Made by a program: the position numbers and the translations under genes
Notes under the pieces: model-generated
The model's input: only the letters and a program-made list of their open reading frames with translations
Told to the model about the DNA's origin: nothing
Databases searched by the model: none
Source: a virus
Length of the DNA: 26,468 nt
Strand: one strand, 5' to 3'
IMG/VR virus record: IMGVR_UViG_3300025420_000018
Location: 1 to 26,468 of that record
In this document: positions 1 to 26,468 of the stretch, in pieces
Position numbering within the stretch: position 1 is the first letter of the stretch
Layout: each line of letters opens with the position of its first letter

Positions 1-2
1 AC

Positions 3-1760
3 AAGGCAATCCGTCGCATTATTGAAAGTGACCGTGATTGGGACATTGAACAAATGCGGGATAGGGCCGATGAGATTATCGACCGTATCATTGGTATGCC
101 CGATGGCCGATTGCCTTATGACATTGCAAGCCCAAAGTATCAGACGCCAAGTGCATTGAGTAATCCTGCGCGTGGGTCGTTACATTCACGAGACTTTGCT
201 ATTCCGTCAAACCTTGTGTCTGATTATATCAACACTGACGTTGAACACGTCATGTCGTCTTATCTGCGAACGGTTGTTCCTGACCTTGAATTAGCAAAAA
301 GGTTTGGCGGCGACATTGAGTTGGACGGTGCGAAGAAAGAAATAGCGCAAGAGTATAACGACAAGATTGCGCAAGCTGCAACGAAGATGGATGGTGACGC
401 TCTTCGCAAAGAAAGCCTTCGCTTAGAAAAAGAAAAGGCTGCCGTCATTGCAGACGTTGCTGCTATGCGTGACAGATTGCGCAATGTCTACGGCTGGTCT
501 GGCGACGCTAATGAAAAGTTTTTCAAAAGCCTGTCAGCGAATGTCAGAAACTACACAACGCTTGTGTCTCTTGGTTCGGCGGCCATTAACTCTTTCACTG
601 ACTTTGGTGGCAATGCCGCGCTGCGCTATGGGCTAGACCGCGTATTTGGCGACCAATATGCGCCAATGATTGAGGCGCTGAAAAATCCTGAGTTAAGAAA
701 ACTGACGCGCGAACAAGCCTTAGAGTTTGGTATTGGCGTCGAGACAATGCTTGGCGCTGATAGATACAACATTAACGACCTTGTTCATTCCTATATGCCA
801 GAAGACAAATTTAGTTATGGTTTGGGTGTAGCGGCTGACAATTTCCACAAGCTGAACGCTTTGGGGCCGTGGACAGATCATATGAAGCTTATGTCCTTCC
901 CTATGGCGCAGGGCAATTTCATTCGCTTGTCTGAGGCGGTAGCAAAGGGCGGGACAGAAAAAGAGATTGGCGAACTTGCCAATGCTGGCATTAACCCAAC
1001 AATGGCCCGCAAGATACAGGCTGAACTAGAGAAACACGGTTCAACTGAACACGGCATACGTTGGGCGAATGTTGATAACTGGACAAACAAAGAAGCGAGA
1101 GACGCATTTGTTAATGCTGTAAACCGCGAGGTTGATATTCTTGTTGTCTCGCCGGGAATGGGTGAAGTGCCTCTCGCCATGTCAACATGGTGGGGGTCAA
1201 TCATCGGTCAGTTTAAGTCATTCATGTTTGCCAGCAACGAGCGCATGATGATTGCGAACCTGCAAAGGCAAGACGCCAAGGTTGTGCAAGGCAGTCTATG
1301 GATGACGGGTTTGGGTATGCTGTCCTATGCCGCGTCGCAGGCGTTTAAAGGCGAACCGCTCAACGACAATCCGATGATGGTTTTGAAGGAGGGCATCGAC
1401 CGTGGGACGGTTGCGCCTATCATTAACGAGTTGGCAAAGGATGCGTCAAAGTTCACTGGCGGCAATCTTGACCCTATGGCTTGGATGGGTGCTAAAGCGC
1501 CAGTATCACGCCGCGCTGACAACTCATCTATGTCAGACTTTCTTGGGCCAGCCTATTCGACGGGCGAACACTTATTCCAATTCGGCAAAGCTGGCGCGCG
1601 GGCAGCATTAGGTGGCGCACCAATGACACGCGCTGAGTTGCACCAAGGGCGTCTTGGTATGGCGTATCAAAACGTGTGGTGGTTTAGAGGATTGTTGAGC
1701 AAGATTGAGGAAGGCGTTGGTGACTACGGCAACATGCCAGTACGCAGAAGCCACCATTAG
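3..1760 (+). CDS. Internal virion / large polyvalent-type phage protein, C-terminal part
   Basis: The reading frame is already open at base 3, so this is the 3' part of a longer gene that starts left of the window; the first internal ATG is at 54. About 585 residues are visible. They include a Lys/Glu-rich helical stretch (roughly residues 100-150 after the ATG), then hydrophobic segments around the motifs NYTTLVSLGSAAINSFTDFG and WWGSIIGQFKSFMFA. This pattern resembles the C-terminal region of large internal virion or polyvalent proteins of podoviruses, which are ejected with the DNA. That assignment is by resemblance only. The gene lies just upstream of the tail fibre, as internal virion genes do in T7-like genomes. 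The annotated end (MPVRRSHH, stop 1758-1760) is suspicious: the -1 frame reads on to a TGA at 1805-1807 that overlaps the next ATG as ATGA. Confidence 0.6.
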   Translation, partial: KAIRRIIESDRDWDIEQMRDRADEIIDRIIGMPDGRLPYDIASPKYQTPSALSNPARGSLHSRDFAIPSNLVSDYINTDVEHVMSSYLRTVVPDLELAKRFGGDIELDGAKKEIAQEYNDKIAQAATKMDGDALRKESLRLEKEKAAVIADVAAMRDRLRNVYGWSGDANEKFFKSLSANVRNYTTLVSLGSAAINSFTDFGGNAALRYGLDRVFGDQYAPMIEALKNPELRKLTREQALEFGIGVETMLGADRYNINDLVHSYMPEDKFSYGLGVAADNFHKLNALGPWTDHMKLMSFPMAQGNFIRLSEAVAKGGTEKEIGELANAGINPTMARKIQAELEKHGSTEHGIRWANVDNWTNKEARDAFVNAVNREVDILVVSPGMGEVPLAMSTWWGSIIGQFKSFMFASNERMMIANLQRQDAKVVQGSLWMTGLGMLSYAASQAFKGEPLNDNPMMVLKEGIDRGTVAPIINELAKDASKFTGGNLDPMAWMGAKAPVSRRADNSSMSDFLGPAYSTGEHLFQFGKAGARAALGGAPMTRAELHQGRLGMAYQNVWWFRGLLSKIEEGVGDYGNMPVRRSHH

Positions 1761-1803
1761 TCGGTGCGTTTAAAAACGCGCTTGTCGTCGGTACATTGCC
1801 AGC

Positions 1804-4800
1804 ATGAGCCTGACGACACTTCCTCCTGTTCCTCCGGTCGCTGACGCTGACCGATATTATGCAATCACCCCTGCCGGGAAATCCGTCACAACATTAGATG
1901 TGCCGTTTCCGATTTACGGTGATGGGTCAGATTTATTAATCAGAGTTGATACGACATTAGAGTTAGACGCCTCTAAATATACGTTGGTATCAAAATCTGG
2001 CCAGGCTCTTGATGTAATTCCGCAGCCTATTACAGACGGTCAAATTAATTTTGATCCTCCTGTTATCTGCGACACTTTAGAAATAATCGGCAATATTCGC
2101 CCAAGACAAAATGTAATGCCGACTGCCTCTGGCATTACGCGCAGAGAGTTTAATCAAGACAACGGTTACATAGTCTCAACCCTTCGTGAATTGTATTGGA
2201 AAACAAACAATATTCCTTCTGGCCGTGATGGGCCTTGTGGCCCGATGGGGCCTCAGGGGCCTAAAGGGCAAGATGGCGCGCAAGGGCCTCAGGGCATACA
2301 GGGTTCTCAGGGCGGTCAAGGCGACGCAGGAATTACTGGCGCGAGCGGCAGCGATGGCCCGGTTGGGCCTCAGGGTCCAGTTGGTCCGGCTGGCCCTCCC
2401 GGTGGAAGCGGTGGTCCGGCAGGCCCTCAGGGCTTGCAGGGTATTCAAGGTATTGAAGGTCAGCAAGGACGATTAGGGCAGCAAGGGCCGCAAGGTATTC
2501 GTGGTCCAATGGGGCCTCAGGGGCCGTCAGGTATTCAAGGAATTGAAGGGCCTCAGGGGCCAATGGGCGGCACTGGAATTGCCGCAGATGTTGTCTTTGT
2601 CGCGTATGTAGCGACACCAGAAAAACTTTATGCGACGGGCATTATTCCAAAAGATTGGGACGGCAATAATCGACCAAACAACGATATTCAATTTAAAGTT
2701 GGTCAGGCTGTTTTATTTCATTCGTCTGATGAGGTTTGGTCTTATTCAACCAATGATTGTGGTCAGACAACTGGTTGGATTAATCTTGGAAAAATTGTTG
2801 GGCCGCAGGGCGTTCGTGGCCCGCAGGGTATTGCAGGTCCTCAGGGTGACGAAGGGCCAATAGGGCCTCAGGGAGCGCAAGGCGTTCCAGGTCCTCAGGG
2901 GCCGCGTGGTGAGCAAGGCATTGCAGGTCCGGCGGGGCCAGAGGGGCTTCTTGGTCCAGAGGGTCCAGAAGGGCCTCCTGGTCAAGATGGAAAGCCAGCA
3001 ATCGTTGCGAAGTTAAAAGGTGAGTTTGTTAATCGTTCCCCATCAGAGCTTCCGTCTAATGGACTTATTCCAGCAAATTGGGATGGTCCGGGCAAGCCAC
3101 CAACTCCTGTTCAATTATCTATTGATGATGGTCTGACTTACAACGGAGCGTTGGCTGATTACTTAGGGCATTTGTTTATTTTTGTTGGGACGGCTGGCGT
3201 AGAGATTGATGGATGGGTTGATGCTGGACGTATTGTTGGGCCGGAAGGGCCCATAGGGCCGCGTGGTCAACCGGGCGAACAAGGGCCTCAGGGTATTCAA
3301 GGAATACAGGGCGACCGTGGGCCAGAGGGGCCGGTTGGGCCACAAGGAAATGAGGGGCCTGCGGGGCCTAAGGGCGACCAAGGAAATGTTGGTCCTCAGG
3401 GTATTCCCGGTCCAGACGGGCCTCAGGGGCCTCAGGGCGATAGAGGCGCGTCGTTAATACTGCGTGGTGAAATTTATAACAGGTCGCCCGCAGAGCTACC
3501 AAAGGACGGTTTAATTCCTGCGAATTGGGATGGGCCGGGTCAACCCGTTGCGCCGCTGCAATTGAATTTAAGCGATGGTTTGTTGTTTCATACTGACAAT
3601 CGAAACATTTGGGTATTTATCGGGCCGGATTTGTCAGGTGGCGATGGCTATTTGAATGTTGGCGATGTGCGTGGCCCGCAAGGTGAGCAAGGGCCTCCGG
3701 GCGATACTGGCCCTGCGGGGCCTCAGGGTGAAGACGGCAAGCAGGGCGTTCAAGGAATTGAAGGTCCGGCTGGCCCTCAGGGAAATGAAGGGCCAGAAGG
3801 CGCGCAAGGAATACAAGGCCCACCCGGCCCGCAAGGTCCGGCTGGTCGCGCTGGTAAGATTGTTGGAAATTTTGGCGACATTAAAACTGTGGCCGACCTT
3901 CCTGCCGATGGTTTTTTCCCCGCGAATTGGGACGGTCCCGGCAAGCCAAAAGTTGATACGCAATTACTTGATGGCGATAGCCTCATATTTAATCCGCCTA
4001 ATGAGCAAGACCCTAATTACGGGCACGTTTATATTTGGGTTAATCAATCTGAAAACATTGATGGCGATTGGGCTGATGCTGGAAAAATTATTGGCCCGCA
4101 AGGCCCTGTAGGCCCGCAAGGCCCTCTTGGTCCAGAAGGGCCTCAGGGAAAAGATGGCCCGCAAGGTTTGCAGGGTGTGCAAGGCAATCCCGGCCCGCAA
4201 GGCGAGAAAGGTCAGCAAGGTGATATTGGGCCAGATGGACCGCAAGGATTACCGGGGCAGAAGGGCGACACTGGCCCGCAAGGTCCACAAGGACCTAAGG
4301 GTGATCCTGGCACTGGCGTAACACCCGGCAGCAAAGGCGATATTTACGTCAACTCTGACACGTCTTGGGTAATCAATCCGTCTGTAGTTGATGGAAGTAA
4401 AATTGCACAAAGCGCGATTGATAATAGCAAAATTGCAAATGGAACAATTTCGCCAGATAAATTGAACAATACAGGTTCGTTGAATTGGGATGCCGCGACT
4501 GTCTTTGCAAAACAAATACAAATATCAAGTGGCATTATTTATGGTCAATCTGCGTCAAACTCTATTCAAGTAAGCGCAGCGGATTTTGCTTTTATAACCA
4601 ATGGCTCAATAAGCCAACTTAGGGTTGATGGTATCGGTAACACAACTATCAGGGGGTATCTTGGCTGCAATGGTTCGGTTATATCTGCTACTGGTGAAAA
4701 TTATCAATTAAAAATTGACGCAAACGAGGCGTCTATTTTCTGTGGTATTGGCTCCCAAGCTATTCAATGGAGGGCCAGCGACAGAGCATTCCTTATTAGA

Positions 4801-5211
4801 AGTCCAGTAGCTTATAAAACTGGTACAGATATTAATTGGACAGTATTTGCTGATGCTCAAATTAAAAAAGATGTTGTGCCATATTCAAAAGGTTTAAAAG
4901 AAATACTTGAACTTAATGTTCGTAATTTCAAATTTAATGGCAAATTGCAATATTATCCAGATGACGGTGAAGCTTATATTGGTTTTGTTGCGCAAGAACT
5001 TTTAGAAACGTCATTCTCAGACATCGTTAAGCCGTTCAAATATGATTTGACGGATGAGAAATGCAAAAAGATTGGCGAAGAAGAATTTCTTTCCGTCAAT
5101 TTTTCAGAAATTAATTACGCTCTTGTCAACGCCGTCAAAGATTTGGCAGCGATGGTGAATAAATTGGAAGCGCGGATTGAGGCTTTAGAAGGAAAAGCAA
5201 AAAATGTCTGA
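1804..5211 (+). CDS. Collagen-like tail fibre with T7-type N-terminus and S74-type chaperone domain
   Basis: A 1135-residue receptor-binding fibre. Residues 1-130 ([20 protein letters not shown], later [14 protein letters not shown]) resemble the T7 tail-fibre N-terminal domain that attaches the fibre to the tail. Five Gly-X-Y collagen-like blocks (about 140-255, 332-397, 480-550, 622-683, 764-838) alternate with four copies of a compact module containing [17 protein letters not shown] and ending WxxxGxIxGPQG. A slender shaft follows (840-1005). The last ~125 residues match the S74 intramolecular chaperone ([19 protein letters not shown]) that trimerises fibres and then cuts itself off. At the predicted cleavage site the usual Ser-Asp reads Ala1016-Asp1017, while Lys1021 is kept. 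There is no clear Shine-Dalgarno sequence before ATG 1804. Confidence 0.85.
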
Positions 5212-7585
5212 TGCTATCGGTCCGCAAGGCCCTCAGGGGCCACAAGGTTATACAGGCCCGCAAGGTGTTCGTGGTCCTCAGGGATTGCAAGGAGCGCAGG
5301 GGCCTATTGGTCCTATGGGGCCTGCCGGAAGCTCAGTAAAAATTATATTTTCTTTTCAAGATAAAACCCCGGATGAGTTGCCGCCAAGCGGTTTAATCCC
5401 TGTAAATTGGGATGGATTAGATAAGCCTTCTGCGCCTATTCAATTTGAAATTGGTGATGCTGCCGTATATCTCGGAACAAGTGATTGTTATATGTTTTCT
5501 GAAACAGCGCCCAACTGGATTAATGTTGGCAATGTGAGCGTTGTTGAAGGGCCACCTGGTCCGCAAGGGCCAAAAGGCTCTGATGGTGTTGACGGAAATA
5601 ACGGGCCGCAAGGGCCAGAAGGTCCGGCTGGTCCTCAGGGCAAGCAGGGACCATCCGGGGCAACTGATCCAGATACAATGATTGGCAGGAACAATTTGAG
5701 CGATGTTGCAGATAGAGCAATATCTCGTTCAAACCTTGGCCTTGGTAATTCAGCAACGCGCAATGTCGGCAATATCACTGGAACGGTTTGCGCTGGTGAC
5801 GACCCACGGCTAATCCAGAAGGCGGCTTTAGGTCTTAACGTGAAAGACTTTGGCGCTATCGGTGACGGCAATGCTGACGACACAAAAGCAATTCAAGCTA
5901 CGATTGACGCTGTAAAAGCAAGCGGAAGTGCTGGCGTTGTTCTTATTCCTGACGGCACATACAAAATCACAGACACGCTCGTTGTTGACAATTACTATGT
6001 TAGCATACAAGCGTTTGCTTGTTTTGATTGCCGCGCAATCACTGATAAAGCCGCAATTCAGATAGTTTCTTCTTCTGGCCCTGAGTGGCCGCCTAACTCT
6101 GGATACGGCGCAAACACGCCGTTCCTTCGCAAGTCCTATATATACGGCAATCTTCGCTTGATTGGACCCGGATGGAACTACACACAATCTATTGGCATTA
6201 ACTTTGACGAGCCAATAGCGGGAGGCCGTTCTGTGGCCTTCTTGAATAATGTTGGCATCGCTGGTTTTGGCGCTGGCATACGCCACGGCAAAAACTCATG
6301 GGGCGTTACTGTTGTTGGATGTGAAATCATGGCCAACGGCATAAACATTCTCCACGACAATACAGAAAACTCTGGTGAACGTCAGACGTATATATCGTGT
6401 CTTATTGCAGGCGCGTGGGCCGGCAATGTTGTTAATAATGAACCTTTTTCAGACATGTATTTTGAAGCGTGTTCCTTCGATTATCCTGGCGAAAGTTTTA
6501 ACGGGTTTGGTTATATTTCTGGAACAACGCTAACTATAACAAAGGCAAATTATGGTGGGTTAAATGTTGGCGATGAAATATTTAATATCGCCGGAACGAT
6601 AGCGCCCGGCACTAAGATTGTAAGCGGCTCTGGCAGTGTTGGGACTTATCAGATTAGTGCGTCTCAGAATATCGCGGATGGTGATATACAAGGACCTGCC
6701 GGGCCTCAGGTTATTGCTAATGCTGGCATAACTACATTTACTGATTGCCATTTTGAGGGAAGAAACTTTAACAATTCTGTTTTTAGAATAACAAATGCGG
6801 CTGTTATTATTAATGGCGGTGTTATTTTATATAACGCAGTCCCTCAGGTTTCTCCGTTTTCAGTAAACTGTCCGGTTTCTTACGATACCATATTGCAAAT
6901 GAACAATGTGAAGTCGTATGGTTTAGGTAAGGCCGATTATCTTGTTGCGTTAAGCGGTTCTGGAACGCCTCAAATCAGAGTTAAAAACTCAATTTATGGT
7001 CCGGTTCCTTACAGCCCTGTCATTTTATCAAAATTCAACAATGTATTGATGGATGGTGGGTTTGAGTCTGCTACACCTGTTGATGAGGCAATATTTGAAG
7101 ACACGGCGCCAATTACCAATAGAACAACTGGCTCAAATATTATTCTAACAACTAGCCCAAGTTATTCAAAAACAGGAACTCAATCTTTAAAAGTTCAAAA
7201 GGTTGGCGACGGTCCTTGTTGTTTTCTTGTAATTGCGCCTCTTGCTTTGCCTGGAAGTATTACAGGCTTTAAGTTTTCATACTTAAAGCCTGGTTCTGAA
7301 ACTGGTAATTTTTTTTACAATATGACTTTTGGTCAAATTCAGTTCACGACAAATGGTGTTCCTATATGGGCGTCTAAGCCGGGTTATTTTGGTTTTGCGT
7401 CTGAGACAATCACATTTACGTCAACGCCAGTCACAGGTTGGGTTGATAGAATAAATGCAGGCGTTTCCCCCGCTTGGGCGACCCACGCAATTATGTATAT
7501 GAACCTTAATCCTACATTTACTGGCGGTTCTATGTTTAGTCCCGGCTCTTTGTATTTTGACGACATAATTATCACGGAAATGTGA
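5204..7585 (+). CDS. Collagen-like tailspike with pectate-lyase beta-helix and CBM-like C-terminus
   Basis: A 793-residue probable receptor-binding or capsule-degrading spike. It has a collagen-like block (residues 5-42), one copy of the [14 protein letters not shown] module (about 44-115) also found four times in the preceding fibre, and a second collagen block to ~152. A fibre linker ([18 protein letters not shown]) follows. From ~213, [20 protein letters not shown] is the hallmark start of a pectate-lyase-type right-handed beta-helix. An ISGTTLT...[14 protein letters not shown] module, common in phage tail proteins, sits in the middle of the helix (~437-500). The end (GGFE...YFDDIIIT) looks like a carbohydrate-binding jelly roll. 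The start overlaps the previous gene by 8 nt, with AAGGA upstream. The substrate is unknown; the gene could bind or cleave surface polysaccharide. Confidence 0.82.
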
Positions 7586-8340
7586 TGATTGACCTTGGCA
7601 TTTTCTTTTCCTCAATCCGCAAGACATTATTCACCAACGGCCTGACTAAAGGTCAGGTCGATGGGCTGGAAAAGACAATTGCTTATTGGCAAGATAATTG
7701 GTCGCGTATGCCGCTTGATGAAATGGCGTATGTGTTAGCGACCATTTATCATGAGACAGGCAAGGTTATGCGGCCTGTCAAAGAAGGTGGCGGCGAAAGA
7801 TATTTGCGAAGCAAAAAGTATTGGCCATTTGTCGGCACTGGACTGATACAAATTACTTGGCGGCAGAATTGGGAACGGTGGGGCATTAAAACCGTAGAGG
7901 ATGGTCTTAGCTGGCCGATAGCTTTGCGGGCGACGTTTGAAGGCATGGTCACTGGCGCCTTCACTGGTAAGAGGCTGTCAGATTATATCGGCAAAGGTCG
8001 TAGGGATTACGTTAATGCGCGTCGTGTCATTAACGGCGTTGATAAAGCGCAGTTGATTGCAGGCTATGCAGAGAAGTTCCGCGCCGCGCTGGTTGCGGCT
8101 GAACAGCAAGAACCTATTGCGCCGCCAAAGCCGGACGTAGCGTCTGCCGAATTTATAGCAATGCTGAAACTGGCTTTGCAGGATGAGGCGGTACGCGAAG
8201 AAATAATCGCCATTGTCTTTCCAGATGAACCAGAGGCGGCTGAACCAGACCCGTTTGACGAACTGGATGATACTTACGGTCAGCAAGAAGAATTAGCTTT
8301 TGCTGACGCTGAGTATGACAGGGATGAGAGGATTGGATAA
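7585..8340 (+). CDS. Endolysin, GH19 chitinase/lysozyme-like
   Basis: A 251-residue protein that most likely cleaves host peptidoglycan at lysis. The N-terminal ~165 residues carry the lysozyme-like signature ATIYHETGKVMRPV, with the likely catalytic Glu in HETG, then GTGLIQITWRQNW, the counterpart of the GRGYIQLTW motif of GH19-like phage lysins. The last ~75 residues are an acidic tail (PDEPEAAEPDPFDELDD) not typical of the core fold. No signal peptide is seen, so a holin would be needed. ATG 7585 overlaps the tailspike stop as TGATG; an in-frame GTG lies 3 nt upstream. The position next to tail genes and before a small membrane protein fits a lysis cassette. Confidence 0.82.
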   Translation: MIDLGIFFSSIRKTLFTNGLTKGQVDGLEKTIAYWQDNWSRMPLDEMAYVLATIYHETGKVMRPVKEGGGERYLRSKKYWPFVGTGLIQITWRQNWERWGIKTVEDGLSWPIALRATFEGMVTGAFTGKRLSDYIGKGRRDYVNARRVINGVDKAQLIAGYAEKFRAALVAAEQQEPIAPPKPDVASAEFIAMLKLALQDEAVREEIIAIVFPDEPEAAEPDPFDELDDTYGQQEELAFADAEYDRDERIG

Positions 8341-8719
8341 GCCGCCTCCACCAAGGCGAAGACCGCCTCCTCAATACGATTACGAGGAACACTATACGCC
8401 GCCTAGTAGCGGGACAGTCTCAACCGTCTCTAATAGCCTGCTTGCCGCCTACAAAATCAATCCGATTATGATTGCTATGATATTGTTATTATTGGTAATT
8501 CTAGGTAGCTTGGGCTGGTATATGATGAGAAATGACGACCGTGTTTACAGTTACATTGCGGCGCGCGACCAGCAAACAGCCGACCTTTGGGACAGGTTGG
8601 TTGCTATGGCAAAGGATTGCAAGGAACTTGGCAGGGACAAAGACGCATACCCAAGCCTCGACTTTCCCAAGTTAACGACGCCGCCAATGCAGACGCCTCA
8701 TAAGCGGGACGGCAAATAA
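8315..8719 (+). CDS. Single-span membrane protein of the lysis region (holin- or spanin-like candidate)
   Basis: A 134-residue protein with a Pro/Arg-rich N-terminus (KPPPPRRRPPP), one strongly hydrophobic segment of about 22 residues (NPIMIAMILLLLVILGSLGWYMM), and a ~60-residue charged C-terminal part. The positive N-terminus suggests an N-in, C-out topology. It overlaps the endolysin end by 26 nt, so the two are probably translated together. That context suggests a role in lysis, as a holin or an inner-membrane spanin, but no family-specific motif is visible. The start is uncertain: ATG 8315, ATG 8324 and an upstream TTG at 8300 are all in frame, and none has a strong ribosome-binding site. 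Confidence 0.6.
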   Translation: MTGMRGLDKPPPPRRRPPPQYDYEEHYTPPSSGTVSTVSNSLLAAYKINPIMIAMILLLLVILGSLGWYMMRNDDRVYSYIAARDQQTADLWDRLVAMAKDCKELGRDKDAYPSLDFPKLTTPPMQTPHKRDGK

Positions 8720-8734
8720 ACTGTGCCGTATTTT
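8709..8734 (+). terminator. Weak intrinsic terminator at the end of the late operon
   Basis: A perfect 6-bp stem ACGGCA/TGCCGT with a 9-nt loop is followed by ATTTTG. It overlaps the TAA stop of the membrane-protein gene and is the last signal before attP. The short stem and brief T-run make it a modest terminator. Confidence 0.4.
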
Positions 8735-8740
8735 GTGCCT
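8721..8740. repeat. 20-bp direct repeat, left of attP (candidate arm site)
   Basis: CTGTGCC-n4-TTTGTGCCT. It matches a second copy at 8918-8937 at 16 of 20 positions, in the same orientation, on the other side of the tRNA-like core. Each copy holds two TGTGCC units 12 bp apart. The arrangement suggests integrase or Xis arm-type binding sites; this is an inference. Confidence 0.5.
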
Positions 8741-8823
8741 ACACAAACCGTTTTTGTTCTCGTTTCCTGCGTTTGGCGCGCTTGGTTTGTTCTAATCTCA
8801 ATATAACAAAATCAGAGACTTAA

Positions 8824-8870
8824 TGGCAGGAGTGACCGGGATCGAACCGATAACCCCCGGTTTTGGAGAC
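8824..8870 (-). other. attP: attP core: 3' half of a tRNA-Trp gene
   Basis: On the minus strand this segment reads as the 3' half of tRNA-Trp. It has the anticodon loop with CCA anticodon (GTCTCCAAAACC), a variable region, a T-arm with TTCGATC between 5-bp stem halves, the 3' acceptor strand CACTCCT, and encoded GCCA. The 5' half is absent: upstream sequence does not complete the anticodon stem, D-arm or acceptor. Phages that integrate in tRNA genes carry such a 3' fragment to restore the host gene. Its place next to int and between late and early genes indicates attP in a free phage genome, with the host trpT gene as attB. Confidence 0.85.
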
Positions 8871-8917
8871 GTGGATTTTCGGTTCTAATTGTTTGATATT
8901 TATAACTATAGTTTTTG

Positions 8918-8937
8918 CTGTGCCTAGATTTGTGCCT
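8918..8937. repeat. 20-bp direct repeat, right of attP (candidate arm site)
   Basis: This is the second copy of the repeat at 8721-8740, again with two TGTGCC units 12 bp apart. It overlaps the stop codon of int (TAG on the minus strand at 8926-8924). The core lies 83 bp from the left copy and 47 bp from this one. Confidence 0.5.
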
Positions 8938-9934
8938 TGGCATTCATTGCTGCTTCGGCTTCTTCGGCAGTCATGAAACTCAGGTAAATTTCAGTTGTCT
9001 TCACTGACGTATGACCAAGATATTTAGATAGCCCATAGATGGACATACGACCGCTTCTAAGCGCCTCGACGGCAAACAGGTGCCTCAGGTCGTGGAAACG
9101 GAAACGAGTAAATCCTGACTGTCCTGCGGCCTTGCGACGATAGCGGGAAAAGTCTGACTTGATATTAACAAACGGTTCGCCGCTTGGCTGGCAAAAGATT
9201 AATTTGCTTTCCAGTGTTCTAGGCTGGATTGCGAATAGTTGAATGGCCTCTTGCGATAAGGCTATGACGCGGCGCTTACGGCCTTTGCCAATTATTTCCA
9301 GCGTCCCGGCTTTGGCGTTAAAATCCTGCCATTTGGCTGTGACCAGTTCGTTTTGTCGGCAGCCTGTAAGCCATGCGGCTTTGACCAATGCGCCGAACCT
9401 TGGCGGCGCTGCGTCTATAACCATTTCGATTGAAGCGGCTTCTGGCAGCATAATCGGGTCGCGTCGTTCTTTAATGAGGCGGCGCTTGCTTAAAGTAGGA
9501 TTGCCCTCACGCCATCCTCTAGCCTCGGCATATTCGAGTACGCGGGACAGGGCGGTAAGGTCACGATGGATTGTTGCGGCGCTGGCGCCATTGCGGCGAC
9601 GGGCCTCCATAATCTCAGCGATTAATGCGCCGTCAATCTGGTCAATCTTTTTGCCAAGCAACCAAGGTTCAAGCATTTTGAGAGAAGTTGCGTAGCGGGA
9701 GGCTGTAGTCTCGCCTATTTGGCCGACTGCATGTTGCGACCAGGCAACAACCGCCTCCATATAGGTCACGGCGCTGCCAATGTTGTTGGCCTTTAGTCTT
9801 AACTCTTCGATACGTTTTGCGGCAATTTTCCGCGCAGTCGCAAGAGTGCTTGTTCGTAAAGATTGTCTGTATTGGACGCCGTTAATCGTCGCTTTAAGCC
9901 AATAGATTTGGCCTCTCTTGTAGAGATTTGACAT
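8924..9934 (-). CDS. int: Tyrosine recombinase integrase
   Basis: A 336-residue tyrosine-family site-specific recombinase that would join attP to the host tRNA-Trp gene. The catalytic residues are all visible: Arg193 (TGCRQNE), a Lys in GKGRKRR (~217), His281-x-x-Arg284 (HDLRH), His308 (LGHTS) and the nucleophile Tyr317 (TEIYLSF). The N-terminal ~60 residues look like an arm-binding region, followed by a SAM-like core-binding domain (~60-150). The start at 9934 has a strong AGGAGG 10 nt upstream that lies inside xis. The gene ends at the attP arm repeat, the classical int-attP order. No residue is missing, so it is probably functional. Confidence 0.95.
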   Translation of the reverse strand: MSNLYKRGQIYWLKATINGVQYRQSLRTSTLATARKIAAKRIEELRLKANNIGSAVTYMEAVVAWSQHAVGQIGETTASRYATSLKMLEPWLLGKKIDQIDGALIAEIMEARRRNGASAATIHRDLTALSRVLEYAEARGWREGNPTLSKRRLIKERRDPIMLPEAASIEMVIDAAPPRFGALVKAAWLTGCRQNELVTAKWQDFNAKAGTLEIIGKGRKRRVIALSQEAIQLFAIQPRTLESKLIFCQPSGEPFVNIKSDFSRYRRKAAGQSGFTRFRFHDLRHLFAVEALRSGRMSIYGLSKYLGHTSVKTTEIYLSFMTAEEAEAAMNAKAQI

Positions 9935-10104
9935 GGTAATCTAGCCTCCTGCTGGCGCAGAAAATTGTTGAGTTTATTAACGTCGAAAGTCCAAACCTTA
10001 CCGATACGCGCAGCACTAGGCAACTGGCCGCGCGCAGCCATAGATTGAACCTGTCTTATCGACACGCCCAACATAGCTGCGGCTTCTTTTACCTGTATGC
10101 GCAT
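9799..10104 (-). CDS. xis: Excisionase-like MerR/HTH_17 DNA-binding protein
   Basis: A 101-residue protein. Residues 1-50 form a winged-helix excisionase-type domain (VKEAAAMLGVSIRQVQSMAARGQLPSAARIGKVWTFD, read in parts), as in small proteins that bind near attP and turn integrase toward excision. The remaining ~50 residues are basic and lack a recognised fold. The gene overlaps the start of int by 136 nt in another frame, so its C-terminal half is encoded within int; the int ribosome-binding site also lies inside it. The upstream ribosome-binding site is weak. An alternative reading is a transcriptional regulator of int. Confidence 0.8.
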   Translation of the reverse strand: MRIQVKEAAAMLGVSIRQVQSMAARGQLPSAARIGKVWTFDVNKLNNFLRQQEARLPCQISTREAKSIGLKRRLTASNTDNLYEQALLRLRGKLPQNVSKS

Positions 10105-10232
10105 TTTCTAACTCTTGCTTGTGAAAATGAGGGATTGCGCAATTGAACGGTGAATAGATGCATTCCGCGGGGCCGCATTGCGCTTGTCGTTGTTGGGCGC
10201 CCCTCGTCGCCCTCAGAAGTCACCCCGCTAAA

Positions 10233-10478
10233 CTAGAAATTAATGTCGTCGTCCAAATCATCCATTGGATTTGGGGCTGACGTCTGTTGTCTGCCGTCAT
10301 CCTTTGGAACGCGAAGGGCGATAAAAATACGGCCCTCCTTGTCTGGCGCAGGGTAGGCGTCGAGGGTTAGGTCGTAGCCTTCGCCTTTCTTGGCAGGCCA
10401 AGCAGTGCCAACGCGCAGCCAAAAGTTAGTGCCGTCCTTTTTTGGGCGCGGCGTTACTGCTTCAAGTCGTTGAACCAT
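10233..10478 (-). CDS. Small conserved phage protein with SSB-like acidic C-terminal tail
   Basis: An 81-residue protein. The body (FWLRVGTAWPAKKGEGYDLTL ... GRIFIALRVPKDD, in parts) resembles short uncharacterised proteins of alphaproteobacterial phages and plasmids and looks like a small beta-rich domain. The last residues, MDDLDDDINF, closely resemble the C-terminal tail of single-stranded DNA-binding protein (consensus ending DDDIPF), which recruits repair and replication enzymes. The gene is the last of the operon with recT and the YqaJ exonuclease; its ATG overlaps the exonuclease stop (TAATG) and has GGAG upstream. I infer a role as partner in recombination. No OB-fold can be confirmed by eye. 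Confidence 0.72.
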   Translation of the reverse strand: MVQRLEAVTPRPKKDGTNFWLRVGTAWPAKKGEGYDLTLDAYPAPDKEGRIFIALRVPKDDGRQQTSAPNPMDDLDDDINF

Positions 10479-11110
10479 TATTTTTTCTCCATAAATTTGA
10501 GACGCAATGCCGCCTCTTTTTCATCCAACTCTTGGTTGAATTTATTAATTTCGTTTTCCAGCATTTCAGCCATGTTTTCGTTAAACTGATAGGTTTGCGT
10601 CCAGAGACGCATTTCCTCAGGCATACGCGGGTCAAACGAAACAAAATCGCACCAATCACGACCGCAGACCATTAACTGCAACTGCATCTGCATTTGGTAT
10701 TTTGTCGGAATTTCTTCTGTCTCAAGATACTCAAAATGAGTTGCAGAATTAGGGCATTTAATTTCAATCATGCCCTTGTCACCAATCAAGCCATCTGGCG
10801 ACGCTCCACAATTTTTAATTGTCGGGTGTAGGTGAAAACCTGTCTCGACAACTTTTTGGTTTGTATAAAACTCATATGCGTCGCGGGCGAACGGCTCGTT
10901 GTCCGTCCCCCATTGCATGGCCGCATTGATAAACGTGTCCTGCGGTGCGCCTGTCAGACGTTCGAGAAGTTTTTCTGACAGGTAATTGGCGCGAGACGCA
11001 GCAGCCGCACCATTTTTCGTTTTGGCTGTTAGGTCTGCCATACGCGACGCTGTAACGACGCCGCAACGCTGACGTTTCCATTCGATTGTGCCTTGAACAA
11101 AATCAGCCAT
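10478..11110 (-). CDS. YqaJ-family phage exonuclease
   Basis: A 210-residue nuclease of the YqaJ/lambda-exonuclease type. It degrades double-stranded ends to make single strands for annealing by the adjacent RecT. Motifs seen: GTIEWKRQRCGVVTASR near the N-terminus, WGTDNEPFARD (~68-77), and the metal-binding core ASPDGLIGDKGMIEIKCP with Asp106, Glu116 and Lys118. A Gln-rich helix follows (YQMQMQLQLMVCG). ATG 11110 is chosen because it overlaps the recT stop (ATGGCTGA) and has AAGAGGG at a good distance. The C-terminus is a Lys/Glu helix. Length and motifs are normal for the family. Confidence 0.9.
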   Translation of the reverse strand: MADFVQGTIEWKRQRCGVVTASRMADLTAKTKNGAAAASRANYLSEKLLERLTGAPQDTFINAAMQWGTDNEPFARDAYEFYTNQKVVETGFHLHPTIKNCGASPDGLIGDKGMIEIKCPNSATHFEYLETEEIPTKYQMQMQLQLMVCGRDWCDFVSFDPRMPEEMRLWTQTYQFNENMAEMLENEINKFNQELDEKEAALRLKFMEKK

Positions 11111-11843
11111 TGTTTTTAGCCCTCTTGTTGATGAGGGCCTTTTTGCCGCGCTCAAAACCTTTAGCGTCCAATTCAGTCAAAGACGCCGCTTTGAGATAAT
11201 CCAAGAATTGTTTTTCGTCTGACTTCGTTTCCTCAATCAGCATTTGCAATTCGATGATTTGCTCTGCGGTAATTGGCTCCGGGGGCGTTTCTGGCTCGAA
11301 TTGGCTGGCGTTATCTGCACCATCAAACTCTTCTTTGAAGTAAAGGCCGCCAAGGATGTCAGCAAAGCCGTCACGCAAGCAAAAAGCCCGCGCCCGCATT
11401 TGCAACATTCTATCTGGAAACTGTGTCCAGGGGCCGCCTTTGCCCCATAGGCCAGCCTTGCGCGCGTCTGCAACGCTAAACTGACGCGTTACAATTTCTT
11501 CGCCGCGCTTGGCCTCGCAAAAAGCAATGCGCTTGTCGCCTTCGCCTTCAAACCATTCCTTGACGTATGCCGCCTTACCAGACGAGCGAACCAGACTAAG
11601 ACCAGCCTCGGCCATCAAGACAGGACGGTTGTTGACGATGGGAATTTTGTCTAAAGATTGAAAGGGGGTCAGCCCAAGCTCCATGCCGCGCATAATGCTA
11701 ATCATGATGCTTTGCGGGTTATTCATTCCGCGAGGCGCTGTGCCGGATTTGTAAATCAATTCGGCAAGCTGCGCAGTTTCAGAAAGCGACTGAGGGACAA
11801 TCGCCGCTATTTTTTTTGGTATTGCTGGAACAATATCATTCAT
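11103..11843 (-). CDS. recT: RecT-family single-strand annealing protein
   Basis: A 246-residue annealing protein. The signature is GLTPFQSLDKIPIVNNRPVL, then ARKAGLWGKGGPWTQFPDRM and RARAFCLRDGFADILGGLY, as in the RecT-like proteins of many phages. It would coat single strands made by the adjacent YqaJ exonuclease and anneal them during recombination or double-strand break repair. The last ~60 residues are a variable, charged tail. ATG 11843 overlaps the stop of the preceding microprotein (ATGAATGA); a longer TTG-initiated form up to 11882 is possible but less likely. Confidence 0.88.
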   Translation of the reverse strand: MNDIVPAIPKKIAAIVPQSLSETAQLAELIYKSGTAPRGMNNPQSIMISIMRGMELGLTPFQSLDKIPIVNNRPVLMAEAGLSLVRSSGKAAYVKEWFEGEGDKRIAFCEAKRGEEIVTRQFSVADARKAGLWGKGGPWTQFPDRMLQMRARAFCLRDGFADILGGLYFKEEFDGADNASQFEPETPPEPITAEQIIELQMLIEETKSDEKQFLDYLKAASLTELDAKGFERGKKALINKRAKNNG

Positions 11844-11949
11844 TTGGTTTTTCCATTTCTGCGAAAACCCCGTAGGCCGCAATTGTTGCGAACCAGACGG
11901 TTGCTAAGAATGTCGGCCCGATTAAAAACAGACCTAAAAAGTGAAGCAT
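11836..11949 (-). CDS. 37-residue single-span membrane protein
   Basis: A short gene between the 238-residue protein and recT. It consists almost entirely of one hydrophobic span (LHFLGLFLIGPTFLATVWFA) and a short charged end (FAEMEKPNE). Its stop overlaps the recT ATG by 8 nt, which supports translation. The ribosome-binding site is weak (GGTAG 6 nt upstream). An in-frame upstream ATG at 12042 would give 68 residues but crosses a hairpin and lacks a ribosome-binding site. Function unknown. Confidence 0.5.
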   Translation of the reverse strand: MLHFLGLFLIGPTFLATVWFATIAAYGVFAEMEKPNE

Positions 11950-11991
11950 TTTGCTACCAATTTGCTTGTTGGCGCGGCTTCGGTCATAATC

Positions 11992-12030
11992 CTTGCCGCT
12001 GGCTTGAAGAGGGGCGCTGGAACGCCCCCC
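11992..12030 (-). repeat. Divergent copy of the intergenic hairpin element
   Basis: On the minus strand a GGGGCG/CGCCCC stem with a 6-nt loop is followed by TCTTCAAGCCAGCGGCAAG. This resembles the element before ardC (hairpin, then CTTCAAGC, GCGCCAGC, AAG). It lies in the gap between the 238-residue gene and the microprotein, so the element family is not confined to the 20-22 kb array. Confidence 0.4.
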
Positions 12031-12069
12031 TTCGGTTTTCATGACAGTGGGCTAGTGGAAGGTGGTGTG

Positions 12070-12786
12070 TTAAATCGCGCCATCTTCTTTGTCATAGATG
12101 AGGGCATTGATTGCGCCGTTGTTTGGAACAACTTGGCCGCCCTCAACTGAGCGTTTCAGCGACGCGCGAAACAACTCAAAATGACCGCGCAGGTTTTGAC
12201 TGAGAGAGAAAATTGTCGTCTCATATCCTTGAATTGAGTGCATCAAGGATTGAACCGTGATTTGCTCTGACAAAGGCAGAACCGTGAAGTCGCTGCTATT
12301 AAACAAGCGGTCAAGCTTTTGGCGCTTTGTGCGCAAAATGCTTTCGACTTCTCGCGGCAAGTCTCCCAACGATACTTTTTGTTCGGTGCGACGAACCGTT
12401 AACATGCCGTGGCTGACACGAATAACAAACGGTTCAATACCCTCGTCCCGAACACGCGTATGCGCTGACGCCTTGTTAAACTCTTGAACCTGACGATAAC
12501 GGCGCTGCGTATGGGCAACCCACGCATCGCTTTTAGTGCCAGCTACAGGACGCCAAGGGTCTTGGGAGTTTGGGTCATCGTGGCGCTGCATTTGCGGCAA
12601 TAACAGACAACCCTCGCGCTCTAACCACAAATCAAAATCTTTGACAGGGTAGTGCGCTGCCTTTCCGTTAGAATTTAACGGGAAGGTTTCGATAAAACTC
12701 TTAACGCTGTCCTTGAAACGAGAGCCAAGGCGCCTGTGCATTTCGCGCGGCGCAAGAGAGTTATCTGCCTTAACAATTAAGTCCAT
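12070..12786 (-). CDS. Unrecognised phage early protein (238 residues)
   Basis: No family recognised. The protein is soluble and charged. Residues 1-75 include APREMHRRLGSRFKDSVKSF and DFDLWLEREGCLLLPQ, which could be a small DNA-binding or antirepressor-like region, but this is speculative. A basic stretch follows (THTQRRYRQVQEF in part), then a helical C-terminal half (VQSLMHSIQGYETTIFSLSQNLRGHFELFRASL). It lies second in the leftward early operon, after the ParB-like gene and before recT. The start at 12786 has GGAGAAA 7 nt upstream. The operon position suggests a role in early DNA metabolism or regulation. Confidence 0.75.
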   Translation of the reverse strand: MDLIVKADNSLAPREMHRRLGSRFKDSVKSFIETFPLNSNGKAAHYPVKDFDLWLEREGCLLLPQMQRHDDPNSQDPWRPVAGTKSDAWVAHTQRRYRQVQEFNKASAHTRVRDEGIEPFVIRVSHGMLTVRRTEQKVSLGDLPREVESILRTKRQKLDRLFNSSDFTVLPLSEQITVQSLMHSIQGYETTIFSLSQNLRGHFELFRASLKRSVEGGQVVPNNGAINALIYDKEDGAI

Positions 12787-12834
12787 ATACTTTCTCCAAA
12801 AAAAGCGACTACTGCCGCTGGTTATGGCTTGACG

Positions 12835-14022
12835 TTATGCCAAGCCAATCTTTTTCAAGAGCGCCATTGCGTCCTTGATATTCTCAATTGCATTTGCAAA
12901 ATCTGAGGTAACATGAAGCGTAACGCCTCTAGGGCGGCGCTTATGATGCTCTGAAAGGCGGAAAACATTGTCGAGAAAAGCGCGAGAGCCAGCCGCCGCG
13001 TGTCGTTGATATGATTTTGCCATATCATCCCAACTACGGGCTTCTAAATCTGACTCATCATCTTTATTAACTTGACGTTGAACGCGCTGCGCCGCCAACA
13101 ATTCGTTGACAAAATTTTCATTAATAAAGCGTGAGCTTATTTCGCCGTTACGCGTTGTTTCATTGGCTTTATTTGCAAGATGTTTTGCGAAAGCCAACTG
13201 ACCTTCAACTGGAAGGTATTTCAGCGTCTTTTCTTGCTTTGCCAATCTAAAAAATGTTTCGCAAACAGAAGGCGTCGTCAAAACCGTTGCGACACGCATG
13301 TCAATAAGCGGGTCGTGATTAGATTTTTCGATTACATTTTTGAGAGTTTCGGTCTTGCGAACGGCAATGTCTGCTTTTTTCTTGGCGGCATTAGCGGCGC
13401 GCGTATCACCAGCTTTTTCTGCTTTTGCTACCTCTTTTGCTAGTTCTGCGGCACGTTCTTTATTAGAGGTTTCAACCTCTTTTTGAACAGACTTCAAAAT
13501 ACGGGCGTAATCACCAGAAGCTTTCAACAAGGCGAGTTGCTGCTTGATAACGGTAGTATTTATACCGGGGACGCCTTTTAAAAAGTCTTCTAACTGAGAA
13601 TGGCCAACCCCTTGTGTAAGGGCGTCAAGTTTTGAGGGTGCGAGAATTGTCGCACCCTCGCTATATACTTTTTTAGCAACAAGTTTTATTGCGCCAGCAA
13701 TAGAACCAGCCAATGCCGTCGAAGAATTGCCGCGCTGCGTCGCATTTTCACGCGCATAAATGCGAACCATGCTTTCTTCTGTTAAGTCTTTTGAAACAAA
13801 CAGGTCGGCTTCTTCGACGCCTGCCTTTATGGCGCCTTTAACGCGGTGATGACCGCAGACAATTTCATAGTCGCCATCGTCGTTTTTACGAACAACAACG
13901 CCGCCCCAAAATCCGTCTTCTTTAATGCTGGCTGAAAGAGTTGCGACGGCGGCGGGATCAATCGGGTCAACGCGCAAGTCGCGGTATGGATTATTCAATA
14001 ATGATGGAAGGTGCAGTCTCAT
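12835..14022 (-). CDS. ParB/Srx-domain protein
   Basis: A 395-residue protein. Residues ~10-80 form a ParB N-terminal-type domain: NPYRDLRVDPIDPAAVATLSASI (in part), then VVVRKNDDGDYEIVCGHHRVKGA. The GHHR motif is the nucleotide/phosphate-binding box of the family. The middle (~180-240) is a long Ala/Lys/Glu coiled coil, and the rest is unrecognised. No parA is in the window. In phages such proteins may be partition factors, regulators or nucleases. It is the first gene from pL, with a GGAGACTAG leader. A perfect-arm palindrome that recurs at 23085 lies in its coding sequence, raising the possibility that it binds that site. Confidence 0.8.
   Translation of the reverse strand: MRLHLPSLLNNPYRDLRVDPIDPAAVATLSASIKEDGFWGGVVVRKNDDGDYEIVCGHHRVKGAIKAGVEEADLFVSKDLTEESMVRIYARENATQRGNSSTALAGSIAGAIKLVAKKVYSEGATILAPSKLDALTQGVGHSQLEDFLKGVPGINTTVIKQQLALLKASGDYARILKSVQKEVETSNKERAAELAKEVAKAEKAGDTRAANAAKKKADIAVRKTETLKNVIEKSNHDPLIDMRVATVLTTPSVCETFFRLAKQEKTLKYLPVEGQLAFAKHLANKANETTRNGEISSRFINENFVNELLAAQRVQRQVNKDDESDLEARSWDDMAKSYQRHAAAGSRAFLDNVFRLSEHHKRRPRGVTLHVTSDFANAIENIKDAMALLKKIGLA
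13636..13657. repeat. 22-bp palindrome, copy 1 (inside the parB-like gene)
   Basis: GGGTGCGA-GAATTG-TCGCACCC. The arms are perfect over 8 bp and extend to 10 bp (GAGGGTGCGA/TCGCACCCTC). The only other copy seen is at 23085-23106, with centre CAATTA. Neither has a T-run, so they are unlikely to be terminators. A ParB-type or regulator binding site is possible. Confidence 0.6.
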
Positions 14023-14068
14023 CGTCTAGTCTCCTTTGTTAAATGCGACCAATGCCGCAAACGATGAC

Positions 14069-14082
14069 GTTGGCGAACCAAC
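14069..14082. promoter_or_regulatory. Operator-like inverted repeat downstream of pL
   Basis: GTTGG-CGAA-CCAAC has 5-bp arms. It is close in form to TTGGT-AA-ACCAA at 14984-14995 between the repressor and cro genes. It would lie just downstream of the pL -10, where a bound repressor would block transcription. Confidence 0.5.
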
Positions 14083-14085
14083 ATA

Positions 14086-14120
14086 ATGGTCTTATAAAAC
14101 CATAAAAATGGCCGTGTCAA
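14086..14120 (-). promoter_or_regulatory. Leftward early promoter pL with operator over the -10
   Basis: On the minus strand there is a perfect -35 TTGACA (14120-14115), an 18-bp spacer and TATAAG (14096-14091). It drives the ParB-like/recT/exonuclease operon, whose first start is at 14022. An inverted repeat ATGGT-n8-ACCAT (14086-14103) is centred on the -10, so repressor binding would occlude it. The spacer carries TATGGT, resembling TATTGGT in the other two early promoters. Confidence 0.7.
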
Positions 14121-14268
14121 CCAGAAGAATGGTGTATTTGGATAAAATTTTTTGGTTTGTGGAAATGTCTAATAACTAAAAAATTGTTAAGAGGGGTTCT
14201 GTTTCTGTTCTTTTTTTGATATTATAGTTTTTGTATTAAATAGCAGGGTGTGGAAATGGAAAATTCGA

Positions 14269-14904
14269 TTAAGCGTGTTTTGTCCTCAAAAATCTGCGAG
14301 TTAGAGACGAAGCTAGGAGGCGACGACTTTCAAGGTCATTCAATTCAGCGCCGGGAATTAGCGGCTCTACAGCGACTTCAGTTACGATTTCAAGAAGCGC
14401 ATTTGCTTCGTCTTCGTCTAAACCAAGCATCTGATAGCTTCCCAAAACAGCCGACGCAAAACGCTGAATGTTCGACTGCTTTATTTCACTAGAAGCTTTG
14501 TCTTGCGCAGTTTGCTCTGCCTCTATTTGTTTTTTGTCTGCGGGGTTTTGTAAAAATGATGGAGCTTGTCTTGTAGGTCTTTGTGGATATGGCGTCTTAA
14601 TTTCTGAATTATGTAAAATAACATTCATTTCTTTTTCTATATCATCCAAGTCTCTTGGACTGTTTCGCGTGTCCATATTGTTAGAAACGCCTGTCATTAA
14701 GTATTGCTCTGAGCAATTAAGCGCCCGCGCCAACTCATATAATATGGTTGGCTTTTTGGACTGACCGCTTTCGATTGCTTGGATGGTTGACTGACCGCCC
14801 TTAAAATAAGGGAACATCCGTTTAATGGTTTCAGCCAACTCTTTTTGAGTATAGCCGCGTTGCTGGCGCTTTTCCGCGACTCTATGGCCCAAATGTTTGG
14901 TCAT
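14269..14904 (-). CDS. XRE-family phage repressor
   Basis: A 211-residue repressor-type protein. Residues ~5-70 are an XRE helix-turn-helix (RVAEKRQQRGYTQKELAETI, then QSTIQAIESGQSKKP and LARALNCSEQYLMTG). Residues 80-150 are a polar linker. The C-terminal ~60 residues are helical (VLGSYQMLGLDEDEANALLE) and may dimerise. There is no S24/LexA-type autocleavage domain, so induction by RecA-driven self-cleavage is not expected. ATG 14904 has GGGAGAGAG upstream; a TTG 15 nt earlier is possible. It faces the cro-like gene across an operator region, as a CI would. Confidence 0.85.
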   Translation of the reverse strand: MTKHLGHRVAEKRQQRGYTQKELAETIKRMFPYFKGGQSTIQAIESGQSKKPTILYELARALNCSEQYLMTGVSNNMDTRNSPRDLDDIEKEMNVILHNSEIKTPYPQRPTRQAPSFLQNPADKKQIEAEQTAQDKASSEIKQSNIQRFASAVLGSYQMLGLDEDEANALLEIVTEVAVEPLIPGAELNDLESRRLLASSLTRRFLRTKHA

Positions 14905-14983
14905 TTTACTCTCTCCCAACGCACAACACGATTAATGTTCTCTTAACCTTTAGGCCGCGTTGACAAAATAAGCAACAAAAAAG

Positions 14984-14995
14984 TTGGTAAACCAA
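14984..14995. promoter_or_regulatory. Operator-like palindrome between repressor and cro
   Basis: TTGGT-AA-ACCAA is a 12-bp palindrome in the 138-bp divergent gap, the expected place for the immunity operator. It has the same TTGG/CCAA arms as the site at 14069. Confidence 0.55.
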
Positions 14996-15003
14996 AATAA
15001 CGG

Positions 15004-15031
15004 TTGACGTAAAACCCGAATATTGGTTAAT
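15004..15031 (+). promoter_or_regulatory. Rightward cro promoter candidate
   Basis: TTGACG at 15004-15009, a 16-bp spacer and GTTAAT at 15026-15031 (4 of 6 to consensus) lie 12 nt before ATG 15043. The spacer contains GAATATTGGT (15018-15027), which is repeated exactly in the array promoter at 22786-22777 on the minus strand. The -10 is weak. Confidence 0.45.
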
Positions 15032-15042
15032 CTTCGCGTGTC

Positions 15043-15279
15043 ATGAAAACTGAAACCTTACCTCTTGTTATTGAGCGCGTCGGCGGTCAGCGCAAGCTAG
15101 GGGAGCTTATTGGTGTGGCGCAACAAACGGTTTCGTTTTGGGTCACAAAGAATATGCCCTTGCCTGCGGAAAAGGCTGTTGAATTAGAACGCGTCACGAA
15201 AGGCGATATTCCTCGCTGGATGTCGCGTCCTGACTTATGGGATGCGCCGCCCAAAAGGAAAATGCTGGCCCGGCATTAA
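15043..15279 (+). CDS. Cro-like / YdaS-family DNA-binding protein
   Basis: A 78-residue protein of the YdaS/Cro type: VIERVGGQRKLGELIGVAQQ, TVSFWVTKNMPLPAEKAVEL, and the typical ending RPDLWDAPPK. The helix-turn-helix covers residues ~15-45. It is divergent from the repressor with the operator between them, so it probably acts as Cro, shutting off the repressor and favouring lytic growth. Some members of this family are antitoxins, but no toxin partner is seen. The ribosome-binding site is weak. A strong terminator follows immediately. Confidence 0.85.
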   Translation: MKTETLPLVIERVGGQRKLGELIGVAQQTVSFWVTKNMPLPAEKAVELERVTKGDIPRWMSRPDLWDAPPKRKMLARH

Positions 15280-15302
15280 GGGCAACTTTCTTCCCTGACT
15301 TG

Positions 15303-15329
15303 CCCTCGGCTTAACCGCCGGGGGTTTTT
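15303..15329 (+). terminator. Intrinsic terminator after cro
   Basis: An 8-bp stem CCCTCGGC/GCCGGGGG (one G-T pair) with a 6-nt loop TTAACC is followed directly by TTTTT. It sits between cro and the replication operon, so expression of the latter needs readthrough, antitermination or another promoter. Confidence 0.85.
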
Positions 15330-15351
15330 CAGTGCCTCGAAAAACAATAAA

Positions 15352-15705
15352 ATGGTTGGTCTTGCCATGAACGATGCAGATAAAATCGCAAATGCGTTTC
15401 GTAAATTCCATCGGGAAAATCCTTCTGTCTATGACGAGCTTGTGAAGATTAGCCGTTCTTTAAAACATAAAGGGCGCGGTCATTACGGCATTGGCGCTTT
15501 GTTTGAAGTGATACGTTTTCATCGTGCGCTTCAAACCAATGACCCTTCTTTCAAACTCAACAATAATTATCGCGCGCTTTACGCTCGTTTGATTATGGAA
15601 AACGAGCCTGACCTTGATGGGTTTTTTGATACGCGAATAAGAAAAGCGCGAATTAATTATGAGATAGAAGCGGCGCTTGCAAATGTCTTTGCAAATATGG
15701 CGTGA
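15352..15705 (+). CDS. Conserved phage protein of unknown function preceding rusA
   Basis: A 117-residue protein, soluble and helical, that resembles an uncharacterised phage/proteobacterial family (FRKFHRENPSVYDELVKISR, GALFEVIRFHRAL, NNNYRALYARLIMENEPDL, FFDTRIRKARI). Aromatic and basic residues are well spaced, as in a small nucleic-acid binding fold, but function is unknown. ATG 15352 is used; ATG 15367 is an equally good start and would remove MVGLA. It is the first gene after the cro terminator and overlaps the next gene if that starts at GTG 15702. The context is DNA replication and recombination. Confidence 0.7.
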   Translation: MVGLAMNDADKIANAFRKFHRENPSVYDELVKISRSLKHKGRGHYGIGALFEVIRFHRALQTNDPSFKLNNNYRALYARLIMENEPDLDGFFDTRIRKARINYEIEAALANVFANMA

Positions 15706-15710
15706 GTATT

Positions 15711-16142
15711 ATGAACAACGCCGTATTTATTCAAATTCCCGGTGAGCCTGTTCCATTTGCCCGCGCTGGCGCTTTGGGTAAACGCCGCTTCACGCCGAAA
15801 AAGCAATCAGACTTTATGGGCGTTATCAAACTCTATGCGCAAAGAGCAATGAAAGGCGACCCGCCATTTGAAGGGCCGCTGCGCATTGTTATGCGCGCAA
15901 CATACCTAGTCCCGCAATCATGGAGTGAAAAGAAAAAAGCAAATTCATACTGGAAACAAACAAAGCCTGACGCCGACAATCTTTACAAACTCTTTGCTGA
16001 CGCTGCCGAAAAGATTTGTTTCTTGAATGACAGTCAAATTAGCGAAGTGATTATTCAAAAAGTTTACGGCCCAATTGCCCATCTTACAGTTGAAATTTCG
16101 GAGCTATCTGATGACCGCCAGCATCGTAACATTTCCCTATAG
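15711..16142 (+). CDS. rusA: RusA-like Holliday junction resolvase
   Basis: A 143-residue endonuclease that would cut four-way junctions made during phage replication and recombination. Key motifs: IPGEPVPFARAG at the start and KPDADNLYKLFADAAEKI with the essential aspartates, followed by FLNDSQISEVIIQKVYG. The fit to RusA length (~120-140) is good. The start is uncertain: GTG 15702 overlaps the upstream stop as GTGA, while ATG 15711 gives the usual RusA N-terminus and has GGCGTGAG upstream. It overlaps the next gene by 32 nt. Confidence 0.88.
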   Translation: MNNAVFIQIPGEPVPFARAGALGKRRFTPKKQSDFMGVIKLYAQRAMKGDPPFEGPLRIVMRATYLVPQSWSEKKKANSYWKQTKPDADNLYKLFADAAEKICFLNDSQISEVIIQKVYGPIAHLTVEISELSDDRQHRNISL

Positions 16143-16776
16143 TCCAAACGGAAGAATTACAAAGACGGATTACGTTAATCATATGAAAGCCGTCTGGCGT
16201 CGTATGGGAATGATAAAACCAACGCCGCCTGTTGTTATTCCCGTCAAGGAAAAGCCTGCAACTATTATAGATGCAAACCTTCCTATTCCTATTGAGATTT
16301 CTCCTCTCGAATTAGAACGCCGCCGAATTGAAAATTGTTTTCGCGCTGCGTTGAAAATCAAGGTTGAGCCAAGAAGAATAAGGAAATTGCAAATGGTTGA
16401 GGAAACTGACGGCTTAGACATTACCTATATCGCTGGCATTATGCGTAAGCCTAAGAAAATGGAAATTGTGCGCATTGTCTCGCATTATTTTCGTGAGGGC
16501 ATATCTGACATTCTATCTGATAGCCGCAAGGCTAATCACGTCTTCGCCCGCCATAGCTGCATGTATCTGATGCGTAAAGTTGGCGCGCTGACTTATCCTC
16601 AAATTGGCCGCGAGTTTGGCAAAGACCATACGACCGTCATCAACGCCATCAATCGCGTCGAATTGATTGCCAAGACTGACCCTGAGTTTCGTGAGGCGCT
16701 TTGCTTCATCATGAACAAGATAATCGAAAGCTGTAATTCGGCTTCCGTCGCCTCTCAACAATATTGGGGGGCGTGA
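16111..16776 (+). CDS. DnaA domain-IV-like DNA-binding protein
   Basis: A 221-residue protein. Its C-terminal part (~135-200) matches the DNA-binding domain IV of DnaA: ISDILSDSRKANHVFARHSC, MYLMRKVGALTYPQIGREFG and KDHTTVINAINRV, with the signature DHTTV helix. There is no Walker A or AAA+ module. The N-terminal ~130 residues are basic, Pro-rich and unrecognised. It may recognise DnaA-box-like sites for phage replication or interfere with host DnaA. ATG 16111 has GGAG 8 nt upstream and lies within rusA. One perfect DnaA box is present in the window at 22860. Confidence 0.85.
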   Translation: MTASIVTFPYSPNGRITKTDYVNHMKAVWRRMGMIKPTPPVVIPVKEKPATIIDANLPIPIEISPLELERRRIENCFRAALKIKVEPRRIRKLQMVEETDGLDITYIAGIMRKPKKMEIVRIVSHYFREGISDILSDSRKANHVFARHSCMYLMRKVGALTYPQIGREFGKDHTTVINAINRVELIAKTDPEFREALCFIMNKIIESCNSASVASQQYWGA

Positions 16777-16949
16777 TGAAACATTCCCTAGCGCAGCAAT
16801 TATCTGCCGTCGATGCCGCCATCCGCATGATGCGGGGCGGCGTGAGGCCGACGCCGTCTGAGAGGGCGTTTCTTCAAAACATTCTTGAAACTGTGAAGGC
16901 GCGTATTGAGGCCGCAATTGATAGGGAACGCGCCAATGGCAAAAGGTAG
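16776..16949 (+). CDS. Small helical hypothetical protein (57 residues)
   Basis: Short, basic and predicted all-helical: SLAQQLSAVDAAIRMMRGGV, then SERAFLQNILETVKARIEAA. The start overlaps the previous stop as TGATG and has a G-run upstream. The end overlaps the next gene by 14 nt, consistent with tight coupling in the replication operon. No family recognised. Confidence 0.65.
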   Translation: MKHSLAQQLSAVDAAIRMMRGGVRPTPSERAFLQNILETVKARIEAAIDRERANGKR

Positions 16950-17154
16950 TATTAGCTGTTTCGTTCCCCATAATCTGCGCAAAGTTTATGAGGACGTGGG
17001 CTGGCAGTATGCGGGGCAGGATGACGGCTATTCGTCTGCCTATGTTTGGGTAGGCAAGGGGCGTCCTGTCTTTCCTGAGACGGCTGAGACGCGCGCCCGC
17101 GCCCTTGCTGAGTTTGATGCCGTGTTTGGCTCTCCCGATATGTGGGAGGGCTGA
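16936..17154 (+). CDS. Small hypothetical protein (72 residues)
   Basis: MAKGSISCFVPHNLRKVYED, then aromatic-rich SSAYVWVGKGRPVF and an acidic helical end (FDAVFGSPDMWEG). It overlaps the preceding gene by 14 nt, with AGGGAA upstream. It ends 1 nt before the ATG of the replication gene, whose Shine-Dalgarno sequence (GGGAGGG) lies in its last codons. No family recognised; a small modular replication accessory is possible. Confidence 0.6.
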   Translation: MAKGSISCFVPHNLRKVYEDVGWQYAGQDDGYSSAYVWVGKGRPVFPETAETRARALAEFDAVFGSPDMWEG

Positions 17155-17155
17155 C

Positions 17156-17983
17156 ATGGCGAGAATTAGAACAATCAAGCCAGAGTTTTGGACAAGTGAA
17201 CAAATCGTCGAGTGTTCGACGACTGCTCGACTACTGTTCGTCGGCATGTGGAATTTTGCTGATGACGGCGGCAATCTTCCTGCGTCGTTTAAGACGGTAA
17301 AGATGCAAATTTTTCCCGCCGATAATATCGACGTTGAACCGCTAATTTCTGAATTGTTTAGCGTTGGTCTGCTTGTTGAATATTGCGTAAATGGCAGAAA
17401 TTATTGGCATATCACTGGTTGGCATCATCAAAAGATTGATAAGCCAACATACAAATATCCACGCTTCAATGACACAAATATCGTCGAACACTCGTCGAAC
17501 ACTCGTCGAGAAGTAGTCGATGCCTCGGCTACGGAAGGGAAGGGAAGGGAAGGGATAGGTAGAGGAAAGGATATATCTTCTTCACTTCGTTCAGAAGATA
17601 CGCGCGCGAGGCGCGCTGTTGCTGTCAACCGCTTTGATGAATTTTGGCAAGCATGGCCCAACAAGGTTGGCAAGCCTGTTGCGCTGAAAGCCTATGCAAA
17701 GGTTTCCAGTGAACACGACGCCATCATGGAAGGCTTGGCGGCGTATATCAAAAACAAACCAGCCGACCGTTCTTGGCTCAACCCCTCAACATTTTTGAAC
17801 CAGCGACGTTGGGAAGACCGCCCTGCGTCTGTCAGTGCGCCCGTACGCGAAGGCAAGGGCGACTGGTCTGCAAACCTAATGAAAGAGATTGAACGGAGAT
17901 TAGACGATGAGCAATCTGAACAAAGCCCAACTATTGCTGAGACTGTGGAATTGCTATCCTTCGACGGCAAGTCTTGGGCCTGA
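17156..17983 (+). CDS. Phage replication protein (O/DnaD-like)
   Basis: A 275-residue protein. Residues 1-105 are a well-known phage replication N-terminal domain: RIRTIKPEFWTSEQIVECST, ARLLFVGMWNFADDGGNLPA, FSVGLLVEY and HITGWHHQKIDKPTYKYP, a winged-helix-like DNA-binding region. A polar, low-complexity linker follows (~106-155). Residues 160-225 are the second phage module: FDEFWQAWPNKVGKPVALKA and RSWLNPSTFLNQRRWED. It probably binds the phage origin and helps load the helicase, as lambda O does. The linker DNA contains iterons and a purine tract, a candidate ori. ATG 17156 has GGGAGGG 6 nt upstream. The last 77 nt overlap the next gene. Confidence 0.82.
   Translation: MARIRTIKPEFWTSEQIVECSTTARLLFVGMWNFADDGGNLPASFKTVKMQIFPADNIDVEPLISELFSVGLLVEYCVNGRNYWHITGWHHQKIDKPTYKYPRFNDTNIVEHSSNTRREVVDASATEGKGREGIGRGKDISSSLRSEDTRARRAVAVNRFDEFWQAWPNKVGKPVALKAYAKVSSEHDAIMEGLAAYIKNKPADRSWLNPSTFLNQRRWEDRPASVSAPVREGKGDWSANLMKEIERRLDDEQSEQSPTIAETVELLSFDGKSWA
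17481..17572 (+). other. ori: Candidate phage replication origin inside the replication gene
   Basis: Two exact 11-bp direct repeats TCGTCGAACAC (17481-17491, 17492-17502) plus a partial third (17503-17510) are followed by an uninterrupted purine-rich tract with four GGGAA units (about 17533-17555) and then ATATAT. A related inverted repeat TCGTCGA-n4-TCGACGA lies upstream at 17205-17222. The repeats encode the low-complexity linker of the O-like protein. Lambda's ori has the same layout: iterons, then an asymmetric tract, inside gene O. Confidence 0.55.
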
Positions 17984-18506
17984 CGCTGGCAAAGACAGGC
18001 TGCGTGAGTGGTTGGCGATTGTAGAACCGTTCGACGCCGAAACTGTAGATAGGGCCTGTATGGCCTTTAAACGGTCAGACAGCGCGTTTCCGCCGTCGGT
18101 AGGTCAAATCTATGCTGAGTGCAACAAACACGCTGCTGACGCTTATCAGAGGCGCAATGATTATGTGCCTAGTCTCGCCAGGCCAAAACAATCTGAAGCT
18201 GAACGGGAGGATATGAAGCGGCGCTTCAACAAGCTGGTTGAAGATTTAATGTCTGGAAATTTGAAGCCGTCGATGAACGGTTTTACTGCCCAAGAGTTGG
18301 CTGATGAAAATTTTATCGTCAACCGCGTTGGCTCTGACGATTACACCATGCGCCCTGGTATGCCTTACGGTTACATGACGAGGGCAGAGTTAGCCGCTGG
18401 TCGTGTCAAGCCTATTGTTAGGCGAACCGAACCGCCGTCATGGCTTGAACGATGGGAAAGAGAAAATGGCCGTTCTTACTATGGTCTGAGTGAGGCGGCG
18501 GAATGA
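17907..18506 (+). CDS. Probable helicase-loader-like replication protein
   Basis: A 199-residue protein. The N-terminal ~80 residues (KAQLLLRLWNCYPSTASLG, then AIVEPFDAETVDRACMAFKR and FPPSVGQIYAECNK) resemble small phage helicase loader/inhibitor proteins with a FPP-x-x-x-E motif, but the match is by eye and weak. The rest is charged and ends SWLERWERENGRSYYGLSE. ATG 17907 has GGAG 9 nt upstream and overlaps the O-like gene by 77 nt in a different frame. Following an origin-binding protein is the usual place for a loader (as P follows O in lambda). Confidence 0.5.
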   Translation: MSNLNKAQLLLRLWNCYPSTASLGPDAGKDRLREWLAIVEPFDAETVDRACMAFKRSDSAFPPSVGQIYAECNKHAADAYQRRNDYVPSLARPKQSEAEREDMKRRFNKLVEDLMSGNLKPSMNGFTAQELADENFIVNRVGSDDYTMRPGMPYGYMTRAELAAGRVKPIVRRTEPPSWLERWERENGRSYYGLSEAAE

Positions 18507-18958
18507 TTGAATTGCTTGTTGGCCGCGTCAATAGGTTCGATGATTTGCGTGACCTAATTGACACACACAGAAAGAGTTTAGGGATAACGCTGCTTGCCCT
18601 AGACGATTTGGCTGGCCTTCAAGGAGGATATAGTTCTAAGCTGGCCTGCGGAATTAAAAACTACGGCAACATGAGTTTGCCATCCGTTTTAGGCGCTTTA
18701 GGGCTAGAATTATGGGTAGTGCGCGCTGCAAGCGGGCATGGCCGAAGCAACTTAATTACAAATACTTATGTAGAAAATTATAAAAACGCTAGAAAAAAAA
18801 TAGCGCGTCTTGGTGCGCAGGCCGCCAATGAAAAACGAACGGCTGAACAACGCCGATTGCTTGCCAGAAAAGCCGCTGTTGCGCGTTGGGAAAAGGCAAA
18901 AAAGAAAAACAAGCAAAGTCGGTTAACAACAAATAAAGACCAGTTGGTTTTGTTTTAA
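18503..18958 (+). CDS. HTH-like phage regulatory protein
   Basis: A 151-residue protein. Residues 15-75 (DLIDTHRKSLGITLLALDDL, AGLQGGYSSKLACG, MSLPSVLGALGLELWVV) look like an XRE-type helix-turn-helix, with the Gly-rich turn and the terminal hydrophobic strand typical of phage regulators. The C-terminal half is strongly basic (RKKIARLGAQAANEKRTAEQ and KKKNKQ), suggesting DNA or RNA binding. It overlaps the previous gene as ATGA and is the last gene of the rightward replication operon, the place where delayed-early or late regulators often sit. I infer a transcription regulator; the target is unknown. Confidence 0.6.
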   Translation: MIELLVGRVNRFDDLRDLIDTHRKSLGITLLALDDLAGLQGGYSSKLACGIKNYGNMSLPSVLGALGLELWVVRAASGHGRSNLITNTYVENYKNARKKIARLGAQAANEKRTAEQRRLLARKAAVARWEKAKKKNKQSRLTTNKDQLVLF

Positions 18959-19015
18959 CTTGCGCTTTGGTATAAAGATTTTAGCGGAAGCGAAAGCTTC
19001 GGTCATCTGGCGGTG

Positions 19016-19066
19016 CTAGTCTCCCGCTCATGGCCGCGAGGGCGTCTCTGGCGGGATTGCCCTCGC
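19016..19066 (-). repeat. Relic cassette leader and hairpin beyond the array terminator
   Basis: On the minus strand a perfect 8-bp stem GCGAGGGC/GCCCTCGC (19066-19036, 15-nt loop) is followed by GGAGACTAG at 19024-19016. This is the array's usual hairpin plus leader. Only tiny open frames (13-27 codons) follow, so it looks like a decayed or displaced cassette. It lies between convergent operons; the 18959-19133 interval otherwise holds only the terminator. Confidence 0.4.
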
Positions 19067-19086
19067 CATCTTCTTCAAGGACGGAC

Positions 19087-19115
19087 AAAAAAAAGGGCGC
19101 CACAATGGGCGCCCT
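19087..19115 (-). terminator. Strong intrinsic terminator of the leftward small-gene array
   Basis: On the minus strand a perfect 8-bp stem AGGGCGCC/GGCGCCCT with a 6-nt loop is followed by TTTTTTT. It lies 18 bp beyond the stop of the last array gene. Confidence 0.9.
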
Positions 19116-19133
19116 AATCCTTTCAAGTCTCGC

Positions 19134-19415
19134 TTATCGTCCAAAGGTTTGACACAAGCCACCATTGCAAACGACTTGGTATTGGTCGCCTGTCGGCGGG
19201 TAGACGTGAGTGCTGCTACCGCCATCCCATGTCGATGTTGTGCTGCTGTAGTAGCCCTGACTGCCAACGCCAACGCAGCCCGCGCTGTGGCAATTTGAGA
19301 CGCTGCTATCAACGCCCGGAGGCGGCGACGCATAGTCTGCCTCTTGCGCCAAAACTGAGGGCGCGCACAGTTCTACAATTGCAATAATCGCTGCGGTTTT
19401 AAAATAGGTTTTCAT
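19134..19415 (-). CDS. Small secreted protein with signal peptide
   Basis: A 93-residue protein with a classical signal peptide: MKTYFKTAAIIAIVELCAPSVLA, in parts, with probable cleavage after VLA-Q. The mature part is Gly/Ser/Tyr-rich and contains four cysteines in two pairs (NCHSAGCVG and VCNGGLCQT), suggesting two disulfides in the periplasm. ATG 19415 has the array leader (AAAGGAGACTAC) 3-9 nt upstream. The start lies 17 nt inside the preceding gene. No family recognised. A cell-envelope-acting early protein, for example against superinfection, is one possibility. It is the last gene of the array. Confidence 0.7.
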   Translation of the reverse strand: MKTYFKTAAIIAIVELCAPSVLAQEADYASPPPGVDSSVSNCHSAGCVGVGSQGYYSSTTSTWDGGSSTHVYPPTGDQYQVVCNGGLCQTFGR

Positions 19416-19659
19416 TGTAGTCTCCTTTAATTTCCAAGTCTTGTATCTGGCGGTCAACTTCGCTTTTGATTTGCAGATTTGTTTCTACCTGGCAGTATTT
19501 ATTCAGCATAAGAACGGCCTCATCAGTGTCACTATAAAACTGTAAGACTGTTAAGTATGGCTCTTGGTCTGATGAAAAGGCGACGGCTATTCTGTCGCCT
19601 GTATCGTATGCAATAGCGCGATAGCCCGTCTCTTTGTTTTGAACAATGTATTTTTCCAT
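19399..19659 (-). CDS. Small hypothetical protein (86 residues)
   Basis: Soluble: MEKYIVQNKETGYRAIAYDT, GDRIAVAFSSDQEPYLTVLQ, then a helical end (TNLQIKSEVDRQIQDLEIKG). The alternating strands at the N-terminus suggest a small alpha/beta fold. GGAGACTAG lies 4-12 nt upstream of ATG 19659. It follows an internal terminator-like hairpin (19705-19737). It overlaps the next gene by 17 nt, so that gene's ribosome-binding site is within its last codons. No family recognised. Confidence 0.65.
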   Translation of the reverse strand: MEKYIVQNKETGYRAIAYDTGDRIAVAFSSDQEPYLTVLQFYSDTDEAVLMLNKYCQVETNLQIKSEVDRQIQDLEIKGDYNENLF

Positions 19660-19704
19660 AAGCTAGTCTCCAATTGATTTGCAAGTCTGGCGGTATTTAA
19701 GCAA

Positions 19705-19737
19705 CAAAAAAACGCACAAACATTTGCCTGCGCGTTT
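19705..19737 (-). terminator. Intrinsic terminator inside the array
   Basis: On the minus strand a 9-bp stem AAACGCGCA/TGTGCGTTT (one G-T pair, 10-nt loop) runs into TTTTTTTG. It lies between the 87- and 86-residue genes, so the last two array genes may be expressed at a lower level or by readthrough. Confidence 0.65.
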
Positions 19738-19744
19738 CTTCTAT

Positions 19745-20008
19745 TCAGTTTAAACCTTCTTCGATTAAGTCAATTTGCCTTTCAAGCATTTCAAGGTCGT
19801 CTTGCATTGAAGCAAGGTTTTGCAGCATTAAAACGCAGTCTTCTTTTGTATAAGGTTCGCCTTGATACATTTTATGCGTTTTTTCTGCGGTTTGGTTTAT
19901 TAATTTTGAGAGAGAGTTTTTTATTATAATTATATTTGACGCAACGCGCTCTCTTAAAAACGCTAAATGTTCCGTTTCTTTGTCTGACATAATTTCTATT
20001 GATGCCAT
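19745..20008 (-). CDS. Small coiled-coil protein (87 residues)
   Basis: Mostly helical: KETEHLAFLRERVASNIIII, KNSLSKLINQTAEKTHKM, then MLQNLASMQDDLEMLERQID with regular hydrophobic spacing typical of a coiled coil. The single Cys and acidic end (LIEEGLN) are unremarkable. ATG 20008 has AAAGGAGATTGG upstream, a variant of the array leader. It is preceded by an intergenic hairpin element and followed by an internal terminator. No family recognised. Confidence 0.65.
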   Translation of the reverse strand: MASIEIMSDKETEHLAFLRERVASNIIIIKNSLSKLINQTAEKTHKMYQGEPYTKEDCVLMLQNLASMQDDLEMLERQIDLIEEGLN

Positions 20009-20028
20009 ATTCCAATCTCCTTTGTTGT

Positions 20029-20095
20029 CTTGCTGGCGCATAGTGTGCTTGGCGCACAGTGAAGGGCGCGCACGTCGCGCCCTCTCTTTGCGTCA
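20029..20095 (-). repeat. Intergenic hairpin element (copy with extra stem)
   Basis: This copy begins with the TGA stop of the 61-residue gene followed by CGCAAAG. It holds an 8-bp inner stem AGGGCGCG/CGCGCCCT, an additional TGTGC/GCACA stem, then GCGCCAGCAAGACAAC before the GGAGATTGG leader of the next gene. Confidence 0.7.
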
Positions 20096-20278
20096 ATAAT
20101 TGTCTGGAAAGATAACAGCCCATGTTTTGCGCCCCGGCAGTTTTACAATGTCGGGTTTTTCTCCGAAAGAAATAATGCCTTCGCAGAAATAATTGTCCAG
20201 CGCGTCGTCTGCTTCTATGTATGTTTTGTGCATAGAATAGACATAATAAATTTTGCCATTGTGTAACATGTCGCGCAT
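20093..20278 (-). CDS. Small hypothetical protein (61 residues)
   Basis: MRDMLHNGKIYYVYSMHKTY, then DALDNYFCEGIISFGEKPDI and PGRKTWAVIFPDNY, an aromatic-rich, probably beta-rich small domain. The start at 20278 is 4 nt before the stop of the preceding gene in reading order, with AGGAGACTAAGACA as leader; an in-frame ATG 18 nt earlier (20296) overlaps that leader and is less likely. Its stop TGA is the first codon of an intergenic hairpin element. No family recognised. Confidence 0.6.
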   Translation of the reverse strand: MRDMLHNGKIYYVYSMHKTYIEADDALDNYFCEGIISFGEKPDIVKLPGRKTWAVIFPDNY

Positions 20279-20282
20279 TGTC

Positions 20283-20537
20283 TTAGTCTCCTGCATATTC
20301 TTGGCAAAGCCGATAGTAACAATACTCTTCCACGCTGTCTGGTTCTGGGTCGTCTGCCAGTGGGCCGGGGCGATACTGTGACGTAGACAGTGCGCTATAT
20401 AGGTTTGACCATTGGCCTCCGTGATAGTGTGACGCAAACCAGTAGATGGCTGCTTCAATATCAAAGTCGTCGGCTTCGTGCGGGCTGTATATTTCGCGCA
20501 GCATTGCGCGCATATTGTCTGCGGTTGGGTCTTGCAT
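20283..20537 (-). CDS. Small acidic hypothetical protein (84 residues)
   Basis: Acidic and helical at the N-terminus (DNMRAMLREIYSPHEADDFD), with an aromatic patch (IYWFASHYHGGQWSNLYSAL) and an acidic, Tyr/Cys-rich end (SVEEYCYYRLCQEYAGD). Such acidic small proteins are common among phage anti-host proteins, which is suggestive but not evidence of function. ATG 20537 has AAGGAGACTAGAA upstream, and hairpin element 20561-20612 precedes it. It ends just inside the leader of the next gene. Confidence 0.65.
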   Translation of the reverse strand: MQDPTADNMRAMLREIYSPHEADDFDIEAAIYWFASHYHGGQWSNLYSALSTSQYRPGPLADDPEPDSVEEYCYYRLCQEYAGD

Positions 20538-20560
20538 TTCTAGTCTCCTTACTGGGTTGT

Positions 20561-20612
20561 CTTGCTGGCGCAAGCTGAGAGGGCGCGCGTTGCGCCCTCT
20601 GGGTTTGCGTCA
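20561..20612 (-). repeat. Intergenic hairpin element (canonical copy)
   Basis: Starts with the TGA stop of the 93-residue gene, then CGCAAACCC. A 9-bp inner stem AGAGGGCGC/GCGCCCTCT (5-nt loop) is enclosed by an outer CGCAA/TTGCG stem, followed by GCCAGCAAGACAACC and the GGAGACTAG leader of the next gene. There is no T-run after the stem. Confidence 0.75.
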
Positions 20613-20891
20613 TCGTCCTAAGACTTGCTTTGCGTCTTCAAGGCTGCGGTATTCGTTGAATAGTTCGCGCAGTCGTTTCTCTTTTGCGATATTGTCGCGC
20701 TTGAATTTTAAAACGTGCGTTGGGCCGCCATGCCAAGTCATTGCTAGTCGGTTGTCAGCGTCGTCTATGTGAACGGTGTCAAACTCTATCATGCCGTCTG
20801 CAATTTCGCGCAAGGTTCTTACAGTTGCCTGTAATTGCGTTTCGTTGCGTTCGGGGCGAATTTCAACTTCCATCGTCAAATATGTCTGCAT
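20610..20891 (-). CDS. Small hypothetical protein (93 residues)
   Basis: Looks like a small alpha/beta protein: MEVEIRPERNETQLQATVRT, LREIADGMIEFDTVHIDDAD, TWHGGPTHVLKFKRDN, then a basic helix (AKEKRLRELFNEYRSLEDAK). The ribosome-binding leader is AGGAGACTTGAACA. It sits between two canonical hairpin elements, making it the clearest single cassette of the array. No family recognised. Confidence 0.68.
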   Translation of the reverse strand: MQTYLTMEVEIRPERNETQLQATVRTLREIADGMIEFDTVHIDDADNRLAMTWHGGPTHVLKFKRDNIAKEKRLRELFNEYRSLEDAKQVLGR

Positions 20892-20910
20892 TGTTCAAGT
20901 CTCCTGTTTT

Positions 20911-20959
20911 CTTGCTGGCGCAAGCTGAGAGGCGCAAGCGCGCCTCTGGGTTTGCGTCA
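20911..20959 (-). repeat. Intergenic hairpin element (canonical copy)
   Basis: Starts with the TGA stop of the 63-residue gene, then CGCAAACCC. The 8-bp inner stem AGAGGCGC/GCGCCTCT has a 4-nt loop and differs from the other copies by paired changes. It ends TTGCGCCAGCAAG before the leader of the 93-residue gene. Confidence 0.75.
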
Positions 20960-21148
20960 AGAGTGCGTGTAGCCGTCTTGTTCAATGCCAAGCCACATTC
21001 CCCATAAGTAAATCATGAGGCAGTCGTAGCCGCCTCCAAAGCGGCGTCTGAATTGCCTGTAAGTTTCGGTTGTTGGATTGTCGCCATTTCTTGCGCGCTG
21101 ATACAATTTAAACATTGCGGCGCGTTGCGCTTTGGTTGTTGGTGTCAT
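20957..21148 (-). CDS. Small basic hypothetical protein (63 residues)
   Basis: Basic N-terminal half (TTKAQRAAMFKLYQRARNGD, NPTTETYRQFRRRFGG) and a hydrophobic, aromatic C-terminal helix (YDCLMIYLWGMWLGIEQDG). It may bind nucleic acid or lie on the membrane. ATG 21148 overlaps the previous stop as ATGA, and GGAGACTAGGACA lies inside that gene. The stop begins an intergenic hairpin element. No family recognised. Confidence 0.62.
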   Translation of the reverse strand: MTPTTKAQRAAMFKLYQRARNGDNPTTETYRQFRRRFGGGYDCLMIYLWGMWLGIEQDGYTHS

Positions 21149-21378
21149 TGTCCTAGTCTCCGGGTTGGCGTTTGCTTCATAGCGTTTGAGTAGTGCATGA
21201 ATTTTGTATTTGCTTTGGGATAGTGAAAGGCGGTTAGCGTTATGCCGTTCGTGCCATACCAGCGCGACGGTTTGCTGTCGGGGCCGCATTTAATCCATTG
21301 GCCACGCTGCAAGGTTAACGTGCCGTTTCTTAGGTCTTCGAGATAAGGCCATACATCAAAAGCTTTTGTGTATTTCAT
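21145..21378 (-). CDS. Small hypothetical protein (77 residues)
   Basis: MKYTKAFDVWPYLEDLRNGT, then LQRGQWIKCGPDSKPSRWYG and TLTAFHYPKANTKFMHYSNA. It is aromatic-rich and compact, with a likely beta core. AGAGGG lies ~10 nt upstream, different from the common leader; the gene follows the 43-residue membrane protein by 4 nt. Its end contains the leader of the next gene, in frame with the codons for RRLGQ. No family recognised. Confidence 0.65.
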   Translation of the reverse strand: MKYTKAFDVWPYLEDLRNGTLTLQRGQWIKCGPDSKPSRWYGTNGITLTAFHYPKANTKFMHYSNAMKQTPTRRLGQ

Positions 21379-21382
21379 CGCC

Positions 21383-21514
21383 TTACCCTCTCATTCTGCG
21401 ATAGAGTGCGACGGCTTCTAGCGTGTAGTAAATTGCTGTCACTATGAAGGTGATGGTTGCGGCGCCCATGACTGCAAAGGCCGCTAAAATCCATAGTAGG
21501 TCGAGGTTTTCCAT
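21383..21514 (-). CDS. 43-residue membrane protein
   Basis: MENLDLLWILAAFAVMGAAT, then ITFIVTAIYYTLEAVALYRR and MRG. It has one or two hydrophobic helices with a positively charged end, so the C-terminus probably faces the cytoplasm. AGGAGAC lies 6-12 nt upstream of the ATG at 21514. The stop is 4 nt before the next gene. A short length and tight packing support a real gene, but no homology is recognised. It is the second gene after ardC. Confidence 0.6.
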   Translation of the reverse strand: MENLDLLWILAAFAVMGAATITFIVTAIYYTLEAVALYRRMRG

Positions 21515-21567
21515 TTTTCTGTCTCCTGTGTTCTAGCTGGCGGGCTAGTGTGCGAATTGCACAAGCT

Positions 21568-21589
21568 AGGGCAGGGGTTAGCCTGCCCT
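21568..21589 (-). other. Divergent intergenic hairpin after ardC
   Basis: A perfect 8-bp stem AGGGCAGG/CCTGCCCT with a 6-nt loop lies between the ardC stop and the 43-residue gene. It lacks the CGCAAACC and GCGCAAGC flanks of the other copies and has no T-run, so it is only loosely related to them. It may be a weak terminator or processing site. Confidence 0.45.
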
Positions 21590-21600
21590 ATGTTCTGCAA

Positions 21601-22491
21601 TCATGCGGCAATGGGTTGCTGCGTTGCGTTTACAGTGTCGCGCATGTAGTCAACTGCGCGGCTTGCCTTGGCGGCTGCCTCAACAATCAAGCGGTCATTG
21701 CGTCCTAAGACCTGTGACCAATGGTCGAGATAGGCGGCGCTGTTTTGTAGTGTGCCGCAAGCCGTGTTTGCTTCGTTGTTGAAGCCAAATTCAGCGCAAC
21801 AAAATGCTGCGCCAAGTTCTGCAACTAACTCCTCGGCGGCGTAGCTATCGTCACCAAAGCGGCGCCCGAATTGACGGTCTAGGCGTGACTTGCTGCCTGT
21901 CCAATGTGTCAACTCATGAAATGCCGTTGAGTAGTATTCGTCGGCGCTTCCGAAAGTCACAAAGTCTGGCAGCATGATAAAATCACGCGGCTCTTGTGCA
22001 TAATACGCCCGGCTTTCGCCATGCCGTATGTCTGCGCGTGTCGCCGTCATAAAGGCGTCTGCGTCTGCGTTGCGCTGGTCTGGATTAATCTCGATAGGTT
22101 TGACTGTTTCGAGGTTTAAGCCGTCACATTGCGCGACATTGAAGACGGTGTAGGATTTGAGAAAAGGTATTCTGACTTTTTTGCCAGTTTCTTCGTCAAT
22201 CTTTTCGATTGAATTGACGTAAATAACTGTCTCGCCTTTTTCGCCTTTTCTAACCGTTCCGCCTTTTTCGTTGGCTTGTTTGAATGTTAGCCAATCGTTT
22301 TGGGCGTATCCTTTGTCATTTCCGACCATCCAAAGGATGACGGTATTGATGCCCGAATATGCGCGTTGGGTTGTTGCGTTGCGTGGCAAGCCTGACCCGG
22401 TTTGACCCGTCCAAGGCTTGCGCCACGGCACGACGCCCTGCGCCATTTGAGCAAGGATTTTGTCGGTTATTTCTTTGTGTAGGTTTCTCAT
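21601..22491 (-). CDS. ardC: ArdC-like antirestriction protein
   Basis: A 296-residue two-domain protein. Residues 1-125 are the ArdC N-terminal single-strand DNA-binding domain (EITDKILAQMAQGVVPWRKP, SGINTVILWM, KGGTVRKGEKGETVIYVNSI). Residues 145-290 are a zincin-like metallopeptidase domain with the HELTH motif (His192, Glu193, His196) and the downstream EELVAELG glutamates as likely third zinc ligand. ArdC proteins protect incoming DNA from host restriction. It is first among the larger genes of the leftward array, has GGAGACTAG 4-12 nt upstream, and is preceded by a hairpin element. The full domain set is present, so it is probably active. Confidence 0.92.
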   Translation of the reverse strand: MRNLHKEITDKILAQMAQGVVPWRKPWTGQTGSGLPRNATTQRAYSGINTVILWMVGNDKGYAQNDWLTFKQANEKGGTVRKGEKGETVIYVNSIEKIDEETGKKVRIPFLKSYTVFNVAQCDGLNLETVKPIEINPDQRNADADAFMTATRADIRHGESRAYYAQEPRDFIMLPDFVTFGSADEYYSTAFHELTHWTGSKSRLDRQFGRRFGDDSYAAEELVAELGAAFCCAEFGFNNEANTACGTLQNSAAYLDHWSQVLGRNDRLIVEAAAKASRAVDYMRDTVNATQQPIAA

Positions 22492-22518
22492 GTTCTAGTC
22501 TCCAAGAGTTGGTGTTTT

Positions 22519-22569
22519 CTTGCTGGCGCAAGCTTGAAGGGTCATGTTTGACCCCTCTGGTTTGCGTCA
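22519..22569 (-). repeat. Intergenic hairpin element before ardC
   Basis: Begins with TGA-CGCAAACC, where the TGA is the in-frame stop of the small open frame at 22567-22662. The inner stem GGGTCA/TGACCC replaces the GC-rich stem of the other copies while pairing is kept. CTTCAAGCTTGCGCCAGCAAG, in parts, leads to the GGAGACTAG leader of ardC. Confidence 0.72.
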
Positions 22570-22662
22570 TAAGAGACTGAAAGGGTCGCCCCGCATCGGG
22601 CGTATCGTTAAGAGGGAGACAATTGTTGCGCCGCTAGGCTTTCCCTCTTTCGGCTCTCTCAC
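22567..22662 (-). CDS. Possible 31-residue leader ORF (GTG start)
   Basis: GTG 22662 opens a frame coding for REPKEGKPSGATIVSLLTIR and PMRGDPFSLL, ending at the TGA that starts the hairpin element before ardC. In the other complete copies of that element the TGA is always the stop of a gene, so this frame may be a real cassette or leader peptide. No ribosome-binding site is seen and the start is not certain. An internal ATG would give only nine residues. Confidence 0.35.
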   Translation of the reverse strand: MREPKEGKPSGATIVSLLTIRPMRGDPFSLL

Positions 22663-22775
22663 CCGTTAAGTTTGCTGTCGGCTTTCTTTCCATCCGAGGC
22701 AGCCAGCGAGAGAGGCGGAAGCTTTTGGTTTATGTCTGTTCCGGTTGCTTCATCCGGCGTATGTCCATTAACTAA

Positions 22776-22798
22776 TACCAATATTCTGGTATAGTCAA
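22776..22798 (-). promoter_or_regulatory. Candidate promoter and operator of the small-gene array
   Basis: On the minus strand TTGACT (22798-22793) is followed by an inverted repeat TACCA-n6-TGGTA (22776-22791) holding GAATATTGGT, which also occurs in the cro promoter. The -10 is poor (TATTAG at 15 bp or TTAGTT at 17 bp), so the promoter may need activation. A leader of about 280 nt would precede ardC. Confidence 0.45.
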
Positions 22799-22859
22799 GC
22801 AAGAAAAACAGGAAATTGGTAAAATAATGCAATGTTGGTTTAGAAACAGCGTGTTAGGC

Positions 22860-22868
22860 TGTGGATAA
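22860..22868 (-). promoter_or_regulatory. DnaA box
   Basis: TGTGGATAA on the plus strand is a perfect TTATCCACA consensus on the minus strand. It lies in the 462-bp gene-free interval 22663-23124. That interval also holds the array promoter, AT-rich stretches, a short GCCT/AGGC stem before a T-run near 22988-23012, and CGCAAG repeats at its right end; no other gene is supported there. Confidence 0.5.
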
Positions 22869-23054
22869 ATATCAATTTAATGGTCTGTATGTCTACAGGC
22901 TGTCAAGTCTTTTCTTTTAGGGCGTGTGTGGGCTAACTGCCTGTAATGATTGATTAAACTACCGCGATATACACGGTGCGTTTTTATTGCCTGTAAAAAA
23001 GGCTTATCTTTTTTGTGTGAGAGGCCTCTTTATGCTTGCCTGCCCTGACAAGGG

Positions 23055-23167
23055 CGCAAGCCATATATGAGCCAAGTGACGCAAGGGTGCGACAATTATC
23101 GCACCCTAAACGCAAGTAAAAACAATGGCCGAAAACGATACGCAAGCAAGTGATGCAGTTACGCAAG
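23055..23167 (+). repeat. CGCAAG repeat cluster
   Basis: CGCAAG starts at 23055, 23080, 23111, 23141 and 23162 (further copies at 23223 and 23339 in the gene). Spacings in the first five are 25, 31, 30 and 21 bp. The cluster runs from the non-coding region into the first codons of the Ala-rich gene. Iterons or regulator half-sites are possible; the later copies may only reflect codon use. Confidence 0.35.
23085..23106. repeat. 22-bp palindrome, copy 2 (upstream of the Ala-rich gene)
   Basis: GGGTGCGA-CAATTA-TCGCACCC, with arms perfect over 9 bp including the flanking A/T pair. It is the same palindrome as at 13636 in the parB-like gene. It lies 19 bp before ATG 23125, so a bound protein could repress that gene. 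Confidence 0.6.
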
Positions 23168-23394
23168 CGGCTGTCGGTATAGAGAAGGCTGTCGCTGATA
23201 TTGCAAAGGACATAAACGCCATCGCAAGCGTCGCTGTCGGTGCTGCCATTAGTGTGGAAATGAGTGCAAGTGACGTGGCCAAGGCAGACGCGCAGCAAGC
23301 GACAGACATTCAAGCGCAACGGCTAGCCGATGTTAGGGCGCAAGTGAAGGCAGACAACGCCAAGTTGAGAGCAGGGCAATACGTTAAGTTGTGA
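23125..23394 (+). CDS. Small Ala-rich helical protein (89 residues)
   Basis: About a third of the residues are Ala: MAENDTQASDAVTQAAVGIE, KAVADIAKDINAIASVAVGA, then DVAKADAQQATDIQAQRLAD and VRAQVKADNAKLRAGQYVKL. It is predicted to be mostly amphipathic helix, with a mildly hydrophobic middle. There is no clear ribosome-binding site. It stands alone between two gene-free intervals and follows the palindrome at 23085. A very biased composition means an open frame could arise by chance, but the plus-strand protein is hydrophilic and plausible. Function unknown. Confidence 0.5.
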   Translation: MAENDTQASDAVTQAAVGIEKAVADIAKDINAIASVAVGAAISVEMSASDVAKADAQQATDIQAQRLADVRAQVKADNAKLRAGQYVKL

Positions 23395-23778
23395 TTGGTT
23401 TACTGAACCAGCGATTGCCTAACGAAAACAAACAGATGCCTTACATTGTGCCTTAATATGTGACGCCATAAGTCAACAAGGCACAGAATAAACGTCAACA
23501 AATCTGTTAAATTGGCTATTGTATACGGTATGACAACGGGGTGGGCTGATGCAGTTCAGCCAGAAGCGGCGGGGGAAAATCGGGCCGTCCCCCCCTAGCT
23601 CGTGTCTCCTGCACACGCATTTGAAAAAAAGTTTTTTGGGCTTTTGAAAGTCTGTCTTCTACGCACACACCTTCAAAAAAATATTTCGACTTGCAAAAAA
23701 TTTTTGGTGAACGCGAAACATTTGGGTCGTGTGTAACGATAGGTTGGTTATACGCTGGTTTTTGCTGAGAGGTGTGTG
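23395..23778 (+). other. Gene-free interval before the terminase-like gene (candidate packaging region)
   Basis: No gene seen over 384 bp. It contains an operator-like TGGTT-n5-AACCA near 23399, a hairpin GGCTGA/TCAGCC (23544-23561), a G-run facing a C-run (GGGGG near 23571 and CCCCCC near 23590), and three A-tract blocks of 6-7 A at about 23624, 23675 and 23695, each beside T-runs. Such bent, structured DNA directly upstream of a terminase small subunit gene is where cos or pac sites lie in many phages. The packaging assignment is inference. Confidence 0.35.
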
Positions 23779-24363
23779 ATGACGCTGGTAACTGGTGTGA
23801 GGCCGAAGGGTGCTGCGGTTAGGCCGAAGGCTGAGATGGGGCCATTGAAGGAGTTAGCGCCGAAGCATCGGTTATTGATTGAGTATGTTGTGAATGGTGT
23901 TCCTGAGAATAAGCGGAGTTTGCTGGATTATCATTATAGGGCGACGCCGACTGAGGATGACCCTGAGTGTAAGCGGGAGTTGAAGCCGAATGAGCCGTTG
24001 AGGTTGGAGGAGGCTGCGCGTGTGTTGGGGATTAGGCTGAGACATGCGCGGCATTTGTTTAGTCAGGCTGTGTTTCAGAAGGCGTATCAGGCTGAGTTGG
24101 ATAGTTTGAGGAATGGGTCGAAGGTTAAGGCGTTGAGGAAGGTTATTGAGATTGTTGGTGATGATGGTGATGGGAGTGCGGCGTTTAGGAAGGTGCAGTT
24201 GAGTGCTGCGGGAATGATACTTGGGACTGATGAGCAGAACAGTAAGCCTCAGGTGAATGTGAATGTTGGGGTTAATTTGACGGCGGGTGTTGTTGTGAGG
24301 CTTCCGGCTGATGCGCCAAGTTCTCCCTTGGAGGTTAATGGGGAGGTTATTGAGAATGATTAA
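23779..24363 (+). CDS. Putative terminase small subunit
   Basis: A 194-residue protein. After a short tail, residues 20-110 (ELAPKHRLLIEYVVNGVPEN, LRLEEAARVLGIRLRHARHL) look like the helix-turn-helix DNA-recognition region of terminase small subunits, followed by a helical stretch (RNGSKVKALRKVIEIVGDD and VQLSAAGMILG) and the end VNVNVGVNLTAGVVVRLPAD, typical of phage proteins of this class. It would bind the packaging site and recruit the large subunit, which is not in the window. ATG 23779 has GAGAGG upstream (GTG 23776 also possible). The gene uses G/T-ending codons far more than its neighbours. Confidence 0.55.
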   Translation: MTLVTGVRPKGAAVRPKAEMGPLKELAPKHRLLIEYVVNGVPENKRSLLDYHYRATPTEDDPECKRELKPNEPLRLEEAARVLGIRLRHARHLFSQAVFQKAYQAELDSLRNGSKVKALRKVIEIVGDDGDGSAAFRKVQLSAAGMILGTDEQNSKPQVNVNVGVNLTAGVVVRLPADAPSSPLEVNGEVIEND

Positions 24364-24532
24364 TGCAATTTTGAATTGGTTGCGTGTGAGGCTTGGTCAT
24401 TGGCTGCTTGCTGATGAAGAGGCTGATGAGAAGAGGCGTGAGCAAGAGATTGCGCGCAGGCAAGCGGAGATAATCAATGCGGATTATGAGACGAGTAATA
24501 CTGCTGACGACTTTGATAGGGGCGAGTTTTAG
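24356..24532 (+). CDS. Small charged helical protein (58 residues)
   Basis: An amphipathic N-terminus (MINAILNWLRVRLGHWLLAD) is followed by a charged coiled-coil-like stretch (EADEKRREQEIARRQAEIIN) and an acidic tail. ATG 24356 has GGGAGG 10 nt upstream and overlaps the terminase-like gene by 8 nt. Its last 56 nt overlap a lipoprotein gene in another frame, an arrangement known from Rz/Rz1 spanin pairs, although the N-terminus carries Arg and His and is a poor membrane span. Confidence 0.6.
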   Translation: MINAILNWLRVRLGHWLLADEEADEKRREQEIARRQAEIINADYETSNTADDFDRGEF

Positions 24533-24707
24533 CCTTGTGGGTTGCGATGACCGTGTTGGTGTTGACGGCGGCGTATGTGCTTCGTTGAAGCAGTATAGTC
24601 GTGAACAGCAAAGGGCTGCGGCGGTTGAGATTAGGAAGAACCCTAATGGCGAGTTGGCGAAGCTGGTTAGGGATTATGGGTTAGTGCGAAAGGCTTGCAG
24701 GATATGA
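24477..24707 (+). CDS. Small lipoprotein, possible outer-membrane spanin
   Basis: A 76-residue protein with a lipoprotein signal peptide: basic start MRIMRR, hydrophobic core VILLTTLIGASFS and lipobox LVGC, giving an acylated Cys at about residue 23. The mature part (CASLKQYSREQQRAAAVEIR, LAKLVRDYGLVRKACRI) follows a C..L..YS...Q...A pattern I associate with small phage proteins near lysis genes. It lacks the Pro-rich segment of classical Rz1. ATG 24477 has GGAG 8 nt upstream. It may complete a lysis or spanin system with a membrane partner, but it is far from the endolysin. Confidence 0.65.
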   Translation: MRIMRRVILLTTLIGASFSLVGCDDRVGVDGGVCASLKQYSREQQRAAAVEIRKNPNGELAKLVRDYGLVRKACRI

Positions 24708-25102
24708 GTGACTACGCCTACCTTGTGAAGCGATTGCGTGGCATAAAGTTAAACTGCACTTGTGCCGCTAAGTCAGCCAGCGAATGCTGTTGCGATACAG
24801 ATTGGCCTGAGAGTTCTTGTAATGAAGCCGCCGCCGCTATTGAGCTTTTACAGCGCGAACTAAAGTGTGCGACTGAACTATGGGAGCAGCAAAAGGAACT
24901 GGCTTTGGAATATTTGGCTGACATAGAAAAAGGTAATGAGCGGATTGCTGAATTAGGGGTAGCATTAAAGCCGTTTGCTGATGCTGCACATTTCAAAGTT
25001 ACCAAAACAACTGGGACTGTAATCGAAAACAGCACATGGGAAATTATTGTTAAAGAGACAGACCTACGCCAAGCCCGTAAGGCATTAGGAGAGAAGGAAT
25101 GA
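24704..25102 (+). CDS. Ea22-like phage accessory protein (132 residues)
   Basis: MSDYAYLVKRLRGIKLNCTC begins the protein; a Cys-rich patch follows (CTCAAKSASECCCD, seven Cys in the first 50 residues), then EAAAAIELLQRELKCATELW and a helical coiled-coil region, ending RQARKALGEKE. The EAA-AIE-L and terminal AR-AL pattern resembles Ea22/Ead-type phage accessory proteins of unknown role. The Cys cluster could bind zinc. It overlaps the lipoprotein stop as ATGA. Its first residues match those of the next gene (SDY..LV.RLR versus TDYSDLVERLR), so the two are probably duplicated. Confidence 0.62.
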   Translation: MSDYAYLVKRLRGIKLNCTCAAKSASECCCDTDWPESSCNEAAAAIELLQRELKCATELWEQQKELALEYLADIEKGNERIAELGVALKPFADAAHFKVTKTTGTVIENSTWEIIVKETDLRQARKALGEKE

Positions 25103-25404
25103 CTGACTATTCAGACCTTGTTGAGAGATTGCGTCGTGATGGTATTGCTGCCAGAGACACATTGAAATGTGTGGAAATGGCGCCTACGGTTGACCCAGAA
25201 GATGCGCTTGATGCTGTCGACGCTATTGATGCGCAAGCAAAACGAATTGCTGAACTAGAGGACGCATTTCGAGAAATCTACGAGGTCTACGCTGGCAGCG
25301 AAGGGTTTATTCCTGAGACATGCGCGGAAGGTTATCAGCAACAATTAATTAAAAATATGTCTGAGATAGCTGCCAAGTATATGCGGAAGGGCATGAAAGG
25401 GTAG
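25099..25404 (+). CDS. Ea22-like phage accessory protein (101 residues)
   Basis: MTDYSDLVERLRRDGIAARD, then DPEDALDAVDAIDAQAKRIA and ELEDAFREIYEVYAGSEGFI. The beginning resembles that of the preceding protein, and the middle has the same EA/DA-IxxxxxRIAELE pattern, but the Cys cluster is missing. It is predicted helical and soluble. The ATG overlaps the previous stop (ATGA). The paralogous pair suggests a tandem duplication with divergence. Function unknown. Confidence 0.62.
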   Translation: MTDYSDLVERLRRDGIAARDTLKCVEMAPTVDPEDALDAVDAIDAQAKRIAELEDAFREIYEVYAGSEGFIPETCAEGYQQQLIKNMSEIAAKYMRKGMKG

Positions 25405-25411
25405 TGCGTTT

Positions 25412-25504
25412 ATGAGTAACCGCCTCTACGTCATTTTGGGCTTGACGCTGGGTCTGCTTTGGGCTGGCGCGATAACCCTTATGGCGTGGATGGTTCTAAG
25501 ATGA
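25412..25504 (+). CDS. 30-residue single-span membrane protein
   Basis: MSNRLYVILGLTLGLLWAGA, then ITLMAWMVLR, is one membrane span with Arg at each end. It is too short for ordinary gene finding, but it is packed tightly: 7 nt after one stop and overlapping the ATG of the fibre gene as ATGA. GGGTAG lies upstream. Function unknown; small phage spans like this can be holin or antiholin-type proteins. Confidence 0.5.
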   Translation: MSNRLYVILGLTLGLLWAGAITLMAWMVLR

Positions 25505-26468
25505 CCGACGAGATTAAGAAGGGGCCTGTCCCCAACCCTGCGGCAATTACGACTGTAAATAACAAGACGGGAATTACCGTTTGGGTATTGGGTGACGACA
25601 TTGGCGCTCCTGGTCGGGAATATCCAGACAACCCCGGAGTTAAATCTACTCTTGGCTGCGTTAAAGCTGGCACAAATATTACGATTGCCGCTGACGGAAC
25701 AATTTCAGCAAGTGGTGGCGGCTCAACTGATTGGTCGCAAATTACCAATAAGCCCGCAACATTTACTCCTCCAATTGCAACGGCGGCTGTTGTCGGCGGC
25801 GTTAAGCAGGGCGCAAATATTACGATTGCTGGCGACGGCACAATCTCGGCAAGCGCCTCTTCAATTGTTCCAGCAACGCCAACTGTTCTTGGCGGCATTA
25901 AAGTCGGCACTGGCCTTAATGTTACGGGTGACGGCACGTTATCGACGCAAGGCGCTGTGCCGGATTGGAATAGCATTATTAATAAGCCAGCCACGTTCCC
26001 GGTTGCTATTGCGTCAGCAAGTCAATTGGGTGGCGTTAAAGAGGGCGCTGGTATTAACATTGAACCAGACGGCACGATTAGCACTGTATCGGCTGCGCCT
26101 GAGTGGAATGAAATTCTTAACAAGCCCGCAAGTTTCCCGCCGCCTGTTGCGGCAACCAATGTTCTTGGTGGCGTAAAGCAGGGCAACGGCGTGTCGATTG
26201 GTCCTGACGGAACACTTAGCGCAAACATCCAGCAAGTTGATTGGGACATTATCGTTGATAAGCCGACTGCATATCCGCCGACGATTGCTTCTGATACTGA
26301 GGTTGGTGGCGTTAAGGCTGGCAATAATATCACGATTGACCGTGACGGCACGATTAATGCGGCTGCGGTGGATTTGCCAATTGCTTCGACCTATTTGCTT
26401 GGCGGCGTCAAGATTGGTGCGGGCATTAGCATTGCAGAAGACGGCACGATTGGAACTGAGGCCAGCGC
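25501..26468 (+). CDS. Phage fibre protein with LGGVK repeats (5' part)
   Basis: The frame is open from ATG 25501 to the window end (322 codons seen). After ~45 residues it consists of seven repeats of the form LGGVKxGxxIxIxxDGTIS, four or more joined by a linker DWNxIxNKPATFPP-x-A (for example DWSQITNKPATFTPP and EWNEILNKPASFPPP). Full repeats are about 46 residues; two lack the linker and are ~32. This repeat type occurs in tail or head fibres and forms extended beta shafts. It follows the small-gene block after the terminase-like gene, away from the tail fibres at the left, so a head fibre is possible. The ATG overlaps the microprotein stop. Confidence 0.8.
   Translation, partial: MTDEIKKGPVPNPAAITTVNNKTGITVWVLGDDIGAPGREYPDNPGVKSTLGCVKAGTNITIAADGTISASGGGSTDWSQITNKPATFTPPIATAAVVGGVKQGANITIAGDGTISASASSIVPATPTVLGGIKVGTGLNVTGDGTLSTQGAVPDWNSIINKPATFPVAIASASQLGGVKEGAGINIEPDGTISTVSAAPEWNEILNKPASFPPPVAATNVLGGVKQGNGVSIGPDGTLSANIQQVDWDIIVDKPTAYPPTIASDTEVGGVKAGNNITIDRDGTINAAAVDLPIASTYLLGGVKIGAGISIAEDGTIGTEAS

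What the first reader, a model, noticed from the sequence alone, without database searches (positions are those of the whole stretch)
19134..22800. Leftward array of small genes with a shared leader, headed by ArdC
About ten genes of 43-93 residues follow an ArdC antirestriction gene. Nearly all carry the same leader GGAGACTAG or a one- to three-base variant 3-12 nt before the ATG: 22495, 21518, 21153, 20896, 20540, 20283, 20012, 19663 and 19417 on the plus strand. The parB-like gene has it too (14026). None of the small proteins belongs to a family I recognise. Known biology: phages group anti-host and anti-defence genes in interchangeable early blocks, and ArdC is a known antirestriction family. 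My inference is a modular anti-defence or host-takeover bank expressed early in lytic growth.
Basis: partly seen in the sequence, partly recalled or inferred. Interest (0 to 1): 0.82.

Follow-up and report, generated by a model that had tools for sequence, protein, structure and literature searches.

The report
Swappable phage genes with structured RNA leaders
This virus of bacteria carries a row of tiny genes, each started by the same short leader and often by a folded-RNA element that begins at the previous gene's stop codon; sister viruses have swapped individual genes at exactly these leaders, and other viruses keep self-cutting RNAs in the same place.

Summary
Observation confirmed and extended. 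A leftward operon, ardC plus nine small ORFs, carries GGAGACTAG-type leaders: six exact copies on this strand, none on the other, 0.01 expected. The leader is only part of a larger element. In true intergenic gaps, an RNA-like structure (P1/P2 hairpin, then P3, a hairpin with varying but complementary stem and fixed loop GCCA/CCGCCA) runs from the upstream stop codon (TGA, 8/8) to the leader. Sister contigs have the same operon; three junctions show exchange, with unrelated genes joined precisely at leader or ATG. The ardC promoter contains the operator shared with the parB promoter, so the operon is probably repressor-controlled and early. In other ardC phages the same stop-to-start slot holds Twister-P5 (five in L087) or hammerhead-II ribozymes; the window element matches no Rfam family. 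Best reading: post-transcriptional start modules (translation and probably mRNA processing) that make genes self-contained and exchangeable. Closest known: start-associated sequences (SAS/ESAS) of actinobacteriophages, but here the arms covary as RNA. Anti-defence function of the small proteins is untested; none has a recognised family. No host genome was found.

The parts
22770..22798 (-). ardC promoter: TTGACT-N17-TTAGTT with operator ACCAGAATATTGGT (22777-22790) in the spacer
   Evidence: ACCA-N6-TGGT occurs exactly only here and at 14077 and 14120 (parB promoter); sister contig has TTGACA-N17-TTATAA with CCAACTCAGTTGG in the same place (sequence)
22492..22569 (-). ardC start module: P1/P2 hairpin, P3 hairpin CTTGC-GCCA-GCAAG (22519-22532), leader GGAGACTAG (22495-22503)
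21601..22491 (-). ardC, 296 aa antirestriction protein
   Evidence: Pfam ArdcN 1.1e-38, MPTase-PolyVal 1.5e-41; PHROG 7245 3.9e-82
21515..21603 (-). start module: P1/P2 from the ardC stop codon, P3 CTAGC-CCGCCA-GCTAG (21533-21548), leader GGAGACAG
21383..21514 (-). 43-aa small ORF with hydrophobic stretch
21145..21378 (-). 77-aa small ORF, no leader; weak PHROG 21585
20957..21148 (-). 63-aa small ORF; leader GGAGACTAG at 21153-21161; relatives in Roseobacter and Sinorhizobium phages
20892..20959 (-). start module: P1/P2 from the TGA stop, P3 20911-20924, leader GGAGACTTG 20896-20904
20610..20891 (-). 93-aa small ORF, 92% identical to a gene in sister contig L007
20538..20612 (-). start module: P1/P2 from the TGA stop, P3 20561-20574, leader GGAGACTAG 20540-20548
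20283..20537 (-). 84-aa acidic small ORF (pI 4.2); homologue in L145 under a different leader
20093..20278 (-). 61-aa small ORF; leader GGAGACTAA 20283-20291 contains the previous gene's stop
20009..20095 (-). start module: P1/P2 from the TGA stop, weak P3 20029-20042, leader GGAGATTGG 20012-20020
19745..20008 (-). 87-aa small ORF
19399..19659 (-). 86-aa small ORF; leader GGAGACTAG 19663-19671 with CCGCCAG upstream
19134..19415 (-). 93-aa ORF with signal-peptide-like N terminus; leader GGAGACTAC 19417-19425
19094..19115 (-). intrinsic terminator at the end of the array
14077..14133 (.). operators ACCA-N6-TGGT at the parB-like promoter, shared with ardC

Best explanation
The array is a repressor-controlled early operon of accessory genes built from exchangeable cassettes. 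Each cassette is a small gene (or an overlapping pair) with its own start module: a structured RNA that begins at the stop codon of the gene before and ends in a GGAGACTAG-type ribosome-binding leader. Shown by sequence: the leader repeat; P2 and P3 stems that vary while staying complementary, with a fixed P3 loop; the stop-codon-to-start placement; gene exchange at leaders; shared operators; ribozymes in the same slot in other ardC phages. Inferred: the module acts on the RNA after transcription. The P1/P2 hairpin separates or processes the polycistronic mRNA between genes, P3 gives the downstream message a defined 5' hairpin next to the ribosome-binding site, and the common leader lets an incoming gene be translated at once. 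Repeated leaders of about 40 identical bases also give homology on which the phage's own RecT/YqaJ pair could swap genes. The products probably counter host functions, as ArdC does; this last step is the weakest.
For: Leader: 6 against 0 copies, 0.01 expected. P3: in the phage group 23 of 26 hairpins of this kind precede GGAG..ATG (counting near-identical contigs), against 1 of 22 in 1.14 Mb of other loci, and that one was fetched by a matching pattern. Background rate of such a hairpin at a CGCCAG site is 0.8%. Arms pair with their own partner better than with swapped ones: P3 2 of 5,040 permutations as good, P2 1 in 100,000. P1 starts exactly at TGA in 8 of 8 internal junctions. Exchange: L007 and L008 share 43 identical bases ending at ATG, then unrelated genes, then identity again over the last codons and 3' flank; a second swap falls exactly at an ATG; window 20889-21161 matches L008 at 87% from the first G of one leader to the next ATG; window 20631-20927 matches L007 at 93% starting at P3, while the ArdC proteins are only 52% identical. 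Operators. Same slot holds Twister-P5 (L087, best E 1e-10) and hammerhead-II (L142 above the gathering score; L085 and L038 below it but with the core) within -14 to +5 nt of the stop codon. RecT and YqaJ are encoded.
Against: Only the window and five sister contigs carry the element, three of them near-identical. P2 and P1 arms were chosen from predicted folds, which favours self-pairing; the P3 genome-wide scan is freer of this bias. P3 is absent or very weak at several leaders (20278, 21148, 19659, 19415, parB). In CTTGCGCCAGCAAG copies P1 and P3 exclude each other (0.5-1.8 kcal/mol apart), in CCGCCA copies they coexist, so no single folding rule fits all. Processing is argued only from position; Rfam finds no ribozyme in the window, and 13 further ardC loci had none above gathering.
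Confidence: 0.55

Rival explanations
1. Translation-only start elements like SAS/ESAS: leader plus hairpin tune or gate ribosome binding, perhaps through an RNA-binding protein that recognises the GCCA loop; no mRNA cleavage is involved.
For: P3 also sits before starts outside the array (int, window 9934) and before sister ardC genes that lack P1/P2. The sister ardC leader has AGTCTCC able to pair with GGAGACT over the ribosome-binding site. The SAS/ESAS precedent is linked to start codons (PMC3203893).
Against: Does not explain why P1/P2 runs from the stop codon, or why self-cleaving ribozymes fill the same slot elsewhere.
Confidence: 0.25
2. An undescribed self-cleaving ribozyme class: P1/P2/P3 is itself catalytic and cuts the early mRNA between genes.
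For: Same slot as Twister-P5 and hammerhead-II in other ardC arrays; published ribozyme discovery used exactly this kind of positional argument, and hammerheads flank ardA in an Agrobacterium prophage and are active (PMC3088659, PMC10085705). One sister copy (L008 4258) begins CGCAGA like the Twister-P5 consensus.
Against: No Rfam match down to E 10. Few fixed unpaired bases outside the P3 loop and the A.C / CC-CA internal loops; P1 loops differ between copies.
Confidence: 0.12
3. DNA-level element: operator, promoter, or a site-specific recombination site of integron attC type.
For: Cassette exchange at the elements; imperfect inverted repeats between small promoterless genes.
Against: Arms vary and the loop is fixed, the reverse of a dimeric protein site; one orientation only, tied to start codons, also outside the array. 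The attC core GTTRRRY is absent from all ten P1/P2 elements, and the only integrase recognised is the phage's own int. The L007/L008 3' crossover lies inside a coding end.
Confidence: 0.05
4. Ordinary ribosome-binding sites plus chance hairpins.
For: GGAG is a normal Shine-Dalgarno core, and GGAG-type sites occur elsewhere in the phage.
Against: ACTAG is outside ribosome pairing (longest match to the generic anti-SD complement is 4 nt) yet repeated; the counts and hairpin statistics.
Confidence: 0.03

Closest known systems
Start-associated and extended start-associated sequences (SAS/ESAS) of Cluster K mycobacteriophages and Cluster EF Microbacterium phages
   Same: Repeated, over-conserved sequence at the ribosome-binding site, one orientation, with an upstream inverted-repeat element in intergenic gaps of a subset of genes of differing families (PMC3203893, PMC7302621).
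   Different: The Cluster K authors found that ESAS arm changes do not support RNA pairing and favoured DNA-binding proteins; here arms change together and the loop is fixed. Sequence and probable host group differ; exchange at the leader is visible here.
Hammerhead ribozymes flanking ardA in an Agrobacterium prophage region
   Same: Self-contained RNA element between small genes beside an antirestriction gene (PMC3088659).
   Different: The window element is not a hammerhead or any Rfam ribozyme.
RNase III sites between T7 early genes (from general knowledge)
   Same: Irregular intergenic hairpins in an early operon that opens with an antirestriction gene (0.3).
   Different: No cleavage data here; the T7 sites lack a repeated start leader and a conserved-loop second hairpin.
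ArdC antirestriction family
   Same: Both Pfam domains, HELTH motif.
   Different: Nothing unusual in the protein; the novelty lies in the operon.

Membership tests
SAS/ESAS | Over-conserved repeat directly before start codons, same orientation as transcription | tested here: met
   6 exact copies, 0 on the other strand; spacing 1-4 nt before ATG for array genes and parB
SAS/ESAS | Conserved positions beyond pairing with 16S rRNA | tested here: met
   ACTAG is not part of the generic anti-SD complement; the host's own 16S is unknown
SAS/ESAS | Upstream inverted repeat with variable spacer in about half the sites | tested here: met
   5 of 10 array starts have P1/P2 in the intergenic gap
SAS/ESAS | Inverted-repeat arms conserved in sequence, not compensating as RNA | tested here: not met
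   P2 and P3 arms vary with complementarity kept
Known self-cleaving ribozymes (hammerhead, twister, pistol, hatchet, twister-sister and others in Rfam 15) | Match to the family covariance model | tested here: not met
   No match at gathering nor at E up to 10 over two modules
Known self-cleaving ribozymes (hammerhead, twister, pistol, hatchet, twister-sister and others in Rfam 15) | Self-cleavage | not testable with these tools
   Needs in-vitro transcription
Integron attC / gene cassettes | R-box core GTTRRRY at the repeat ends | tested here: not met
ArdC | ArdC N-terminal plus zincin metallopeptidase domains | tested here: met
ArdC | Protection of DNA against restriction | not testable with these tools
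   Needs an assay
RNase III processing site | Cleavage by RNase III in vivo | not testable with these tools
   Needs RNA from an rnc mutant host

The most novel reading that the evidence does not exclude
The P1/P2/P3 start module is a previously undescribed self-cleaving ribozyme or stop-codon-coupled RNA switch, and phages of many hosts use interchangeable RNA-processing elements (twister, hammerhead, this one, those in L051 and L145) as the standard connectors of plug-in anti-host gene arrays.
Probability: 0.15. Interest if true: 0.88.

Novelty: new variant of a known kind. Interest (0 to 1): 0.66.

Why it matters
SAS/ESAS elements were reported in 2011 with no known function, and self-cleaving ribozymes near phage genes have had no known purpose. 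Here a start-associated element shows RNA-type covariation, occupies the same stop-to-start slot that ribozymes occupy in other ardC phages, and marks the exact boundaries of gene exchange. That ties the two puzzles to one testable idea: connectors that make accessory genes self-contained and swappable. It also gives a rule for finding candidate host-takeover genes by their leaders.

Tried and rejected
DNA and protein searches of annotated phages for the array: no DNA match, and small proteins have at most weak relatives. Host search in GTDB genomes by an adjacent 151-aa protein and by element pattern (46 stretches, no cluster of leaders in any): no prophage found. A looser P1/P3 pattern added four viral contigs, all chance matches in coding sequence. 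ParB protein search: none. AlphaFold model of the acidic 84-aa protein: mean pLDDT 55.5, not used. Integron attC reading rejected. Rfam near-hits in the window (STnc320, sR14, Spy779816) are far below gathering scores and were treated as chance. A 16S-complementarity idea for the CCGCCAGC motif was dropped as too weak and untested.

Full report
What the window is. A 26,468-base virus record of a temperate tailed phage: collagen-repeat tail-fibre genes, integrase, YqaJ nuclease, RecT, ParB-like protein, CI/Cro-type regulators, RusA, DnaA-C domain protein. YqaJ and ArdC are closest to proteins of alphaproteobacterial phages (Sinorhizobium, Caulobacter, Paracoccus, Brevundimonas), so an alphaproteobacterial host is likely; no host genome was found.

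The array. ArdC (21601-22491) and nine small ORFs run leftward to an intrinsic terminator at 19115-19094. GGAGACTAG occurs six times on this strand and never on the other, against 0.01 expected. GGAG can pair with the ribosome, ACTAG cannot by the generic anti-SD, so the repeat is more than a ribosome-binding site. It is not universal in the phage.

The structured element. Five array starts that have a real intergenic gap (22491, 21514, 20891, 20537, 20008) carry, upstream of the leader, an imperfect hairpin (P1 with single mismatches, then a GC-rich P2 of varying sequence) followed by P3, a hairpin whose stem varies (CTTGC/GCAAG, CTAGC/GCTAG; in sisters CGCGC/GCGCG, GACGC/GCGTC, GTCAC/GTGAC) around a fixed loop GCCA or CCGCCA. 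In the phage group 23 of 26 such hairpins stand before GGAG..ATG; in 1.14 Mb of other loci 1 of 22 does. Own arms pair better than swapped arms. Varying arms with a fixed loop is what RNA hairpins do and the opposite of a DNA-binding dimer site. P1 begins at the TGA stop of the upstream gene in all eight internal junctions of the window and its sisters. In the CTTGCGCCAGCAAG copies P1 and P3 compete for the same bases with nearly equal energies; whether that is a switch is open.

Exchange. Contigs L007, L008, L009/L010 and L017 (partial) carry the same operon. The end genes keep their place: ardC, a 41-43-aa membrane-like ORF, and in the contigs that reach it a secreted-type last ORF. The interior differs. 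After the same 63-aa gene the window continues with a 93-aa gene and L008 with an unrelated 91-aa gene; L007 has the window's 93-aa gene after another neighbour. L007 and L008 share 43 identical bases that end at the ATG, then diverge completely, then share the last codons and the 3' flank; a second swap falls exactly at an ATG. The window segment shared with L008 begins at the first base of a leader and ends at the next ATG. Neighbouring cassettes differ sharply in identity (93% DNA for one gene against 52% protein identity for ArdC), so they have separate histories.

Control. ACCA-N6-TGGT occurs at only three places, two in the parB promoter region and one between the -35 and -10 of the ardC promoter. 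The sister contig has CCAAC-N3-GTTGG at four places: two at the ardC promoter and two beside the regulator and recombination genes. That the operator spelling differs between phages but is shared within each suggests that ardC is under the phage's own repressor.

The same slot in other phages. Among 75 other ardC loci, 11 have at least three starts sharing a 9-mer leader (3 with upstream regions dealt at random; 1 of 46 in control loci), each with its own sequence, for example CACGGGGGT nine times in L051. In L087 five gaps before genes, including the one before ardC, hold a Twister-P5 ribozyme (four above gathering, one just below), and another holds a hammerhead-II candidate. Hammerhead-II elements lie in Roseobacter phage CRP-3 (L142) and, below gathering but with the core, in L085 and L038. 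A descriptor search found 9 hammerheads in these loci and none in 356 kb of control DNA. Where an upstream ORF could be assigned, these ribozymes begin within -14 to +5 nt of its stop codon, like the window's P1. A further batch of 13 ardC loci had none above gathering, so ribozymes are one option, not the rule.

Reading. The window's element is best seen as a start module acting after transcription. That it affects processing, and not only translation, is inferred from position. The nine small ORFs have no confident family, so the anti-defence role rests on ArdC and on context alone.

Known or new. SAS/ESAS elements (PMC3203893, PMC7302621) match in position, repetition and layout, but ESAS arms were reported not to compensate as RNA. 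Hammerheads beside ardA were reported in 2011 (PMC3088659), and interchangeable ribozyme slots are a published route to new ribozymes (PMC10085705). I therefore file this as a new variant of start-associated elements, with a minority chance that it is a new ribozyme or switch.

Noticed in passing
L087 5872-9778 (IMGVR_UViG_3300031998_001461): Five Twister-P5 ribozymes and one hammerhead-II candidate, before ardC and small genes; after the twisters comes a hairpin with loop near ACAGCC that takes in the ribosome-binding site.
   Followed up: partly
L051 5124-9831 (IMGVR_UViG_3300045996_001357): Leader CACGGGGGT before nine or more starts, with long mismatched hairpins beginning near the upstream stop codon; looks like an SAS/ESAS system with RNA-type pairing.
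   Followed up: partly
L145 3320-3745: Homologue of the window's 84-aa protein in an unrelated phage with its own repeated leader (GGAGTCT) and its own hairpin pair (GTGTTC-ATTTC-GAACAC) in the gaps.
   Followed up: partly
L142 (Roseobacter phage CRP-3) 1719-2441: Two hammerhead-II ribozymes just upstream of hypothetical genes that share the leader CTAACTTGGAGA.
   Followed up: partly
window 19706-19737 (-): Strong terminator-like hairpin with T run inside the array, after the 87-aa gene.
   Followed up: no
window 19016-19024 (-): Exact orphan copy of GGAGACTAG beyond the array terminator, followed only by a 27-codon frame; sister contigs L008/L009 have a similar GGGAGACTAC there.
   Followed up: no
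window 22491-22575 (-) and L008 2740-2793: Both ardC leaders have AGTCTC(C) upstream that can pair with GGAGACT, possibly hiding the ribosome-binding site.
   Followed up: no
window 1804-7585 (+): Two long genes with collagen triple-helix repeats and an endosialidase-chaperone or pectate-lyase-like domain, probable tail fibres.
   Followed up: no
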